64,000 nt of DNA from a virus. A program made the position numbers and the translations under genes. Each line of letters starts with the position of its first letter. The first letter of the stretch is position 1. Below are positions 1-64,000 of the stretch, piece by piece. A model generated the notes under the pieces. The model saw only the letters and a program-made list of their open reading frames with translations, was not told the origin of the DNA and searched no databases. The stretch spans positions 1-64,000 of IMG/VR virus record IMGVR_UViG_3300034102_001642. One strand, 5' to 3'.

Positions 1-11
1 TAGTAGCAAAA

Positions 12-134
12 ATGCCTATTAATATTCGCTGGGAAGATCTATCATTTTATGAGACAGAAGACGGAACTTCAACAAATGCAACCCTGGCTTGCAGCTCAGA
101 CGGAAATTGCGAACTTGTAGATATTTCATCTTAG
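12..134 (+). CDS. hypothetical protein, possibly the 3' end of a longer gene
   Basis: A short reading frame gives 40 residues from an ATG at 12 to a TAG at 132-134. The frame stays open to the left edge of the window, and no ribosome binding site is visible before the ATG, so it may be the tail end of a gene that starts upstream. The visible part is acidic and has two cysteines (LACSSDGNC). No function is recognised. Confidence 0.45.
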   Translation: MPINIRWEDLSFYETEDGTSTNATLACSSDGNCELVDISS

Positions 135-204
135 TGGTAGACTTATAGGATTGGGATAACACCCAAAATTCATGGGCACCCCGCCCACGAGGAGATGATA
201 AAAA

Positions 205-447
205 ATGGCTATCAAAAACTTTGATAAAGCTGATTTAAATAAAGATGGGAAAGTAACCATGCAAGAGCAGATACTAGCAGCAATTGGAACATACGGAAGA
301 GCATTTCTGGCAGCAGCCACGGCTCTATATATGACTGGCAATACAAATCCAAAGGATTTAATTGCAGCTGGAGTAGCAGCAGTTGCCCCAGTAATTTTAA
401 AGGCCTTAAGCCCAAGCAACAAAGAATTCGGATTTGTGGCTAAATAA
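205..447 (+). CDS. putative holin with an N-terminal EF-hand-like loop
   Basis: This 80-residue protein begins with an EF-hand/dockerin-type calcium loop (DLNKDGKVTMQE, residues about 9-20), with acidic or Asn residues at loop positions 1, 3, 5 and 12. Two hydrophobic segments follow (about 31-45 and 53-68), separated by a short polar turn. Small two-helix proteins of this kind, such as the r1t-type holins, make the membrane lesion that lets endolysin reach the cell wall. A GAGGAG ribosome binding site precedes the ATG. A 5-bp GC-rich hairpin lies at 173-187, and a strong terminator follows. Holin is inferred from size and topology; no endolysin is visible alongside it. Confidence 0.6.
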   Translation: MAIKNFDKADLNKDGKVTMQEQILAAIGTYGRAFLAAATALYMTGNTNPKDLIAAGVAAVAPVILKALSPSNKEFGFVAK

Positions 448-463
448 TTATTAGTCAATTGGG

Positions 464-505
464 AATGCCCTTATGCTAAAATAGTGTAAGGGTATTTTCT
501 TTTTT
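464..505 (+). terminator. Rho-independent terminator after the holin-like gene
   Basis: A 10-bp stem (464-473 with 487-496, one G-T wobble) with a 13-base loop runs straight into a T-rich tract. The loop also contains TGCTAAAAT, which resembles an extended -10 box, so weak re-initiation for the next gene is possible. Confidence 0.75.
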
Positions 506-516
506 AGGGGTAAAAA

Positions 517-861
517 ATGGCAGCTCAAAAAAATTTTCAAGTAGACGAGAATGCAACGTTTACTTTTGAGTTGCAATATCTCGATGAAGACAATCAACCT
601 ATACAATTAAATCACCACACAGCAAAAATGCAAGTAAGAGATACTCAAGGTGGAAAAAAATTAGCCTTTAGCCTTTCAGAAATAGATGGAATAACAATAA
701 CACCTTCACTTGGAAAACTTTCAGTTTCTATTTCAGCAGATAGAACAAAAAAGCTTTTTTATCCAAAATCTGCTTATGATTTAGTTTTAGTTGACCCTAG
801 TGTAAATGTAACAAGATTGCTAGAAGGATATTTAACATTAAATAGGGCGGTAACCCTATAA
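517..861 (+). CDS. small beta-rich structural protein, tail fibre attachment type
   Basis: The 114-residue product has alternating hydrophobic residues and looks like one beta-sandwich domain. It starts with FQVDENATFTFELQY and contains the YDLVLVD and LLEGYLTLN strands often seen in small phage fibre or baseplate adaptor domains. The ATG follows a TTAGGGG ribosome binding site. The TAA at 859-861 overlaps the next ATG by one base (TAATG), so the two are translationally coupled. It opens a run of more than ten fibre-like genes. A structural role is inferred from fold pattern and context; no specific family is claimed. Confidence 0.55.
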   Translation: MAAQKNFQVDENATFTFELQYLDEDNQPIQLNHHTAKMQVRDTQGGKKLAFSLSEIDGITITPSLGKLSVSISADRTKKLFYPKSAYDLVLVDPSVNVTRLLEGYLTLNRAVTL

Positions 862-1298
862 TGGCAACCCGCCTAATTGTCACCGAAAATAATCCATTAG
901 TAGTAGTAAGAGCTTCAGGTTCCCCTGGAAGAACAATTATTAGCGGAGAGGGAAATCCAGCAAATTCTCTAGGCGTCCCTGGAGATTTTTATTTTGATAC
1001 CTTAACAACAAGATTTTGGGGGCCAAAATCCCCAACCTCAAATACTTGGAGCGTAGAGAAGAGCTTTGTTTTAGATAAACAGGTATCCTTTATGTATTCT
1101 TGGGAAATGAGTCAGATCACTGGTCCAGTAAATGGACTGTATTCAGTAGTAATAAACCACAATTTACTTTTTCATCCAAACGTATCTGTTAAATCAAGCT
1201 CAGGTGATATACTGGAAACAGGTATAGACTATAATAGTACTAGTAGACTAACATTGACAATGGCCCAGCCATTTTCAGGGACAGCATATCTGTCCTAA
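861..1298 (+). CDS. putative tail fibre protein
   Basis: The 145-residue protein has a Gly/Pro-containing stretch (GVPGDFYFDTLTTRFWGPK, residues about 39-57). This motif is common near the N-termini of phage fibre proteins, where a disordered segment leads into a short beta unit. The C-terminal half has a VINHNLLFHPNVSV motif that recalls the THNLGT-type C-terminal domain of the next fibre gene. It is coupled to the previous gene by a TAATG overlap. It probably forms part of the fibre or receptor-binding apparatus. This is a family-level reading only. Confidence 0.55.
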   Translation: MATRLIVTENNPLVVVRASGSPGRTIISGEGNPANSLGVPGDFYFDTLTTRFWGPKSPTSNTWSVEKSFVLDKQVSFMYSWEMSQITGPVNGLYSVVINHNLLFHPNVSVKSSSGDILETGIDYNSTSRLTLTMAQPFSGTAYLS

Positions 1299-1313
1299 AA
1301 AGGAGATAGAAAA

Positions 1314-2285
1314 ATGGCAAGAAAATTTTTAGTTAGTATTGACCTCAACAAAAATGAGTTGCTCAATGCTAGAATTCAAAACTTAGGCGCAGCACCAAGT
1401 AGCCCAGTATCAGGTCAGATTTACTATAACACTGGCAACAATATTCTGTATTTCTGGAATGGTACAGAGTGGATTTCTACTTCTGGCTCTCTAGAAGTAA
1501 TTACAGACGCAATTGGGTCTTACGTAGAAGGCGGAGTTGGCTTAACAAAAACATTTGACGACGCAACGAATGTAACAACAATAGATTTAGATAATACCGC
1601 AGTAACAGCAGGCACATACGGATCAATTACAAAAGTACCAACATTTACAGTAGACCAACAGGGTCGTTTAACATCAGCAAGCGATACAAATTTAGTTATA
1701 CCATTAGATACGCAAACAACAGGTGACTATGTAGCAACTATTGTTGGAACAGCAAATGAAGTTACAGTTTCTCCAAATAGTGGACACAATGCCGCAGTAA
1801 CAATTGGTTTGCCAGACAATGTAGAAATAACTGGTAACTTACAAGTTGGCGGAAACTTAAATGTTATTGGAACTGTTAACTCTGTAAATACCACACAGAT
1901 TAATATTGAAGACAATAAGGTAAAGCTTAATAGCGGATTTACTGGAACACCCACAACAGATGCAGGAATTGTTGTAGAGCGTGGAACTTCAACAGATACA
2001 GAAATTCTATGGAATGAAACATCTGATACATGGACATTAACAAATAATGGAACCGCATATCATGCAATTGCTAGAAAATATTCAGAAACATTAGGCGCAT
2101 CAGCAACCTCTTACACCATAACACACAATCTTGGAACAACAGATGTAACTGTTCAAATATTTGAGGCTGCCACTCCCTTTGCTCAGGTAGAAGCAGATGT
2201 TCAGAGATCAAATGCAAATGCTGTAGTCGTTAACTTTGCTTTAGCACCAACTGCTGGAGAATACAGAGTAGTTGTAGTAGGCTAA
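1314..2285 (+). CDS. tail fibre protein
   Basis: At 323 residues, it has the common fibre N-terminal motif GQIYYNTGNNILYFWNGTEW (about 36-55). A long repetitive beta region rich in Thr, Val, Asn and Gly follows. The C-terminal domain is TITHNLGTTDVTVQIF through APTAGEYRVVVV (about 266-322), a module found at the ends of many phage fibres. The ATG follows an AAAAAGGAGATAG ribosome binding site. The protein is probably trimeric and exposed on the virion. Its neighbours on both sides share the same N-terminal motif type, which suggests expansion of fibre genes by duplication. Confidence 0.7.
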   Translation: MARKFLVSIDLNKNELLNARIQNLGAAPSSPVSGQIYYNTGNNILYFWNGTEWISTSGSLEVITDAIGSYVEGGVGLTKTFDDATNVTTIDLDNTAVTAGTYGSITKVPTFTVDQQGRLTSASDTNLVIPLDTQTTGDYVATIVGTANEVTVSPNSGHNAAVTIGLPDNVEITGNLQVGGNLNVIGTVNSVNTTQINIEDNKVKLNSGFTGTPTTDAGIVVERGTSTDTEILWNETSDTWTLTNNGTAYHAIARKYSETLGASATSYTITHNLGTTDVTVQIFEAATPFAQVEADVQRSNANAVVVNFALAPTAGEYRVVVVG

Positions 2286-2287
2286 TA

Positions 2288-2743
2288 ATGTCAAGACAAA
2301 TGCTAGTACCACTTAAACTGTTAGCTTTGTCAACAGACCCAGTATTTGGACAAGTAGGTGAAATATACATCAATACCGTAACTAAAAATTTACGTGTTCA
2401 TAATGGAACAATGTGGATAGAGTTAACTCCACCAAGTACAGACCCTACTCCATTTTATATGCATACGCACACATTTGATGGAGACGTACACACAATTGAT
2501 ATTCAAAACCAAGTTGACTTTAAATCATTATCTAATCCAAATACACCAGGAATAGTTTTACCACAAATTGTAGGATATGATGGAGGAAACCCATTAAGTA
2601 ATTTAAATCAACCATCATATGTAGATGAGACATTGTTCGACGCAGGACTATTTGATGGAACAGCAATAACAGAAGAAGAGATTTTAGGGGGTGGCGGGTC
2701 TGACGATTTCGCTGCACCATCACTCGATGGAGGTAATTCATAA
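2288..2743 (+). CDS. small tail fibre-like protein
   Basis: This 151-residue protein has the same GQVGEIYINT...LRVHNGTMW motif (about 21-43) as the preceding fibre. A His-rich HTHTFDGDVHTID segment follows, then an acidic Gly-rich C-terminus ending in DDFAAPSLDGG. It begins two bases after the stop of the preceding gene, and its TAA overlaps the next ATG (TAATG). It probably acts as an adaptor or accessory fibre subunit. The function is inferred only from the shared motif and position. Confidence 0.55.
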   Translation: MSRQMLVPLKLLALSTDPVFGQVGEIYINTVTKNLRVHNGTMWIELTPPSTDPTPFYMHTHTFDGDVHTIDIQNQVDFKSLSNPNTPGIVLPQIVGYDGGNPLSNLNQPSYVDETLFDAGLFDGTAITEEEILGGGGSDDFAAPSLDGGNS

Positions 2744-4236
2744 TGGCATTTAAAATTCAATTAAGAAGAGACACTGCAGCAAATTGGACAACAAACAATC
2801 CACTTCTTTTAAATGGTGAAATTGGAATAGAAACCGATACACTTAAATTTAAAATTGGAAACGGATTCCAAAGATGGAATCTACTTACAAACTATGCATT
2901 CAAGCCAGGACAAGCAAATGGAATTGCTACCCTGAATTCTGACGGCAAGATACCTTTGTCACAATTACCAGATCAAATTTCGTTAGATACAGAGGCTGCT
3001 ACTGCAATTCAAAACGCTATAAATAATTCTGGTCCATTTACAACATCAAGTCTTCTAGAAGGAACAAATTTATTTTTTACTAATGCAAGAGCAAGGACTG
3101 CAGGAGACGGATATTTTGATGTTTATGGATCTTCAGCACAAGCTTTAAATTCAGCCAATTCACATACAGCATCAAAATTCCAAGAAGCAATTACTACCGC
3201 AGCGGCAGATGCAACAACAAAATCTGCAAGCGCAGTAACTGCAGCGGGAGAAATTACAGATCAAAAAATTAACACCGCAATTAATCTTATTACTACTTCA
3301 GACATAGAAGAAGGAACAAACTTATATTTCACAACAAATAGGGTATCCGCAATAGTAGACCCATTAATTACTGACACTAGAAGCTATGTTGATTCTTCAT
3401 TAGCTAATTTTGAAGTTCCGTCACCAATTACATCAACAACCCAATTACCAGAAGGCACAAATTTATATTTTACAAATGCAAGAGCCGTTACGGCAACAAA
3501 TGCTGCACGTACCGCTTCTTTAAATGCTGCTCTTTCAGCTGTAGATGATTTAAGAACAGAAATTTCTAGCGCATATATTCCAATGTCAGATAGGAATATG
3601 TTAAATGGAGTAGCGGGGCTAGATGCTTCTGCTTTAATACCATTATCATTGATTCCATCTTCTATAGCAAGGACATCAGATATTTCTGCAGCAATAGCAA
3701 ATGTTGTAGACGCAGCACCAGCCTCATTTGACACACTTAAAGAAATTGCAGATTATATTGCATCAGATCAAACTGGTGCATCAACATTAACAACTTTAAT
3801 TGGAACAAAATTGTCTTCTGATTTGGCAGCAACTACATATGCACCAATTTCATCTCCGACATTTACAGGAACTCCAATAATTCCTGGTTATGCAACCTCT
3901 GCTAATCTTGCAGCTGCTTTAGCAGAAGCAAAATCATACACTGATACAGCAAAAAATGGATTAGAAAACTCTCTTGATAGTTATGTACTTGATTCAGATC
4001 GAAATTCTGAGAATGGAATAGCTGGACTAGACTCTAATAGCAAAATATTAGAATCTGTAATTCCAACATCTATTACATCAGCAATTACAGCGGCTGCCAC
4101 TGCTGCATCTGCTAATATTAACGGAACATATACTAACGGAACTTCTTCTTCTAACATAAATAAAATTACATATAGTACAAACTTAACACCACCTGCAAGC
4201 GGTAATTCTGCTGGAGATATTTACATACAATACTAG
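2743..4236 (+). CDS. tail fibre protein with Mtd-type N-terminal domain
   Basis: The 497-residue protein opens with IQLRRDTAANW...LLLNGEIGIETDTLKFKIG (about 5-39). This matches the short N-terminal attachment domain found in many fibres and first described in the major tropism determinant. Three LEGTNLFFTNARA-like repeats follow, and three GIAGLDS...IP repeats (near 60, 290 and 425). These fibre-shaft units are typically found in trimeric beta/coiled-coil stalks. Alanine-rich helical stretches separate them. A second Mtd-type fibre lies at 9439. Despite the name of the domain, no diversity-generating reverse transcriptase is visible in the window. Confidence 0.75.
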   Translation: MAFKIQLRRDTAANWTTNNPLLLNGEIGIETDTLKFKIGNGFQRWNLLTNYAFKPGQANGIATLNSDGKIPLSQLPDQISLDTEAATAIQNAINNSGPFTTSSLLEGTNLFFTNARARTAGDGYFDVYGSSAQALNSANSHTASKFQEAITTAAADATTKSASAVTAAGEITDQKINTAINLITTSDIEEGTNLYFTTNRVSAIVDPLITDTRSYVDSSLANFEVPSPITSTTQLPEGTNLYFTNARAVTATNAARTASLNAALSAVDDLRTEISSAYIPMSDRNMLNGVAGLDASALIPLSLIPSSIARTSDISAAIANVVDAAPASFDTLKEIADYIASDQTGASTLTTLIGTKLSSDLAATTYAPISSPTFTGTPIIPGYATSANLAAALAEAKSYTDTAKNGLENSLDSYVLDSDRNSENGIAGLDSNSKILESVIPTSITSAITAAATAASANINGTYTNGTSSSNINKITYSTNLTPPASGNSAGDIYIQY

Positions 4237-4246
4237 GGAGCCTGAA

Positions 4247-6424
4247 ATGCCGCTAAACATTTTTGATGGTTCCAGTTGGAATCCTTTAAAAAAGATTCAA
4301 GTCCACGATGGAACATCTTGGAATGATTCTAAAGCAGCCTATGTATGGAATGGGTCTGAGTGGAAAAACTTACTAGGAATAGTTCCAGTTAATACAGTTT
4401 TACCAACCCTTTCTTTACAAGGCTCATCATTTCTTTATGCTGCAGAACAAACAGTTTTAACAACAAATGGCACTTGGGAAAATTCGCCAACAACATTTGA
4501 ATATCAATGGCAAAAAGCTCCATATCCTACATCAAATTGGTCTAACATACTTGATAAAACATCAAGTTCTTTGGCATTAACTGAAGATGAATGGGATTCA
4601 CAACAAACATTAAAATATGTTGGTTACGCTGTTAGATGTAAAGTTTCGGCTACTAATGCAGATGGCAAAAATTCAGGAGATATATACACTCTATCAAGCC
4701 CAGTAATTGCTCCCGCCAACCTAGGAGATATAACTGTTAATGTTGTATCAAATGGTGTAGTAGAATTTACATGGGAAAAGGTAAGGGGTGCTAATGATTA
4801 CTATATACAATACCAAGGACCAGAAGTAGCACTTACAGAAGTTACAAGTATGGTAAACAATACAGATTCTGCAAAGGGAGTTTATTCTACATCAGGAACT
4901 ACATGTAAGTTTACAATTGACACAGGCTCTGCTTCGGGAACTTTAGGAATATTAATTAACCCAATGAATACATCAAACGTTTCTGGAACGTCATTAAGCG
5001 GATACGGTAAAAATGCATCGGTTACGGATTTGAAACCAAATAAACCTTCTGTTGCAGCAGGAATGCTTTCTTATAGTTACGGAGGCAAGATGGTTTGGTC
5101 TGCTAATAACATAACTGTAACTAGTTGGACAGTGTACAATGATGGTTCGGTATATGCAACCTCTGCATCCTCAAGTCCTAGTACTAATTTCTTAGACATA
5201 GATCGACCTGGTGCGTCTCCAGATACATTCGGGTCTTTTGTAGTATTAATTATTGGAACATCTCCAAGATTTTCAGAAACCGCTTGGCTTTCTTCTCCAG
5301 CTTTAACTATAACATATCCACCAGCACCAAATGACTGGTACTGCACAACTTCTATTAATGGTGGAGGCGTGGGTAATTGTGATTATACAAAACCTGGTTT
5401 TGATAACTCTGGCTCTGGCAGTGGCTTCTCTCGCCAGTGTACATTTGGAACAGCTTATCCAGCATGTCAATCAACTAATCCTCCACCAGCTAACACATGG
5501 AAATGCACAACATCTAGTCCTGGAGCTGGCGTAGGTAATTGTAGTTACACCGATCCTGGTTTTGATAACTCTGGCTCTGGCAGCGGTTATACTCGCCAGT
5601 GCACACTTGGAACAAGCTATCCAGAATGTCAATCAACTAACCCAGCTCCCGTACAAACTAACACATGGAAATGCACAACATCTAGTCCTGGAGCTGGCGT
5701 AGGTAATTGTAGTTACACCGATCCTGGTTTTGATAACTCTGGCTCTGGCAGCGGCTACTCTCGCCAGTGCACATTTGGAACAAGCTATCCAGAATGTCAA
5801 TCAACAAATCCCGCAACAACATTTGCGCCACCGTTCTTCCCACCAGAGTTTTTTTCTCCACCAGAGTTTTTTTCTCCACCAACTTTTGGAGGCAAAGGAC
5901 CCCTACCAACATTTGCGCCACCGTTCTTCCCACCGTTCTTCCCACCAGGATTTAAGGGTAAATGTTTAGCACCAGATGCTTTGGCTCTATCTAAAAATGG
6001 TTTTGTTAAAGCAAAAGATATACGAGTTGGAGACGAGCTAATATCTATTAGTAAATCAGACATAAGCTTTGATTCTGTACTAAAAGATAAAACATCACAA
6101 AGCTTATCAGAAAATATTCAATTTGAAAACGTTAAGGTAATTTCTGTAACAGAAAAAACTTCAACGCTAATTGGATTTAATGAAATAGGGAAGAACTATT
6201 CTATTACTCAGCCTATATTTATTAAGAATTCGGGCGGTATAGAATACAGAAATGCTGGAGATATCAATATTGGGGATGTCATTATAAGTATAGGCTTGGA
6301 TGGCGTGGTTTCAGATATCGTAGTAGAATCTATTGAGACGGATAACTTTGAGTCAATAGTTTATGATATTAGAACCTCTCCACAACCTTGGTTTATTGTT
6401 AATTCTACTATAGCCATAGCATAA
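4247..6424 (+). CDS. tail fibre protein with Cys-rich repeats, Pro/Phe-rich linker and C-terminal Hint domain
   Basis: The 725-residue protein starts with fibre-type DGSSWNPLKKIQVHDGTSW units. Ig/fibronectin-like domains follow to about residue 360. Then come three tandem repeats of about 48 residues (363-525), each with four cysteines (WxC, GNC, RQC, YPxC). A Pro/Phe-rich linker (about 527-572) contains PPFFPP and one PPGF. From Cys573 the chain is a Hint domain: block A is CLAPDALAL...DIRVGDEL, and it ends VYDIRT...FIVN-S at Asn719-Ser720, leaving a six-residue tail. The 147-residue Hint segment has no histidine at all, including the usual block B histidine (QP instead of HP). It may self-cleave or splice, or be a structural remnant. 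Confidence 0.75.
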   Translation: MPLNIFDGSSWNPLKKIQVHDGTSWNDSKAAYVWNGSEWKNLLGIVPVNTVLPTLSLQGSSFLYAAEQTVLTTNGTWENSPTTFEYQWQKAPYPTSNWSNILDKTSSSLALTEDEWDSQQTLKYVGYAVRCKVSATNADGKNSGDIYTLSSPVIAPANLGDITVNVVSNGVVEFTWEKVRGANDYYIQYQGPEVALTEVTSMVNNTDSAKGVYSTSGTTCKFTIDTGSASGTLGILINPMNTSNVSGTSLSGYGKNASVTDLKPNKPSVAAGMLSYSYGGKMVWSANNITVTSWTVYNDGSVYATSASSSPSTNFLDIDRPGASPDTFGSFVVLIIGTSPRFSETAWLSSPALTITYPPAPNDWYCTTSINGGGVGNCDYTKPGFDNSGSGSGFSRQCTFGTAYPACQSTNPPPANTWKCTTSSPGAGVGNCSYTDPGFDNSGSGSGYTRQCTLGTSYPECQSTNPAPVQTNTWKCTTSSPGAGVGNCSYTDPGFDNSGSGSGYSRQCTFGTSYPECQSTNPATTFAPPFFPPEFFSPPEFFSPPTFGGKGPLPTFAPPFFPPFFPPGFKGKCLAPDALALSKNGFVKAKDIRVGDELISISKSDISFDSVLKDKTSQSLSENIQFENVKVISVTEKTSTLIGFNEIGKNYSITQPIFIKNSGGIEYRNAGDINIGDVIISIGLDGVVSDIVVESIETDNFESIVYDIRTSPQPWFIVNSTIAIA
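5334..5820 (+). repeat. three tandem Cys-rich coding repeats
   Basis: Three in-frame repeats encode the units W-C...GNC-Y...PGFDNSGSGSG...RQC...YP-C. Repeats 2 and 3 are almost identical at base level with a period of 168 bases (AACACATGG at 5492 and 5660). Repeat 1 is more diverged. The near-identity of 2 and 3 suggests recent duplication or recombination. Confidence 0.85.
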
Positions 6425-6430
6425 AAATTA

Positions 6431-6439
6431 TGCTATAAT
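6431..6439 (+). promoter_or_regulatory. extended -10 promoter element before the 6461 gene
   Basis: TGCTATAAT is a perfect extended -10 box. An AAAAAAGGAG ribosome binding site and a GTG start at 6461 follow within 25 bases. No convincing -35 box is seen. Confidence 0.5.
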
Positions 6440-6460
6440 TTTTAAAAAAGGAGATTTACC

Positions 6461-6691
6461 GTGTCTATAAAAAGAGATATTGATGGAGAAGTATTTTTAG
6501 TTCTCGTTGATAATGAGTTTGCTGGATGGTTTAGTATACCAACAGGGGACCTTGAAACAGAAATATTAAGATCAGGGCTATCAAGTAACCCTAAGATAAT
6601 AAATTTTACAGATTTGCCTATAGAAATATCACAACTTCCAACCCCAGCATCTGGATGGAAATGGGACGGCACATCATTTAATAAGGATTAA
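6461..6691 (+). CDS. hypothetical protein
   Basis: The 76-residue protein has a GTG start behind a strong AAAAAAGGAG ribosome binding site. It is acidic, with the pattern FLVLVDNEFAGWFSIP near the N-terminus and a C-terminal ASGWKWDGTSF. Short proteins ending in a WKWDGTxF-like motif are often linked to phage tail fibres, perhaps as assembly helpers, because W-DG-x-F/W units are fibre motifs. It sits between two fibre blocks with its own promoter-like element. The function is unknown. Confidence 0.55.
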   Translation: MSIKRDIDGEVFLVLVDNEFAGWFSIPTGDLETEILRSGLSSNPKIINFTDLPIEISQLPTPASGWKWDGTSFNKD

Positions 6692-6693
6692 TT

Positions 6694-6933
6694 ATGACTT
6701 CAAGGTGGCAAACAATAAAAGCTAACCTAGTTGACCCAAATACCGTAAAGCCATGGGACATGCTAAATCCAAATACCGTATGGACTACTGACGAAAAAAA
6801 AGAACAAAGACTAAATATTTGCAGGGGATGCCCTGAGTTCATATCATTAACCACACAATGTAAACAATGTGGCTGTATTATGAAAATGAAAACAGCAATG
6901 GAAGCAGCAGTCTGTCCTTTATCAAAATGGTAA
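6694..6933 (+). CDS. small zinc-ribbon-like protein (CxxC...CxxCGC...CP)
   Basis: This 79-residue protein has a metal-binding cysteine pattern: CRGCPEF, then CKQCGCIMKMKT, then CPLSKW at the C-terminus. The order R-x-x-I-C-x-x-C...C-x-x-C-G-C...K...CP...KW is shared by a widespread family of small phage and bacterial proteins of unknown role, close to what is called DUF6171. It probably binds one or two zinc ions. The ATG lies two bases after the previous stop. Its place inside the fibre block suggests an assembly or regulatory role, which is inference. Confidence 0.6.
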   Translation: MTSRWQTIKANLVDPNTVKPWDMLNPNTVWTTDEKKEQRLNICRGCPEFISLTTQCKQCGCIMKMKTAMEAAVCPLSKW

Positions 6934-7004
6934 AAAATCTTATTTATAGAAAATAATAAGGTATAATTATCTAAGCAACACAATCAAATATAGGGGGTAG
7001 TCAA

Positions 7005-7562
7005 TTGGCCACCAATTATCCAACTAGCTTAGATCAATTAGTTAATCCTAATTCTTCCGACGAGCTATCATCACCATCTCATTCGCAGCAACATATAAAT
7101 GCAAATGATGCTATTGAGGCATTAGAAACAAAAGTCGGTGTAAATGGTTCAACAGATCCAAACTCACTGTCATACAAAGTTTCAAATATTGAAACTACGT
7201 TAATCAATTTAGACAATAGCACAGACAACGTTATAGAGCTTCTTGGATTAGAAGGCAACAATGACCTTGCAGTCTATGGTATTGAAAACGCTACCAACTT
7301 AGATTCTTTTGCAAAAAGCGTATGGAGAACTGCTAAGTATAACATTCAGGTGACAAGGGGATCCGATGTGTATACATCAGAGATTCTTGTTTCCCACGAT
7401 GGAACAGACATAATGGTTTCAGAATCAAACATAATTTCAAACACAAACAATAGTATATTTTCTTATACCTTTGAAGAAAACTCAGGTATAATTAGTTTAA
7501 GAGTCACCCCTGTTTCTGGTTCAATCTCAGTAAGATACGTCAGATCAGCGCTTAAAGCATAA
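7005..7562 (+). CDS. tail fibre protein
   Basis: A TTG start follows a TAGGGGG ribosome binding site, and TATAAT lies at 6962-6967 upstream. The 185-residue protein starts NYPTSLD, then HSQQHINANDAIEALETKVG, an N-terminal signature common in phage fibres. The C-terminal third (YNIQVTRGSDVYTSEILVS to RVTPVSGSISVRYVRSAL) is a beta domain shared with the end of the next gene. That sharing suggests the two proteins are related fibre subunits or alternative tips. The TTG start is chosen because no in-frame ATG lies close to the ribosome binding site. Confidence 0.65.
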   Translation: MATNYPTSLDQLVNPNSSDELSSPSHSQQHINANDAIEALETKVGVNGSTDPNSLSYKVSNIETTLINLDNSTDNVIELLGLEGNNDLAVYGIENATNLDSFAKSVWRTAKYNIQVTRGSDVYTSEILVSHDGTDIMVSESNIISNTNNSIFSYTFEENSGIISLRVTPVSGSISVRYVRSALKA

Positions 7563-7589
7563 ATAAAAGCAGTAAGAGGAGTCATATAA

Positions 7590-8789
7590 ATGGCAACAGT
7601 AACAAAAAACTTTAGAATTAAATCGGGCCTTATAGTTGAAGGTGCTACAGGTACAATCAATGGTCAAAATATACTTACAGAAACAGGCGGAAATGCTTAC
7701 ATCCTCAACCTTGTTGGCGGTGCCACTCTTGTAAAATCCGTAGACGCAGGAACATTTGCAGTCGATGGCGCAGGCAATCTTACAGTAAAGCCTAATACAT
7801 TTGATGCATATGGATCAGCTTCATCTGCTCAATCAGCAGCAATTTCTGCAGCATCATCAGATGCAACAACTAAGGCATCTGCAGCACAGTCTGCAGCAAT
7901 TACAGCAGCAGCAACAGATGCAACAACTAAGGTAGCAGCAGAAGCAGCACTTAGAGTATCTGGCGATGCAGCATCAGTAGCCACTGCAGCAGCAGACGCT
8001 ACTACAAAGGCCAACGCCGCTCAAGCAGCAGCCGAAGCAACAGCAGCAGCTGCTCTTTCATCTGCAATATCAACAGAGGTTTCAAACCGTAACACAGCAA
8101 TTTCAACTGCAGTAGATTCATTGGTAGATGGAGCACCAGCTCTTCTTAATACATTAAATGAATTGGCAGCAGCAATAAATGATGACGCTAATTACACAAC
8201 AACTCTTACATCAGCATTAGCCACAAAAGCTAATTCAGCAGATGTTACTTCAGCAATTTCTACAGCAGTTTCAGATGCCGCTTCAGATGCAACAACTAAG
8301 GTAGCAGCAGAAGCAGCACTTAGAGTATCAGGCGATGCAGCATCAGTAGCGACAGCAGCAGCTGACGCAACAACCAAGGCTAACGCAGCTCAAGCAGCAG
8401 CAGAAGCAACAGCAGCAGCTGCTAATACAGCTCAGCAAAATGGAACTACAGCATTTACAGCATTAAACGTAAATGATCAAGCTAAGCAATTTGCGGCTTC
8501 ATCATCTGGGACAGCAGCAGTTGCTGGAACAGCTTATGAGTGGGCAAAGTCAGATTATCGCTCAGCTAAAGTTCTTGTTAAGATTGACAACGCAACACAC
8601 AATGAAGTTTCAGAAGTTTTAATAACACTAGATGCATCAGATAACGTAGCAATTACAGAATATGCAATTGTCGGAACTAATGGATCAAGAGGAACCATTA
8701 CAGCAGATGTATCAGGTTCAAATGTAAGAATAAGAGTAACTCCAGTAGATAACTCAACAGTTAAAGTATCTGGAACACTTCTTAAATAA
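7590..8789 (+). CDS. alanine-rich tail fibre protein
   Basis: The 399-residue protein starts with MATVTKNFRIKSGLIVEGATGTINGQNIL, a fibre N-terminal motif also seen at 8855 (MATVNKNFKVKNGLNVAGTATF). The middle (about 75-285) is an alanine-rich, probably coiled-coil shaft containing two near-identical copies of a 46-residue unit. It also has a SLVDGAPALLNTLNELAAAINDD unit, which is common in phage tail repeats. The last 90 residues (KVLVKIDNATHNEVSEVLI to RVTPVDNSTVKVSGTLL) are the same C-terminal beta domain as in the upstream gene. It is a fibre shaft and tip protein. Confidence 0.75.
   Translation: MATVTKNFRIKSGLIVEGATGTINGQNILTETGGNAYILNLVGGATLVKSVDAGTFAVDGAGNLTVKPNTFDAYGSASSAQSAAISAASSDATTKASAAQSAAITAAATDATTKVAAEAALRVSGDAASVATAAADATTKANAAQAAAEATAAAALSSAISTEVSNRNTAISTAVDSLVDGAPALLNTLNELAAAINDDANYTTTLTSALATKANSADVTSAISTAVSDAASDATTKVAAEAALRVSGDAASVATAAADATTKANAAQAAAEATAAAANTAQQNGTTAFTALNVNDQAKQFAASSSGTAAVAGTAYEWAKSDYRSAKVLVKIDNATHNEVSEVLITLDASDNVAITEYAIVGTNGSRGTITADVSGSNVRIRVTPVDNSTVKVSGTLLK
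7917..8054 (+). repeat. direct repeat, copy A, in fibre shaft
   Basis: This segment is nearly identical to 8286-8423, offset by 369 bases. It encodes the shaft unit DATTKVAAEAALRVSGDAAS...AEATAAA. The differences are mostly synonymous, which suggests duplication followed by selection on the protein. Confidence 0.8.
8286..8423 (+). repeat. direct repeat, copy B, in fibre shaft
   Basis: This is the second copy of the unit at 7917-8054, in the same frame. Recombination between the copies would change the shaft length by 123 residues without breaking the frame. Confidence 0.8.
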
Positions 8790-8854
8790 TTAAATAAAAG
8801 GTATGGGGTCCTTCCAAAACCCCAACAAAACACTTAGGGGATATGTGAACTTAA

Positions 8855-9388
8855 ATGGCAACAGTAAATAAGAACTTTAAAGTTAAGAATGGACTAAATG
8901 TCGCAGGGACTGCTACGTTTGAGTCTAATGTTGTATTAGGGTCTACTCCCTTAAGATTTGATACCGTAACAAATAAATTACAAATTCAGCTAAATGGCCA
9001 ATGGATGCCAATAGCTTTAAATTCAGAAGTTCCAGACGAAAACACAATGATCAATTTAATGGACGTAGGTCTTGCAATTGATTACAATGGTGAGCCAATC
9101 TATACAATTCAAGCTAATGGGGTATCTACAACAGCAACTAAATTTGCTGATGGCGGAAGCCCATCAACTCCAATTTATGGAATGGTCTTTGATTCTGGAA
9201 ACGTAGACTGGGAATCAACCCCAGATATAAGCTTCATGGATATAGGCCTTGCAATTGATTATAATGGTCAACCAGTATATACAGTTCAAGGTAACGGTGT
9301 TTCAACATCGGCAAATAAATATGCCAATGGTGGATATCCAAGTACTTTAGTATACGAATTAACTTTTGATTCAGGCACTTTAGTATAA
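8855..9388 (+). CDS. tail fibre protein with duplicated domain
   Basis: The 177-residue protein begins like the previous fibre (NFKVKNGLNVAGTATFES, then LRFDTVTNKLQIQLNGQW). It then carries two copies of a unit of about 59 residues: MDVGLAIDYNGEPIYTIQANGVST...VFDSG, and MDIGLAIDYNGQPVYTVQGNGVST...TFDSG. The duplication is clear in protein and DNA. The 65-base gap before it holds a short hairpin (TGGGGT...ACCCCA) and no obvious close ribosome binding site, so the start is less certain. It is probably a fibre or tip subunit. Confidence 0.65.
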   Translation: MATVNKNFKVKNGLNVAGTATFESNVVLGSTPLRFDTVTNKLQIQLNGQWMPIALNSEVPDENTMINLMDVGLAIDYNGEPIYTIQANGVSTTATKFADGGSPSTPIYGMVFDSGNVDWESTPDISFMDIGLAIDYNGQPVYTVQGNGVSTSANKYANGGYPSTLVYELTFDSGTLV

Positions 9389-9397
9389 ATAAATAAA

Positions 9398-9406
9398 TGG
9401 TATAAT
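9398..9406 (+). promoter_or_regulatory. extended -10 promoter element before the 9439 fibre gene
   Basis: TGGTATAAT is an extended -10 box located 32 bases before the ATG, with an AAAGGGAG ribosome binding site in between. No clear -35 box is visible. Confidence 0.5.
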
Positions 9407-9438
9407 AATCTAATACAAAGTAACAAAGGGAGAAAAAA

Positions 9439-11274
9439 ATGTCAACAGTAAGAATTCAAGTTCGAAGAGGATCAGCATCAGACTGGTCTGGAGTAAATCC
9501 AATACTTGCAGCAGGAGAACTAGGCGTTGAAACAGACACTAGAAAAATCAAAGTTGGAGACGGATCCACCGCATGGAATTCCCTTTCTTACATAGCAGCC
9601 GATGCACCTGAAATTGGAGAAATTTCACAAGACGCAATCAATACAGCACTTACAATGGGTGCAGGTTTAACAAAGACCTACAATGATGGCTCAAACACAA
9701 TTACAATTAACGTAGACAGCAACGTTGTTGCTCTTAAGTCATACGTAGATTCAGCAGTAACTGGACTTACAAATTCAACAGCCAGTACATACTTAGAGAA
9801 TGCGGATCGTGGAGCAGCAAACGGAGTCGCCTCTCTTGATGCAAACACTCAAGTGCCAAAATCACAATTGAATCTAATAGGATTATCAACAAATATTACA
9901 ACAAGTGAAAACATAGAGGCACAAAATTTAACATTAGCTGGAAACCTTTTTGTTAACGGAACAACTGTAACATTAGACACAGCTACCTTTACAACAGAAG
10001 ACCCAATGATTCAATTGGGTTCAACCAACGCAGGCAATGCTTTAGATCTAGGATTTGTAGCTAAACACAATGATGGAGTTGCTAATCACACAGGATTTGT
10101 AAGAGATGCATCTGCTAATAAATGGAAACTATTTACAGGAGTAACTGATACCCCAGGCCCTACAATTAATTTTGCCCAGGGAAGCCTAGACGACCTTGAA
10201 CTTAGAGGCCTTACAGCAACAGATGTCAGCTTAACTAATTTAGTAGCAACAGGATCAGTAACACTTCCTGCAGGTTCTGTAGAGACAGCAGATTTAGCAA
10301 CCGATTCAATAACTGCAGCAAAAATTTCAATTGGCGCAGTAACTGCAGAAAAAATTGCAGCTGATGCAGTAACTGCAGAAAAAATTGCAGATCTTGCAAT
10401 TACAAATGATCATGTAAGTGGTACTGCAGCAATTCACCAAGACAAAATTTCTGGACTTGGTGCATCTCTTGCAGCTAAATCAGATTTGGCATCACCAACA
10501 TTTACTGGTACAGTAACTCTTCCAAGTACAACATCAATTGGTACAGTTTCTTCAACAGAAATTGGATACCTAGATGGAGTTACATCATCAGTTCAAACAC
10601 AAATTACAGCAGCGGTTACCGCTCTTTCAACCCATGAATCAGATACTACAAATGTTCATGGAATTGCAGATACAGCACTTCTAGCACTTAAGTCAGAGGT
10701 TGCTGCGGTAACACCAGCCACTTTAGGACTTGGTAATGTTGATAATACTTCTGATGCTAATAAGCCAGTATCAACAGCAACAAGCACAGCAATCGCAACA
10801 GCAAAGTCTGAAGCAATTGCAGACGCAACATCACAGGTAAGTGCACTTATATCTGGTGCACCAGCAGCAATGAATACACTTGATGAACTTGCTGCAGCAC
10901 TTGGAGATGACGCAAACTTTGCAGCATCAGTAACAACTAGCCTTGGATTAAAGGTAGATTCTTTAACACCAATCGTTCGGAAGACAGAATCATATACACT
11001 TTCATCACTAACTGAAAGAGATGACTTGATCGAAATGGGATCAGGATCACCTATAACTTTAACAATACCAGCAGATGCAACTCTAGATTTCCCAATCGGA
11101 ACATCTATTGATATTCTGCAGACTGGAGCTGGACAAGTAACAATTGCCCCAGTATCAGGAACAGTTACAGTTAACGCAACACCTGGCCTAAAACTTCGTA
11201 CAACCTGGTCATCTTGTACTCTCTTTAAGAGAGCAGCAAATACATGGGTTGTCTACGGCGACTTGATGGCGTAA
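9439..11274 (+). CDS. large tail fibre protein with Mtd-type N-terminus and tail repeats
   Basis: The 611-residue protein starts IQVRRGSASDW...ILAAGELGVETDTRKIKVG (about 5-40), the same attachment domain as the 2743 fibre. The region near 190-250 (MIQLGSTNAGN...DLGFVAKH...HTGFVRDASANKWKLF) is a common fibre body module. Repeats VTAEKIA and IGYLDGVTSSVQTQI, then GLGNVDNTSDANKPVST (about 433-450), are classic phage tail-repeat signatures. The last 100 residues (YTLSSLTERDDLIEM to TWVVYGDL) form a typical C-terminal tip domain. It is a host-recognition fibre. Confidence 0.85.
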   Translation: MSTVRIQVRRGSASDWSGVNPILAAGELGVETDTRKIKVGDGSTAWNSLSYIAADAPEIGEISQDAINTALTMGAGLTKTYNDGSNTITINVDSNVVALKSYVDSAVTGLTNSTASTYLENADRGAANGVASLDANTQVPKSQLNLIGLSTNITTSENIEAQNLTLAGNLFVNGTTVTLDTATFTTEDPMIQLGSTNAGNALDLGFVAKHNDGVANHTGFVRDASANKWKLFTGVTDTPGPTINFAQGSLDDLELRGLTATDVSLTNLVATGSVTLPAGSVETADLATDSITAAKISIGAVTAEKIAADAVTAEKIADLAITNDHVSGTAAIHQDKISGLGASLAAKSDLASPTFTGTVTLPSTTSIGTVSSTEIGYLDGVTSSVQTQITAAVTALSTHESDTTNVHGIADTALLALKSEVAAVTPATLGLGNVDNTSDANKPVSTATSTAIATAKSEAIADATSQVSALISGAPAAMNTLDELAAALGDDANFAASVTTSLGLKVDSLTPIVRKTESYTLSSLTERDDLIEMGSGSPITLTIPADATLDFPIGTSIDILQTGAGQVTIAPVSGTVTVNATPGLKLRTTWSSCTLFKRAANTWVVYGDLMA

Positions 11275-11307
11275 CACAAATTTAAATAGTAAAAAAGGAG
11301 ATTCAAA

Positions 11308-12513
11308 ATGGCAGTAGGTAAGAAATTCGGTAAAAAGGCACAGGCATCAAATGACTTTTTGGAGCCAATGGCACCAACGTCAGTAACAGCAACAAACGTA
11401 CCAGCAAATCGTGCATATAATAATGGACGGGCTGACGTAACGTTTTCTTTGCCAGAAAATTCACCTGCTGCCACATCCTTTACAGTAACATCCTCCCCAG
11501 GATCATTTACTGCTTCAGGAGCATCTTCTCCAATATCTGTAGTTGGTTTACAATCAAATACAGCATATACATTTACAGTAACAGGAACAAATGCAGTAGG
11601 AACTGGCGCAGCATCTGCTGCCTCAAATAGCATTACTGCAACAACTGTACCTCAAGCTCCACAAAGCCCAAGCGCAACTGCAGGAGTTAACCAAAACACA
11701 ATTACTTGGACACAACCAGCAAATGGTGGATCTGCAATAACCAACTATTATGTTGCAGGTAATGATGGAACAAGTGGAAATACAACAGCCCTAACAATAA
11801 CTATTGCAGATACTGCTAATACATCTCAGTATTATAATGTTTATGCAGATAATGCTAATGGTCGGTCAGCAGCCTCAGATAATACAGCAACTATTACTAC
11901 TCAGGCACCGTTCTTCCCACCGTTCTTCCCACCGTTCTTCCCACCAGGGTTCTTTGCCCCACCAGGGTTCTTTGCCCCACCAGGGTTCTTTGCCCCACCA
12001 GGGTTCTTTGCCCCACCAGGGTTCTTTTCCCCACCAGGATTTAAGGGTAAATGTTTAGCACCAGAATCAGTTATTTTCACTAATACTGGATGGGTAAAGG
12101 CTAAAGATATTAAAGTTGGGGATCAAGTAGTAACAGTTGATAGCTCTAATATTAATCTTGAATCTATAACCGCAAATAAGACATCTGGACAATTAGATTC
12201 AACAGTTAAGTTTACAAATTCAGAAGTTATTTCAGTAACAGAAAAAACTGGAAAGCTAGTTGGATTTAATTACAGAGGTAAAGACTACTCAGAAACTCAG
12301 CCTTTATTTGTAAAAACCTCAAATGGTATTACCTATAAGAATGCAGGAGAAATTGAAATAGGAGAAATAATCCTAGGAGTAGATTCAAATGGACTAGTCC
12401 AAGAAACTCCAGTAACCTCAATTGAAAAGGGTGAAGCAGAATCAACTGTTTATGATGTTAGAACATCTCCACAGCCATGGTTTATCGTTAATTCCTTCCT
12501 AGTAATAGCTTAA
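11308..12513 (+). CDS. fibronectin-type fibre protein with Pro-Pro-Gly repeats and C-terminal Hint domain
   Basis: The 401-residue protein has two fibronectin type III-like domains (about 19-110 and 115-198). A linker of about 50 residues follows (200-248), made of FFPP units and five to six PPGFF units. From Cys249 a Hint domain runs to Asn395-Ser396 (CLAPESVIF, DIKVGDQV, VYDVRT, FIVN-S), leaving SFLVIA as the possible C-extein. It has the same length (147 residues) as the Hint domain of the 4247 gene and likewise contains no histidine. Canonical Hint domains use a block B histidine and a penultimate histidine. Downstream lie four prolyl-hydroxylase-like genes. Confidence 0.75.
   Translation: MAVGKKFGKKAQASNDFLEPMAPTSVTATNVPANRAYNNGRADVTFSLPENSPAATSFTVTSSPGSFTASGASSPISVVGLQSNTAYTFTVTGTNAVGTGAASAASNSITATTVPQAPQSPSATAGVNQNTITWTQPANGGSAITNYYVAGNDGTSGNTTALTITIADTANTSQYYNVYADNANGRSAASDNTATITTQAPFFPPFFPPFFPPGFFAPPGFFAPPGFFAPPGFFAPPGFFSPPGFKGKCLAPESVIFTNTGWVKAKDIKVGDQVVTVDSSNINLESITANKTSGQLDSTVKFTNSEVISVTEKTGKLVGFNYRGKDYSETQPLFVKTSNGITYKNAGEIEIGEIILGVDSNGLVQETPVTSIEKGEAESTVYDVRTSPQPWFIVNSFLVIA
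11908..12034 (+). repeat. tandem coding repeats for FFPP and PPGFFA units
   Basis: About three copies of a 12-base unit (CCGTTCTTCCCA) are followed by about five copies of an 18-base unit (CCAGGGTTCTTTGCCCCA). Both are in frame and encode FFPP and PPGFFA. Copies of the 18-base unit are essentially identical, so the array can probably change length by slippage. Confidence 0.9.
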
Positions 12514-12521
12514 ATATCTAT

Positions 12522-12556
12522 AAAAGAGGGGTAGCCCACAAGCTGCCCCTCTTTTT
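12522..12556 (+). terminator. Rho-independent terminator
   Basis: An 11-bp stem (12525-12535 with 12542-12552, one T-G wobble), a six-base loop and a run of five T. It closes the first fibre block. Confidence 0.9.
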
Positions 12557-12560
12557 GCTA

Positions 12561-12589
12561 TTGTATTTGTAAATTCAAAATGATACAAT
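12561..12589 (+). promoter_or_regulatory. promoter for the oxygenase cluster, likely leaderless
   Basis: TTGTAT, a 17-base spacer, and TACAAT with a TGA extension just upstream. The -10 box ends at 12589 and the ATG is at 12596, so transcription would start at or next to the start codon. The same boxes and spacing occur at 28463-28491. Confidence 0.8.
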
Positions 12590-12595
12590 AAAGGC

Positions 12596-13309
12596 ATGAC
12601 TACTATAAATGACCAATATGGATTTTCTTCAAAAGAAGAGCTTTTCCCAGGCGTGTGGGTATACAGAGATGTAATTAAAAAAGATTTAGATGTTATTAAT
12701 AGATTAAACACGATAGGAAATTCTGCTAATAAAGAAGGAGATTCCAGATACAATTGGACATTCGGCTTTGTTGGATATAGTGATAGAATACCATCATATA
12801 GAGATTGCGAAGATATTAAAATTGGAGAGATAATTAGTCCAGCTAATGAAACCCAGAAACTAGTTGGAGAATTATGGTCTGATTTAAAAAAAGCACAAGA
12901 TGTGGCAGTTGCAGACTATTGCGCTAAATATAACGTAAAGATGAATTATTGGGAAGTCATGAACTGTATTAGATACGGCAAGGGACAACATTTCCAAGAG
13001 CATGCCGACCATGGATTTTCATATAGTGCTACAGTATCATTAGTTGCTTATGTAAATGACGATTATGCGGGAGGAAATTTATTTTTCCCTAAATTAGGCT
13101 TAGACATTAAGCCAAGAGCTGGTGATTTATATATTTTCCCATCTACTTATTTGTTTTCACATAGAGCAATGCCAGTAGAAGATGGCATGAAGTTTTCTAT
13201 TGTAACAATGCTTGATTATAATGATCATGCTCACAGACAAGAGTTTTTTGAAGCAAGAACCAGATGGCTAGAAGAAGATGCAAAAACTGGCAAGAATTCG
13301 TATGCATAA
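12596..13309 (+). CDS. 2-oxoglutarate/Fe(II) oxygenase, prolyl-4-hydroxylase-like
   Basis: The 237-residue protein has the double-stranded beta-helix core of this family. Iron ligands are His136-x-Asp138 (EHAD) and His189 (FSHR), and Lys199 (GMKF) probably binds 2-oxoglutarate. The strand VNDDYAGGNLFF lies in between. Enzymes of this type use O2 and 2-oxoglutarate to hydroxylate proline or other residues, releasing CO2 and succinate. It is the first of four such genes in tandem, right after a Pro-Pro-Gly fibre. There is no ribosome binding site, and the promoter position implies a leaderless mRNA. The substrate is unknown; a virion protein is the leading guess. Confidence 0.85.
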   Translation: MTTINDQYGFSSKEELFPGVWVYRDVIKKDLDVINRLNTIGNSANKEGDSRYNWTFGFVGYSDRIPSYRDCEDIKIGEIISPANETQKLVGELWSDLKKAQDVAVADYCAKYNVKMNYWEVMNCIRYGKGQHFQEHADHGFSYSATVSLVAYVNDDYAGGNLFFPKLGLDIKPRAGDLYIFPSTYLFSHRAMPVEDGMKFSIVTMLDYNDHAHRQEFFEARTRWLEEDAKTGKNSYA

Positions 13310-14030
13310 AATTAAGGCATATACAATAAGAGATGGCTACGGAGAAGTTTTTCCTCTTTCAATTAAAAGAGATTGGATGGATAACACTTGGGACTCTCAC
13401 GCATACAAATGTTTTCCAGTAGGGCTAACTAATCAGCTTGGCTGGGGAATATCGTTTCCCGAAGATATATCTTTTATATGGGATGGAGTAACGGACAGCA
13501 CCCCAGATCATGTTAAAATTTTATCTGGTGAAAAATATGCTTATTCTGGTAGAGCCAATGCAACTATAAGTTTTAATACAGGAATAATGTTTTCTACTGA
13601 AGAAAATTTAAGTCTTCTATCTATGCCAGTTCCAAATTTATTTATTGACGGTGCCGTGCCTTTTACAACTCTAATAAGCACATCATTTTTTAGAGGAGAA
13701 TTGCCATGTGCTTGGATGATAACCAAGCCAAACGAGGTTATTACAATAAAAGCAGGAACACCTATAATTGCAATATTGCCAATAGATCTAGAGGGCCTAC
13801 AAAACTCAGAAATAAATTTTGATAGCGTAGAATCTTTGCCAGACCCTAAGTTCGATTCAACCGAATACTCTAATGTTATTTACGATTTAAATAGAAAAGC
13901 AGTTTGGTCCAATTTTTATAGAGATGCCGTAGATCATCTTAAAAATGCCATAGGAAGCCATCAAGTAAAAGCTATTAGATTTAAAGTTAATCATGAATTA
14001 AACAGGGGAAATGATATAATAGATAAATGA
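13302..14030 (+). CDS. DUF6065-like protein
   Basis: From the ATG at 13302 (overlapping the previous stop by 8 bases; an alternative start lies at 13278) the product has 242 residues. It is clearly related to the product at 56382. Both share KCFP/NCYP, a W or Y-G-hydrophobic motif, DISFIWDG, a SMPVPN or TMPVPN motif and a Gly-rich beta pattern. This resembles the uncharacterised DUF6065 family. Both copies lie next to a 2OG-Fe(II) oxygenase gene. The beta-rich pattern suggests a jelly-roll or cupin-like fold, but no metal triad is obvious. The function is unknown. Confidence 0.65.
   Translation: MHKIKAYTIRDGYGEVFPLSIKRDWMDNTWDSHAYKCFPVGLTNQLGWGISFPEDISFIWDGVTDSTPDHVKILSGEKYAYSGRANATISFNTGIMFSTEENLSLLSMPVPNLFIDGAVPFTTLISTSFFRGELPCAWMITKPNEVITIKAGTPIIAILPIDLEGLQNSEINFDSVESLPDPKFDSTEYSNVIYDLNRKAVWSNFYRDAVDHLKNAIGSHQVKAIRFKVNHELNRGNDIIDK
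14012..14020 (+). promoter_or_regulatory. extended -10 element for the 14027 gene, leaderless type
   Basis: TGATATAAT ends six bases before the ATG at 14027. It lies inside the end of the upstream gene. The -35 region is weak, so it would rely on the extended -10. Confidence 0.6.
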
Positions 14031-14704
14031 AGCTAGCAAACCAATGGACAGAAGATCAAAAACCAAAATCTATTACTCCGTCTGGATTTTTTGGAAATTC
14101 AACAGACAACATTGTTGAAATTAGAGAATTCCTTACAATAGAAGAACGTAAGAGGCTGATGGATTTTGCCCTCAATAATAAAATTTGGGACATAACAGAA
14201 ACACATAGGGATGCCGATGGTTTAGTTTTATATGACCATAAGGTTTGGGAAGATAGAGTTTGCACATATAATTCTTTAATGGCATCAGACCCATCAATTT
14301 TAGAATTAATTTATAGCATGATAGCAAGACTTAAAATAGAGGTAGACGCATTTTTTAATGTTGATGCAAAAGAAACTGGTCCAGCAATTGTTAGGTGGCC
14401 TGTTGGTGCAAGACAAGAGCCACATGCAGACAAAGAATTTCATTCTGGCCCAGAAAAAGGAAGAGCAAATGATTTTCCTTGGTATGACCTAGCTGGTTTA
14501 TTTTATTTTAACGATGATTATGAAGGTGGAGAATTATATTTCCCACAACATGGAATTGAATTTCAGCCAGTGGCTGGAGCAGCATATTTTTTCCCAGGTG
14601 ACATGAACTATACACACGGGGTAAGACCAGTAAAATCTGGAAATAGATTTACATCTCCATTCTTTTGGACGATACAAAAACATACAGGAGAAAAACAACC
14701 ATGA
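14027..14704 (+). CDS. 2-oxoglutarate/Fe(II) oxygenase, prolyl-4-hydroxylase-like
   Basis: The 225-residue protein has His133-x-Asp135 (PHAD), His197 (YTHG) and Arg207 (GNRF) as the likely iron and 2-oxoglutarate ligands. The family strand FNDDYEGGELYF precedes a PVAGAAYFFPG strand. The N-terminal half (about 30-60) is the helical part seen in prolyl hydroxylase-like proteins. Its ATG overlaps the previous stop (ATGA) and its own TGA overlaps the next ATG, so the cluster is translated as a coupled unit. It differs enough from its neighbours to have its own substrate. Confidence 0.85.
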   Translation: MKLANQWTEDQKPKSITPSGFFGNSTDNIVEIREFLTIEERKRLMDFALNNKIWDITETHRDADGLVLYDHKVWEDRVCTYNSLMASDPSILELIYSMIARLKIEVDAFFNVDAKETGPAIVRWPVGARQEPHADKEFHSGPEKGRANDFPWYDLAGLFYFNDDYEGGELYFPQHGIEFQPVAGAAYFFPGDMNYTHGVRPVKSGNRFTSPFFWTIQKHTGEKQP

Positions 14705-15546
14705 GTGAATTAGAACATGTAGAGCTTTATCCAAAAGTTGATGTTTATAGAAATGTCTTAAAAGACCCAGCACAACTATATGAAGTAATGAACGCTTCAG
14801 AAAAAACTTCAGAAGGAAAGTATTTTTTAAAGACCTGGGATCCTTGGGCTCATTTTGGAACGTATACTCAGAAAAAAGATATAAGAGAAGTTTCTGCAGA
14901 AATTCAATCTACAGAAATGTTTATTAAAGAAAAAGCATTTGTTGAAGAAGTTGAAGCGGCATACAGTAAGGTTATAGCGGACTACATAGAAAGACACAAC
15001 ATCGAGTTGCCAGAAGGCTGGCGATTCAGCGGATCCTCTTATTCTAAATATCATGCAGGAGTTGACAACCTTAAGAGTAAACTTACCATGCAGTATCATA
15101 CAGACCATATAACATCACAAAAAGATATGCCTGGGGATAAATTTTCAATTACCTGCACAATGTATATTAATGATGATTACGATGGCGGAGATATAGAGTT
15201 TTATATTAATGGGCAATTCATTAATCATAAGCCAAAAGCTGGTGACATTTTAGTATTTCCTTCAACAGAGCCATATTATCATGGGGTAAAAACAATTAAT
15301 AGCAATGAGAAATTTTTTGTTAGAAATTTTATAATGACCCCTCACAATGGCACAGAAGAATGGCTTGCCAACCAAAGAAAATTTGGTGCTTACAAATGGG
15401 CAAAAATGGAGCAAGAAAGAATTGATTACGACGATAAAAGAAACATGGTTTATTTTAATGACGGAGTTCCAGTTACATATGAAGAGCATGTTGAAAAGCA
15501 ATTTGGCGTCCCATTTGATGCTGAAAAGGAAAAGGGGATAATGTAA
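14701..15546 (+). CDS. 2-oxoglutarate/Fe(II) oxygenase, prolyl-4-hydroxylase-like
   Basis: The start at 14701 gives an ATGA overlap with the previous gene and 281 residues; a longer in-frame start at 14665 is less likely. Iron ligands are His133-x-Asp135 (YHTD) and His194 (YYHG), with Lys204 or Arg208 as the basic residue. It shares the INDDYDGG and FPSTEPYYHGVK segments with the product at 55235 (PSTEPFYHGVK), so these two are closest relatives in the window. A charged C-terminal extension of about 65 residues follows the catalytic core. Confidence 0.85.
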   Translation: MSELEHVELYPKVDVYRNVLKDPAQLYEVMNASEKTSEGKYFLKTWDPWAHFGTYTQKKDIREVSAEIQSTEMFIKEKAFVEEVEAAYSKVIADYIERHNIELPEGWRFSGSSYSKYHAGVDNLKSKLTMQYHTDHITSQKDMPGDKFSITCTMYINDDYDGGDIEFYINGQFINHKPKAGDILVFPSTEPYYHGVKTINSNEKFFVRNFIMTPHNGTEEWLANQRKFGAYKWAKMEQERIDYDDKRNMVYFNDGVPVTYEEHVEKQFGVPFDAEKEKGIM

Positions 15547-15548
15547 TT

Positions 15549-16301
15549 ATGGAAAGAAATATGGTTATAACTAGACACAAGCCAGATATTGTGCAATATG
15601 ACAACTTCTTAACTCCAGATGAATGTAAATCAATCATTGATGTTCTAGCCATTAAGATGGAAAAAGAACAATTAAAGTGGATGCCAATTTCATTTTATGA
15701 GTCATACTCATCAGGTACTCCAGAGTTAAATGACCCAGACACAATTGCCTGTGGCCTACCAGGAGATTTTTTTGTAGACCTTAGACAAAGAGTTATAGAT
15801 GCTACTGCAGACATGGCTGGTAAAGATCCAGAACAAATGTCGCAGATAAGCTGGCACTCTCAAAGATGGGCACCAGGAGCTTTTGCAAATATGCATTCAG
15901 ACAATACTTCTAATGATGGAGTTTCGGGAGCATTTACTAGAAGTAGATATGCAACTTTTCTTTATTTAAACGATGATTTTGAAGATGGTATTTTAAACTT
16001 TAAGCATGGATTAACAATTGTTCCAAAAACTGGAACCCTAGTAACATTTGCTGGAGGATTCCATAACATGCACGAAGTTACAACAGTTAAAAAATCTATA
16101 AGATACACTCTTGGATCATTCTGGGATGATAGAGAAGAAAGTGATTATCCACAGGAAGTTAGAGATGCTTGGGCGGCAGAACTTGCTGAGGTTAGAGCAA
16201 TGCAAGCAGATGAAGCTATTGAGTGGGAAGACTACAGAAATAAAGGATTAAGAATAACCCCCCGTGGAGAAGTATATCCAGCATCAGAAGTAGAAGGATA
16301 G
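15549..16301 (+). CDS. 2-oxoglutarate/Fe(II) oxygenase, prolyl-4-hydroxylase-like
   Basis: The 250-residue protein has His116-x-Asp118 (MHSD), a distal histidine (His175, with His172 nearby) and Arg185 (SIRY). The strand LNDDFEDGILNF matches the NDDY-GG signature with a changed second glycine. The N-terminal segment YDNFLTPDECKSIID is typical of prolyl 4-hydroxylase-like enzymes. An acidic tail of about 50 residues follows the core. It begins two bases after the previous stop. Confidence 0.85.
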   Translation: MERNMVITRHKPDIVQYDNFLTPDECKSIIDVLAIKMEKEQLKWMPISFYESYSSGTPELNDPDTIACGLPGDFFVDLRQRVIDATADMAGKDPEQMSQISWHSQRWAPGAFANMHSDNTSNDGVSGAFTRSRYATFLYLNDDFEDGILNFKHGLTIVPKTGTLVTFAGGFHNMHEVTTVKKSIRYTLGSFWDDREESDYPQEVRDAWAAELAEVRAMQADEAIEWEDYRNKGLRITPRGEVYPASEVEG

Positions 16302-16302
16302 C

Positions 16303-16953
16303 ATGCAAAACAATGTAGAGTTTAAGCAATTTATAATGTTTGATCTTAAAGTTTTGGGAACAGATATATGGTACTGGGAAAATGCATTAAGCTTTCCAGA
16401 ACATTTAAAAGATTTTATAGACAAAATAGACCAAGAGCCAGAATCATATTCCAGAATATCTAAATGGGAAAATTGGACTGCTAGCAATGATTCTAGTCTA
16501 GTATACGGTAAAACAAAAACAATAAATGCGTCTGCTTTAAAAAAAACTACTGGATCTGACATGGTAGATAAAAAAACTCTTTATATTGCTAATAGTTTTT
16601 CAATGGCTTTTCAAATGTGCACCGATAGATATTTGGAATCTAGAAGGTTAGATAAAAATAAATATAACCTAAATCTTGATCGCATAACAATAAAAGCCTG
16701 GAATGAAGGACAATCAATGGGCCCACATTTTGATGGACAAGATGGAAATAAAGATTTAGCATTTTCTTTAGTAGCATATATTAATGATGATTATGAGGGC
16801 GGAGAGATTAATTTCCCAAACCATAATGTGACTATAAAGCCAAAAGCTGGAAGCCTAATAATGTTTCCATCACAAGAGCCTTACATACACGAAGTAAAGC
16901 CTATTGTGTCTGGTACTAGATACATGAGCCCAGCACACGTATATATTAAGTAG
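16303..16953 (+). CDS. 2-oxoglutarate/Fe(II) oxygenase, prolyl-4-hydroxylase-like
   Basis: The 216-residue protein has His142-x-Asp144 (PHFD), His196 (YIHE) and Arg206 (GTRY), the full ligand set, with INDDYEGGEINF between them. It begins one base after the previous stop; a second in-frame ATG at residue 12 is possible. It is the last oxygenase before the collagen-like fibre gene, whose promoter starts at its 3' end. It completes a tandem set of four oxygenases and one DUF6065-like gene. Confidence 0.85.
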   Translation: MQNNVEFKQFIMFDLKVLGTDIWYWENALSFPEHLKDFIDKIDQEPESYSRISKWENWTASNDSSLVYGKTKTINASALKKTTGSDMVDKKTLYIANSFSMAFQMCTDRYLESRRLDKNKYNLNLDRITIKAWNEGQSMGPHFDGQDGNKDLAFSLVAYINDDYEGGEINFPNHNVTIKPKAGSLIMFPSQEPYIHEVKPIVSGTRYMSPAHVYIK

Positions 16954-16958
16954 ATAGG

Positions 16959-16967
16959 TGGTATAAT
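16959..16967 (+). promoter_or_regulatory. extended -10 element for the collagen-like fibre gene, leaderless type
   Basis: TGGTATAAT ends six bases before the ATG at 16974, and only A residues lie between. There is no ribosome binding site, so a leaderless mRNA is likely. Confidence 0.65.
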
Positions 16968-16973
16968 AAAAAA

Positions 16974-18086
16974 ATGAGCACAGGAGTAAATGGCTGGAGA
17001 TTTCCAGACTACACAGACACCCCAGACGTACCTAGAGACCTAGGAAACCTTGGCGCTGACATTGCGACATTCATTGCCGCTAATCCAGGCCCACAGGGCC
17101 CTTCAGGCACCTTAGCGGTAGGTACAGTAACTACTGTTAGTGCTGCTACACCAGCATCAGTTGTAAATGTAGGAACTGCATCTAATGCTATATTGAATTT
17201 AACATTACCAAGAGGTGTTGATGGAATTATTGGTGGTCCTGGTCCCTCTAATGTTTTAAATATTGGAACTGTTGTTGAAGGCGGCTCTGCTAGCGCAACA
17301 ATAACTGGAACCAGTCCTTCACAAACATTAAACTTAGTTCTTCCCCAAGGTCCGCAAGGCATACAAGGACCAACTGGACCTCAAGGTCCAGCCACAGTAG
17401 CTGTTGGAACAACTACAACTGGTGCGGCTGGAACAAATGCCTCAGTTGTTAATACTGGAACGACAGCAAACGCTATTTTTTCATTTACAATACCAAGAGG
17501 CGCAACTGGCGCAACTGGACCAACTGGACCTCAAGGCATTCCTGGAGACAGCGCAACAATTGACCCAATAGCAACAACAATAAGTTTAAATATACCGACA
17601 TCTTCTGGATACGGAGTAAACTCTAACTGGTACCCATTTGCAAACAATCTTTATTCAATGGGGCAGCCAACAGATGTCCCAAATGGAGTTTCATCAAATA
17701 GATTCTGGAAAACAATATACTCTAATACTGGAACCATTAATACTTCAGATGAAAGATTAAAAACTGATATTGTTACATCTCCACTTGGCCTTGATTTTAT
17801 AAATAATTTAAATCCCGTAAAATATAAATTCCTTGAAGGTGGAAAAGAAGTAGTTGAGGGAGACATAGTTTCTATTCCTGGATCAAGAACACATTATGGA
17901 CTTATTGCCCAAGAAGTAAAACAAGCATTAGATGAATCTGGTGTTGGAGATTTTGCTGGTTGGGTAAAAATGGATATGTCACAAGAAGATTCTATGCAAG
18001 GCCTAAGATATGATCAGTTTGTGGCACCATTAATTAAAGCCGTACAAGAGCTTACAGCGAGAGTCAAAGCCCTAGAAGAGAAGTAA
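16974..18086 (+). CDS. collagen-like tail fibre protein with S74 intramolecular chaperone
   Basis: The 370-residue protein alternates Gly-X-Y segments (GPQGPSG near 37; GPQGIQGPTGPQGPA near 124-138; GATGATGPTGPQGIPGDSA near 178-196) with repeated beta units (ASVVNVGT..NAILNLTLPRG). The C-terminus has the S74/intramolecular chaperone pattern SDERLKTDI...NLNPVKYKF...YGLIAQEVKQAL (about 258-320), with the start of the cleavable domain at Ser-Asp. Such domains guide trimer folding and are then released by autocleavage. The Gly-Pro-X content makes it a plausible substrate for the adjacent hydroxylases. Confidence 0.85.
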   Translation: MSTGVNGWRFPDYTDTPDVPRDLGNLGADIATFIAANPGPQGPSGTLAVGTVTTVSAATPASVVNVGTASNAILNLTLPRGVDGIIGGPGPSNVLNIGTVVEGGSASATITGTSPSQTLNLVLPQGPQGIQGPTGPQGPATVAVGTTTTGAAGTNASVVNTGTTANAIFSFTIPRGATGATGPTGPQGIPGDSATIDPIATTISLNIPTSSGYGVNSNWYPFANNLYSMGQPTDVPNGVSSNRFWKTIYSNTGTINTSDERLKTDIVTSPLGLDFINNLNPVKYKFLEGGKEVVEGDIVSIPGSRTHYGLIAQEVKQALDESGVGDFAGWVKMDMSQEDSMQGLRYDQFVAPLIKAVQELTARVKALEEK

Positions 18087-18089
18087 GAC

Positions 18090-19895
18090 ATGTCATATAA
18101 GTATACTGTCTTAAAAGATAACCCACTTGCATTTTTTTTGTTGGATGAGGTTCGTTCTGGAGAAACTAATTTATACAGCAACTTAACTTCACTGTATTCC
18201 ACCTATCAAGATTTAAAAGATAATGGAATTTCATATGCAGCAGTTAGCGGACTACCCATTGTAGACTACTCTGGAAATTCTATGGAGGGCTACGCAATAG
18301 ATGCTTCAGATATGGAAGTTCTTCCAATAGTAGGAGCTGGCGTCAGAGGTACTGAAATTAATGAAAATATTGATCTGTCTTTAAAAGCTTTAGGAATTGC
18401 TAATTCTAAAAGCCCAGACAACCCCTTTGCATTTGAAATATGGTTTAGCCCAGATCCTTCTGACCTATCAGAATACTTAATCATTGGAGATGCAACAAAT
18501 AAAATAGGTTTATTTTATAAAAATGAAAATGTAATATTTAAGTGCACGGAGCAAGAAAAAGTCTGGTCTAAAGTAGCCAAGACTAAAGTAATGCATATAG
18601 TGGGAATATTTTCTAAAGATAAAATGTCTTTGTATATAAACGGATCTCTGGTTTCTGAAAAATTTATTACAGCAGGGTTTAAATTTACAAATGCATCCAT
18701 GACTCCTAAAATTGGTCCAGCAAATACTGGAAAGAGATTTGTAGTAGATTCGGCAGCAATATATAATTATGAAATAGAAGACACAAAAATTTTAGCACAT
18801 TATTTAGCTGGGTATAAAGAAACTAAGTATTCACAAATTGTTTATTCTAAAAACGGCGTATTGTTTTCATTAAATTCTGTGTTTTTAAAACCAGCAGTTT
18901 CATATAGATATCCTGGATCTAAATCCTTAGATTCTATAGTTTCGGGAGACGCATACTATAATCCAACTTATAAAAGAATAGAATTTGCCCAGACAGAATT
19001 AGTAGAAGAAAAAACTTTTGTATTTGAAGAAAGACTTTATGTGCCAAACCCAGAGAACATTGTTTCTTCTAGGATATCTTATGGCCAAGATGTGCAAAAC
19101 ATTTTAGTGGAAGCTAAGGTTCCAGGGCAGCCATGGGTAGTATGTAAAAACAATTCTACTCTTCCATATTATAATAAAAATGAAGACCTATCTGGTCCAA
19201 TACTAGACATACGTGTAACAATGAACACTCTAGATTCATCTTTTGACCTCCCCTACTTTGATAAATTGGAAATTGACTTATACTCAAATAAAGATTTTTA
19301 TTCTGATAATGGTGGGGGTAAAATATATTCAAACTACGATTATTCATTGGGTTATTATAACTACCCAGTAAGAATGCAAAATAAATACAACGGATTGACC
19401 ATGCAATCTGGTTATGGCTTTTCGGTAGACCTTCCAATACAGCCAAGAACAATAGAAATGTTTTTTACTCCAAGAGAAGGTAAGAATGTTTTATTCTCAT
19501 CAGCCTTAGCCTCTTTAAGCTGGACAAATAGCGGGGTAATAACAAAAAATGGAATTAGTGCAATATACGTCAATGGAGTAAATAGAACTACATCCACCAA
19601 CGTATCCCAATTTTTATTAAGTGGAGTATCTCATCACATATTAATAGTGCTAAGCGCAAGCGCCACAAATATTAAATTAAATCAGAACCAAAGTGGGTCG
19701 GAATATGGTGGATCTAATACCTATAGCAATTTAGCATTTTATGAAACCCCATTTACCGCTCCAGAAGCCCTAAAGAATTATAAGCTGTATTGCTCAGAAA
19801 ATTCATTTACCATAGAAGACCCAGGCATAACTTTCTCAGAAAGTGCTACTGGCCTAGACAACACAGCCTACTTCACAAGATCTTTTGACGTTTAG
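18090..19895 (+). CDS. large tail protein with LamG/concanavalin-like domain
   Basis: The 601-residue protein starts YKYTVLKDNPLAFFLLDE. It then shows a LamG-type jelly roll (about 105-245): FAFEIWFSPDP, IGLFYKNENVIFK, KTKVMHIVGIFSKDKMSLYINGSL, and VDSAAIYNYEIEDTKILAHY. A second similar sandwich appears near 455-580 (RTIEMFFTP, HHILIVLSAS, LAFYETPFT). LamG folds in phage tails usually bind glycans. It follows the collagen-like fibre by three bases and ends the second fibre block. It is a virion surface protein, probably part of host recognition. Confidence 0.7.
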   Translation: MSYKYTVLKDNPLAFFLLDEVRSGETNLYSNLTSLYSTYQDLKDNGISYAAVSGLPIVDYSGNSMEGYAIDASDMEVLPIVGAGVRGTEINENIDLSLKALGIANSKSPDNPFAFEIWFSPDPSDLSEYLIIGDATNKIGLFYKNENVIFKCTEQEKVWSKVAKTKVMHIVGIFSKDKMSLYINGSLVSEKFITAGFKFTNASMTPKIGPANTGKRFVVDSAAIYNYEIEDTKILAHYLAGYKETKYSQIVYSKNGVLFSLNSVFLKPAVSYRYPGSKSLDSIVSGDAYYNPTYKRIEFAQTELVEEKTFVFEERLYVPNPENIVSSRISYGQDVQNILVEAKVPGQPWVVCKNNSTLPYYNKNEDLSGPILDIRVTMNTLDSSFDLPYFDKLEIDLYSNKDFYSDNGGGKIYSNYDYSLGYYNYPVRMQNKYNGLTMQSGYGFSVDLPIQPRTIEMFFTPREGKNVLFSSALASLSWTNSGVITKNGISAIYVNGVNRTTSTNVSQFLLSGVSHHILIVLSASATNIKLNQNQSGSEYGGSNTYSNLAFYETPFTAPEALKNYKLYCSENSFTIEDPGITFSESATGLDNTAYFTRSFDV

Positions 19896-19899
19896 CCTG

Positions 19900-19918
19900 C
19901 AATATTTTTAAAATATTG
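19900..19918 (+). repeat. 19-base palindrome between fibre block and portal block
   Basis: CAATATTTT and AAAATATTG form an inverted repeat separated by a single T, just after the stop codon at 19895. There is no following T-run, so it is either a weak terminator hairpin or a protein-binding site before the portal transcription unit. Confidence 0.6.
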
Positions 19919-19976
19919 TCACAGATTAGGACAGAAGATGGACTTTTGTTGAGAATAATGGTAAACTGGTTAACAT

Positions 19977-20315
19977 ATGGAAATCTTAAATCAAAAAAGT
20001 CAAGTTGTTGAAGAGACACGCCTAGGCATATACGTATGGGAAATGCCAGATGGTCGATGGATCGGCGATGATGATGGAAATTTCCTTTCTATAACATCAA
20101 CCAAAGGCAACAGATCTAAAATTGCCGCACTCGCAGATTCTGTTAGACATTATGGAATTAGCGAAGGCCAGCCTAAATTTCTTTCAGGCAGAAGAAAAAT
20201 TGATGATGAAGAATTTGAGCATCAAAACGAAAGACTTAAATGGGGCCTTACTCCAGATCCATTAGATATTGGAGAATATAAAGATTCAATTTTAAGAGGG
20301 GGATCTGTAAGATGA
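19977..20315 (+). CDS. hypothetical protein upstream of portal
   Basis: The 112-residue protein is acidic, with IYVWEMPDGRWIGDDDGNFLS near the N-terminus and KWGLTPDPLDIGEY near the C-terminus. Similar small genes often precede the portal in actinobacterial siphoviruses. Its TGA overlaps the portal ATG (ATGA). A -10-like TAAACT (19962-19967) ends nine bases before its ATG, so it may start a leaderless late transcript. The function is unknown; a head or packaging accessory role is inferred from position. Confidence 0.6.
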   Translation: MEILNQKSQVVEETRLGIYVWEMPDGRWIGDDDGNFLSITSTKGNRSKIAALADSVRHYGISEGQPKFLSGRRKIDDEEFEHQNERLKWGLTPDPLDIGEYKDSILRGGSVR

Positions 20316-21895
20316 CACAATTTTTAGAAGACGGACCAGAAGATACATACGAGGTATCTGTTAAAAATAGTTCAGACCTATTCTCATTTAAGAAAGAAAA
20401 AGAACACGTAGACCCATTTGCAATTGGTATTGATGACCTTAAAAAAGTAAGAGGCCTTGGAACAAACTTTAAAAGAAAAGTAAATAGAGATTTTGCAAAA
20501 TCATTTACTGGTAAAGATGGAGCAGCAACACAACAAAATCTATTGCAATCAGCAGTTACTGGTTATGCAATGTTCGACCTTGTACAACCAGTATATAATC
20601 TAGAATATCTTTCTCAAATATATGAAGTTTCAACATACAACTATGCAGCTATTAATGCTAAGGTGGCAAATATTGTTGGTCTTGGATATTCTTTTATGGA
20701 GACAAGAAAAACGAATGATGCCATTGATGCAATAACAGATGATAAGCAATTAGATAGAGCTCGTAGAAAACTAAATAAATTAAAACAAGATCTTCAAGAC
20801 TGGCTAGATGCAACAAATGAGGAAGATACATTTACCGAAACATTAATAAAGGCGTATACAGACCTAGAAGCAACTGGTAACGGCTACCTCGAAATTGGTA
20901 GAACTACAGGCGGAGACATTGGTTATATTGGCCATATACCAGCAAAAACTATGCGTGTAAGAAGACTTAGAGATGGATTTATGCAATTGCTTTATGGAAA
21001 AGCTGTATTCTTTAGAAACTTTGGAGATACAGAAACTATTAATCCAATTGGCGATTCAGAGGATAGACCAAACGAAATCATTCATTTAAAGAAATATACC
21101 CCAATGAATAATTACTACGGTATTCCAGATATTGTAGCAGCCCAGATGTCACTTGCGGGAAATGAATTTGCTGGCAGATACAACCTTGACTACTTTGAAA
21201 ACAAAGCGGTACCAAGATATATTATTACAGTTAAGGGAGCAAAGCTTTCTCCAGAGTCAGAAAGGAAATTGCTTGAATTCTTCCAAGTTGGATTAAAGGG
21301 TAAAAACCACAGATCACTATATATTCCTCTACCAGCCGACACTCAAGACAATAAAGTTGAATTTAAAATGGAACCAGTTGAAGCTGGTGCCCAAGAGTCT
21401 TCATTTAATATTTATAGGCAGTCAAATAGAGATGAAATTCTATTGGCACACAGAGTCCCAATTAATAAAATTGGTGTTCCAGAAGGCGTATCTTTGGCAA
21501 ACGCTAGAGATGCAGATAAAACATTTAAAGAGCAGGTTTGCCGTCCAGCTCAAATGAGACTTGAAAAAAGAATTAATTCAATAATTGAAGAAAAGACAGA
21601 TGCATTAAAAATTAAATTCGAAGAGTTGACTTTGACTGACGAAGATACCCAGTCTCAAATAGACGAAAGATATTTAAGAATGCAGGTAATTACTCCTAAT
21701 GAAGTTAGAATTAGAAAAGGAATGATTCCTGTTGACGGCGGAGACGAAATGGTTGAATTAAAGCCACAGCAAGCAGCTGATCAAAAGGCAACTGCTGGGA
21801 AAACTAGGGCTAGGGATTCAGAAAGATCTGCTGCATCTTCCGATAAAGTCGGAGAAGGCAGAAATGCAAAGGGTGACGGAAAAAGGGTTGACTAA
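20312..21895 (+). CDS. phage portal protein
   Basis: The 527-residue protein matches the length and pattern of PBSX/HK97-like portals. It has YNYAAINAKVANIVGLGYSF (about 109-128), an ITDD...helical stretch, IGYIGHIPAKTMRVRR, NEIIHLKKYTPMNNYYGIPD (about 251-270), and the helix EFAGRYNLDYFENKAVPRYII. The portal is a dodecamer at one capsid vertex, the channel for DNA and the dock for terminase and neck. The C-terminal 60 residues are charged and probably disordered. The start sits in an ATGA overlap after GGGGG. Confidence 0.85.
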   Translation: MTQFLEDGPEDTYEVSVKNSSDLFSFKKEKEHVDPFAIGIDDLKKVRGLGTNFKRKVNRDFAKSFTGKDGAATQQNLLQSAVTGYAMFDLVQPVYNLEYLSQIYEVSTYNYAAINAKVANIVGLGYSFMETRKTNDAIDAITDDKQLDRARRKLNKLKQDLQDWLDATNEEDTFTETLIKAYTDLEATGNGYLEIGRTTGGDIGYIGHIPAKTMRVRRLRDGFMQLLYGKAVFFRNFGDTETINPIGDSEDRPNEIIHLKKYTPMNNYYGIPDIVAAQMSLAGNEFAGRYNLDYFENKAVPRYIITVKGAKLSPESERKLLEFFQVGLKGKNHRSLYIPLPADTQDNKVEFKMEPVEAGAQESSFNIYRQSNRDEILLAHRVPINKIGVPEGVSLANARDADKTFKEQVCRPAQMRLEKRINSIIEEKTDALKIKFEELTLTDEDTQSQIDERYLRMQVITPNEVRIRKGMIPVDGGDEMVELKPQQAADQKATAGKTRARDSERSAASSDKVGEGRNAKGDGKRVD

Positions 21896-21912
21896 CCCTA
21901 ATCAACTGCTAT

Positions 21913-21941
21913 TTGCTTTATAGTAGATAAACCATTAAAAT
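21913..21941 (+). promoter_or_regulatory. promoter for the protease/scaffold gene, leaderless type
   Basis: TTGCTT, a 17-base spacer, then TAAAAT. The -10 box ends seven bases before the ATG at 21949. The gap upstream of the ATG has no ribosome binding site. Confidence 0.6.
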
Positions 21942-21948
21942 TAAGCAT

Positions 21949-23292
21949 ATGAACATTGAAAAGTCACAGTGGTCGACCAATGGCCAAAACATTCATTTGT
22001 CTGTCCCATTCACAAAAGTGAATAGGGAGACAAGAACTGTTTCTGGATTCGCTACATTAGACAACGTAGACCAAACAGGTGACGTTGTAACAGCAGAAGC
22101 AAGCATAAAAGCATTTGAAAGTTTTAGAGGCAATCTTAGAGAGATGCATCAACCATTAGCTGTAGGCAAAGTAGTTTCTTTTAAACCAGAAACATATTAC
22201 GATCAAAAGTCAAAAGAATTTTATAATGGAGTTTATGTAACATCATATATCTCTAAAGGCGCACAAGATACATGGGAGAAAGTTCTTGACGGAACACTTT
22301 CAGGTTTTTCAATTGGCGGAAAAATTAAAGAGTCAGATAATGAAATGAATAAAGCAACAGGAGAAACTGTAAGATTTATTAAAGATTATGATTTAATTGA
22401 ATTATCAATTGTTGATTCTCCAGCAAACGAAATGTGCAATATTATTTCAATAGAGAAAATGAACGGCCAACTTGTATTTAAAGGTATGGCAGCAGATGTA
22501 GTTACAGAAAATATTTTTTATTGCGAAGAAAGCGATTCTGTTTTTATCTCAACAGACAAAACGTATTCTTCTCCAGTTACTGGAAAAGAAGCTACGCTAA
22601 TTGGATGGGTCGAAAGCTCAGACATAAACAAATCAAAAGAGATAGATAAGATTCTTGCTTCATTTAAGAAGTCAAGAGTTCCGTTACCTGGAATACAAAC
22701 AATAGCAAAACAGGTTAACGTACAAGGAGGTAATGAAGTGGAAAAACTAAACGTAAAAGCTGAAGATTCAACAGTAGTAACTGCAGAAACAGCAATCGTT
22801 GAAGAGACCGTAGTAGCATCTGATGCACCTGCAGTCGAAGATGCACCAGACACTGATAACTCAGTGGAAGATGCAGACTCTGCTTCTGTAAATGTCTTTA
22901 AGTCGGTTGATGCTCCTCAAGCAGAAGCTGCAGTTGAAGAACCTGATTTTGCAAAAATGTTAGTAGACCTAAAGGGATTCTTTGCAGATACTCTTAGCAA
23001 GGCTACAGAGGCAAATGCAGTACAGGTTTCAGAAATCAAAGAAACTGTAGAGACTTTTAGTAAGAGCGTAAATGCTCAAATTACAGAGTTAGCAGAAAAG
23101 CACAGTGCACTTAGTGCCGCTGTCACAGAAATAAAGGGCACCATTGATGGTGTTCAAAAGCGTGTAGATGCCGTAGAAGGCGATACAGCAATTAAAAAGT
23201 CCTCAGACCTTGGCGGGTCTGTTGCACCAGCAGTAAACAAATCAAAATGGAACGGTTCTTTCCTCGGTTCCGTAAACGAAATATTTAACTAG
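21949..23292 (+). CDS. prohead protease fused to scaffold-like C-terminus
   Basis: The 447-residue protein begins with an HK97/U35-type maturation protease. His67 (EMHQPLAVGKV) and Ser121 (LSGFSIGG) are the likely catalytic residues, and the conserved DYDLIELSIVDSPAN follows (147-160). The protease matures the procapsid by cutting scaffold and capsid. After about residue 264 the sequence becomes acidic and then helical/coiled-coil (QVSEIKETVETF...VTEIKGTIDGVQKRVD), as expected for scaffold. A perfect AAGGAGG and GTG inside the gene suggest that this part is also made separately. Confidence 0.8.
   Translation: MNIEKSQWSTNGQNIHLSVPFTKVNRETRTVSGFATLDNVDQTGDVVTAEASIKAFESFRGNLREMHQPLAVGKVVSFKPETYYDQKSKEFYNGVYVTSYISKGAQDTWEKVLDGTLSGFSIGGKIKESDNEMNKATGETVRFIKDYDLIELSIVDSPANEMCNIISIEKMNGQLVFKGMAADVVTENIFYCEESDSVFISTDKTYSSPVTGKEATLIGWVESSDINKSKEIDKILASFKKSRVPLPGIQTIAKQVNVQGGNEVEKLNVKAEDSTVVTAETAIVEETVVASDAPAVEDAPDTDNSVEDADSASVNVFKSVDAPQAEAAVEEPDFAKMLVDLKGFFADTLSKATEANAVQVSEIKETVETFSKSVNAQITELAEKHSALSAAVTEIKGTIDGVQKRVDAVEGDTAIKKSSDLGGSVAPAVNKSKWNGSFLGSVNEIFN
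22724..22740 (+). promoter_or_regulatory. internal ribosome binding site and GTG start
   Basis: AAGGAGG at 22724-22730 is followed after seven bases by an in-frame GTG (22738). It is one of the strongest Shine-Dalgarno sequences in the window and lies within a coding region. Confidence 0.75.
22738..23292 (+). CDS. nested capsid scaffolding protein (in-frame internal start)
   Basis: The internal GTG would give a 184-residue acidic, helical protein with the same C-terminus as the protease gene. Its first part is rich in Glu, Asp, Ala and Val; its second part has heptad-like spacing typical of scaffolds. Nested scaffolds inside the protease gene are known, for example lambda C/Nu3. The major capsid gene begins 16 bases after its stop. 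A scaffold is needed in large excess over protease, which a separate strong start would provide. The internal initiation is inferred from sequence and not proven. Confidence 0.65.
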   Translation: MEKLNVKAEDSTVVTAETAIVEETVVASDAPAVEDAPDTDNSVEDADSASVNVFKSVDAPQAEAAVEEPDFAKMLVDLKGFFADTLSKATEANAVQVSEIKETVETFSKSVNAQITELAEKHSALSAAVTEIKGTIDGVQKRVDAVEGDTAIKKSSDLGGSVAPAVNKSKWNGSFLGSVNEIFN

Positions 23293-23308
23293 GGTAGGTG
23301 AAATAAAA

Positions 23309-24358
23309 ATGAGTAATGAAACATTAGAAAAAGCAATCGCAGCAGGCACAACAGCCTCAACTGGTTTTGCATCAACAACTGGAGGAGCAGGAGTACACAC
23401 AGCGTCTGAAAACGGCAACGGTGGTCTTCTTAATCCAGAACAATCAGCTCGCTTCCTAGACTATATGTTCGATTCAACCGTAATTGGAAAAGTCGCACGT
23501 ACAGTTCGAATGAAGTCAGACACAACAGAAATTGATCGTATGTCAGTAGGAGAAAAGCTTGTTAAGCTTGCATCCGAAGGAGATAATACAGGTGTTAACT
23601 CAGCTGTAACTTTCTCAAAGATCTCTTTAACAACAAAGAAGCTACGCATGGACTGGGAGCTTTCAACAGAATCACTAGAAGATAACATCGAGGGTGCAGA
23701 TCTAGAAGATCACATTGCACGTTTGATGGCGACACAAGCAGGAAATGACATCGAAGATGTTATTCTTAACGGTGACGAATCTCTAACAACCGATGCTCTT
23801 TACAAATCATTTAATGGTGTTGTAAAGAAAGCTAAGACCTCTGGTCGTGTAGTAGATGCAGCGGGTGCAGTAATTTCTCGTGCTGTATTCAACTCAGCGC
23901 TTAAGGCTCTTCCACGTAAGTACAAGCAACGTCGTACAGACCTTCGCTTCCTTGCAGGATCAAACTTGATCCAAGATTACTTATACTCTAACTCACAGAA
24001 CATCCAGAACGTTACTCCACAAGATATTGCCTCTGGCATTATCCGTGGTGATGTTCCTGTTCTAGGAGGTCCTGCAGGATATGTAGCTCCATACGCATTT
24101 GGTATTCCAATCGTTGAAGTTCCACTTCTTCCAGAGACACAAACTGGTACATACGCAAGCCCATCAGGATCACACGGAGATGTCCACTTGACATTCCCTA
24201 ACAACGTGGTAATTGGTGTAAAGCGTGACGTAACAGTTTACCGCTTCTTCTGGCCACGTAAGGACTCAATTGAGTACACAATGTATACTCGTGTTGGCGT
24301 TCAAATCGAGCAGGCAGACGCTTGGGTAGTTGTAAAGAACGTTAAGATAGCTTCCTAA
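23309..24358 (+). CDS. major capsid protein, HK97 fold
   Basis: The 349-residue protein has the HK97-type pattern: a flexible N-arm, LLNPEQSARFLDYMF (about 33-47), a KISLTTKKLRMDWELSTESLED beta-hairpin/helix region, LEDHIARLMATQAGNDIEDVILNGD (the long spine helix, about 132-156), and a C-terminal beta domain (VGVQIEQADAWVVVKNVKI). It forms the icosahedral shell. Arginine is coded almost only by CGT/CGC here, whereas most other genes use AGA. This is a sign of adaptation for very high expression. A terminator follows directly. Confidence 0.9.
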   Translation: MSNETLEKAIAAGTTASTGFASTTGGAGVHTASENGNGGLLNPEQSARFLDYMFDSTVIGKVARTVRMKSDTTEIDRMSVGEKLVKLASEGDNTGVNSAVTFSKISLTTKKLRMDWELSTESLEDNIEGADLEDHIARLMATQAGNDIEDVILNGDESLTTDALYKSFNGVVKKAKTSGRVVDAAGAVISRAVFNSALKALPRKYKQRRTDLRFLAGSNLIQDYLYSNSQNIQNVTPQDIASGIIRGDVPVLGGPAGYVAPYAFGIPIVEVPLLPETQTGTYASPSGSHGDVHLTFPNNVVIGVKRDVTVYRFFWPRKDSIEYTMYTRVGVQIEQADAWVVVKNVKIAS

Positions 24359-24375
24359 TTAGGAATTAATCTAAG

Positions 24376-24405
24376 AAAAGCCCCCAATTAATTTTGGGGG
24401 CTTTT
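24376..24405 (+). terminator. Rho-independent terminator after the capsid gene
   Basis: A 12-bp stem (24376-24387 with 24394-24405) carrying five C-G pairs and a six-base loop; the A/T pairs at its base supply the T-tract. It separates the abundant capsid mRNA from the neck genes. Confidence 0.85.
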
Positions 24406-24430
24406 CATTTTAATTATACAATGCTATAAT
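24402..24430 (+). promoter_or_regulatory. promoter after the capsid terminator
   Basis: TGCTATAAT (24422-24430) is a perfect extended -10. A weak -35 (TTTTCA) lies 17 bases upstream, inside the terminator's T-rich end. An AAAAAGGAG ribosome binding site and the 24458 ATG follow. Confidence 0.65.
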
Positions 24431-24457
24431 GGTTTTACCTAGAAAAAGGAGTAATAA

Positions 24458-24853
24458 ATGTCTTTTGACACATTAAAGGTCGGAGAGCTAAAAGCAATTG
24501 CAGAAGATTTCGCAGTTGAAACAGAAGGACTTAAGAATAAGCAAGACATAATTGCAGCACTATCAGAAGAGGGTGTTACATACGAAGTGTATACTAAGAC
24601 ACTAAAGGATGTAGAAGATGCAAAAGAGGAAATTGAAATCCTCCCAGTATTTGATCCAAAGGCAGAGCGTACAGAAGATACTGTACTAGTTAGAATGACA
24701 AGGGCAAACTTTAGGTATGACATTTTGGGCCACACGTTCACACAGGAACACCCATTTGTAGCAATGCATAAAGATTCTGCTCAAGAAATTTTTGATATAG
24801 AGGAGGGGTTTCGTTTAGCCACACCAAAAGAAGTACAGGATTATTACGGCTAA
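24458..24853 (+). CDS. head-associated protein with HeH/SAP-like N-terminus
   Basis: The 131-residue protein starts with a short helix-extended-loop-helix domain (LKVGELKAIAEDFAVE...NKQDIIAALSEEG, residues 6-39), as in SAP, HeH and Rho-N modules that bind nucleic acid. The rest contains VLVRMTRANFRYDILGHTFTQEHPFVAM and ends with LATPKEVQDYYG. Genes of this shape often lie between capsid and connector in actinobacteriophages, where they may be head decoration or DNA-binding head proteins. The role is inferred from place and domain. Confidence 0.6.
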   Translation: MSFDTLKVGELKAIAEDFAVETEGLKNKQDIIAALSEEGVTYEVYTKTLKDVEDAKEEIEILPVFDPKAERTEDTVLVRMTRANFRYDILGHTFTQEHPFVAMHKDSAQEIFDIEEGFRLATPKEVQDYYG

Positions 24854-24868
24854 CCTTAACAACACAAA

Positions 24869-25849
24869 ATGGAAATTATAGTAGGAACAAATGCTCCAGT
24901 AAAGCAAAGAGTCTTTTGGAAAGGCGGCATATCTAGAGCAGATTCACTTCCAACAGTTAAGTTTTATGACATAACTGAAGACCCAGCAGTTACTCCATCT
25001 ATTAATCCATTAACTCTTTTACACACACAAACAGCAGAAGAAGTAGACACGGACTTTGGAGTATACAGTGTATACCCACCATTGGCTCTTACAAACAGAC
25101 CTAGATCATTAAAGCTAGTATGGGAATATCAGGTTGATGGACAGTTAGTAACAAAAGAGCATAAGATTTTTGTTGTAACTCCATACGTAGACTTAACGCA
25201 GGCAGCAGATGCATTAGGGTTTGGATTTGATCAATCTGACCCAAACTATAAAACATTTGCTGACTTGGTTGCTGCAGAGCGATATGCTAGAAAGTTAATT
25301 GAAAACTATACTGGACAGCAGTTCCATTTATATGATGATGTAAATATTGTTTATTCAACTGGTGCAGATGTTTTACCGTTGCCTCAAAAGATTAACCAGT
25401 TACACGAGCTTTATTTAAATGACATGCTTTTGGTTGATACAATTAACAACATTAATAATTTAAATATGCCAGTTTCGGTATCTGAAAGTGGATTTGGGTT
25501 AAGAGTTGATAGATCAAACGCTTTAGACAATGTGGTATATTACGCAAACGGCATGATTCCTCCAAGCATTAATGATAGTGGAAGAGGTATATTTGTAAAC
25601 GGCGGAACATACAGGGTTGCTGGTAGATATGGTTGGCAAAATGTACCAGACGAGGTAGAGCTTGCTTGTATTGAATTAATGAGAGACTTTTTCTCTAAAG
25701 ATAAAGAGTGGCGAAATAAATACATAAAGAGTATACAAACATTTGACTGGCAGTTCCAATACGATACATCAGCATTTAGTGGCACAGGAAATAACTATGC
25801 AGACCAGCTATTGCTACCATACGTCACAAACAAAATGGTAGTTATTTAA
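24869..25849 (+). CDS. head-tail connector protein, adaptor type
   Basis: The 326-residue protein has an N-terminal beta domain (KQRVFWKGGISRADSLPTVKFYD, then KLVWEYQVDGQLVTKEH). A helical connector part follows (DLVAAERYARKLIENYTGQQFHL, about 131-153) and a VPDEVELACIELMRDFFSKDKEW helix near 266-288. Residues 100 to the end follow the pattern of HK97 gp6/SPP1 gp15-like adaptors that dock under the portal. It is longer than classic adaptors because of the beta domain. The stop is followed by the next ATG after one base. Confidence 0.7.
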   Translation: MEIIVGTNAPVKQRVFWKGGISRADSLPTVKFYDITEDPAVTPSINPLTLLHTQTAEEVDTDFGVYSVYPPLALTNRPRSLKLVWEYQVDGQLVTKEHKIFVVTPYVDLTQAADALGFGFDQSDPNYKTFADLVAAERYARKLIENYTGQQFHLYDDVNIVYSTGADVLPLPQKINQLHELYLNDMLLVDTINNINNLNMPVSVSESGFGLRVDRSNALDNVVYYANGMIPPSINDSGRGIFVNGGTYRVAGRYGWQNVPDEVELACIELMRDFFSKDKEWRNKYIKSIQTFDWQFQYDTSAFSGTGNNYADQLLLPYVTNKMVVI

Positions 25850-25850
25850 C

Positions 25851-26279
25851 ATGAACAATCTGGTCGATTCTATTTTCAATATGAAAGTAGATATATATAT
25901 GCAAGAAGACTATCAGGACCCAAATACTGGTGCTATTAAAAAGTCTTGGATATATGAAAAGACACTCCCTTGTTTTGCAAAAGGAATGATATCTAACTCA
26001 TCTTCTGCAAGAAGCGGAGACAATAGGTCTATATCAATTAAATATGAAAACACTCAAACTATAGAAATTAGAACACAAACACCAATTACGTATAGACAAA
26101 AAATAACTAACATTAAAGATTCTTCCAACAATGTAATATGGTATGAATTAAATTACCCAAATGATACACCCACAGTCTTTGAGATAGTAAGCTCAACACC
26201 AATCACAGATCCGTTTGGAACACTTATGGCATACAATTCAATTGCCAAAAGGTCGGAGAACCAGATAATTGGAGACTAA
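25851..26279 (+). CDS. head closure (stopper) protein
   Basis: The 142-residue, beta-rich protein has MKVDIYMQEDYQDPNTGAIK at the N-terminus and ends after VFEIVSSTPITDPFGTLMAYNSIAKR. Its size, beta content and place after the adaptor fit the SPP1 gp16/lambda FII-like stopper family, which plugs the DNA exit and binds the tail. The next gene starts inside its last codons. It is assigned mostly by order of genes, supported by the DPNTGAIK-type loop seen in such proteins. Confidence 0.6.
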   Translation: MNNLVDSIFNMKVDIYMQEDYQDPNTGAIKKSWIYEKTLPCFAKGMISNSSSARSGDNRSISIKYENTQTIEIRTQTPITYRQKITNIKDSSNNVIWYELNYPNDTPTVFEIVSSTPITDPFGTLMAYNSIAKRSENQIIGD

Positions 26280-27063
26280 CGGAGTAGCACTACTACAAGC
26301 AGCATCTGGCCTAGAAAGATTCATGGTTGGTTCATCTGCCGCTGGAGTTATTAAAGACAGTAACGTAGCACAGATATCTGCATTCTTATATTACCAAGCG
26401 AATGTAGCAGCAAAGCTTACGTCAAACAAAGCATTTCAAAGACTTTTTAAAACTACAATATTTAATCAAATAGACAAAGACTTTGGACTATTTATAGACT
26501 CTCAAGCACGTACAAAGCCAAAATCATTACACCATGTATATGAATGGAATAAAACTGGTCAGACTACTGGTAGATTATTTAAACTAAACAGAATGGATTC
26601 AATTGGACTTTCATTTAAAATTAACTATGATTTAAAATTATCTAAATCTTCCGTGCCGACAAAAAATAGAAAACAAAAGAGTAGATACGTTTTTGCAAAT
26701 AAGGCTGCAGTAATGGAAAAAGGCATGCCAATTACAATCAGACCAAAATCAGCTGAAAGGCTGGTATTTGAAATTGATGGAGAAGTTGTATTTATGCCAA
26801 AGGGCAAGTCAGTTACAGTAAGAAGCCCAGGCGGTAGAGCATCTACCAATCAATTCAATCTTGCATACAGCAGATATTTTAGTGGGCCTATGGTATCTCA
26901 TTCTATAAAGGCGTCTGGATTTCAAAATATATTTGGATCTAAGTTTGAAAAGGCAATGAGAGTTCCTTCTTCTATATCCAAGGTGCGTTATTCTTTTAGT
27001 CCAGGTACAATTAGACTACAGGCGGACTCAGCATTAACTGAACAATTTGGAGGGGTAGCATAA
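26269..27063 (+). CDS. neck / tail-completion protein
   Basis: The 264-residue protein uses a TTG start at 26269, overlapping the upstream stop by 11 bases, behind GGAGAACC. Its N-terminal helical part is followed by a basic region (SVPTKNRKQKSRYVF) and beta strands (PITIRPKSAERLVFEIDGEVVFM). It stands where HK97 gp10-like or minor neck proteins are found, between stopper and tail terminator. No exact family is recognised. The stop overlaps the next ATG (TAATG). Confidence 0.55.
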   Translation: METNGVALLQAASGLERFMVGSSAAGVIKDSNVAQISAFLYYQANVAAKLTSNKAFQRLFKTTIFNQIDKDFGLFIDSQARTKPKSLHHVYEWNKTGQTTGRLFKLNRMDSIGLSFKINYDLKLSKSSVPTKNRKQKSRYVFANKAAVMEKGMPITIRPKSAERLVFEIDGEVVFMPKGKSVTVRSPGGRASTNQFNLAYSRYFSGPMVSHSIKASGFQNIFGSKFEKAMRVPSSISKVRYSFSPGTIRLQADSALTEQFGGVA

Positions 27064-27569
27064 TGGTAAACTATAATATAGATGCAATGTATGAAATTAG
27101 AAAACACTTGTGGCAAGAACTAATACTAAACAGTCTAGTTGATCCTAATTCATATTACAGCGACAACTTAGGCGAAGCAATAATTCCAATTATCCCAGTT
27201 CAGCAGGCTCCAGAAATGAGTCAATTTTTAAGCGGCAAAACCCATATAGTTTATGACAAGATAGGTAGCACCTATGAAGAAAACTGGATGATATGTTGCG
27301 AAAAGATATCATTTACAATTTACTCAGTAGACCATGCTGAAATAAATGCCATTAGGAATATGATGATGGATGTATTTAGAAGAATGGACGATTCTGCCAG
27401 AGACTTAAACAACTCCAAATCTACAGACAAGATAATATTCCACAATACAATGATTGTGGACATGTCTCCCACAGAGCCATCTGAGGAGCTAGCAGGCTTC
27501 CTGGCAGCAGACATTATATTAGAGGTTAAATACTCTAGAACCGTAGGGGCCAAGGGCAGGTTTGATTAG
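27063..27569 (+). CDS. tail terminator protein
   Basis: The 168-residue protein starts with a helix (DAMYEIRKHLWQELIL) followed by strands. It contains CEKISFTIYSVDHAEINAIRNMMMDVFRRMDDS, a beta-alpha unit typical of lambda gpU/SPP1 gp17-like tail terminators, and a late strand AADIILEVKYSRTVGA. The terminator ring caps the tail tube and joins it to the head. It is placed directly before the major tail protein, as in most siphoviruses. Confidence 0.65.
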   Translation: MVNYNIDAMYEIRKHLWQELILNSLVDPNSYYSDNLGEAIIPIIPVQQAPEMSQFLSGKTHIVYDKIGSTYEENWMICCEKISFTIYSVDHAEINAIRNMMMDVFRRMDDSARDLNNSKSTDKIIFHNTMIVDMSPTEPSEELAGFLAADIILEVKYSRTVGAKGRFD

Positions 27570-27570
27570 T

Positions 27571-27599
27571 TTGCCTTTTGGTTGATTGTAAGATAAAAT
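27571..27599 (+). promoter_or_regulatory. promoter for the major tail protein gene
   Basis: TTGCCT, a 17-base spacer, and TAAAAT. The 123-base gap holding it has no long reading frame, only a six-codon ORF (27615-27635) behind GAGGAA. A GGAGG site precedes the tail gene at 27693. Confidence 0.55.
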
Positions 27600-27692
27600 T
27601 ATACCAAGAGGAAATGAGCCTAGCCAGCTTGCTTTAAAGTTTTACAGTAAGTCAATATATATATATTTATTTAATAATGGAGGTTTTAAAAC

Positions 27693-28409
27693 ATGGCAAA
27701 TCAAATTGCAGGTAATGCTAAGAATATTCTAGTTGGTGCTTCACCACTATTTATCTCAAACTTAGACGTTACAGCTACAGGATATGTAGAAAATTTTGCA
27801 CCTGGAGAGCAGGGCTCAACAGCACCAGCTTTTTCAGCTCCAACAGCTTCAGCTGATGGAAAGTCATACACAGATACTTTGAATGAAGTAACTGCTTCAA
27901 CAACACCAGCATTCTATTACAGAAACGTTGGTTACACAAACAACGGTCTTCAGGTTACATACAACCCATCATACGGTTCAGTAACAGTAGATCAGCTTCT
28001 TGATACAGCAAAGCTTTTCAAGGAGTCAATGGAAGTTATGATCGCAACAGAAATGGCAGAAGGAACTCTTGAGAACATTCTTGCAGTATTCGGCCAGAGC
28101 TCAGGTACACTTACAGATGGAGCAACAGTAGACAAGCTTGGTCTTGCTGGTGGAGCTCTTGGTGAGGCACCAACAGAGCGTCAGCTAGTTGCAGTAGGAC
28201 AGGCTCCAACATCTGGAGCAGGAGTAACAAAGGCAGAGCGTGTATACTATGCACGTCGTGTTCTTTCTGTACAACAGTCACAGTTCTCTTTGGCTCGTAA
28301 CGCAGCATCAACATTCCCAGTTACATTCCGTTTGCTTCCAGATGGTTCAAAGGCTGGTCAGGAATATGGTTTCATCGTAGACCGTGTTCTAAATAAGACA
28401 GGCGCATAA
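27693..28409 (+). CDS. major tail tube protein
   Basis: The 238-residue protein lies between terminator and chaperone genes, behind a GGAGG ribosome binding site. It has a beta-rich N-terminus (NILVGASPLFISNLDVTATGYVEN), the central helix QLLDTAKLFKESMEVMIATEMAEGTLENIL, and a late strand (FPVTFRLLPDG...YGFIVDRVL). It would form stacked hexamers of the tail tube. Arginine codons are CGT, as in the capsid gene, another sign of very high expression. A strong terminator follows its stop. Confidence 0.8.
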   Translation: MANQIAGNAKNILVGASPLFISNLDVTATGYVENFAPGEQGSTAPAFSAPTASADGKSYTDTLNEVTASTTPAFYYRNVGYTNNGLQVTYNPSYGSVTVDQLLDTAKLFKESMEVMIATEMAEGTLENILAVFGQSSGTLTDGATVDKLGLAGGALGEAPTERQLVAVGQAPTSGAGVTKAERVYYARRVLSVQQSQFSLARNAASTFPVTFRLLPDGSKAGQEYGFIVDRVLNKTGA

Positions 28410-28428
28410 TTAATTCTTATTAATTAAT

Positions 28429-28458
28429 AAAACCCCCCTAAGAAATTAGGGGGGTTTT
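28429..28458 (+). terminator. Rho-independent terminator with GAAA tetraloop
   Basis: A perfect 13-bp stem (28429-28441 with 28446-28458) including six C-G pairs, closed by a GAAA loop, and ending in TTTT. It isolates the major tail protein mRNA. Confidence 0.9.
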
Positions 28459-28462
28459 AACA

Positions 28463-28491
28463 TTGTATTGGTAATTCTGATATGATACAAT
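28463..28491 (+). promoter_or_regulatory. promoter for tail chaperones and tape measure
   Basis: TTGTAT, a 17-base spacer, and TACAAT with a TGA extension. It is the same as the promoter at 12561-12589 in both boxes and spacing, and it likewise follows a terminator within five bases. Confidence 0.8.
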
Positions 28492-28521
28492 AATTAAGAC
28501 GAGATCCTAGGAGGATTTAAA

Positions 28522-28854
28522 TTGGCAACAACAGTATATGATGTAGAAGAGATTCAACTACAAAATGGCGCAACCGTAAAGTTAAAGCCTTTAACAATTA
28601 AAGAGCTTAGAAAATTTATGGCAGCTATTGCAAAGACGGCAGAAGTAACTACAGAAGATGAGACGCTAACCATCCTAATCGATGCTTGTGCAGTAGCACT
28701 AGAGAAGCAGCTTCCAGATTTGGTAAAAGATAGAGACGCATTCGAGGACACCCTTGACGTTCCTACAATTAATCGTATCCTTGAAGTTTGCGGTGGAATC
28801 AAGATGGACGATCCAAATTTGTTAGCAGCAGCGGTTCTAGCTGGTCAGAACTAG
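28522..28854 (+). CDS. tail assembly chaperone, short (G-like) form
   Basis: A TTG start lies behind an AGGAGG ribosome binding site. The 110-residue protein has an N-terminal beta part (VEEIQLQNGATVKLKPLTIKEL) and a helical rest, as in lambda gpG-like chaperones. Near its end the sequence A-AAT-TTG (28815-28821) is a perfect X-XXY-YYZ slippery heptamer. A -1 slip would bypass the TAG at 28852 and join the frame to 29183. The short form is the main product. It helps the tape measure fold and binds tail tube subunits during assembly. Confidence 0.8.
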   Translation: MATTVYDVEEIQLQNGATVKLKPLTIKELRKFMAAIAKTAEVTTEDETLTILIDACAVALEKQLPDLVKDRDAFEDTLDVPTINRILEVCGGIKMDDPNLLAAAVLAGQN

Positions 28855-29183
28855 ATCTAGCTGCATTAGAAGGAGAAGTATTTCTAATAGGAAACTATAA
28901 GAATTACGAGGAATTGGAAGACAACCTTTCAATGCCAGAATTGATTCAAACTTTTAAATCTATGCAAAAGTCTGAATCAGAAAAAAGAAAGTTTTTGGCC
29001 GCAATACAAGGCGTAGAACTTGATGACGCCGAAGAACAAGAAGAAAGCAAGAGCTTTGAAGATGTAAGAAGAAAGGCTCTTGGAATAACTGCAAGTGCAT
29101 CTGATGTTGTTTCATTACAAGGTCAGTTTGCTTCAGAAGCAGGGTTTGGTATCGGAGCGGGACTCGGATACAAAAAGGAGTAA
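28522..29183 (+). CDS. tail assembly chaperone, frameshifted (G-T-like) form
   Basis: Reading 28522-28821 and then slipping back one base at the AAATTTG heptamer continues to a TAA at 29181-29183. The total is about 220 residues. The added part has VSSSGSSWSELDLAALEGEVFLIGNYKNYEEL, a charged helix (KSESEKRKFLAAIQGV) and a Gly-rich end. It has no good start of its own, which supports frameshift expression. This arrangement before the tape measure is conserved in siphoviruses. Frameshift efficiency cannot be judged here. Confidence 0.8.
28815..28821 (+). promoter_or_regulatory. -1 ribosomal frameshift slippery site AAATTTG
   Basis: In the zero frame the codons are AAT TTG, and after slipping they pair as AAA TTT. 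The site lies 11 codons before the zero-frame stop, and the -1 frame is open across the whole region. Confidence 0.75.
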
Positions 29184-29187
29184 GTAG

Positions 29188-32100
29188 TTGGCAGATCAAA
29201 ATATAGTTACCAACATAACTGCGACGGCTAATTTTTCTAGTCTAACAGCGCAGTTACAAGCGGTTACTTCTCAACTTCTAAAACTCCAAGCTACAACAAT
29301 TGGTTTAAATAAAAATTTAACTAGCCAAGTTGGAGTAATGAATCGTCAGTTTGACGAAACCATGCGCTCCACTGGCCAGTTTGCCAGACACTTTGTAACA
29401 TTAACTTCAGACGTATCTAAGTTTGGTCAGAACCTAGATAGCGGAAGAATGAAGCTAGGACAATATTTTAGAGCCTGGCAAGGACATACACAAAAAACTA
29501 GCTCATTAGTTAGAGAGTTAGCCAAGCAACAAGTAATGCTTGAGAACGCAATCATACAGCCGCTAGGTAAAAACGCTCAAGGATTAATGCAATACAACGT
29601 AATGGTTCAATCTGGACTAGACGCAACAAAAAATAAGTCTGCATTATTAAGACAAGAACTATCTATTATGAACAAGGTAATGATGGATGGATCAAATCAG
29701 CTTATTAACTGGGGTAAGAATACACAGTGGGCTGGTCGTCAGTTAACAGTAGGATTAACTGTACCTTTAGCAGCATTCGGTATGGCTGCAGCAAAAGCAT
29801 TTAAGGAAGCAGATCAAGAGTTAACTCGTTTAACAAAGGTTTATGGAGGATTAACTGCAACATCCAGCGCTGATCTTCTTAAGGTTCGTAAAGATGTTAT
29901 GGCAGTATCAAGAGAATTAGCTTCTGGACTAGGAGCAAACTTTACAGAGACTATTGCGCTTGCCGCAGATATTGCTGCTACTGGTAAAGAGGGTGCAGAC
30001 CTAATTGACTCAACAAGACAAACAACAAGACTTGCAATTCTTGGTGAAGTAGATAGACAAGAAGCAATGAAAGCAACTCTCGCAATTCAAACCGCATTTG
30101 GACAAAACACAATGCAGTTAGCAGAGTCAATTGACTTCCTGAACGCCGTTGAAAACCAGACCTCAACAACTCTAGATGATTTAGTAACAGCTATTCCAAA
30201 AGCTGGCCCAGTAGTAAAAGCACTTGGCGGAGATGTAGAAGATCTTGCACTTTATTTAACTGCAATGCGTGAAGGTGGAATTAACGCATCAGAAGGTGCC
30301 AACGCATTAAAGTCTGCATTAGCATCTGTAATTAACCCAACAAAAGTTGCAAAAGAAATGTTTATGGGATTGGGAATTGATTTAGCTGGGATAGTAGATA
30401 AAAATGCTGGCAACTTAACTGGAACAATTATGGCACTTAAGGATTCTCTAGACTCACTTGAACCACTACAAAGAGCAAGAGCAATTGAACAATTATTTGG
30501 TAAGTTTCAGTTTGCAAGAATTAATGCATTATTTGAGAACTTAGGGAAAGAAGGAAGCCAGACCCTACAAGTATTAGACTTAATGAAGGCTAGCACGAAA
30601 GATCTTGCTAGTATATCTGAACGAGAATTAAAGGCACTTACAGAATCAGCATCTGGTAAATACAGAAGAGCACTTGAATCAGTAAAGGCAGAGCTTGCAG
30701 TAGTCGGAGAGCAATTCCTAAAAGTTGGAGCATTTGTATTAAATGCAATCGATGGAATTTTAAAGTTTATTGGAAACCTTCCAGCACCAATTAAGGCTGT
30801 ACTAGGATTTATTGGAAGTCTTACAGCAGTTGCTGGTCCTATTATTATGTTAACTGGTGTACTTGCCAACTTCTTTGGATATATCATTAAAGGAATACTT
30901 GCCCTAAAAAACATTGGTAAGGGTGGAACAGGATTTAAGTTATTAACTCCAGAATTAATGGCAGCTGAGGCTGCTGCAAAAAATGTAGAACAATCATTCT
31001 ACAGTGACACAAAAGCAGCAGCTACGTTTTCTGATGCAGTTTTAACACTAGCAGCATCATTTGAAAAACTAAAGCAAAGCGCAATGTCATCTACCGTTGC
31101 AACTAGCAACAGTATGTCTACCGTAGCTGGTAACCCAGTGATGCGAGGCGGGGGAAGAATTGTAGACAAAGATAACCCTCTTGTTGGCAAATCATATTCA
31201 AGAGACATGTCCCATGTTATTCCAACTGGATCAAAAACTGCAGAACAAAGAGCAAGCGAAACAATATTCTCTACAGTTCCTGGACCTAAGCCAGTAAACC
31301 TAAGACTTTCAAATTCACCACAGACATACATGAACGATGACCTTCCAAGAATTCCTGGAGTTACTTCAGTTAACGGAGTATCAAATGGAATAGTTGCAGC
31401 AGAAGCCGCTAAGTGGCATTCTATGACCGCAGCTTTGGCAATGCAGTCTAAAGCAGAAATAGCATTACTTAAAACTGAAATTGCTGCTACTGGAACAGTA
31501 ACAGCATCACTATCAGATTCATATCAAGCATTGCTTCCACAAATGACAAAGATAACTTCTTTAGCAGCAGACGAAACAGCATTAATTGTTAAGCAATTAC
31601 AAGCTGGTAAAATTACAGTAGAGGCAGCTAGAGCTAAAATATTTGCATTAAATGCACAAGTAGAAGTTATGCTAGCTCAAACAGCGCAAGGTGTAGCTAC
31701 TGCTCAAGCAAGAAACATAAACTTGGGAATGGTTCCGCTTACATCTCAACCAGTAGTAGGCGCAGCTGGCAAGTCAAACATGAAAGAGCTTTTCCATAAG
31801 TCAGAAACTTCTAAACTGGTAGATTCAATTGCACGTGGTCTTGGTGTTAGAACATCTGGTGCTGGTTACAGTATTCAAACAACAAAGCCTAGATTTAATG
31901 CTGGCGGAAAAATTGAAGACTTTGGTCAAAACAAAACTCGGGTAAGCGGTCCTGCATCTATTACATATGACGATAGAATGGGCAGTATTCCATTGGGTGG
32001 ATATGTATTAAATCAAGCGGCATCGATGGATCCAGCAAATGCTAAATTAGTAGCAGCAGCACCATCAACTCATAATAACAGCGGTAGCAATATAACTGCT

Positions 32101-35100
32101 TTGCTTACACCAAAAGAAACAGTATTTGGTCCAGGAATTCAAGACAATCCAGAATTATTAGCAGCAGTAGATGCAGCAAATAACGGAAGACCACTTCCAA
32201 GACGTATGGGTGGTGGAAAGATTAATCTTTCAACATCTAATTATGGAGCAATAAATCCAGCAGTAATGGTTAAAATTTTATCACAATTATTTAAACGCAA
32301 TCCAAAACTTTCAAGGGAAATGCTTCGAGGCAGAGATATGTCTTTGTCTGGTGCGGAAGCTAGAGCATATCAGGAAAGTGTTTTTGGAACTGCTCTTAGA
32401 TCATCATCTAGAGAATTAAGCAGACAATATTATTTTGTAGGAAATTGGGGCGGAAGATTAAGGGCAAGTGTCAATACAGCTCTTTCTCATGGTGCTGCTA
32501 AAAAGGCTGATATTGTAAGCGATTTAATGCATGGATCATCTCAGCAGGCATTGCCTTCACTTACCAGATTTTTACAAGTAAATAAAGTACCTCCAGACAA
32601 AATAGCATTACTAACTGATCGTGCTAGAGCAAACATGGTTTCTGGTTTGTCTGGTACTGGTAAAATTGGGGAAGCAGAATGGTCAAGGCTACAACACAAA
32701 GAATATCTTGCAGTAGCTAAAGAGCTTCGTTTAAGAAAAGAATATCTAGAAAGCTTAAATGTTCCAGGACAAAGAAGAGCCCATTCAACTGACCCAGTTG
32801 CTAGAGGAATTCAAGCGGAGACTGCTTTAAATCCATATGGTAAAACAGATTTAGAAAAACTTATTGCAGCAAATGATGCCAATGGTACAAGGTATATGGG
32901 CTCATATCGTAATTATGGAATAGAAAAAATTAATGGAGAACCTACCGCATTAGCGCACATGATGCCTAAATTTAGTGGCGGAGGAATGATCGGCAATGTC
33001 TTAAAGGGTTTGGCCATGAGAAGAATTGGTGCAGGATTTGGACCAACTGGAGCTCCTAAGCCAAGTATGTATGAGTCAGCACCATGGGGAGTTAACTCAC
33101 TTTCAATTGGAATGGCAGAAACATTATTTGCAAATTCTGGATTAAGAAAAAATACACAAAAATTATTCTATGATAAGTTTGCGGCAGCTATGGCAAAAGA
33201 AAAGCCATACGGTTATGTTAAAGATGCAAAGACTGGTTCTTTAAAGCACGGGCTTGAGCCAGATGTACTAGATTCAATTATTAGATCAGCAGCTTCAGAT
33301 CTGATTGGAGATAGAAATGTATTAAGACAATTGTCCCCAATAGACAGAGACATATTAAAAAATAAATATTTAAATTGGGATTCAAAACAAAATACTCCAA
33401 TGACAGCAGAACTTAAAAAGAAAATATTTGATATTAGCGGTAATAGAGAAATGGGTGGTCCAGTATCTCCAGGACAAAATTATGTTGTTGGAGAAAAAGG
33501 ACCAGAAATATTTAGACCACTTCAGAGCGGAAATATTATTCCTGGATATGAAGTTGGCGGAGTTATTAAATACGGTAAAGACTCATATGGACTTAGTGGA
33601 AATCCAGCAAAACGTGCAGAACAGCTTGCAGAAAAAGCAGCACGTGCTGAAGCAGCTAAATCTTACGGGGGACAAAGATCTTTCCCTTACGCACCAGGAT
33701 TAAGACTTCCCTTATCAGGAGCAGGCTCATCTATAGACTCTGCTTTTTCATCAATTGCTTCTTCTCTTAAAGCAGGCTCAAATAAATTAGTAACAAGCAC
33801 AAGAATGATTAATGATCAGGTATCTTATTCGATAAGATCACTTGTAGACGGATCAAGATTATATGCAGACTCCATAACATCATCAGCCAAGTCTATTGGT
33901 TCGTCTTACAAACGTGGTGGCTCTGAAATATTAATTGCTGGAGCACCAGGAGCATTCCCAGGTGGCAAAGAAGATCGTGCCCAAAGAATGGCTAGTTCAT
34001 TTAGAACTAATGCTGCATACTCAACAGCAGCAATCATGCACCCAATACAATACTTAAAGACAAAAGGATTAAATCCAGAATTTGGTCAAGGCGCTGGTGC
34101 AAACATGGTTGGAATGATGGGCGGAATGGCAGCAGGTGGAGCAATAGGTGGAAAGCTTGGCGGTCAAAATGGCGCAATGATGGGTAGCATGGCTGGAATG
34201 ATGGGCGGCCAAATGCTTCTTCCAAAAATTGGTGGAATGATTGGGAAACGTGCTGCAGCAAGTGCAGCAACAGCAGGATTAGCTTCCGCAGGATTTGGCG
34301 CAACCGCAGCCGCTGCTGCAGGTTTAGTTGCACCATTAGCAGCGGTAACAGCAGCAGGTATTGCTGGATACAAAATGTGGAAGCATTATAAAGAAGGACA
34401 AGATCTTAATATAGCTTCGTTTGGTTTGACTGCAGAAGCAGCTAAAAAAGCTGGACTTAGGTTTACAGATTTTGGCGCAAGGATTAAGGATACTATTCAA
34501 AATGCAAAAGATATGGCTGATGCAAATAAGTTAGTTTATGAAAGTATGAAAGACGGCGGAACGCCATTCCAAATGACTACTGCAGAATACACGAAATTAA
34601 AGGTTGAAGTTAAAGAAACATTTGGTGAGCAAATTGATATATTAAACCGCCAGCCTTCAACTAAGGTTCCAGACGCAGTTAGCAGAATTAAAGAACAGTT
34701 AGTTGCCGCTGGTATGTCTGCTGAAGAAGCAACTAAAAAAATATATACAATGCTTCAGCTTTCAAATAAAAAAGATCAGTCAATCACTGCAACACTTGGC
34801 AATGCAGACTTTAAGGCAATTACAGATCCCCAATCTGCTGCTGTTTCTGCAGTAACTAGCTTTGGAGAAGACACTAAAACTCAGGGCAATAAAGAAAAAG
34901 CCGCCCAATTAAATACAGCCCTTACAGCAACTGAAACTGCAATTAATGATTTAATTGAAAAAAGAGAAAGACTTGTGGCGAAAGACTTGACTGGTAAAGT
35001 AAAATCACTAAGTTTTGCAGAAGCTGAAAAAATAGTGATTGATCAAATAAATAATTCAAAAGAAGCTGGAACAGTAATTGATGAAGGAACAATTAGTGCA

Positions 35101-36669
35101 ATGGAAGAAATAAATCCAGGAATTAGAAAAATGATTAATGGATCTGATACAGTTGTAAGCGTATGGCAAAAAATTAGATTGCAAGCACAAGGATTTACTG
35201 GAGACCTTAATAAATTAAACGCCGAGCAAACCCAATTAATTGCCGATGCTTTCGCTGCAATATCTACATCTGTAGTAGCAACAAATTCAGCCAAAGGCGG
35301 GCTTCTAGAAAAGCAATACACTGCACTTGGTAAGCTAGAAGACAAAATTAAGTCTTACACACAAGCGTTAAAAGGACAAAAAGTTTCAGAGCAAATATCT
35401 GATAGAGAGAGGCTGTCTTCACTTAACAAGCAGATTGAAGCAAATAATAAATTGGCGGAAGCTAGAAAGAAAGCATTGTCTGCAGCACAAGCAGATGCCG
35501 ACCTTGGAAGACAAATTGAAAAGACCAGAATTGCAATGCTTAATGCTGAAGCAACTGGAGACACACAAAAATCTCAAGAACTTAGACTTGATTTGGAGTC
35601 ATTGACAAGTCAGCAACAAACAGAGTCACAATCAAAAGCTATTGATAAGGCAAATGAACTTGCAAATGCACCTCTCAAAGCTGCTATTGAAGCTATGGCT
35701 AAAAATCAACAAAAGGCTGCCGACAGTGCAGCGCTAGCTGGAGAAAGTTTAGAGTCATATCGTAAAAAGCAAGAAGAGTCTGTTGCGGCAATAGATAAAG
35801 TTAATAATTCCATGACCGCACTTTATGGCAATGCTGAAGCAGCTGGTAAATCAGTAGAAGAATATGTTAAAACAAATAAAGAAGCAGCAGCTGGATTCGT
35901 TGCTGCAGTAGAAGCGGCTACTGGCGAAAAGATGCCAAGGTATCTGGATTTTCAAAATTATGAAGGTGGGCAAGTAGTAAGTAAAAAAGTTGCAGTTTCT
36001 CCACAAGCAAACGCATTATCAATATTAGCAAAAGCAGGAGCAGGTTCTGCCGTTAACGATGCACTTGCAAATAGCATTAAGGGTGGAGCATCTCTTAAAG
36101 ATATTGTAGACGCAATTCAAAATAAAGAAGATTCCAAAAAACTGAAAAAAATTTCTTATGCGATAAAGGAATCTGGATATTCTGCTAATAAAGTTGGAGC
36201 TGGCGCCCTTTCAGCTGCTGGAATTTCTTCGGGAGAACAGGTATTAGGAACAACATTTTTAGATAAAGATGGAGTAAAATGGAAAATATCTTCCCGTCCT
36301 GTTGGCGGGTATAACTCTGACTGGGGTGTGACAAAAGCTGGGTTTGGAACTATGAATTTAAATCCAAAAATACCAACAATTGTTGGAGACCGTGGGCCAG
36401 AAATGGTATTCGGAAATATGGTTATTCCTAACATGGCAAAAGTTCCTTTTGCATCACCAAGGTATGACTTAAAAGAAGCTGCAAAAAGATTTGAGCCTAT
36501 GCAACAAAGATCTTCAAGTGCATCATATGTAGTAAATCAAAATATCTACGCATCTGAGGGAATGGATGTCGAGGCATTGTCAAATATGATTGTCAAAAAA
36601 GCTGAAATTGTTATTGGACAAAAGGCTAAAGTTAATGTTAAAATGATTGGACAGGGGAAGAATATATAA
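29188..36669 (+). CDS. tape measure protein
   Basis: This 2493-residue protein has a TTG start behind AAGGAG. Residues about 170-480 match the TP901-type tape measure domain (WAGRQLTVGLTVPLAAFGMA, TKVYGGL, ALGGDVEDLALYLTAMREGG). A hydrophobic segment lies near 530-575, and a Gly/Ala/Met-rich membrane-like region near 1633-1731. The later part holds coiled coils and three VGEKGPEIF-like motifs (near 1435, 2395, and a variant near 975), typical of tape measure C-termini. The protein sets tail length and helps DNA entry. At the usual 0.15 nm per residue the tail would be about 370 nm. Confidence 0.9.
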   Translation: MADQNIVTNITATANFSSLTAQLQAVTSQLLKLQATTIGLNKNLTSQVGVMNRQFDETMRSTGQFARHFVTLTSDVSKFGQNLDSGRMKLGQYFRAWQGHTQKTSSLVRELAKQQVMLENAIIQPLGKNAQGLMQYNVMVQSGLDATKNKSALLRQELSIMNKVMMDGSNQLINWGKNTQWAGRQLTVGLTVPLAAFGMAAAKAFKEADQELTRLTKVYGGLTATSSADLLKVRKDVMAVSRELASGLGANFTETIALAADIAATGKEGADLIDSTRQTTRLAILGEVDRQEAMKATLAIQTAFGQNTMQLAESIDFLNAVENQTSTTLDDLVTAIPKAGPVVKALGGDVEDLALYLTAMREGGINASEGANALKSALASVINPTKVAKEMFMGLGIDLAGIVDKNAGNLTGTIMALKDSLDSLEPLQRARAIEQLFGKFQFARINALFENLGKEGSQTLQVLDLMKASTKDLASISERELKALTESASGKYRRALESVKAELAVVGEQFLKVGAFVLNAIDGILKFIGNLPAPIKAVLGFIGSLTAVAGPIIMLTGVLANFFGYIIKGILALKNIGKGGTGFKLLTPELMAAEAAAKNVEQSFYSDTKAAATFSDAVLTLAASFEKLKQSAMSSTVATSNSMSTVAGNPVMRGGGRIVDKDNPLVGKSYSRDMSHVIPTGSKTAEQRASETIFSTVPGPKPVNLRLSNSPQTYMNDDLPRIPGVTSVNGVSNGIVAAEAAKWHSMTAALAMQSKAEIALLKTEIAATGTVTASLSDSYQALLPQMTKITSLAADETALIVKQLQAGKITVEAARAKIFALNAQVEVMLAQTAQGVATAQARNINLGMVPLTSQPVVGAAGKSNMKELFHKSETSKLVDSIARGLGVRTSGAGYSIQTTKPRFNAGGKIEDFGQNKTRVSGPASITYDDRMGSIPLGGYVLNQAASMDPANAKLVAAAPSTHNNSGSNITALLTPKETVFGPGIQDNPELLAAVDAANNGRPLPRRMGGGKINLSTSNYGAINPAVMVKILSQLFKRNPKLSREMLRGRDMSLSGAEARAYQESVFGTALRSSSRELSRQYYFVGNWGGRLRASVNTALSHGAAKKADIVSDLMHGSSQQALPSLTRFLQVNKVPPDKIALLTDRARANMVSGLSGTGKIGEAEWSRLQHKEYLAVAKELRLRKEYLESLNVPGQRRAHSTDPVARGIQAETALNPYGKTDLEKLIAANDANGTRYMGSYRNYGIEKINGEPTALAHMMPKFSGGGMIGNVLKGLAMRRIGAGFGPTGAPKPSMYESAPWGVNSLSIGMAETLFANSGLRKNTQKLFYDKFAAAMAKEKPYGYVKDAKTGSLKHGLEPDVLDSIIRSAASDLIGDRNVLRQLSPIDRDILKNKYLNWDSKQNTPMTAELKKKIFDISGNREMGGPVSPGQNYVVGEKGPEIFRPLQSGNIIPGYEVGGVIKYGKDSYGLSGNPAKRAEQLAEKAARAEAAKSYGGQRSFPYAPGLRLPLSGAGSSIDSAFSSIASSLKAGSNKLVTSTRMINDQVSYSIRSLVDGSRLYADSITSSAKSIGSSYKRGGSEILIAGAPGAFPGGKEDRAQRMASSFRTNAAYSTAAIMHPIQYLKTKGLNPEFGQGAGANMVGMMGGMAAGGAIGGKLGGQNGAMMGSMAGMMGGQMLLPKIGGMIGKRAAASAATAGLASAGFGATAAAAAGLVAPLAAVTAAGIAGYKMWKHYKEGQDLNIASFGLTAEAAKKAGLRFTDFGARIKDTIQNAKDMADANKLVYESMKDGGTPFQMTTAEYTKLKVEVKETFGEQIDILNRQPSTKVPDAVSRIKEQLVAAGMSAEEATKKIYTMLQLSNKKDQSITATLGNADFKAITDPQSAAVSAVTSFGEDTKTQGNKEKAAQLNTALTATETAINDLIEKRERLVAKDLTGKVKSLSFAEAEKIVIDQINNSKEAGTVIDEGTISAMEEINPGIRKMINGSDTVVSVWQKIRLQAQGFTGDLNKLNAEQTQLIADAFAAISTSVVATNSAKGGLLEKQYTALGKLEDKIKSYTQALKGQKVSEQISDRERLSSLNKQIEANNKLAEARKKALSAAQADADLGRQIEKTRIAMLNAEATGDTQKSQELRLDLESLTSQQQTESQSKAIDKANELANAPLKAAIEAMAKNQQKAADSAALAGESLESYRKKQEESVAAIDKVNNSMTALYGNAEAAGKSVEEYVKTNKEAAAGFVAAVEAATGEKMPRYLDFQNYEGGQVVSKKVAVSPQANALSILAKAGAGSAVNDALANSIKGGASLKDIVDAIQNKEDSKKLKKISYAIKESGYSANKVGAGALSAAGISSGEQVLGTTFLDKDGVKWKISSRPVGGYNSDWGVTKAGFGTMNLNPKIPTIVGDRGPEMVFGNMVIPNMAKVPFASPRYDLKEAAKRFEPMQQRSSSASYVVNQNIYASEGMDVEALSNMIVKKAEIVIGQKAKVNVKMIGQGKNI

Positions 36670-37118
36670 TGGCAGCTTTAACTTTACCAGTAGGTTCAGC
36701 ATTGTTTATACAAGATGCTCTTGGCGTCTGGCAAAAATTAACTGAGCATAATAGGTCCCCAATATCTGTAGATGTACAACGCTTTGAGCAGACCTCTAGA
36801 ATGGCCAATGGAAGCCTTAGAAAGCTGTTTATAGCCGATAAGAAGAACATATCCACCTCCTGGAGCATGGTTCCGTCATATTCCACTATGACCGTAGATA
36901 CAGGCTGGGGAGCGGAAGACATTAAAGCATTTTATTTAAGCGCCAAAGGCCAAGGAACATTTAATGTAAGAATAGCATATAACTCAGCCAGAACCGAAGA
37001 TTTTGCCGCAAGTTTTACCTCATGCTCATTTAATATGATTAAAAGAAATGTAAAGGAAAAAGCGGCGGATACAGCACAGGCATTTTGGGATGTAAGTATT
37101 TCACTGGAAGAAGTATAA
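36669..37118 (+). CDS. minor tail protein, distal-tail type
   Basis: The 149-residue, beta-rich protein starts LTLPVGSALFIQDALGVWQKL and contains ISVDVQRFEQTSRMANGSLRKLF and a late CSFNMIKRNVKEKAAD...WDVSISLEEV. It follows the tape measure, where distal tail or baseplate ring proteins usually lie. Its pattern resembles tail-tube-like folds used for the tail tip ring. Its TAA overlaps the next ATG (TAATG). Confidence 0.65.
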   Translation: MAALTLPVGSALFIQDALGVWQKLTEHNRSPISVDVQRFEQTSRMANGSLRKLFIADKKNISTSWSMVPSYSTMTVDTGWGAEDIKAFYLSAKGQGTFNVRIAYNSARTEDFAASFTSCSFNMIKRNVKEKAADTAQAFWDVSISLEEV

Positions 37119-40100
37119 TGCAATCAGTAAGCCAAACAACTCTAGATAAACTTAATACATCTGCTTCATATTCAATGTCAGGCGGATGCTGGCTAGAATA
37201 TAATATGAACGATTTAATTTTAAATGCAGCGGTTACGGCTACACCAGCTGAAACTGCAACTCAAACAGATCCAATTACTGGTAAAACATACCAGCCATTT
37301 AAAAAGCTATTTCCATTAACCAGCATAATAGACCCAAGAAGACCTTCGGCAGCAGGAATTAATTATTTTATATTAAACCCAAATGTTATAAATAGCATAC
37401 CAAAGTATAACGTTTCTTCAGATCTTCCAGTAAGAACTTATTTTTCTAGCCCTAAAAATCAATACAAATTTTGGGTTTCACCCAAGTCTGGCGGCACAGC
37501 ATTAAGTAATTTTAGTTTTACTGTAGATTATCCTATATCAAAAACTGCTGTTGCCAATACCATACTTGTTAAATTTGAAACTTCTTACTCTAAGCCATCT
37601 ACGTGGTCTATTAAAATACAAGATCACGCTGGTACTGAAACCACAATATCTACAAATGGAGTTGTGCCAGATAATGGAGTGTTCCAACTTTACTACAATG
37701 GATCCTCCTGGTCCACTACAAAATTTACAACGCCTACTGCTCCATTAAATATTAAAAAAATAATTGTATCTGTAAATACAATTAGCGTTGCAAACTCCTA
37801 TCTTGGAGTTATAGAAGTTGGTGCTAGATATATTCAAGACGTATCAAATAGATTAGTTTCTTTTCAAATTTCAAAAACTTCATCAGATGATTCATCTGGC
37901 ATTGTTCCAGTTGGATCAGTAACATCAAATGCTCTATCAATGTCACTAGAGGGGTATGATAAAAAAGGCATTGAGTATGACAAAACAATGGCATTCAATA
38001 AAGATAATATAAATTTGTACAAGAACGTAAAGGTGATTCCATTTAATAAAATAGGAGACGATGTTATTCCACAAGGAATATTTTACATAGATTCCTTCAC
38101 TTTGTCAGAATTTGGAGATATTGATATTCAGGGACTAGACGGAGCAAAGTTTTTACAAGAAATACTAGCCCCAGATATTGTAATTCAAAATGCTCCATCA
38201 CAAGCAATTATTAGAAGGCTTTTAGATAGCGTAGGGTTTACTGGATATAATTTTAATACATATGGTAAAGGGGATGTAAATAAAGTTGACTCTGCAACTA
38301 TAGTTCCTTTGTATTGGTTTACAGAAGATACAAAAACAGTATGGCAACACATACAGGATCTATGCAGAGATACTCAAATGATAGCAACATTTGATAACAA
38401 TGATATTCTTCAATTCTATCCTAGAGACTATTTATTTGATAAATTAAGAACATCTAGTTTTAAATTTAGAAGTGAAACTAAGGGAGTAAACATCCCGAAT
38501 ATTATATCTTTCACTAAAGAAACAGTCCCTTCTGTCAAAGCAGTAAAAGTGATATATACTCCAATTATTAGTACAAACTATCAAGGCTCATCAGACAACC
38601 TTTATGTTTCTCCGCCAGCCGCTATCGGTGCAGCCGCACTACAAACAACATTATTATCAACCGCCCAAATTGAAACAGACGCACCAAAAGGCGTTGTTTC
38701 GCTATCTCCTATTAGCGTTTATAGTGATTTAGCAGATACATCTTTTTATAATAAGGCTGGATATTTTTTAATCAATAATGAAATAATTGAATACGATGCA
38801 ATTGAATTTCAATATGAGCCGCTTTCATCTCCTAATACAGTTACAAAAAAATGGATAACGTCAGATTCAGACATTGCAAAGTTTCTTGGGGAAAGCAAGA
38901 TTAATTCATTCAAGCCTACGCTAAGATATAGAATTAAAGAAAGAAATGCATTTAATGCAACTGGCAAAGGTATAGGTGTAGGAGAGACCCACCTGGTAAA
39001 TATTGATGATCTAAAATCAGAATGGTCAGGATCTAAACTAAACTTGTCTGCAAAAACAAATGTTGCAGACCAATCAGTATTCTCATTAAGACAAACAGAT
39101 GGATCTGGTGTTTCAATTTCTAGATCCCTTCTTACAATAGTTGCACCTACGGCATCTAAAGAATACTATTGCGCTTCAATTAGTCCAGACGTTAATTTTA
39201 CATCACAGAAATATTTTTCAATTGGAACAGCTTTATTCTTTAAGCTTGCTAAAGGTAGTAATGGAAGAACTACTGGAGAACAGTTTGTTTCTGCTGGACT
39301 TGGTATTGGTCTTGACGCCAATAACTTAAACGGCTATATTTTAAAAATTGGGACTTCTCAAAACGTAGCAAACAAAGGATTAAATTATAGAGATGTACAG
39401 TTATTTAAAATAGTTAACGGAGTAGAGACACCAGTTTCTGATACTCAAAAGACAGAAGAGGCATCAATTACTGGAGTATCTGGAGGAGAGTTTTACAGAG
39501 TAGACGTAAGAGTTTCTCAAGCAACAACAGGCCAAAGAATATTTAAAATTAAATTTAACAATGCCGTAATAACAGCAACTGATTCTGAAGCCACAACAAT
39601 GGGCAACAAAATTGCATTAATCGGCATACAAGGTGAATCATCATTTGACTACGCATATGTAGCTTCATTAAAGAAAGAAGATTTTACTGGATCTTATTCT
39701 TATGACAATTATGGATCATACGTTGGTTCTGCCACAGAATTAAAAAATGTGTTTGGAGACTTTATTGCTATTGGATCTGCCTCCACTTTATCAAGTCCAT
39801 GGATAAAAGAATTTGGGCCAGTAGCTAGAGAAATTAAAAAAATATCAACTAGGTATGCAACAAGACCAGGTTTTGTTAAATACCCTCAAATAATATTAAA
39901 TCCCAACGTAACGCTACTTGGGTACGACGCAAACTCATTTGGAATTGATGCTTATATTTTAAATAACACTGGAGCATTTGTTGATTTAGCAGACGGCGGT
40001 CAAAAAAGCTTTATTGTAGTAGGAGAAACAATAGCTCCCCTGGACCCATTTGAGTACCTTGACCCAGATCTATCTGCAACCAAAAATGATGAGCAAGTCG

Positions 40101-40381
40101 CATTTGAATCTATGTGGATACAAAAGGAATCAGAAGCGAAGGCTTTATCTACATGGATGAGAACTCAATGGTCTAAACAACAAACAGTTATTCAGATAGA
40201 TGTTTTCCCAAACCCTATTATTGAAACAGGGGATGTAGTTGAAATATCTTATCCTAATAACTTTGTGTATTCTACTGAAGATACTGGGCAAACGGCTGGC
40301 AAATATATTGTTTTGGATATTGAGCAGGGGTATAGCCAAGCCCCATCTACAAAACTTACCTGCAGGTCGATTTATGTTTAA
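37118..40381 (+). CDS. large minor tail / baseplate hub protein
   Basis: From the ATG at 37118 the product has 1087 residues; a longer in-frame start at 37085 is less likely. Early parts are beta-rich (CWLEYNMNDLI). Residues about 265-450 contain IPQGIFYIDSFTLSEFGDIDIQGLDGAKFLQEI and VWQHIQDLCRDTQMIATFDNNDILQFYPRD, which fit the hub domains of siphovirus tail-tip proteins. A LamG-like sandwich lies near 700-860. The C-terminus ends in a VFPNPIIETGDVVEISYP strand region. It probably forms the tail tip. Confidence 0.7.
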   Translation: MQSVSQTTLDKLNTSASYSMSGGCWLEYNMNDLILNAAVTATPAETATQTDPITGKTYQPFKKLFPLTSIIDPRRPSAAGINYFILNPNVINSIPKYNVSSDLPVRTYFSSPKNQYKFWVSPKSGGTALSNFSFTVDYPISKTAVANTILVKFETSYSKPSTWSIKIQDHAGTETTISTNGVVPDNGVFQLYYNGSSWSTTKFTTPTAPLNIKKIIVSVNTISVANSYLGVIEVGARYIQDVSNRLVSFQISKTSSDDSSGIVPVGSVTSNALSMSLEGYDKKGIEYDKTMAFNKDNINLYKNVKVIPFNKIGDDVIPQGIFYIDSFTLSEFGDIDIQGLDGAKFLQEILAPDIVIQNAPSQAIIRRLLDSVGFTGYNFNTYGKGDVNKVDSATIVPLYWFTEDTKTVWQHIQDLCRDTQMIATFDNNDILQFYPRDYLFDKLRTSSFKFRSETKGVNIPNIISFTKETVPSVKAVKVIYTPIISTNYQGSSDNLYVSPPAAIGAAALQTTLLSTAQIETDAPKGVVSLSPISVYSDLADTSFYNKAGYFLINNEIIEYDAIEFQYEPLSSPNTVTKKWITSDSDIAKFLGESKINSFKPTLRYRIKERNAFNATGKGIGVGETHLVNIDDLKSEWSGSKLNLSAKTNVADQSVFSLRQTDGSGVSISRSLLTIVAPTASKEYYCASISPDVNFTSQKYFSIGTALFFKLAKGSNGRTTGEQFVSAGLGIGLDANNLNGYILKIGTSQNVANKGLNYRDVQLFKIVNGVETPVSDTQKTEEASITGVSGGEFYRVDVRVSQATTGQRIFKIKFNNAVITATDSEATTMGNKIALIGIQGESSFDYAYVASLKKEDFTGSYSYDNYGSYVGSATELKNVFGDFIAIGSASTLSSPWIKEFGPVAREIKKISTRYATRPGFVKYPQIILNPNVTLLGYDANSFGIDAYILNNTGAFVDLADGGQKSFIVVGETIAPLDPFEYLDPDLSATKNDEQVAFESMWIQKESEAKALSTWMRTQWSKQQTVIQIDVFPNPIIETGDVVEISYPNNFVYSTEDTGQTAGKYIVLDIEQGYSQAPSTKLTCRSIYV

Positions 40382-40386
40382 TGAAA

Positions 40387-40395
40387 TGGTAGAAT
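40387..40395 (+). promoter_or_regulatory. extended -10 element for the 40402 gene, leaderless type
   Basis: TGGTAGAAT ends six bases before the ATG at 40402. No ribosome binding site is present in the gap. Confidence 0.5.
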
Positions 40396-40401
40396 CTTAA
40401 T

Positions 40402-40812
40402 ATGGCTACAAAAAAACCAAGAATAGGAAAGTCGCAAGTTGCTGGTGGAGTTAAAGTCCAGCTGCCTTTAGACTCACCCCTAAGAAAAGTATTAAAAACA
40501 GATCAGTATGATCTTGTCAATATATACACTGATAGGGTAGATAAAACATATGTTGCTTCATCTCCAGACGATAATGAAGATATTGAAGATGACGATGATG
40601 ATACCACACCAGATGAACCAATAGATACTTCGGATGCCCCAAATTTAGAGGACATAGTTTTAATTGGAACAACTGGGAAAAGATATTCTTCTGGCCAAAC
40701 AATAACCGACCCAGAAATATATTATGATGGGAATAACAATAGGCTATTCAGAGTCACCTTTGAAGTTAAAAATAGTGTTGGAGAGATTGTAAAGGGAGTA
40801 ATGATAGTATGA
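40402..40812 (+). CDS. hypothetical tail-associated protein with acidic linker
   Basis: The 136-residue protein has a basic N-terminus (ATKKPRIGKSQ), a valine/leucine-rich strand region, a highly acidic linker (EDIEDDDDD, about 56-64) and a C-terminal beta part (YDGNNNRLFRVTFEVKNSVGEI). It lies inside the baseplate/fibre block, and its TGA overlaps the next ATG (ATGA). The sequence suggests a small two-part adaptor; no family is recognised. Confidence 0.5.
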   Translation: MATKKPRIGKSQVAGGVKVQLPLDSPLRKVLKTDQYDLVNIYTDRVDKTYVASSPDDNEDIEDDDDDTTPDEPIDTSDAPNLEDIVLIGTTGKRYSSGQTITDPEIYYDGNNNRLFRVTFEVKNSVGEIVKGVMIV

Positions 40813-41696
40813 TAACAAAATTTGGTAAAAGATTTATAACATCTTATTTAGCAAGCGGACTTAATTTCAATCAAAAAGACATTGCAATAGGAATAGGATC
40901 GCAAGCCCCAACTGTAAATGACTCAGACATGCAATTTGAATTTTATCGATCAGGAGTTTTTCTTGGAAGTTCTGACATACAAACAAATACAGCAAGTGGG
41001 GTAACAACATATTCAGTAGTTTATAAGACTACATTGCCAACAGACGTTGAGGGCATAATATCAGAAATTGGAATTTTCCCTTCAGGGTTTTTGCAAAATA
41101 CAGACTATTCTTCTAAATATATATCATCTTTTGAGAATACAACAGACTGGAAAGATTCAGATGGCGCACAACCAATATCTGTATCAACACCAACTCCAAA
41201 AATAGGTTCCTCATATTTTTCTATTACCGCAGCAAGCAATCAATCAAAATCATATAGCCTGGATACCGTTTTTGATCTTGCTGGATATGGAGTTGAAGAC
41301 AGTATTTCACTTGCTTTTTATCAATCAGATTTAAACTTAGATTATATTTATGTTAGATTTTACAGCTCACCAACTAGCTATAAAGAAATAAGATTTTTAG
41401 CAACAACATCTATAGGACATAAAATTTTATCACTTAAGTTATCTAGCTTATTTAACTCTACATTTTCATCTGCTGGAGCAACAGACTTTTCTAAAATTAC
41501 TATAATAGAAATAGGCGCTAAAGCTAAAGTTTCAGGGGCTACAAATGTTTTATTAGATGGGTTAAGATTAAATGATGAAGACAGATATAACAGCCAGTAT
41601 GGCTTAATTAGCAGATCTATTCTTTCTACCCCCATAGTAAAACCTCTTGGCATAGAGATGGATATTGAATATAAAGTAAATCTAGGATTCTTATAA
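40809..41696 (+). CDS. tail fibre / baseplate protein
   Basis: The 295-residue protein starts ITKFGKRFITSYLASGLNFNQKDIAIGIG and contains TTYSVVYKTTLPTDVEGIISEIGIFP, a motif often seen in baseplate fibre connectors. A carbohydrate-module-like beta sandwich follows (ISSFENTTDW...LAFYQSDLNLDYIYVRFYSS...LLDGLRLND). It is coupled to its neighbours on both sides (ATGA, then TAATG). It is probably a virion surface protein at the tail tip. Confidence 0.6.
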   Translation: MITKFGKRFITSYLASGLNFNQKDIAIGIGSQAPTVNDSDMQFEFYRSGVFLGSSDIQTNTASGVTTYSVVYKTTLPTDVEGIISEIGIFPSGFLQNTDYSSKYISSFENTTDWKDSDGAQPISVSTPTPKIGSSYFSITAASNQSKSYSLDTVFDLAGYGVEDSISLAFYQSDLNLDYIYVRFYSSPTSYKEIRFLATTSIGHKILSLKLSSLFNSTFSSAGATDFSKITIIEIGAKAKVSGATNVLLDGLRLNDEDRYNSQYGLISRSILSTPIVKPLGIEMDIEYKVNLGFL

Positions 41697-44227
41697 TGGT
41701 TGATAAATATTCACCAGGTAGATATGATCCAATAAGTGGAAAATATTTTCCAGCAGATTTAAGCAAAACAAATGAAGAGGCAGCCAATGCAGCAAATACA
41801 AAAACTGCAGATGCATTTACTGTTAAAAAATCTGGCTTAAATGTTGTAATGAATGGTCAATATCAATTTTCGTTTGCATATTTATATTCTGATCCAAATA
41901 ATGCCTCAAACCTTATTCCTGGAACCAGGTCCCCCAACTTTATAGTTACGCTACAAACTCCCGATTTAACTCAGCCAGTAACCAACCTTGTTGTAACACC
42001 TTCACTTCTTTCTTATGGAGTTAATTGGACTTTAATAGATAAAGCTTTAGCTGCAAACAAATGGCTTATTGATATACAGATATACGAAAGTTTAACTGGA
42101 GCATTTGCAGGAGAAGAATATTTAGTTTGGAATGGAAACGGAAACTCTGCAACCATACTTGTTTCAAATACAGCAAACAGATGGATACGTGTTGATACAC
42201 GAGATCAAGATTATAGGAAGAAAAGCGTTTCTTTTGGCCCATTCAAAGCAATAGATCCAATTGTTGTAGATACAACTGGGCCAGCAAACGTAACTTCCGT
42301 GACTGCTGAAAGTGGAATTGATACATCTGGATACTTGGGATTCAATGCTTACGCAAACATATCTTGGCCAGCAGTAACAGGCGGAGGCATAAGAGGATAT
42401 AGAATTAGATTTAGCAATGATAGCGGAGCCACCTATTCTTATGTTGATTCTCCAGGAACTGGAACAACATATAAGCTTGCTGGACTAGTAATTGGATCAA
42501 CCTATAAAATAGCAGTTGCCACATATGATGAATATAATAATACATCTTCTTCATATGTATCTGGACCAGATGTTACGGTTACTGGAACTCCATCAGTAAC
42601 AAATTTTATTAAGGGCGGAGATTTTGAATTCGGAGTAGGGGTGGGATCAGTTGCAACAAATAAAGGTTTATATTTTGATGCCAGCAACTATTGGTATATT
42701 AATGCAACAAACAGTGCCAGACTTAAAGTTGGTGGGTCTACAAGCAACTACCTACTTTGGGACGGCTCTACATTTGCGGTAGATGGTAACATAACGGCTA
42801 GAGGCGGGCAGTTTAGCGGTAATATATTTATGTCTACAACTGGAGCATCTATATATAGCGGAACAATTGATGCAACTACTGGTAATCTAACTGGCAACGG
42901 ATTTGCATTAAATTCAACGGGATTAAAGGTTGCTAACGGCACAAAGTCTGTAACTATATCTGCTGCAACTGGAACAATAACTGCCAATGGTGGATCTATT
43001 GCTGGATGGGCATTAGGAGATAATACTTTTTCTAAAAACAATATTATATTAGACAGTACAGGAAATGGTAAAATACAAGTTGGCGCAAGTGCACAGAATA
43101 GTGTTTATTTAGGAACAGAGACTTCTGGTGGAACTTCATTTCTTATGTGGGCAGGTAATAATACTCCTGATGCTAATGCTAAATTTAAAATAGGAGCAGA
43201 CGGCACACTATATGCAGTTGGTGCAGTTTTTGGATTAGGATCAAGTATTGCTGGATACGCAACATCTACACAGTTAACTACGGTTTCCACCACCGCAACA
43301 ACTGCTGCATCAGATGCCAATACCGCAAAAATTGCTGCTCAGGCCGCAAAGGCAACGGCGGATGCCGCTCTACCATCAACAAGCTTCAATAGAGACGCTA
43401 TTGTAAATAGCATTAACAGCTCTGCTACAACAACTACAATAAACGGCGGTAAAATAACAACAGGAACTGTTTCTGCAAATGCAGTTGTTTCAGATTTTAT
43501 TTCTGCATTTAATATCAACGCAGATAAAATTACTTCTGGAACAATTGGTGCATCTGTATCTATTACAACCCCAACGATTACAGTTGGATCATTAGGAGAT
43601 TCTTATTATTTTAAAACAAAGTCTATACGAAGTGGTACATCAATTGAGGCTTTAGCAGTAAATGCTATAAACATGATGTCCGCTTCATCAGCTGGAACCC
43701 TTTCAAATTGGTATCCCTACTATACCGATGACGCATCACTTGGTTTTGTAAGCTCCCCCTATAACCTTAGATGGAGAAATATATTTTTAATAAATAGTCC
43801 AAACGTAAGCTCAGATAATAGATATAAAAATAACATACAGGTTTCAGACCTAGGCTTAGATTTTATTAAAAAATTAAATCCAAGAAAATACAAACTGAAT
43901 TCAAGATCCGTTAAGCCAGTTATAGATGAAGACGGCAAAGAAGTGCTACATGAAAATTCTGATAAGCCAGTAACTGAGCCAAATTTAAATGACCCAGGAG
44001 TAAGAAATCATTATGGGTTTGTAGCTCAAGAAGTAAAGGAAGCTTTAGACCAATTAGGTATATATGACTCGGCAGCCTTTTGGACGCTAGCCGATAAAGA
44101 TGATCCAGAGTCTAGTCAGGCTTTGGTTTATGAACAATTTATTTCACCACTAACCAAGGCTATACAAGAATTGTCAGATATGGTAGAATCATTACAACAA
44201 GAAATAAATACACTGAAGGGTATATAA
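41696..44227 (+). CDS. tail fibre with fibronectin domain and S74 chaperone
   Basis: The 843-residue protein has beta domains, including a fibronectin type III-like unit near 200-300 (PANVTSVTAESG...YANISWPAVTGGGIRGYRIRFSND). A repetitive shaft follows (GNITARGGQFSGNIF, NGGKITTGTVSANAV). The C-terminal S74 chaperone begins near 703: SSDNRYKNNIQVSDLGLDF, LNPRKYKL, HYGFVAQEVKEAL. It resembles phage tip-attachment proteins that carry fibres and cut off their own chaperone after trimerisation. It is the second S74 protein in the window; the other is at 16974. Confidence 0.8.
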   Translation: MVDKYSPGRYDPISGKYFPADLSKTNEEAANAANTKTADAFTVKKSGLNVVMNGQYQFSFAYLYSDPNNASNLIPGTRSPNFIVTLQTPDLTQPVTNLVVTPSLLSYGVNWTLIDKALAANKWLIDIQIYESLTGAFAGEEYLVWNGNGNSATILVSNTANRWIRVDTRDQDYRKKSVSFGPFKAIDPIVVDTTGPANVTSVTAESGIDTSGYLGFNAYANISWPAVTGGGIRGYRIRFSNDSGATYSYVDSPGTGTTYKLAGLVIGSTYKIAVATYDEYNNTSSSYVSGPDVTVTGTPSVTNFIKGGDFEFGVGVGSVATNKGLYFDASNYWYINATNSARLKVGGSTSNYLLWDGSTFAVDGNITARGGQFSGNIFMSTTGASIYSGTIDATTGNLTGNGFALNSTGLKVANGTKSVTISAATGTITANGGSIAGWALGDNTFSKNNIILDSTGNGKIQVGASAQNSVYLGTETSGGTSFLMWAGNNTPDANAKFKIGADGTLYAVGAVFGLGSSIAGYATSTQLTTVSTTATTAASDANTAKIAAQAAKATADAALPSTSFNRDAIVNSINSSATTTTINGGKITTGTVSANAVVSDFISAFNINADKITSGTIGASVSITTPTITVGSLGDSYYFKTKSIRSGTSIEALAVNAINMMSASSAGTLSNWYPYYTDDASLGFVSSPYNLRWRNIFLINSPNVSSDNRYKNNIQVSDLGLDFIKKLNPRKYKLNSRSVKPVIDEDGKEVLHENSDKPVTEPNLNDPGVRNHYGFVAQEVKEALDQLGIYDSAAFWTLADKDDPESSQALVYEQFISPLTKAIQELSDMVESLQQEINTLKGI

Positions 44228-44388
44228 TGGACAATAGATTAGAACTAATTGTAACAGCATTGCAGCAACGTATTGGCGAAATTGTCTCACAATATGAGAC
44301 AAATATTGCTGTTCTCCGTGCCGAGATTACTCAGTTGTCAATAAAAATTCAAGAACTAGAAGCACCAAAGGAAAAACCAAAGGAGTAA
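44227..44388 (+). CDS. small coiled-coil protein
   Basis: A 53-residue frame starts in a TAATG overlap with the fibre stop and ends at TAA 44386-44388. The sequence (LIVTALQQRIGEIVSQYETN...LRAEITQLSIKIQELE) has regular hydrophobic spacing for a coiled coil and a Lys/Pro/Glu tail. Small coiled-coil genes beside fibre genes may be trimer stalks or assembly helpers. An AAGGAGT inside its end serves as the ribosome binding site for the next gene. Confidence 0.6.
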   Translation: MDNRLELIVTALQQRIGEIVSQYETNIAVLRAEITQLSIKIQELEAPKEKPKE

Positions 44389-44390
44389 AA

Positions 44391-44816
44391 ATGGCCGAAC
44401 AATTGCAACCAATGCCTGTAAATCCAGGCGACCCAATAACATCAGAGTTATTGGCCAACATTGTGTCTAATATTAATATAATAAATAACTTGTCAAATAG
44501 TATTAACGATAGTGGTAGCTCTACACAAGATCCTGGGGCGGGTGTTCAAACACAAATTGAGTCTGGCAGATTAAAAATTACTGCGAATAAAGACGGAAAA
44601 ACAATAACACCAGTAAGTTTTAAAAAGCCATTTAGTGCCAGGCCAAATATAGTATGCACAGTTTGGCAGCCATCGGCTGTTGGGGCATTAACCAATAAAT
44701 TTCAACCAATAGTAACAGTTGCTTCTGCTGAGGGATTTTCAATTCAAATGCAAAACGTAGGCGCTACGGCAAGCGGAAGCCTATATGTGCAATGGATTGC
44801 TTGTAGTACTACATAG
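44391..44816 (+). CDS. tail protein with H-type lectin-like domain
   Basis: The 141-residue protein has an N-terminal helical stem (PITSELLANIVSNINIINNLSNSIN). A beta domain with the H-type lectin pattern follows: VSFKKPFSARPNIVCTVW, FQPIVTVASAEGFSIQM and a final LYVQWIA. H-type lectin modules bind sugars and are often trimeric, in keeping with a short receptor-binding protein. It is the last structural gene before the replication block. Its stop lies four bases before a consensus -35 box. Confidence 0.65.
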   Translation: MAEQLQPMPVNPGDPITSELLANIVSNINIINNLSNSINDSGSSTQDPGAGVQTQIESGRLKITANKDGKTITPVSFKKPFSARPNIVCTVWQPSAVGALTNKFQPIVTVASAEGFSIQMQNVGATASGSLYVQWIACSTT

Positions 44817-44885
44817 GTATTGACAATATGTAGCACTATGCTACAATTTGATTTAGACTATAGGCCATGAATATTCATGGCCTAT
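44802..44885 (+). promoter_or_regulatory. operator-like repeats around a consensus promoter
   Basis: TGTAGTACTACA (44802-44813) and TGTAGC-ACTAT-GCTACA (44829-44845) share TGTAG/CTACA half-sites. They flank or fill a promoter of TTGACA (44820-44825), 16 bases, then TACAAT (44842-44847). A perfect 26-base palindrome (44860-44885) follows at about +7 of the transcript, without a T-run. Together these look like repressor or activator sites controlling the replication block. Confidence 0.75.
44820..44847 (+). promoter_or_regulatory. consensus promoter for the replication block
   Basis: TTGACA, a 16-base spacer, and TACAAT preceded by TGC (extended -10). The predicted start is near 44854, so the 26-base palindrome falls in the 5' untranslated region of the 44903 gene. 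Confidence 0.85.
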
Positions 44886-44902
44886 TAACATTAAGGTAAA
44901 TA

Positions 44903-45718
44903 ATGACAAACGATTTAAAGTGGATGCTATCATCAGATCAGCAATTTCCATATCAGGATGACAAGATGATCGAGCTTTGGTTTAAAGTTATGAAATGGTT
45001 CAAACCAGATGTTGTTGATTACCTTGGTGACACAGACGATCAAGCCTGTTATAGTAAATATACAGATGGCAAACCGACAGAATTTTTAAAGGCATATAAG
45101 AATGATGACGTGACAAATGATTTAGAGTTAATGCTAAAAGATATGAAGATTGAGGCAAGCGGCGCTAGAGAATTTTATGAAAGAACAAGAAAAATGCTTC
45201 CAAACGCACAGCTATTCTCAGCACTAGGAAACCACGATATTAGAATTTTTGATTATCTAGATAAAAAAATACCTGAATATGCAAAGCATGTAACACCAGA
45301 AGCTCTATGGAGTTTAGATTCATTGGGCTACGATTATATTTATTATAACGAATTACCAGAACGCCGTTTTGGAGATATCCATGTTCACCACGGAATGTCA
45401 ATTGCAGCCACAGGATCTGTTAGAAAAGATATGGAAGATATGCAGGTGTCTTTAATTAGAGGTCATTCTCACAGGATCGCTTCACACATGGTTACTTACG
45501 AGCTTAGAAATAAAGGCAAGGGAGAAACTTTACGTGGGTATGAGATTGGTCACATGTGTGATGAAAAAGGTCCAGGAATGAAATACACTCAACATCATGA
45601 CTGGCAAAAAGGATTTGCTATTGCTCATATAGAAAATGGTAAATATCCTCACATTAACATGATCCATGTTTCACCAGAGTATTCTTGCGTAGTGGACGGA
45701 AAGCTCTTTCAAGTATGA
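44903..45718 (+). CDS. metallophosphoesterase, calcineurin-like
   Basis: The 271-residue protein has the phosphoesterase metal motifs: Asp12 (SSDQQ), Asp43 (LGDTDD), Asn110-His111-Asp112 (GNHD), His160/His162 (HVHHG) and His188-x-His190 (GHSHR). Such enzymes hydrolyse phosphate mono- or diesters, including nucleic acids or cyclic nucleotides, with two metal ions. Lacking any other domain, the phage substrate cannot be named; DNA end processing is one option. It is the first gene after the operator-like promoter, so probably early. The TGA overlaps the next ATG (ATGA). Confidence 0.85.
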   Translation: MTNDLKWMLSSDQQFPYQDDKMIELWFKVMKWFKPDVVDYLGDTDDQACYSKYTDGKPTEFLKAYKNDDVTNDLELMLKDMKIEASGAREFYERTRKMLPNAQLFSALGNHDIRIFDYLDKKIPEYAKHVTPEALWSLDSLGYDYIYYNELPERRFGDIHVHHGMSIAATGSVRKDMEDMQVSLIRGHSHRIASHMVTYELRNKGKGETLRGYEIGHMCDEKGPGMKYTQHHDWQKGFAIAHIENGKYPHINMIHVSPEYSCVVDGKLFQV

Positions 45719-45903
45719 TTAAGTGTAATAAATGCGGAGGGAGAGTTTTTGTAGACAGAGTATTCTCTCAAAAAATGCATATGGAATTGTTTTGCATCAT
45801 GTGCGGCAAGCGCTGGATGATGAATAAAAATACAAATAAGATGGGCAAATGGCTAGAGACACTAGAAGAAAATCACTCAAAGAAGTACGGTATTTCTTCT
45901 TAA
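45715..45903 (+). CDS. small zinc-ribbon protein
   Basis: From the ATG at 45715 (ATGA overlap) the product has 62 residues. It begins with CNKCGG, has CIMCGKRW about 24 residues later, and a charged C-terminal helix. Two CxxC pairs are enough for one zinc ribbon, a small nucleic acid- or protein-binding module. It overlaps the next reading frame by 55 bases. Confidence 0.6.
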   Translation: MIKCNKCGGRVFVDRVFSQKMHMELFCIMCGKRWMMNKNTNKMGKWLETLEENHSKKYGISS

Positions 45904-46331
45904 ACGAGAAGATACATAAGACTCTTAGCTTATCTAGAGCTAAAGATCAATTGATTGCTTGGTCGTATTTAGATAAGAAAAGAATGCTTTACCCATATTC
46001 AGAAGTAGATAAAAATATGGGAAGTGCTTATAGTATTGTTCAGGTTGCCTCAATGTTGAATAAACATAGGGTTACAATACAAGAGTATATTCTAGAAGGA
46101 AAAATTAAGTCTCCACAAAAAATTTATCCAATAGGCAGTGCCTCAGAAGATGTTTGGTATAAGTATATGTTTAGCGACAAAGATATATTAGATTTACATC
46201 AATATATATTAGAAGCAGGTCACTCCAAAAATGTTCCGTCTAAGGCAGAATTATTGGCTCTTCTCAAACACAGCTTTATATTGTATACTAAGACCGTAGA
46301 CGGTTTTGTACCAGTATGGAAGGCGGAGTAA
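45849..46331 (+). CDS. helix-turn-helix protein
   Basis: The 160-residue protein has a MerR/excisionase-like helix-turn-helix near 58-80 (YSIVQVASMLNKHRVTIQEYILEGKI), preceded by a basic helix and followed by a helical C-terminus (ELLALLKHSFILY). It may be a transcription regulator or a DNA-binding accessory of replication. The chosen start overlaps the previous gene by 55 bases; a later start is possible, since no strong ribosome binding site is visible. The stop overlaps the next ATG (TAATG). Confidence 0.55.
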   Translation: MARDTRRKSLKEVRYFFLNEKIHKTLSLSRAKDQLIAWSYLDKKRMLYPYSEVDKNMGSAYSIVQVASMLNKHRVTIQEYILEGKIKSPQKIYPIGSASEDVWYKYMFSDKDILDLHQYILEAGHSKNVPSKAELLALLKHSFILYTKTVDGFVPVWKAE

Positions 46332-46462
46332 TGAGTTACAACCCAATATATACACTTGAGACTGGCGCTTCCAAAAAACGTAAAAGAGAAAAAGAAGTTG
46401 AGGAGTGGAATTCCAAGAACGGCCCTGTTATAATAAAAAAGGTAGAAGATGGAAAAAAGTAG
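46331..46462 (+). CDS. small basic protein
   Basis: A 43-residue frame begins in a TAATG overlap and ends at TAG 46460-46462. It is very charged, with KKRKREKEVEEW in the middle and a Lys-rich end (VIIKKVEDGKK). It has no recognised family; it may bind nucleic acid. Its support is tight packing between two coupled genes. Confidence 0.5.
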   Translation: MSYNPIYTLETGASKKRKREKEVEEWNSKNGPVIIKKVEDGKK

Positions 46463-46562
46463 GATGGCTACCTGCGATATTTGTAAAAGAGATATAGAAG
46501 TTCGCTGGGGGATATTTGCCAGCGATACATTAACTAGACATAAGAAGGCGGAGCACAAATGA
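46449..46562 (+). CDS. mini C2H2-type zinc finger protein
   Basis: A 37-residue frame starts at ATG 46449, inside the previous gene (an alternative ATG is at 46464), and ends in an ATGA overlap with the next gene. It contains CDIC, then 19 residues later His, four residues, His (RHKKAEH). This is the classical C2H2 zinc finger spacing, and hydrophobic residues lie between. Single C2H2 fingers are found in some phage and bacterial proteins that bind DNA. The spacing and coupling support a real gene. Confidence 0.5.
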   Translation: MEKSRMATCDICKRDIEVRWGIFASDTLTRHKKAEHK

Positions 46563-46762
46563 CAACAAGAGTAAAGGTTGATCTTTCTTTTACTAGAAAT
46601 CTTGGTAACTATGAAAGCATCAGGATAAATGTTGGCATAGAAGATGATGCCCGTTCTGGAGAAACAGTAGATATTGCTACAGAAAGAGTTTACGGATTTG
46701 TAGAAAAAAAGCTAATTCAAAAAATTGGTGAAATAGAGGAAGAGCTGAAAATTGGCAAATAA
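46559..46762 (+). CDS. hypothetical protein, small conserved type
   Basis: The 67-residue protein has KVDLSFTRNLGNYESIRINVGIEDDARSG at the N-terminus and a helical C-terminus (VEKKLIQKIGEIEEELK). A beta-strand pair followed by a helix is common in small phage proteins near the replication genes. The function is unknown. It overlaps the upstream stop (ATGA), and its C-terminal codons contain the TTG start of the next gene. Confidence 0.6.
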   Translation: MTTRVKVDLSFTRNLGNYESIRINVGIEDDARSGETVDIATERVYGFVEKKLIQKIGEIEEELKIGK

Positions 46763-47072
46763 TAGAGAGCCATATATCCTTATAACAAATTATCAAAATC
46801 TTTATAAAGAAAGATATGGCAGGCTTCCTGTATTAAATAAGTTTAGAGAAAAATGGGCCATGCAGGATGTAATTGATAGCGTAGGATTTCATAAGGCAAA
46901 TGACTTATTGAATTATTATTTTAGCCTAGAAAAAACAGGACACCCGTTACAATTCTTTTATTATAACTTTGATAAAATGGAAAATGCTAGAATAGAGTTA
47001 CAAAAGGATATTGAGACACGCCGACTACTGCGAGAGTCTACTAAAAAGATGGTGGAAGAAGGCGGGCTATGA
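46752..47072 (+). CDS. hypothetical protein before the helicase, possible helicase partner
   Basis: The 106-residue protein uses TTG at 46752 behind GAGGAAGAG. It is helical and charged: NLYKERYGRLPVLNKFREKWAMQDVIDSVG, then DLLNYYFSLEKTGHPLQFFYYNFDKMENAR. Its ATGA overlap with the DnaB-like helicase gene suggests a stable partner, such as a loader, but no ATPase motif is visible. The partner role is inference only. Confidence 0.55.
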   Translation: MANNREPYILITNYQNLYKERYGRLPVLNKFREKWAMQDVIDSVGFHKANDLLNYYFSLEKTGHPLQFFYYNFDKMENARIELQKDIETRRLLRESTKKMVEEGGL

Positions 47073-48316
47073 ATACAGAAGCAACACTAATTTCTGCTAT
47101 ATGTAAGAATAAAGATATAAGCACTGTTATGGCAGAAAATGTCGATGAGCTATTTACCTCTCATGGAGATGTTTGGGATGGTCTAAAGTCTTATTATAAT
47201 AAGTTTAAGGCTATACCAGAAATTGGAATCCTACAAGAAAAATTTAAAGACTTTGAGCCAGACCTAAATGCAACAGCAGAAACTGCATATTATCTAGATA
47301 ACCTTAAGAATGAGTTCTTGTCTAGCAGACTAAAGAGTATTTTAATTCGTGGCGGATCCATGCTAAAAGAAGATGTTGCTTCTAGAGTTATTGCCGAACT
47401 TCAGTCCCAGCTTTCTAGCTTAAACAAATATACAAATAATGTCCGTGACCTAGATATAACTGATGCAGATAAAGCCATTAAGCATTTAGAGGCTTTAAAG
47501 GCCCGTACAGCCCAGATGGGCGGTTCTCCAGGTATTAAGACTGGGTTCCAGTCAATCGACCTTGCATACCCCACTGGAATGGCTCCAGGACACCTTATAG
47601 TGGCCATTGGCTGGCCAGGGAAAGGAAAGACATGGTTTACATCCTACCTTGCCTGCAAGGCATGGGAGCAGGGATTTAAGCCCATGATTGTTTCTCTTGA
47701 AATGACACCAGAGAATATGCGTGACAGAATTTATACAATGCTGGGCTCAGGTTTATTTAAAGCTAGCGATTTTGCAAAGGGCGATATTAATATTGACGAT
47801 TTCAGAACTTGGTCGGGAAAGAAATTTGTAGACAAGAATAAGTTTATCTTAGTATCAAATGAGGGCTCTGGAAATGTGACACCAAATGCTATTCAAGCAA
47901 AGATAGACCAGCACAAACCAGATATTGTTATCCTAGACTATCATCAATTGTTTACAGATAATAATAACTCCAAGGCTCCAACAGAACGTAATATGAATAT
48001 ATCTCGTGAGTTTAAAAACTTAGCAGTAAGAAATAATATTCCTATTATTGATATTACCGCTGCTACAGCAGACGATATTACAGATCAAGATAACCCACCC
48101 ATGATGAGTCAAGTTGCTTGGTCAAAAGCAATTGAGTACGATGCAGATATGGCTATGGCTATTCACAAGTACAAGGGTACAGACATGATTGAAATTGTTT
48201 CTAGAAAGAATAGACACGGACACGACTTCGGTGTATTTTTAGATTGGGATATTAACAGGGGTATCGTCAAAGAGATTTACGAAAATCCGTTTGCAAATGA
48301 CGCACAAAAGAATTAA
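47069..48316 (+). CDS. dnaB: replicative DNA helicase, DnaB-like
   Basis: The 415-residue protein has a short helical N-domain, then a RecA-type motor domain. Walker A is GWPGKGKTW (about 181-189), followed by MIVSLEMTPENMRDRI (DnaB-type motif after Walker A), Walker B in DIVILDYHQL (about 288-297), a SREFKNLAVRNNIPII motif, and the end region EIVSRKNRHG. DnaB-like enzymes form hexamers and unwind DNA ahead of the polymerase. Upstream and downstream genes overlap it, so it belongs to the replication operon with primase and polymerase. Confidence 0.85.
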   Translation: MNTEATLISAICKNKDISTVMAENVDELFTSHGDVWDGLKSYYNKFKAIPEIGILQEKFKDFEPDLNATAETAYYLDNLKNEFLSSRLKSILIRGGSMLKEDVASRVIAELQSQLSSLNKYTNNVRDLDITDADKAIKHLEALKARTAQMGGSPGIKTGFQSIDLAYPTGMAPGHLIVAIGWPGKGKTWFTSYLACKAWEQGFKPMIVSLEMTPENMRDRIYTMLGSGLFKASDFAKGDINIDDFRTWSGKKFVDKNKFILVSNEGSGNVTPNAIQAKIDQHKPDIVILDYHQLFTDNNNSKAPTERNMNISREFKNLAVRNNIPIIDITAATADDITDQDNPPMMSQVAWSKAIEYDADMAMAIHKYKGTDMIEIVSRKNRHGHDFGVFLDWDINRGIVKEIYENPFANDAQKN

Positions 48317-48599
48317 AAGATTTCAAATTGCCGTAGAGTTTAATGACGACAGTCAAATTATAAGTTTAAGGCCTCAGTACGAAAACTTATTAACACAAGA
48401 TATGCGTGGTAAAGGATATATAAGGGTATTAGATATTGATCCAGCTTTCTCAATAGAGTTTACTGGACAAACATGGAGATTCTTAATGACTCTCCACGGG
48501 ATATATGTGGGAAGGAAGAAGGCATGGCAATTCGAGGGTACAACTCAAAACAAATTGATACCAAGGACTACGCCCCAAGCCATATTAAATCAGTCTTAG
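48297..48599 (+). CDS. hypothetical protein overlapping the primase start
   Basis: From the ATG at 48297 (20 bases inside the helicase gene) the product has 100 residues: QIAVEFNDDSQIISLRPQYENLL...MRGKGYIRVLDIDPAFSIEF, then TWRFLMTLHGIYVG. It is beta-rich with conserved-looking aromatic positions. It overlaps the primase gene by about 76 bases, so its last 25 residues or the primase start could be misjudged. The function is unknown. Confidence 0.55.
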   Translation: MTHKRIKRFQIAVEFNDDSQIISLRPQYENLLTQDMRGKGYIRVLDIDPAFSIEFTGQTWRFLMTLHGIYVGRKKAWQFEGTTQNKLIPRTTPQAILNQS

Positions 48600-49519
48600 C
48601 TGAAATAGGACTTAATATTGTTGGCGCAACAGGCAATGATTTTCTATGCTACTGCCCATTTCATTCTAATAGACATACGTCTAGCTTTAGCGTAAGCCAA
48701 ACATCTGGTGCATTTATTTGCTTCAACCCTGCTTGCGGAGAGACTGGCACTTTAGTTGATTTAATCAAACGCACTATGCATAAAAATGATTTTCAATCTT
48801 TAAGATTAATCGCAGCCAAAGAAACAGAAGCGTTAGATAACTTTGATGAAATTATGGAAGATATGCTTGAAGAGAAACCAGCCTTCGAAGAATTTTCACA
48901 AGAAACATTAGATAGACTTCATTCCGATCTTGCTCGTAACGGTAATGCTAGATCTTATTTAGAATCTAGAGGTATTAGCGTAGAGTCTATGAAACACTTT
49001 GGTCTTGGTTACTCACCAGCAATGAATATGATTGTTACTCCAGTTCATAGTCCAGATGGAATTCCAATTGGAATAGTTGGTAGATCTATTGAGGGAAAGA
49101 CTTTTAAAAATAGCACTAACCTTCCAAAAAGCAAAACTTTATTCAACATTCATAGAGCAAAAAAAATAGGAGACCAGGTGATAGTTTGTGAGTCAAACTT
49201 TGATGCAATAAGAATTCATCAGGCGGGATTCCCCAATGTCGTGGCAACCCTAGGTGGATTTTTGTCTAATGAGCAACAATCTTTATTAAATAGACATTTT
49301 AATAAGATAATAATTATGACAGATGCAGATGAAGCTGGCAGGGAATTAGGCAAATCTATTTCTAGTAAGCTTAGAAATAAAGATATTTCTTGGGCCTCTT
49401 TTGGATATCGTGAGATATATCCAAATAAGGCTAAGGATGCTGGTGATTTAACTGAAGAAGAAATAAAAATATGCATAAAAAAATCCGTATCAGATATTGA
49501 ATATCGCTCATGGATATGA
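48524..49519 (+). CDS. dnaG: DNA primase, DnaG-type
   Basis: The ATG at 48524 lies behind GGAAGGAAGAAGGC and gives 331 residues; an upstream in-frame start at 48473 has no such site. A CHC2-type zinc motif is visible: CPFH (Cys44, His47), Cys66 and Cys71. The catalytic Toprim domain follows, with Glu in VIVCESNFDA (about 221) and TDADEAG (about 266-268). The enzyme makes RNA primers, working with the helicase. It lacks the long C-terminal helicase-binding domain of bacterial DnaG, as is common for phage primases. Confidence 0.85.
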   Translation: MAIRGYNSKQIDTKDYAPSHIKSVLAEIGLNIVGATGNDFLCYCPFHSNRHTSSFSVSQTSGAFICFNPACGETGTLVDLIKRTMHKNDFQSLRLIAAKETEALDNFDEIMEDMLEEKPAFEEFSQETLDRLHSDLARNGNARSYLESRGISVESMKHFGLGYSPAMNMIVTPVHSPDGIPIGIVGRSIEGKTFKNSTNLPKSKTLFNIHRAKKIGDQVIVCESNFDAIRIHQAGFPNVVATLGGFLSNEQQSLLNRHFNKIIIMTDADEAGRELGKSISSKLRNKDISWASFGYREIYPNKAKDAGDLTEEEIKICIKKSVSDIEYRSWI

Positions 49520-49525
49520 TATACT
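49497..49525 (+). promoter_or_regulatory. promoter for the SSB-like gene
   Basis: TTGAAT, a 17-base spacer, and TATACT with a TGA extension. An AAGGAG ribosome binding site and ATG 49574 follow, giving a leader of about 42 bases. Confidence 0.75.
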
Positions 49526-49573
49526 AAATAAACAGATGGATTTACACCATCAACTATACAATAAGGAGATACA

Positions 49574-50251
49574 ATGGGTATCGTAAAAGGTCTAAAAGGA
49601 TTAAATCAAGTTATGGACAAGCCTTCATACAGCGAAGGTGACGGAACAAAAGCACGTTGGGCAAAGCTAGAAGATGCGGAAAGCGTAAAAGTTCGCTTCC
49701 TGCAAGAACTAGATCCTGACTCACCAATGTACAACGAAAAAAATGGTTTGGGTTTTATTGCCGTAGAGCATACTAACCCTAAAGACTACAAGCGCAAGGC
49801 ACTATGTTCAATGGAAGATCAAGGCAAGTGCTACGGTTGCGAACAACACCGTAAAGATTATAAGGCGGGATGGAAAGGTCGTTCACGACTTTACATGAAC
49901 GTATTAATTGATGATGGCAAAGAAGAGCCATACGTAGCAATTCTTTCTCAAGGTTCGAGTGGTAAAACAATTACGCCAACTCTTATTGAGTACGCTGGCG
50001 AAATGGGTTCTATCAGCAATCTAATGTGGCGCATTAAGCGCACAGGAACAAAGACAGATACAAGCTACACAATCATTCCTTTGGCTAAAGATGAGGCACC
50101 TTTTGATTCCTCAGCACTTGAATTGTACGACTTGGAGACAACAGCAATTCGAGATTTGCCTTATACAGAGCAAGAAGGATTTTTTAACGGAGAAGGCGGA
50201 AGCCATGAAGCTCCTACTGCTTCAGACTCAGACAGCAATTTAGTCTGGTAA
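49574..50251 (+). CDS. putative single-stranded DNA-binding protein
   Basis: The 225-residue protein has a beta-rich core with a Cys78-x7-Cys86-x2-Cys89-x2-His92 metal site (CSMEDQGKCYGCEQH), strands LYMNVLIDDG and SYTIIPLA, and an acidic, Trp-ended C-terminus (SDSDSNLVW). This architecture is like phage SSBs of the gp32/gp2.5 kind, whose acidic tails recruit replication partners. Arginine is coded mostly by CGT/CGC and the gene has its own promoter and terminator, all consistent with high expression. SSB is a strong inference. Confidence 0.7.
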   Translation: MGIVKGLKGLNQVMDKPSYSEGDGTKARWAKLEDAESVKVRFLQELDPDSPMYNEKNGLGFIAVEHTNPKDYKRKALCSMEDQGKCYGCEQHRKDYKAGWKGRSRLYMNVLIDDGKEEPYVAILSQGSSGKTITPTLIEYAGEMGSISNLMWRIKRTGTKTDTSYTIIPLAKDEAPFDSSALELYDLETTAIRDLPYTEQEGFFNGEGGSHEAPTASDSDSNLVW

Positions 50252-50262
50252 CTATTTATAGT

Positions 50263-50296
50263 CAGGGGCAGTCTATTGACTGCCCCTGCTTTATTT
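50263..50296 (+). terminator. Rho-independent terminator
   Basis: A perfect 11-bp stem (50263-50273 with 50278-50288) and a TATT loop, followed by CTTTATTT. The 3' arm contains the -35 box of the next promoter. Confidence 0.9.
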
Positions 50297-50304
50297 AGTA
50301 AAAT
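50276..50304 (+). promoter_or_regulatory. promoter embedded in the terminator, leaderless type
   Basis: TTGACT (50276-50281) lies in the terminator hairpin's loop and 3' arm. TAAAAT (50299-50304) follows after 17 bases, and the ATG at 50311 lies six bases later. Confidence 0.7.
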
Positions 50305-50310
50305 AACATT

Positions 50311-50517
50311 ATGCCTACATATGAAATCCCAGATCCGTTTGAGACATTTGTTGCTAATAAATATAAAAACTATAAGGGTATGTGGTACGACTTCTTTGCA
50401 AGAGAATGGAATTTAAAATCTGCATGTTGTGGGAAAGAGCTTTATGCACCAAACAAAAAAACTATGATTAAGACAAGACTTTATCATACAAGGAATGAAT
50501 GCATGGGCGGATATTAA
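50311..50517 (+). CDS. hypothetical small protein with CC motif
   Basis: The 68-residue protein contains AREWNLKSACCGKELYAPNKKTM and a late cysteine. It could bind zinc with three cysteines and a histidine. It lies between the SSB-like gene and the polymerase, and its TAA overlaps the polymerase ATG (TAATG). There is no ribosome binding site, which fits a leaderless mRNA. The function is unknown. Confidence 0.6.
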   Translation: MPTYEIPDPFETFVANKYKNYKGMWYDFFAREWNLKSACCGKELYAPNKKTMIKTRLYHTRNECMGGY

Positions 50518-53500
50518 TGAGTTTTACACACTTACATGTTCATTCTTATTATTCATTAATGGATGGACTAAATTCACCTAAAGAATTATGCCAAGCAGCG
50601 TTGGATGCTGGGCAAACTGCGATTGCAATTACAGACCATGGCACTCTCTCTTCACACAGAGATATGCAAATTGCCGCAAAGGAAACTGGCATTAAGCCAA
50701 TTCTTGGTGTTGAGGCGTACATATCTCCAACCGATAGATTTGATAGATCATCTAAAACCGATAAATCTATTCAAGCCTACAACCACATTATTTTGCTAGC
50801 GAAAAATAAAAAGGGGTTGGAGAATATTAATATCCTTCAGGAGCTTGCTTGGAATGAAGGTTTTTATCATAAGCCAAGAATTGACAGAGAAATATTAGAT
50901 CTATATAGCGAAGGCATTATCGTTCTCAGCGGATGTCTTAATGGACTCATTAGTAAGGCTATCGATAAGGGTAACATGGAGGAAGCAGAACTTCTTCTCA
51001 AGGGCTTTAAACAAACTTTTGGACAAGATTTTTACGTGGAAGTGCAATCACACAACCCTGTGGAGATCAACTCTGCCCTTTTAGAATTAGCAGACAATCT
51101 AAACATTAAGGCGGTGGCAACAGGAGACGCCCACTTTGCTAAAGAAGAAGATAGAATACTAGAGGAAGCATTGCTGATCCTATCTACATCTCCTAAAATT
51201 GACAAAGACTCGGACTTTGAGATGTCACGTAATATTAAAGATATGATGGAGAGATTTAATTATCTATACCCAGACCGTAGAATTTCTTTCCAAGACTACA
51301 ACTTGTTTATTCAGTCTAGAGAAGAGATTGAGGCAGACTTTAATAAAGCTGGAATTACTCGTACAGACATTTACGAAAATACAATAGAAATTGAAAAGAA
51401 GATTGGCGAATATGACTTTAATCAAGGGCTAGACCTTCTTCCAGTTCCTAAAACAGATGCCGACCAAAAACTGTCTGATATGGCTTTTGAAGGCCTAGAA
51501 AGGCTACGCCTCAGAGAGAGCTGGCTAGGCAATGACGTATATGACCAGAGACTTATTGAAGAGTTAGAGATAATTAAATCTAAGAACTTTGCCTCGTATT
51601 TCTTAGTTGTGGCAGATATGATTAACTGGGCAAAAGAAAATAATATTATGGTTGGCCCAGGTCGTGGCTCTGCCGCAGGCTCGTTGGTCTGCTATGCGCT
51701 TGGCATTACAGATGTAGACCCAATTGAATATGACTTGCTATTTTTTAGATTTATTAATCCAGAACGTAACGACTTTCCAGATATTGACACAGACTTCGAA
51801 GACCGTCGTCGTAAAGAAGTAAAAGAATATTTAAAGAAAAAATTCAAACATGTAGCATCTATTTCCACATACACTTATTTTAAAGATAAAGGTGTAATTA
51901 GAGACGCAGCAAGAATTTTTATGGTTCCGCTTCAAGAGGTTAATCGTGCAATGAAATCAATTGATACTTTTGAAGATTTTATTTCTTCTCCAAATACAAA
52001 AGAATTTAGAGCTAAATATCCAGAAGTAGTTTGGCTTGCAGATAGATTGCGTGGAAGAATTAGATCTGTTGGCGTACATGCTGCTGGAGTAGTTGTAGCA
52101 AAAGATGATTTAAGAAAGTTTGCACCAGTTGAATCGAGAGAAGACGCACAAGATAAAGTGTCGGGAAGAATTCCTGTCGTTGCATACGATATGGATACGG
52201 TTGCAGATATAGGTCTTATTAAACTAGATGCACTAGGGCTTAAGACCTTATCTGTAATTTCTGATACCCTTAAATCAATTAAATCTAGGACAGGCAAAGA
52301 TATAATATTATCGTCTATGACGCTTGATGATCCAGAAGTTTATAAAATGCTTAGCGAAGGATTTACTAAGGGCGTATTCCAAGCTGAAGCAACACCATAC
52401 ACTAACCTTCTTATTAAAATGGGAACAGATAAGTTTGAGGATCTAGTTGCATCCAATGCACTTGTGAGGCCAGGAGCCATGAATACAGTTGGTGCTGCAT
52501 ACATTAAGCGTAAACACGGGAATGAGGCTGTAGATTATATGCATACTATAATGAAACCTTTTACCGAGAACACTTATGGTGTTATTATATATCAAGAGCA
52601 AGTTATGCAGGCATGCGTACACTTGGGCGGTATGACTTGGGCAGAGGCTGATAAGGTCCGCAAGATTATTGGAAAGAAAAAAGATGCAAAAGAATTTGAC
52701 CAGTTCAAAGATAGGTTTGTTATTGGGGCTTCAAAACACATTACTAAGAAAAAGGCAGAGGCGCTCTGGCACGATTTTGAAGCGCATGCTGGTTATTCTT
52801 TTAATCGTTCCCATGCCGTTGCTTATTCTATGCTCAGTTATTATACTGCTTGGCTTAAGTTTTATTATCCGCTTGAGTTCATGTTTTCAATTCTTAAAAA
52901 CGAAAATGATAAAGATGCTAGGACGGAGTATTTAATTGAGGCTAAACGTCTAGGACTAAAGGTGCTACTGCCTCATATTAACGAGTCAGGTCTTGATTTT
53001 TCACTTCAAGAAAATGCAATCCGATTTGGATTATCTGAAATTAAGTTTATATCTGACAACATTGCAAATAAAATTATTGACAGCAGACCTTATATTGACT
53101 ACAATCATTTTATTTCTATTGCTTCTGCTAAAGGAAGCGGTATAAATAGTAGAGCAATTAGTTCACTTAATGCAATTGGTGCCGCAGCATTCAAAGATAA
53201 TCCTAGAAGTGGAAATGAAAAAGATAATTACTATGAGTATCTAAACATACCAACATTTAATTTAGAAGGTATTCCCCCAAGAGTTAAAGCTCAGGCTAGA
53301 CCAATTGAAGAGTTTGATGACCTAGGCTCGTTTGTTATGTTCGGAATGGTAAAGGGAATTAAACGTGGAACAGGCTGGGCAAGAGTAGAGATTGTAGATG
53401 AGACTGGTTCAATAGGACTCTTTCATAATGAGCAGACACAAATTGAAGTAGGTCAGATGTATTTCATCCTCGTTGGAGACAATAGAATAGCAAGGTATAT

Positions 53501-53798
53501 AAAGGTTTCGGATATAGACCCTTCATCAAACGATATGTTTGTTGACTATTTGTACCGAAAAGAGTATGATCTTGAAGAAGACGAATATATAGTTGTAAAC
53601 TTTACCCCATATGTAACAAAGGCAGGCAAAACTATGAGCCATATAGTGTTGTCAAATAGAAATAAGGAGTTGACAAGAGCAATTGCTTTTCCAGCTATGT
53701 ACAAAATGACCCTTGCAAAAATGCGTGAGGGAATGAAGTGTAGGGTTGTTCTATCAAAATTAGACGATGGAACTATGAATGTAAAGGAAATCAAATGA
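50517..53798 (+). CDS. dnaE: DNA polymerase III alpha subunit, DnaE-type
   Basis: From the ATG at 50517 the product has 1093 residues. The N-terminal PHP domain is intact by eye (FTHLHVHSYYSLMDG, ITDHG, GVEAYIS, ATGDAHF). The polymerase core shows GPGRGSAAGS (about 380) and the catalytic aspartates in PDIDTDFEDRRR (about 420-431). Later parts include YIKRKHG, YQEQVMQ and GYSFNRSHAVAYS, all C-family signatures. The C-terminus has an OB-like domain (SFVMFGMVKGIKRGTGWARVEI). It is the replicative polymerase of the phage. No separate sliding clamp or DnaQ exonuclease is visible in the window. Confidence 0.95.
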   Translation: MSFTHLHVHSYYSLMDGLNSPKELCQAALDAGQTAIAITDHGTLSSHRDMQIAAKETGIKPILGVEAYISPTDRFDRSSKTDKSIQAYNHIILLAKNKKGLENINILQELAWNEGFYHKPRIDREILDLYSEGIIVLSGCLNGLISKAIDKGNMEEAELLLKGFKQTFGQDFYVEVQSHNPVEINSALLELADNLNIKAVATGDAHFAKEEDRILEEALLILSTSPKIDKDSDFEMSRNIKDMMERFNYLYPDRRISFQDYNLFIQSREEIEADFNKAGITRTDIYENTIEIEKKIGEYDFNQGLDLLPVPKTDADQKLSDMAFEGLERLRLRESWLGNDVYDQRLIEELEIIKSKNFASYFLVVADMINWAKENNIMVGPGRGSAAGSLVCYALGITDVDPIEYDLLFFRFINPERNDFPDIDTDFEDRRRKEVKEYLKKKFKHVASISTYTYFKDKGVIRDAARIFMVPLQEVNRAMKSIDTFEDFISSPNTKEFRAKYPEVVWLADRLRGRIRSVGVHAAGVVVAKDDLRKFAPVESREDAQDKVSGRIPVVAYDMDTVADIGLIKLDALGLKTLSVISDTLKSIKSRTGKDIILSSMTLDDPEVYKMLSEGFTKGVFQAEATPYTNLLIKMGTDKFEDLVASNALVRPGAMNTVGAAYIKRKHGNEAVDYMHTIMKPFTENTYGVIIYQEQVMQACVHLGGMTWAEADKVRKIIGKKKDAKEFDQFKDRFVIGASKHITKKKAEALWHDFEAHAGYSFNRSHAVAYSMLSYYTAWLKFYYPLEFMFSILKNENDKDARTEYLIEAKRLGLKVLLPHINESGLDFSLQENAIRFGLSEIKFISDNIANKIIDSRPYIDYNHFISIASAKGSGINSRAISSLNAIGAAAFKDNPRSGNEKDNYYEYLNIPTFNLEGIPPRVKAQARPIEEFDDLGSFVMFGMVKGIKRGTGWARVEIVDETGSIGLFHNEQTQIEVGQMYFILVGDNRIARYIKVSDIDPSSNDMFVDYLYRKEYDLEEDEYIVVNFTPYVTKAGKTMSHIVLSNRNKELTRAIAFPAMYKMTLAKMREGMKCRVVLSKLDDGTMNVKEIK

Positions 53799-53992
53799 GT
53801 GATGCAAAAATAGAAGATATTTACGCACAGCTAAACATTGCTAAAATACTTGTTGCTGCAATTGAAAGTCTTGGAGAAATTTCTCTACCAGTTGAAAATT
53901 TTTTAAAGGCAGCCAATGAAGACAAAGAATTGCAAGTAGATTACAATGAGGGCGATCAAACATTTACATTTAAACTTAAACAAAAAGATTAA
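53795..53992 (+). CDS. hypothetical small protein, polymerase-coupled
   Basis: The 65-residue protein starts in an ATGA overlap with the polymerase stop. It has a helix (DIYAQLNIAKILVAAIESLG), then a short acidic region and a C-terminal strand (YNEGDQTFTFKLKQ). It may be a partner of the polymerase. No family is recognised. Confidence 0.55.
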   Translation: MSDAKIEDIYAQLNIAKILVAAIESLGEISLPVENFLKAANEDKELQVDYNEGDQTFTFKLKQKD

Positions 53993-54002
53993 TTGTATAG
54001 GC

Positions 54003-54031
54003 TTCACAGCGCCCCATTTAAATGGTATACT
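54003..54031 (+). promoter_or_regulatory. promoter for recA
   Basis: TTCACA, a 17-base spacer, and TATACT with a TGG extension. An AGAGAGAAGAAAG stretch precedes the ATG at 54055. Confidence 0.7.
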
Positions 54032-54054
54032 AGTAGAGAGAAGAAAGAATACAA

Positions 54055-55059
54055 ATGACTATTTCCCTAGAAGATATAATGGCAAAGCTAGACCCAAAAA
54101 CACGTGCAAGAGTTCAATCTGCACAAAATGTTCAAGTTCATAAACAATTAACTCCTAGCATAGGATTAAATGTTGCCTTAAAGGGTGGCTTAGGATATGG
54201 AAGACAAATATTAGTTTGGGGCAATAAGTCTGCTGGTAAATCTTCTTTCTGCTTACAGATGATAGCATTAGCACAACAAGAAGGCAAAACTTGTGCATGG
54301 ATTGATGCAGAAGCATCTTATGATCAATCTTGGGCAGAGCAACTGGGAGTAGATTCATCTTCCCTTATTTATTCTCAAGCTAAAACAGTAAACGATATGG
54401 TAGACGTTGGCGTAAAGCTAATGGAAGCTGGCGTAGATGTAATTGTTGTTGACTCCATCTCTGCTTTGCTTCCTGGCATATATTTTGAAAAAGATGGAAA
54501 CGAAATGAAAGATTTGCAAGACACAAAGCAAATCGGCGCAGAAGCAAAGGATATGACTCACGCAGTCAAAATGTTAAACTATGCAAACAAAAACACACTA
54601 CTTGTTCTTATCTCCCAACAAAGAAATCAGTTTGGGTCAATGCATGCTTCACACATCCCAACAGGAGGAATGGCAGTTAAATTTTTCTCTAGTACCGTTA
54701 TCAAGCTCTGGTCTTCAGAAGCTGAAGCTAATGCTATCAAGGCTGGCGTTCAAGTTGGGGACAAAATTATTGAACAGCGTGTCGGAAGACCAGTCAATTG
54801 GGTTATTGATTACAACAAGCTCGGCCCCCCTAACCTTTCAGGACAATACGATTTTTACTACCAAGGAGAATCTTTAGGAGTTGATCGTATTGGTGAGACG
54901 CTAGATGTTGCAGAAATGTACGGTTTAGTAGAAAAAGGTGGAGCATGGTACACAATTAATAAAGAACGTTTTCAGGGTAGGGCTAAGGCAGTAGCATACC
55001 TTAGAGATAACCCAAAAGTTGCTGGCTCTTTGATTGAGGAAATCAATGCCAAATCTTAA
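54055..55059 (+). CDS. recA: RecA-family recombinase
   Basis: The 334-residue protein is a full-length RecA core: Walker A GNKSAGKSS (about 56-64), the catalytic glutamate region WIDAEASYD, Walker B VIVVDSISALLP (about 129-140), and the DNA-binding loop L2 region GGMAVKFFSS. The N-terminal polymer helix is short. It would catalyse strand exchange and support recombination-dependent replication with the Cas4-like nuclease and RuvC-like resolvase downstream. It has its own promoter. Confidence 0.9.
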   Translation: MTISLEDIMAKLDPKTRARVQSAQNVQVHKQLTPSIGLNVALKGGLGYGRQILVWGNKSAGKSSFCLQMIALAQQEGKTCAWIDAEASYDQSWAEQLGVDSSSLIYSQAKTVNDMVDVGVKLMEAGVDVIVVDSISALLPGIYFEKDGNEMKDLQDTKQIGAEAKDMTHAVKMLNYANKNTLLVLISQQRNQFGSMHASHIPTGGMAVKFFSSTVIKLWSSEAEANAIKAGVQVGDKIIEQRVGRPVNWVIDYNKLGPPNLSGQYDFYYQGESLGVDRIGETLDVAEMYGLVEKGGAWYTINKERFQGRAKAVAYLRDNPKVAGSLIEEINAKS

Positions 55060-55234
55060 TGAGTTTATTAACAGTCCTCGTGTTATTAGTAAAAAAAATC
55101 TAGAATCAATACTTGGGGTTAAGCCATGCTCAAAATGTGATAAGGATGCAGGTGAAGCATTTTGGGATCCAGAGTCTATGGTATTGTCTTGGGAATGTCC
55201 AGATGGCCACTTAAACGAAGTTAAGGTTGGATAA
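55046..55234 (+). CDS. small zinc-binding protein
   Basis: From the ATG at 55046 (14 bases inside recA) the product has 62 residues. It contains CSKCDKDAGEAFWD, then WECPDGH, a likely Cys3-His zinc site. Its stop is directly followed by the ATG of the oxygenase gene at 55235. Its role is unknown; it may assist recombination or bind nucleic acid. Confidence 0.55.
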   Translation: MPNLNEFINSPRVISKKNLESILGVKPCSKCDKDAGEAFWDPESMVLSWECPDGHLNEVKVG

Positions 55235-56080
55235 ATGACTACTGACTTTTCAGATATTAAAAAAATTGTAGTGGCCCCACAAATTGTAATATATAAAAAC
55301 ATATTTAAAAACAGCAAAGAGATAATTGAATTGCTGCAGGATAGTAGAAAAATTTCGTTCTTTAATGAATGGAGGGAATGGTATGGTCAAGGATTTAGAA
55401 GAGACGCAGACTTTAGTCTTTTAAATACTATAGACCCTGGAACCGATACATTTCTTAATTTAGAAAAACAATATATATTAGAAATAAATAAGTGTATGAA
55501 TTTCATTAGAGAAGACTATCTTAATGAGTTTGGAAAAGAAAATGGAATATGGCCTTCATTTATAAAAGATTGGGAATCGCTAAAAGATACAGATAAAAAA
55601 TACTGGATTGATTTTTTTAGATATGACGTAGATTTTCAAGGAAAGGTAAACCCTTCTGGATTAATCATGGAATACCATGTAGATGAATTGCCAGTACCTG
55701 GGGAAACAAAAACAAAGAGGCACGTTGCCACTGTTAATTTTTATTTAAATAATAGTTATGACGGAGGGGAAATTTGTGTATACGATTCTATATCAAATAA
55801 TACATACATGTATAAGCCTATGCCTGGAGATGCCGTTATAATGCCGTCAACAGAACCATTCTATCACGGAGTAAAGCCATTTAGTAAATCAGATAGGTAT
55901 TTTTTAAGAGCGTTTATTGATTCTGATGTTAAAGACGAAATTGAGTGGAAAAAACAATACAACATAACAATTGGACAAGACAATTTAAATAATGTTAATA
56001 CAGAAGAATCTTATGTAGAAAAAGATTTACAAACCATAAAGCTGTCTATCCCATCTAACCTTATAGAAGTTAAAGGCTAG
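55235..56080 (+). CDS. 2-oxoglutarate/Fe(II) oxygenase, prolyl-4-hydroxylase-like
   Basis: The 281-residue protein has His148-x-Asp150 (YHVD), His211 (FYHG) and Arg221 (SDRY). The LNNSYDGGEICV strand varies the NDDYEGG signature, and MPSTEPFYHGVKP nearly matches the enzyme at 14701 (FPSTEPYYHGVK). It lies 38 kb from the main oxygenase cluster, among recombination genes, with the second DUF6065-like gene next to it. The split suggests either a distinct substrate or an ancestral oxygenase/DUF6065 pair. Confidence 0.85.
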   Translation: MTTDFSDIKKIVVAPQIVIYKNIFKNSKEIIELLQDSRKISFFNEWREWYGQGFRRDADFSLLNTIDPGTDTFLNLEKQYILEINKCMNFIREDYLNEFGKENGIWPSFIKDWESLKDTDKKYWIDFFRYDVDFQGKVNPSGLIMEYHVDELPVPGETKTKRHVATVNFYLNNSYDGGEICVYDSISNNTYMYKPMPGDAVIMPSTEPFYHGVKPFSKSDRYFLRAFIDSDVKDEIEWKKQYNITIGQDNLNNVNTEESYVEKDLQTIKLSIPSNLIEVKG

Positions 56081-56083
56081 TAA

Positions 56084-56389
56084 ATGTCTGAAAGAGCCGA
56101 AGTAAAAAGAGATAATGCTAAAGCACAAAAAAATAGCGGGCGAGGAGATTACCAAAAGGGTGATGCTAGGTGGAATCAATTTTTAGTTGATTATAAGGAG
56201 GCGGGATCTACATTTACATTGAATAAAGAGGTTTGGTCTAAGATCTGTACAGATACATTTAAAGTAAATAGAGATATGCATCCAGCCTTAAAAATTATTA
56301 TAGGTAAAGAAAGCAAGGTGCGACTTGGTATAATAGAGTGGGCAATTTTAGAAGAATTAATTAAATGCTGGGAGGATAATAATGCATAA
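56084..56389 (+). CDS. putative PD-(D/E)XK-type nuclease, small
   Basis: The 101-residue protein has KNSGRGDYQKGDARWNQFLVDYKEAGSTFTL, where GDA and VDYKEA resemble the Asp and x-K positions of Hjc/PD-(D/E)XK nucleases. A VWSKICTDTF helix, a PALKIIIG strand and a final helix follow. Holliday junction resolvases of this size exist in phages. The catalytic match is partial, so it could also be an inactive relative or an unrelated conserved phage protein. It lies between an oxygenase gene and a DUF6065-like gene. Confidence 0.45.
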   Translation: MSERAEVKRDNAKAQKNSGRGDYQKGDARWNQFLVDYKEAGSTFTLNKEVWSKICTDTFKVNRDMHPALKIIIGKESKVRLGIIEWAILEELIKCWEDNNA

Positions 56390-57080
56390 TGTAGATGTTT
56401 ATATAGATGACATATCTTTTCCGACAGCAAAAATTAGACCACTAGAACTTCAAAGAGAATGGATGCATTCATATGTTTATAACTGCTACCCAATAGCAAT
56501 GGCAAATACTTTTGGATATGGTATTTATTTTGAACACGACATATCTTTTATTTGGGATGGCTCTAAAGATGACGGAGCAGTTGGTATTATTGGTAAAGAA
56601 AATATTTGGGTTGGTAGAGGAGAAGGAACGGCAAGCTTTGCCACCAATTTAATATTTAAAACTGATGAAAACACTAGTATGCTCACAATGCCAGTTCCAA
56701 ATGAATATTTAGATGGAGCACAAGTTTTAAGTACAATATTGTCTACATCAGTATTTACTGGTACATTTACTATTGTTTGGAAACTTGATACTCCCAACAA
56801 AGAATATTTTGTTCCAGCTGGAACAAATATAGCATGTGTACTTCCAATATCGATTGGATCAATCCAGGGCTCAATTTTTAATATTAAGAATTCTAAATGG
56901 CCATTTGAAAAAATTCAAGATAGTGAAGAATACATGAGCTATTTAAAAGAAAAAAATTCTGAAGGCATTAGGCCCAGAATGTATAAAAAGGGAATTGATC
57001 ATACAGGCAAAATAATTGGTAAACATGAAGTAGATAAAATAATTTTAAACGTGAACTATGAAAATGAACAGGAAAATTAA
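56382..57080 (+). CDS. DUF6065-like protein
   Basis: The 232-residue protein is a clear paralogue of the 13302 product: NCYPIAMANTFGYGIYF, HDISFIWDG, MLTMPVPN and the same strand order. It is the closest other member in the window. Both copies sit next to a 2OG-Fe(II) oxygenase, and this one has the small nuclease-like gene in between. The ATG at 56382 lies inside the end of the upstream gene. No catalytic residues are apparent; a partner or substrate-presenting role for the oxygenase is a guess. Confidence 0.65.
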   Translation: MHNVDVYIDDISFPTAKIRPLELQREWMHSYVYNCYPIAMANTFGYGIYFEHDISFIWDGSKDDGAVGIIGKENIWVGRGEGTASFATNLIFKTDENTSMLTMPVPNEYLDGAQVLSTILSTSVFTGTFTIVWKLDTPNKEYFVPAGTNIACVLPISIGSIQGSIFNIKNSKWPFEKIQDSEEYMSYLKEKNSEGIRPRMYKKGIDHTGKIIGKHEVDKIILNVNYENEQEN

Positions 57081-57185
57081 ATGAAAATATTTTTACTAGG
57101 ATTGATGGCGGGTCTATCAATTGGATACCCGCTTGGGTTATTTATAGATCAAATAGACAAAAGGATAAAAAATAATGGAAGATAA
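57081..57185 (+). CDS. small membrane protein
   Basis: The 34-residue frame directly follows the previous stop (57080). It is one hydrophobic helix (IFLLGLMAGLSIGYPLGLFI) with a basic C-terminal tail (KRIKNNGR), so it is probably inserted in the membrane with its C-terminus in the cytoplasm. The next gene starts within its last codons. It may be involved in lysis, superinfection exclusion or the cobalamin cluster that follows. Confidence 0.5.
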   Translation: MKIFLLGLMAGLSIGYPLGLFIDQIDKRIKNNGR

Positions 57186-57507
57186 AAATACACTACAGCT
57201 TATTAGCGATATCACAGAGTTTAATGATCTGCATGAGTTTATGCATGATGAGCACCTAGACAAAGCTTTGGCTATCGTTGTAAAGCTTCTAATGAATCCT
57301 GATGTTCCTTCTGCAAAAGCCCCGCATTTAATTATGGAACTTCAAGCAATGTCCACCAAGTTTGCCGTGCTTGCTTCTGTATATTCTACAATTGCTAAGG
57401 ACAAAGCTGGAACGGTTAATAATAATAAGAAAAATATTTACTATTCGGTAAAGGAGTCCATAGACAAACTCGTAGATGCACTTAAGTATGTGGTTAGGTA
57501 TAACTAA
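57175..57507 (+). CDS. conserved hypothetical helical protein
   Basis: The 110-residue protein is nearly all helix (LHEFMHDEHLDKALAIVVKLL, then LIMELQAMSTKFAVLASVYSTIAKD, then VKESIDKLVDALKYVVRY). Its TAA overlaps the next ATG (TAATG). No catalytic residues or known family are recognised. A role as a binding or adaptor protein in replication or recombination would fit its place. No claim of function is made. Confidence 0.55.
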   Translation: MEDKNTLQLISDITEFNDLHEFMHDEHLDKALAIVVKLLMNPDVPSAKAPHLIMELQAMSTKFAVLASVYSTIAKDKAGTVNNNKKNIYYSVKESIDKLVDALKYVVRYN

Positions 57508-57956
57508 TGATTCAAAAAAGAATTATGCTGGTGTTTATTTTTATTGGTTCAGCAATAGGATTGTTTGTTTTAAATTCTAATCAACCAGAGTGCATTAATC
57601 TATACGTAGACTACGGAAATAATTCTACAGTAGAAAAGAAATGCGTCAGTGCCAGTGGTAAAGTTAATTCTTTAGATCTATTAAAGACACATGGGTATAA
57701 TATAGAGGGAACAGTAAAGTATGGAAATGCTGTTGTCTGCAGAGTAAATAATTTTCCCAACAACAGTGTTGAAAAATGCCAAGACATGCCACCAGAAAAT
57801 GCATATTGGGCCGTGTTAGTAAAAAAGAATCAGGCCTTGCCATTTCCAAGAAATGAATGGGGCTGGGCACAAAAGGGAATTAATGAAACTTTTGTCGAAC
57901 CAGGAGACCACCTTGGCCTAGTATTTTCTACTAAAGGAGAAGTAAGATGGCCGTAG
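57507..57956 (+). CDS. exported DUF4430/transcobalamin-like domain protein
   Basis: The 149-residue protein has an N-terminal signal-like membrane helix (IMLVFIFIGSAIGLFVLNS, about 6-24). A beta domain follows with INLYVDYG, two cysteines in the first half (C29, C46), a second pair (C79, C91), AYWAVLV and a closing PGDHLGLVF. This order resembles the DUF4430 domain found in transcobalamin-like and cobalamin-uptake proteins. It lies one small gene upstream of a cobalamin adenosyltransferase, which supports a B12 link. It would act outside the membrane, perhaps as a B12-binding or uptake accessory. Confidence 0.55.
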   Translation: MIQKRIMLVFIFIGSAIGLFVLNSNQPECINLYVDYGNNSTVEKKCVSASGKVNSLDLLKTHGYNIEGTVKYGNAVVCRVNNFPNNSVEKCQDMPPENAYWAVLVKKNQALPFPRNEWGWAQKGINETFVEPGDHLGLVFSTKGEVRWP

Positions 57957-58090
57957 AATTATTAGAAGAAAAGGTTAAGAATAAATCTTTTCCAATATTA
58001 ATTATTGCTCAGCTTTTTATAACAGTTTTTGCTTTATCTGTAGTTAATGAAATTGCAGTAGATGTTTGGCGTTCTTTAAGGGGTCACTGA
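57947..58090 (+). CDS. small membrane protein of the cobalamin cluster
   Basis: A 47-residue frame starts inside the end of the previous gene and stops at TGA 58088-58090, which overlaps the next ATG. It has one membrane helix (FPILIIAQLFITVFALSVV, about 15-33) with a charged N-terminus and a basic C-terminus. It may anchor or couple the exported and cytoplasmic proteins on either side. The overlap with both neighbours suggests one translational unit. Confidence 0.5.
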   Translation: MAVELLEEKVKNKSFPILIIAQLFITVFALSVVNEIAVDVWRSLRGH

Positions 58091-58587
58091 TGGTAATACT
58101 AAGTAAAATTTATACTAAAACTGGCGATGATGGGCAAACCTCTAACGCTAATAACGAAAGGGTGTCTAAGACTAGCCCTATAATGGAAGCGATAGGTGCT
58201 GTAGATGAGGCCAACTCTGCTATTGGAATGGCAACCGATGAGTATAATGATATTATTGAAAGAGTTCAGAGCGACTTATTTGATCTTGGCGCAGAGCTTG
58301 CAGGTGCTTCAACAATAACAATATCTGAAAACAGAGTAACATATTTAGAAAATGTAATTGATGACTATAATGAATATCTAGAACCTTTAAGATCTTTTGT
58401 TTTACCAACAGGACCACTGCACAATGCAAGGACTGTTGTAAGAAGGGCAGAGCGTGAAGTTTGGAAGATAGAAAACGTAAATCCAAACATTGCTAAGTAT
58501 TTAAATCGTCTATCAGACTTATTGTTTGTTATGGCTAGATATCACAATAAAGGAAAAGAAAAAATGTGGGTGCCAAACAATGGCTAG
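58090..58587 (+). CDS. pduO: ATP:cob(I)alamin adenosyltransferase, PduO-type
   Basis: From the ATG at 58090 the product has 165 residues. It has the PduO signatures KIYTKTGDDGQTS (about 6-18), EAIGAVDEANSAIGMA (about 36-51), RTVVRRAEREVW (about 117-128) and YLNRLSDLLFVMARY (about 137-151). The enzyme transfers the adenosyl group of ATP to cobalamin, making coenzyme B12. In the host it would supply B12-dependent enzymes such as class II ribonucleotide reductase or methylmalonyl-CoA mutase. Such a gene is unusual in a phage and makes a candidate auxiliary metabolic gene. Confidence 0.9.
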   Translation: MVILSKIYTKTGDDGQTSNANNERVSKTSPIMEAIGAVDEANSAIGMATDEYNDIIERVQSDLFDLGAELAGASTITISENRVTYLENVIDDYNEYLEPLRSFVLPTGPLHNARTVVRRAEREVWKIENVNPNIAKYLNRLSDLLFVMARYHNKGKEKMWVPNNG

Positions 58588-59368
58588 AGATATTGTAAAA
58601 AACCTTAAATTTAAAAAGCATGCTGGGAATTTCTTTGACCCAGAAAAGTTTGCCCAGCTTCTCGACGAATCTTATAGAAATACAAAACGTCCAGATGGAG
58701 ACACTACAAAGAAGTCTTTTAGTCCAAGCTTATTGGGTTACGGGCATGGTACATGTCCAAGATACTGGTATATGGCATTTACTGGGGCGGTCTTTATTGA
58801 TGAGAATGATGCTGTTGCGGTGGCAAACATGGCTCAGGGCACACAGGCTCACGAAAGACTACAGAGTCTTATTAAGACTATGCCTGAGTGGAAAGCGGAA
58901 GAAGAAGAGATCGTAAACGAGTATCCCCCTATTAGAGGCTTTATAGATTTAATTATGGAATATGACGGTGAAACAGTCATTGGTGAAATTAAAACAGCTA
59001 AACAGGAGGTTTGGGATACAAGACAGGCTGAAATGAAGTCTTCCCCAAACCACATGCTTCAGCTATTAACGTATATGAAATTAAAGAATGCCAAAGAAGG
59101 TTTCTTCCTTTATGAAAACAAAAACACTCAAGAGATACTAATTATTCCAATTTCAATGAATGATAAAAACAAAGAAATAATTGAAAATGCTTTTCAATGG
59201 ATGAGAGATGTTTGGGATAATTTCAAAGAAGGAGATTTACCAAAGCGTCCTGAAGGGGCAACCAAGTACAAGCTTCCTTGCACGTATTGTCCAGTAAAAA
59301 AAGCATGCTGGGAAAAAGGATCTAATCCTGGAACAGTTGAAATTGATTTAATGAAAGTCTTCAAGTAA
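58580..59368 (+). CDS. Cas4/RecB-type PD-(D/E)XK nuclease
   Basis: The start at 58580 overlaps PduO by eight bases and gives 262 residues. The nuclease core has His91 (AHERL), Asp123 (GFIDLI), Glu136-x-Lys138 (GEIKTAK) and Gln161 (LQLLTYM). Cysteines at 59, 234, 237 and 243 (CTYC, AC) match the Fe-S cluster arrangement of Cas4/AddB-type exonucleases. There is no helicase domain. It probably resects DNA ends for RecA-dependent recombination. No CRISPR locus is visible to suggest adaptation. Confidence 0.85.
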   Translation: MARDIVKNLKFKKHAGNFFDPEKFAQLLDESYRNTKRPDGDTTKKSFSPSLLGYGHGTCPRYWYMAFTGAVFIDENDAVAVANMAQGTQAHERLQSLIKTMPEWKAEEEEIVNEYPPIRGFIDLIMEYDGETVIGEIKTAKQEVWDTRQAEMKSSPNHMLQLLTYMKLKNAKEGFFLYENKNTQEILIIPISMNDKNKEIIENAFQWMRDVWDNFKEGDLPKRPEGATKYKLPCTYCPVKKACWEKGSNPGTVEIDLMKVFK

Positions 59369-59646
59369 TGAAATGTTTTAATTCTGAATGTCCTAAAGAT
59401 TTTACTCCCAAGACACATAATCAAAAATATTGTTCTGATGAGTGTTGCAGGATTGCAACAAATAAAAGAATTATGCAAAAGTATTACGAAAAAAAAGCTA
59501 TTCAAAATGGTGCTCCAAGAAAATGCAAGGGGTGTCCAGGATTTTTAAGCAGGTACAATACCGAAACTTATTGCTCTAAATGCATAAAGTCTAGACGCTT
59601 TAAAGATAAAAAATATTTGATGGGCATAATAGATGACATTGGCTAG
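59368..59646 (+). CDS. zinc-finger protein
   Basis: The 92-residue protein has two zinc modules: CFNSEC...YCSDECC (about 3-27) with a following helix (RIATNKRIMQKYYEKK), and CKGCPGF...YCSKC (about 53-72). The stop/start overlap (TAATG) couples it to the nuclease. Similar Cys-rich proteins appear near phage recombination or endonuclease genes, where they may recognise DNA. The function is unknown. Confidence 0.6.
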   Translation: MKCFNSECPKDFTPKTHNQKYCSDECCRIATNKRIMQKYYEKKAIQNGAPRKCKGCPGFLSRYNTETYCSKCIKSRRFKDKKYLMGIIDDIG

Positions 59647-60199
59647 TTTAGTAAAGACTAAGGCATCTAAAGTGCTTGGCATTGATGCATCTACAAACTC
59701 AATAGCTTTTTGTTTAATGGAAAATGACGTGCCATTAAAATGGGGAAAGATTAACCTATCTGGAAATGATATTTATGAAAAAATTTACGATGCAAAAATT
59801 AAAATGAATGTGATGCTAGATGAACTACGGGCAGATTATATTGCAGTTGAGGGTGCAGTTTTAGTTAGATCGGCAGATGCCGTAATAAAACTGTCTTATG
59901 TATATGGGGTTGTTATTGCAGAGCTGATGTCAACTGGGGCTAAAGTTATAACAATAGCCCCAACTTCATGGCAGGCCTATATCGGTAACAATAATCCTAC
60001 TAAGCAAGAAAAGGCGGACATTAGATTGGCTAATCCAGGATACGCAGACTCATGGTATAAAAATCAATTAAGGAATATGAGAAAGCAAAGAACAGCGGAT
60101 TACTTTAATAAGAAGTACAATCTGTCAGTATCAGATTTTGATGTAGCAGATTCATTTGGAATTGCCCATTATGCCAATAAGGTTTTGACACAACGATGA
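59633..60199 (+). CDS. RuvC-like Holliday junction resolvase
   Basis: The 188-residue protein has the RuvC/RNase H fold pattern: Asp18 in LGIDASTNSIAF, Glu73 in IAVEGAV, a KVITIAPTSWQAYIG strand-helix, and Asp170 and Asp173 in FDVADSFGIAHYA. These acidic residues would hold two magnesium ions. RuvC-like enzymes cut four-way junctions made in recombination and packaging. It overlaps the upstream gene by 14 bases, and the next gene starts in an ATGA overlap. Confidence 0.85.
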   Translation: MTLASLVKTKASKVLGIDASTNSIAFCLMENDVPLKWGKINLSGNDIYEKIYDAKIKMNVMLDELRADYIAVEGAVLVRSADAVIKLSYVYGVVIAELMSTGAKVITIAPTSWQAYIGNNNPTKQEKADIRLANPGYADSWYKNQLRNMRKQRTADYFNKKYNLSVSDFDVADSFGIAHYANKVLTQR

Positions 60200-60342
60200 A
60201 GCTATATCAAAATAAAGACTGGCTTTATAACAGATACAATATTCAAAAAAAGACTATTATGGAAATATCAAAGGAATGTAAGGTATCTGCAATGACCATA
60301 CAGAGATATATAGATAAATTTGGTATAAAACCCAAGCGTTAA
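60196..60342 (+). CDS. small helix-turn-helix protein
   Basis: The 48-residue frame starts in an ATGA overlap and ends at TAA 60340-60342. It has the pattern DWLYNRYNIQKKTIMEIS (helix), then KECKVSAMTIQRYIDKFGI (helix-turn-helix). Short homeodomain-like helix-turn-helix units of this kind are found in phages as putative regulators or as separated terminase/recombinase domains. The stop lies at the edge of the consensus promoter for the terminase block, so it might act there. Confidence 0.6.
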   Translation: MKLYQNKDWLYNRYNIQKKTIMEISKECKVSAMTIQRYIDKFGIKPKR

Positions 60343-60371
60343 TTGACATTTTGGTTGACTAGAAGTATAAT
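60343..60371 (+). promoter_or_regulatory. perfect consensus promoter, leaderless type
   Basis: TTGACA, a 17-base spacer, and TATAAT, both boxes perfect. The -10 ends six bases before the ATG at 60378 and there is no ribosome binding site in the gap. Confidence 0.9.
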
Positions 60372-60377
60372 CATTTA

Positions 60378-60917
60378 ATGACAGAAATAGAGCCATCCGT
60401 ACACTTTGACAAGATGAATAAAGTTGTTTCAGAGTTGTTAAAAGGTAATTCAGCTACACAAATTGCCACCATAACTGGTATGAACAGAAAAGATGTTTTA
60501 GAGTATATTGATGAGTGGAAGTCTGTGGTCCACAATGACACTAATGTTAGAGAACGTGCTAGAGAAGCTCTAATGGGGGCAGATCAACACTACGACATAT
60601 TAATTAAAGAGGCATGGAAAACAGTAGAGGATGCCGATACTCAGGGTCAACTTAATGTAAAATCTGGAACACTAAAACTAATTGCAGACATAGAGGGTAA
60701 AAGAATTGCAATGTTACAAGCAGTAGGAGTTCTTGAAAACAATGAGATTGCATCGCAAATACTAGAGAACGAAAGAAAGCAAGAAATGTTGGTTGGCATA
60801 CTAAAAGAGGTTACGTCTAGCTGTAATCACTGTAAGGTGGAAGTTGCTAAAAGATTGTCTCAAATTACTGGAATTGTAGAGCCTATTATAATTTCTGAGG
60901 ATATTGCTAATGTTTAA
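60378..60917 (+). CDS. putative terminase small subunit
   Basis: The 179-residue protein has an N-terminal helix-turn-helix (LLKGNSATQIATITGMNRKDVLEYI, about 18-42) followed by long helices (LIKEAWKTVEDADTQGQLNVKSGTLKLIADIEGKRIAMLQA). This fits small terminase subunits, which bind phage DNA for packaging. It lies one gene upstream of the large subunit and starts a consensus-promoter transcript. Only one oxygenase gene lies in between. The role is inferred from fold and place. Confidence 0.6.
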   Translation: MTEIEPSVHFDKMNKVVSELLKGNSATQIATITGMNRKDVLEYIDEWKSVVHNDTNVRERAREALMGADQHYDILIKEAWKTVEDADTQGQLNVKSGTLKLIADIEGKRIAMLQAVGVLENNEIASQILENERKQEMLVGILKEVTSSCNHCKVEVAKRLSQITGIVEPIIISEDIANV

Positions 60918-61509
60918 TAAAAATGGATTCCTTACTTTGGGGGAAGACATTTTTGTATATAAAAATTTTGTTACAGATAAAGAGTGTGAAATTTTAATAC
61001 GGGAAGCTATATCCGTTCCAGAAGATAAATGGAAACAAAACTTTAATGATCATGGGCTGGGAAACGAAAGGTCAATGATTTGGACAGAAGAGCTTATTCC
61101 AATACATGAAAGAATTAAATGTATTTTAGAAAAAGAAGTTAATTTGGGTATAGACAGAGGCTTAGTTAGGATGAAGCAAGGAACTAAAGGTGCAATTCAT
61201 TCAGATAATCACGACTCATTGCACATTAGAGATGCTAATAAATTAGTTAAGGAAGATGAAGATTTTGATTTAGGAGAGAATACAATTGCTGGAATAATAT
61301 TGTATTTTAATAATTTTGATGGCGGAGACCTGTTATATCTTGATCAAGGAATTATCTACCACCCAGAAAAAGGTGACCTTGTAATACATAGTGCAGAAGA
61401 ACACTGCATACATCAAGTACAAGAATTAAAAAGCGGTATAAGGTATTTCCATTCCAATAACTTGTTTCAGTACATACGAGTTCCAAAAGGATTTAATAAT
61501 GTCGCTTGA
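60910..61509 (+). CDS. 2-oxoglutarate/Fe(II) oxygenase, prolyl-4-hydroxylase-like
   Basis: From the ATG at 60910 the product has 199 residues. Iron ligands are His97-x-Asp99 (IHSD) and His168 (CIHQ), with Arg178 (GIRY) for 2-oxoglutarate. FNNFDGGDLLY stands in for the usual NDDYEGG strand. The HSD loop is followed by an unusually long insert (about 104-123). It is the most diverged oxygenase of the window and lies between the small and large terminase genes, overlapping both. That makes a packaging- or head-related substrate possible. Confidence 0.8.
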   Translation: MFNKNGFLTLGEDIFVYKNFVTDKECEILIREAISVPEDKWKQNFNDHGLGNERSMIWTEELIPIHERIKCILEKEVNLGIDRGLVRMKQGTKGAIHSDNHDSLHIRDANKLVKEDEDFDLGENTIAGIILYFNNFDGGDLLYLDQGIIYHPEKGDLVIHSAEEHCIHQVQELKSGIRYFHSNNLFQYIRVPKGFNNVA

Positions 61510-63301
61510 TTTTTCAGAGTTTATAGATATACTAGATGGCGACGAGTTTGAGCAAAAACCAGTAGACCTACGGACTTTTGTAACAAGCCCAGATTATTTG
61601 GCACTACCACCACTTTCAGAAAATCAATATACGCTTATTGAAAAAAGTTCTCAAATATACAAAGAGTCTACTCTTATTAAGCTTTATGGAGAAGAATTAG
61701 GAAAACATATGTTTAATCAAACATGTGTCGAGGTTATTGCTCAATTAGGTAAAGGCTCTGGAAAAGATTACTCATCAACAATTTCTGTAGCTTACATTGT
61801 TTATTTACTGTTGTGCCTTAAAGATCCAGCAGCGTATTATGGAAAACCGCCAAAAGATGCCATAGATATATTAAATATTGCTATCAACGCACAGCAGGCC
61901 AACAATGTTTTTTTTAAGGGATTTAAAATGAGAATTGAAAACTCTCCTTGGTTTGCTGGTAAGTATACAGACAAAGCTTCAGAAATTAAATTTGACAAAT
62001 CCATAACAGTTCATTCTGGACACTCAGAAAGAGAAGCGTGGGAAGGATACAATGTTATGGTGGTAATTCTAGACGAGATATCTGGATTTGCAACAGAAAG
62101 TACCAGTGGTCACGATCAAGCTAAAACAGCCGATGCAATATATGACATGTACAGGGCGTCAGTTGATTCACGTTTTCCAGATGTAGGCAAGGTAATCCTG
62201 CTTTCTTTTCCTAGATTTAAAAATGATCCGATACAAAAATTTTATGAATCAGTCATAGCGGAAAAAGAAACAATTGTTAGGACAGAGATATTAAAATTAG
62301 ATCAAGACTTGCCAAACGGTACAGAAGGCAATGAGTTTGAAGTGGCCTGGGAAGAAGATCATATAGTTTCTTATGTTTACCCCAGAGTATTTGCGCTCAA
62401 AAGACCAACATGGGAAGTAAATCCAACAAAAAAAATAACAGACTTTACTGTTGCTTTTCACAAAAATGCGCCAGACGCACTCGGTAGATTTGCCTGTATG
62501 CCAACAGATGCAGTAGATGCATTTTTTAAATCCAGAGAAAAAATTGAAAGGGCATTTAATCAAGGTAGTTTGGCTGTAGATAAATTTGGAAGACTTGAAG
62601 AATGGTTTAAACCAGACCTAGAAAAAGATTATTTTATACATGTAGACTTAGCTCAAAAGCACGATCATTGTGCGGTTGCAATGGGCCATGTAAGTAAATG
62701 GGTTGACATAAAGGTAACAGATACATACTCCCAACCAGCTCCAATTGTAAACATTGATGCGGTTAGATTTTGGACTCCGACCCCAGACAAATCAGTAGAT
62801 TTTACAGAGGTAAAAGACTACATATTGTCTTTAAGAACAAGAGGGTTTAATATAAAAACTTGCACATTTGATAGATGGAACTCTCACGACATGATGCAAC
62901 AATTAAAAAAATACGGTATCAATACGGAAATTCTTTCGGTATCTAAAAAACACTACGACGATATGGCAATGGTTGTTTTAGAAGAAAGATTATCTGGCCC
63001 ACATATCCCGCTATTGATAGACGAATTACTTCAATTAAGAATTATGAGAGATAAGGTTGACCATCCAAGAAAAGGATCAAAGGATTTGGCGGATGCTGTA
63101 TGCGGAGCAGTATATAATTCAATTAGCAGAACTAGAATGCGTAGAGACGAAGAAATAAAAATTCATGACTATGAATCTATGAGCTATGACAACGACTTTG
63201 GAGTCAGCGACGGTGAAGTAGAAAATGTATACAACATGATTAGGGCACCAAGAATGCCTGAAAGCTTAGCAAGATCAATAGAAAATATGGAGATAATATG
63301 A
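61499..63301 (+). CDS. terL: terminase large subunit
   Basis: The 600-residue protein has an ATPase domain with Walker A QLGKGSGKD (about 83-91) and Walker B VVILDEI (about 188-194). Its C-terminal RNase H-like nuclease has acidic residues in FIHVDLAQKHDHC (about 379), TFDRWNSHD (about 456) and KDLADAVCGAV (about 527). It powers DNA packaging into the capsid and cuts genome ends. Its distance of about 41 kb from the portal gene is unusual unless the genome is circularly permuted or the window is part of a larger genome. Confidence 0.9.
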   Translation: MSLDFSEFIDILDGDEFEQKPVDLRTFVTSPDYLALPPLSENQYTLIEKSSQIYKESTLIKLYGEELGKHMFNQTCVEVIAQLGKGSGKDYSSTISVAYIVYLLLCLKDPAAYYGKPPKDAIDILNIAINAQQANNVFFKGFKMRIENSPWFAGKYTDKASEIKFDKSITVHSGHSEREAWEGYNVMVVILDEISGFATESTSGHDQAKTADAIYDMYRASVDSRFPDVGKVILLSFPRFKNDPIQKFYESVIAEKETIVRTEILKLDQDLPNGTEGNEFEVAWEEDHIVSYVYPRVFALKRPTWEVNPTKKITDFTVAFHKNAPDALGRFACMPTDAVDAFFKSREKIERAFNQGSLAVDKFGRLEEWFKPDLEKDYFIHVDLAQKHDHCAVAMGHVSKWVDIKVTDTYSQPAPIVNIDAVRFWTPTPDKSVDFTEVKDYILSLRTRGFNIKTCTFDRWNSHDMMQQLKKYGINTEILSVSKKHYDDMAMVVLEERLSGPHIPLLIDELLQLRIMRDKVDHPRKGSKDLADAVCGAVYNSISRTRMRRDEEIKIHDYESMSYDNDFGVSDGEVENVYNMIRAPRMPESLARSIENMEII

Positions 63302-63534
63302 GCGAGTACCAAGAAAGAGCCAAGGAATGTAAGTGTTGCACAAAACACGTACCTCTTCCTACAACACTAAAAAGATATAATAAAATTATTTTATGTCCAA
63401 CAACATATGATAATGTAATTGAATATAAAAGAATATGGGAGTCGTACGGTTCTAGGCCAGCTGGCAATATAAGAAAACATTTTTCTGAATATGTACAGCA
63501 AATAGTAGAGTCTGCTATTGACAACCAGCATTGA
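63298..63534 (+). CDS. small Cys-containing protein
   Basis: The 78-residue protein starts in an ATGA overlap with the terminase stop. It begins with a charged helix and KECKCCTKHVPLPTTL, a possible metal site, then a strand (NKIILCPTTYDNVIEY) and a C-terminal helix (IRKHFSEYVQQIVESAI). A -35 box for the tRNA promoter lies within its last codons. It may be a DNA-binding accessory; the role is unknown. Confidence 0.55.
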   Translation: MSEYQERAKECKCCTKHVPLPTTLKRYNKIILCPTTYDNVIEYKRIWESYGSRPAGNIRKHFSEYVQQIVESAIDNQH

Positions 63535-63545
63535 TATAGTACAAT
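63518..63545 (+). promoter_or_regulatory. promoter for the tRNA pair
   Basis: TTGACA, a 16-base spacer, and TACAAT. The predicted start is near 63552, three bases before the first tRNA. The -35 box lies inside the upstream coding region. Confidence 0.8.
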
Positions 63546-63554
63546 TAAATTAAG

Positions 63555-63628
63555 GCGCCAGTAGCTTAGTTGGTTAAAGCCCCGAACTCATAATTCGGTA
63601 ATCGTAGGTTCGAGTCCTACCTGTCGCA
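63555..63628 (+). tRNA. tRNA with CAT anticodon (Met, or Ile if lysidine-modified)
   Basis: A full cloverleaf is visible: acceptor GCGCCAG with CTGTCGC (one C-T mismatch at pair 4), D arm GCTT...AAGC, anticodon stem CCGAA/TTCGG with loop CTCATAA (anticodon CAT), T arm GTAGG/CCTAC with TTCGAGT, and discriminator A. The CCA end is not encoded. It could be elongator tRNA-Met or a CAT-type tRNA-Ile; sequence alone does not decide. Confidence 0.9.
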
Positions 63629-63632
63629 CAAA

Positions 63633-63705
63633 GCCTTTGTAGCTCAGGGGATAGAGCAACAGGCTTCTACCCTGTGTGTCGGAGGTTCGATTCCTTCCAG
63701 GGGCA
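63633..63705 (+). tRNA. tRNA-Arg (TCT anticodon)
   Basis: The cloverleaf has acceptor GCCTTTG with CAGGGGC (two G-T wobbles), D arm GCTC/GAGC, anticodon stem ACAGG/CCTGT with loop CTTCTAC (anticodon TCT), T arm GGAGG/CCTTC and discriminator A. It reads AGA and AGG, the main arginine codons of most genes in the window. It has no encoded CCA. Confidence 0.92.
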
Positions 63706-63707
63706 CT

Positions 63708-63731
63708 AAATTTGCTAACACTAGCAATTTT
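63708..63731 (+). terminator. weak terminator after the tRNAs
   Basis: AAATTTGCTA and TAGCAATTT form a short stem with one bulged T and an ACAC loop, ending in four T. It lies three bases after the tRNA-Arg. Confidence 0.4.
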
Positions 63732-63742
63732 ATAGCAGAAAA

Positions 63743-63751
63743 TGGTATACT
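63743..63751 (+). promoter_or_regulatory. extended -10 element for the last gene, leaderless type
   Basis: TGGTATACT ends six bases before the ATG at 63758; no ribosome binding site is visible. Confidence 0.6.
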
Positions 63752-63757
63752 GATATT

Positions 63758-64000
63758 ATGAAACAATTAATTAAATCTTTACAATCATTCCAATCTAATT
63801 CTGTAGTATTTATGAATTTAGTAAAGGGGTTTTATATTAATACAGAATCTGTATTAATGAGACAGTCACAAATTGTCTACAAAGAAATGTACCTTGCTTC
63901 CGACGAGATTTTGATGGAGACATCATTATGGTTAAGAAGACTTGGAGCGGAAGCACCATATACATTAGAAGAATTTTCATATCACCAAACTCTTGGCAAC
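63758..64000 (+). CDS. Dps/ferritin-like protein, 3' end beyond the window
   Basis: The visible 81 residues are helical. The stretch SQIVYKEMYLASDEILMETSLWLRRLGAEAPYTLEEF resembles the Dps pattern of a helix with D-E spacing, then RLG, then a P-T-L-x-E-F turn. Dps proteins are 12-subunit ferritins that bind iron and DNA and protect against oxidation. The usual first-helix histidines are not obvious, so iron oxidation by this protein is uncertain. The gene continues past the window. Its leaderless-type promoter follows the tRNA genes. Confidence 0.4.
   Translation, partial: MKQLIKSLQSFQSNSVVFMNLVKGFYINTESVLMRQSQIVYKEMYLASDEILMETSLWLRRLGAEAPYTLEEFSYHQTLGN

Follow-up and report, generated by a model that had tools for sequence, protein, structure and literature searches.

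Introduction

2OG-Fe(II) oxygenases with unknown substrates are numerous in aquatic phages. The functions of the phage oxygenases grouped under PF13640 and PHROG_61 have not been specifically investigated, and cyanophage oxygenases have been proposed to lower 2-oxoglutarate (PMC9602691). In prolyl hydroxylases, binding of macromolecular substrates has been linked to the betaII-betaIII region and a finger loop, and small-molecule 2OG enzymes tend toward shorter loops than the betaII-betaIII substrate loop of prolyl hydroxylases (PMC7864055). Here we describe an oxygenase gene lying between the two terminase genes in a window of 64,000 nucleotides (positions 1 to 64,000 of the IMG/VR virus record IMGVR_UViG_3300034102_001642) and its relatives in other uncultured phages.

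Results

A sequence-only reading of the window had described a diverged oxygenase that overlaps both terminase genes, and the arrangement is confirmed. The gene occupies 60910-61509 (plus strand, as are its motif codons, the ribosome-binding sites, the overlaps and both terminase genes; 199 aa) and was assigned as a 2OG-Fe(II) oxygenase with a prolyl-hydroxylase-type double-stranded beta-helix from its ORF, PHROG and Pfam matches, alignment, profile, model and fold. The ORF is intact, with ATG at 60910 and TGA at 61507-61509; it shares 8 nt (ATGTTTAA, 60910-60917, holding its start codon and the terS stop codon) with the small terminase-like gene (60378-60917) and 11 nt (ATGTCGCTTGA, 61499-61509, holding the terL start codon) with the large terminase gene (TerL, 61499-63301, assigned from PHROGs), such that terL codons 3-4 contain the oxygenase stop codon. 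The small terminase-like gene was assigned from PHROGs, by a match to phrog_9507, a family whose function is listed as unknown, and from homology to Streptomyces phage genes; its protein is 48–52% identical to a Streptomyces phage gene product for which records are split between “terminase small subunit” and “hypothetical protein”. In one such record, that of TunaTartare, terL and the gene annotated as small subunit overlap, leaving no gene between them. TerL is approximately 60–63% identical to that of Streptomyces phages and G+C is 37%, a combination which suggests that the host may be a low-GC actinobacterium. Just upstream of terS is a 48-aa ORF (60196-60342), helix-turn-helix-like in appearance and shorter than the ORF length limit used.

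The likely ribosome-binding site of the oxygenase, GAGGA (60897-60901), is inside the 3′ end of terS, and that of terL, AAAAGGA (61485-61491), falls in the oxygenase P-K-G-F codons, each with a duplex of -5.6 kcal/mol. In most filled junctions, including that of the window, the oxygenase 3′ end supplies the likely terL ribosome-binding site, and anti-SD duplexes of -4 kcal/mol or lower were found for terL at 31 of 39 filled junctions versus 21 of 36 empty ones. That the KGF codons serve terL fits the absence of a KGF tail in homologues located after TerL; given that a homologue outside the slot (L208) ends in PKGI, the C-terminal tail may be under a protein-level constraint of its own or may be a relic. 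The oxygenase is probably co-translated with the terminase, judging from the overlaps and ribosome-binding sites, and possession of its own promoter and terminator is unlikely because of the overlaps of 8 and 11 nt on its two sides, for which reason “accessory cassette” is a safer term than classical moron.

A kept iron site, a long insert after HSD and a changed core strand had also been proposed, and each holds up. The first two iron ligands, in H97-S98-D99 (61198-61206), and the third, H168 (61411-61413), are invariant in 33 aligned homologues; the basic 2-oxoglutarate-binding residue expected about 10 residues past the last histidine is R178 (61441-61443), which is at least 90% conserved in the same alignment and is lost in L010. 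The insert, residues 100-126 (61207-61287), was delimited by alignment, model and entropy as a conserved helix-containing segment running from the HxD strand to the next core strand. Spacing from HxD to Y-x-N is 35 residues, compared with 16–27 in six other oxygenases of the window, and because all 33 aligned homologues have the long segment it is a trait of the subfamily and not a peculiarity of this gene. It is more conserved (mean entropy 1.88) than N-terminal residues 36-62 (2.53). In the core strand, YFNNFDGG stands in place of the Y-x-NDDY/F or YLNNSYDGG of the paralogues.

The protein matches PHROG_61 at E=6e-7 and scores 23.1 bits against PF13640, below the 27-bit gathering cut-off, with 26 of the 33 family members matching PF13640 at E<=0.001; its place in the 2OG-Fe(II) superfamily therefore rests on active site and fold, its score being too low for PF13640 membership. 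Values of dN/dS of about 0.05–0.15 in homologue pairs (oxygenase dS 0.13–0.82) indicate purifying selection, and this together with the PHROG, profile and Foldseek matches establishes a real gene as opposed to a chance ORF. A tblastn search of INPHARED with the window oxygenase returned no match, and when one pattern from the family alignment, an insensitive probe, was run against 84,980 genomes of bacteria and archaea, no relative was confirmed.

The AlphaFold (AF2) model (pLDDT 95.8) has a helix at residues 101-110 and the next core strand from residue 119, and the double-stranded beta-helix is supported by both the predicted model and Foldseek. The nearest fold among solved structures, by profile and by Foldseek with the predicted model, is that of prolyl hydroxylases: the family profile matched solved prolyl 4-hydroxylases at E=1e-9, and Foldseek against the PDB gave E of about 1e-9, the best 50 of 1493 matches being mostly prolyl hydroxylases, alongside a small number of collagen lysyl/prolyl-3 hydroxylases and of other oxygenases. 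Matches by fold or profile included Chlamydomonas P4H, PBCV-1 vCPH, B. anthracis P4H, the P. putida EF-Tu hydroxylase and human PHD2. The insert sits where prolyl hydroxylases have their betaII-betaIII substrate loop. Because of this fold and the conserved segment after HxD, protein hydroxylation is favored, and the enzyme most probably hydroxylates a protein, with prolyl specificity only suggested.

Slot occupancy was compared among 105 distinct TerS/TerL loci from IMG/VR (IMG/VR loci have L numbers here), which were collected best-first from capped, redundant contig sets so that proportions are not population frequencies. An oxygenase lay between the two genes in 30 loci, the slot was empty (a TerS-TerL gap below 60 nt) in 61, a homologue 34–37% identical in BLAST followed TerL in 6, and 8 had other spacing or cargo. 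The empty junctions listed are close-packed or overlapping, and no pseudogene remnants were seen in the eleven listed junctions lacking an oxygenase. It had been reasoned that absence of the gene from close relatives with the same terminase region would suggest a casual insertion. Such absence is what was found, since the closest relatives, with TerS 96% and TerL 98–99% identical, have a precise empty site; in the 110-kb contig of one empty-slot relative (L013) the best oxygenase match reached only E=2.4e-21 and was of the paralogue class, with no close copy elsewhere. A one-off insertion is nonetheless contradicted by the recurrence of the subfamily in the same slot: a position-blind search placed 42 of 44 distinct homologues between terS and terL, a count that takes in two loci with tandem copies and one truncated by the contig edge. 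Slot state changes at least 18 times on the 105-row TerL tree and 9 times in the 35-row close clade, although TerL itself recombines and part of the 18 changes may reflect recombination of the tree gene.

Other contents of the slot are varied. Tandem oxygenase pairs occur at L124:568-1805 and L093:4814-6011, and the second oxygenase of L124 starts with residues resembling the TerL N-terminus. Other cargo consists of ORFs of 50–66 aa, and the short ORFs in two of these slots matched no Pfam family; three loci (L107:3499-6000, L115:3516-6011 and L147:458-2980) hold a protein of about 830 aa, which in L107, the one scanned, is 833 aa long with HAD, nucleotidyltransferase and glycosyltransferase-61 domains. 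At L208:1292-6580 a homologue outside the slot follows two dioxygenase-like ORFs and adjoins probable glycosyl- and methyltransferase ORFs (named by eye), in a record whose own TerL is 57% identical. A short search of the open-licence literature for genes between terS and terL did not find this slot, and returned insertions among other late genes of Arthrobacter phages. A homing endonuclease was considered as an explanation of the insertion and set aside, since the Pfam search showed no nuclease domain.

Several observations bear on exchange at the locus. TerS of L104 and L114 differ at dS 0.009 and their TerL at dS 0.10, whereas their oxygenases are only 61% identical with dS 0.90, an allele swap with matching flanks. 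The window is mosaic: terS at about 60640-60880 is 95–98% identical to L025, a filled slot whose oxygenase is 47% identical, while the empty-slot relatives L021, L018 and L055 match at mostly 97–100% identity over the 3′ part of terL and over 59560-60520. On the oxygenase tree the window gene groups with L095; on the TerL tree the window groups with L018, L021 and L055. Since mosaic flanks, allele swap and tree conflict match its expected traces, gain, loss and replacement of the oxygenase would most simply be explained if homologous recombination ran through the terminase genes on either side. Alleles and junctions derive from metagenome assemblies, and a chimeric assembly as source of the window allele is unlikely, given that four other IMG/VR contigs carry this allele between the same flanks.

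Elsewhere in the window, a run of five oxygenase genes at 12596-16953, with a single DUF6065 gene (13278-14030) among them, lies immediately upstream of a gene (16974-18086) whose collagen-like product ends in an S74 chaperone domain. A second DUF6065 gene is at 56382-57080, and each of the two has an oxygenase gene close by. The proteins encoded at 4247-6424 and 11308-12513 have proline-rich stretches, of (A/S)PPGFF type in the second, ahead of C-terminal domains that look alike in the two; the second also has a weak intein-splicing match below cut-off; both are candidate prolyl hydroxylase substrates. The phage also carries a cobalamin adenosyltransferase gene (PF01923, 58066-58587).

Discussion

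Patterns detected are best accounted for, with a probability of roughly 0.55, by an accessory oxygenase cassette that sits in an insertion-tolerant slot between terS and terL, is exchanged by recombination, and probably encodes a protein (prolyl) hydroxylase whose substrate is not terminase. The cassette would occupy this slot in uncultured phages related to the Streptomyces phages of Stanwilliamsviridae, oxygenase-rich actinophage relatives that would carry it as a plug-in accessory gene. Its start would overlap the terS stop and so leave the operon unbroken, its C-terminal PKG(F) codons would form the likely terL ribosome-binding site, and the first codons of terL would provide its stop; recombination through the conserved flanking terminase genes could then add, remove or replace it. 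The enzyme may hydroxylate a protein, plausibly at proline, in the host or in the virion but other than terminase; a capsid or tail protein is possible, though the capsid component suggested earlier gains no support from gene position. The gene, catalytic residues, predicted fold class, purifying selection, presence and absence, allele swapping, slot preference and overlaps were computed directly, recombination as the mechanism and co-translation with terminase are inferences, and the nature of the substrate (protein or prolyl, and which protein) is the least certain part of the explanation, as fold class does not fix substrate. Counting against the accessory reading, the near-exclusive link between subfamily and slot could be a functional tie to packaging, the transferase neighborhood of L208 would fit a glycan or small-molecule substrate, and L010 lacks R178.

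A possible though doubtful alternative is that the oxygenase tailors a small molecule or glycan, helping to alter, in the course of infection, a metabolite or the surface of the host. This would be consistent with the neighbors of the L208 homologue, with the glycosyltransferase-61 fusion among slot cargo (scanned in L107; L115 and L147 hold proteins of like size), and with rapid allele turnover, but the out-of-slot context is a single one and the long conserved segment after HxD with a prolyl 4-hydroxylase-like fold fits a macromolecular substrate better.

An improbable alternative has TerS, TerL or another partner in packaging as the hydroxylated protein, with packaging adjusted by the modification, for instance to the disadvantage of competitors or satellites borrowing the terminase. 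Action on a terminase subunit had been suggested from position, and slot fidelity, overlapping and probably co-translated genes, and purifying selection would all agree with it. Slot fidelity would also follow from movement of the gene through homologous flanks and by no other route. Terminase is disfavored as substrate by relatives that have nearly the same terminases and no oxygenase beside them, and by slots filled with unrelated cargo, with one homologue lying outside the slot; relatives sharing the terminase pair thus do not conserve the oxygenase even at 98–99% TerL identity. Among the top Fisher-ranked TerS and TerL residues listed, none clearly tracked slot state in a phylogeny-aware comparison of 10 supported pairs, which has low power. 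Quite unlikely is the further variant in which the junction is a dedicated variable slot and its main cargo, the slot-restricted oxygenase subfamily, acting on a terminase or head partner, is allele-diversified to make packaging phage-specific, for instance against satellites or co-infecting phages borrowing the terminase. If true, a slot functionally tied to terminase would add a new level at which packaging is controlled; present evidence favors an accessory gene.

2OG oxygenases can act on bases, and an AlkB- or TET/JBP-like enzyme modifying or repairing phage DNA or nucleotides would agree with the names of the matching PHROGs 2297 (“DNA endonuclease”) and 274 (“DNA endonuclease V”). There is little likelihood of this, and the DNA substrate once suggested from position is not upheld, given that AlkB, TET and JBP were absent from the best 50 of 1493 PDB fold matches, nearly all of the top ones being prolyl (protein) hydroxylases, and from the 7 profile matches, and that the endonuclease name was probably carried over from earlier annotation. 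In cyanophage S-RIM50 a homologue 29% identical to the L151 oxygenase (NC_031242.1, 19701-20144) is listed by RefSeq as “DNA endonuclease” and by GenBank as “hypothetical protein”, and the RefSeq name is a possible source of the misleading name of PHROG 2297; a BFVD entry from S-RIM50 with a match to the model, which may not be the same gene, is named as P4H alpha subunit domain-containing. Least probable of all is an effect on host metabolism with no specific substrate, through lowering of 2-oxoglutarate as proposed for cyanophage oxygenases: large records of relatives (81–113 kb) do have 10–18 family-profile matches, others having few, but the conserved subfamily-specific segment beside the active site argues for a defined substrate.

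Returning to the accessory cassette, the phage is of a freshwater type and its oxygenase looks swappable, parked in the packaging operon without being part of the packaging machine. It is an example of a gene inserted in an essential overlapping operon with the likely ribosome-binding site of the next gene within its own codons, and the natural presence/absence and allele-swap pairs in near-identical flanks make the function of this subfamily comparatively easy to test.

Among known systems, the cassette resembles moron-type accessory genes in its insertion between conserved late genes, its precise empty sites and its presence or absence in close relatives, and differs from them in same-slot allele swapping, in overlaps that probably leave no room for a promoter and terminator of its own, and in having the likely ribosome-binding site of terL within its codons. 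With the PF13640/PHROG_61 oxygenases of cyanophages and uncultured Caudovirales it shares the HxD...H...R site, the fold, many copies per genome and exchange between phages; it departs from them in its sub-cut-off score (23.1 vs 27 bits), its longer conserved segment after HxD, and the near confinement of the subfamily to the terS-terL slot. Its best profile and fold matches are the prolyl 4-hydroxylases of B. anthracis (3itq/5hv0), PBCV-1 (vCPH, 5c5t) and Chlamydomonas (2jig) and the P. putida EF-Tu hydroxylase (4iw3), to which it is approximately 12–18% identical in fold alignments with TM-scores of about 0.6, a likeness that is of the predicted model.
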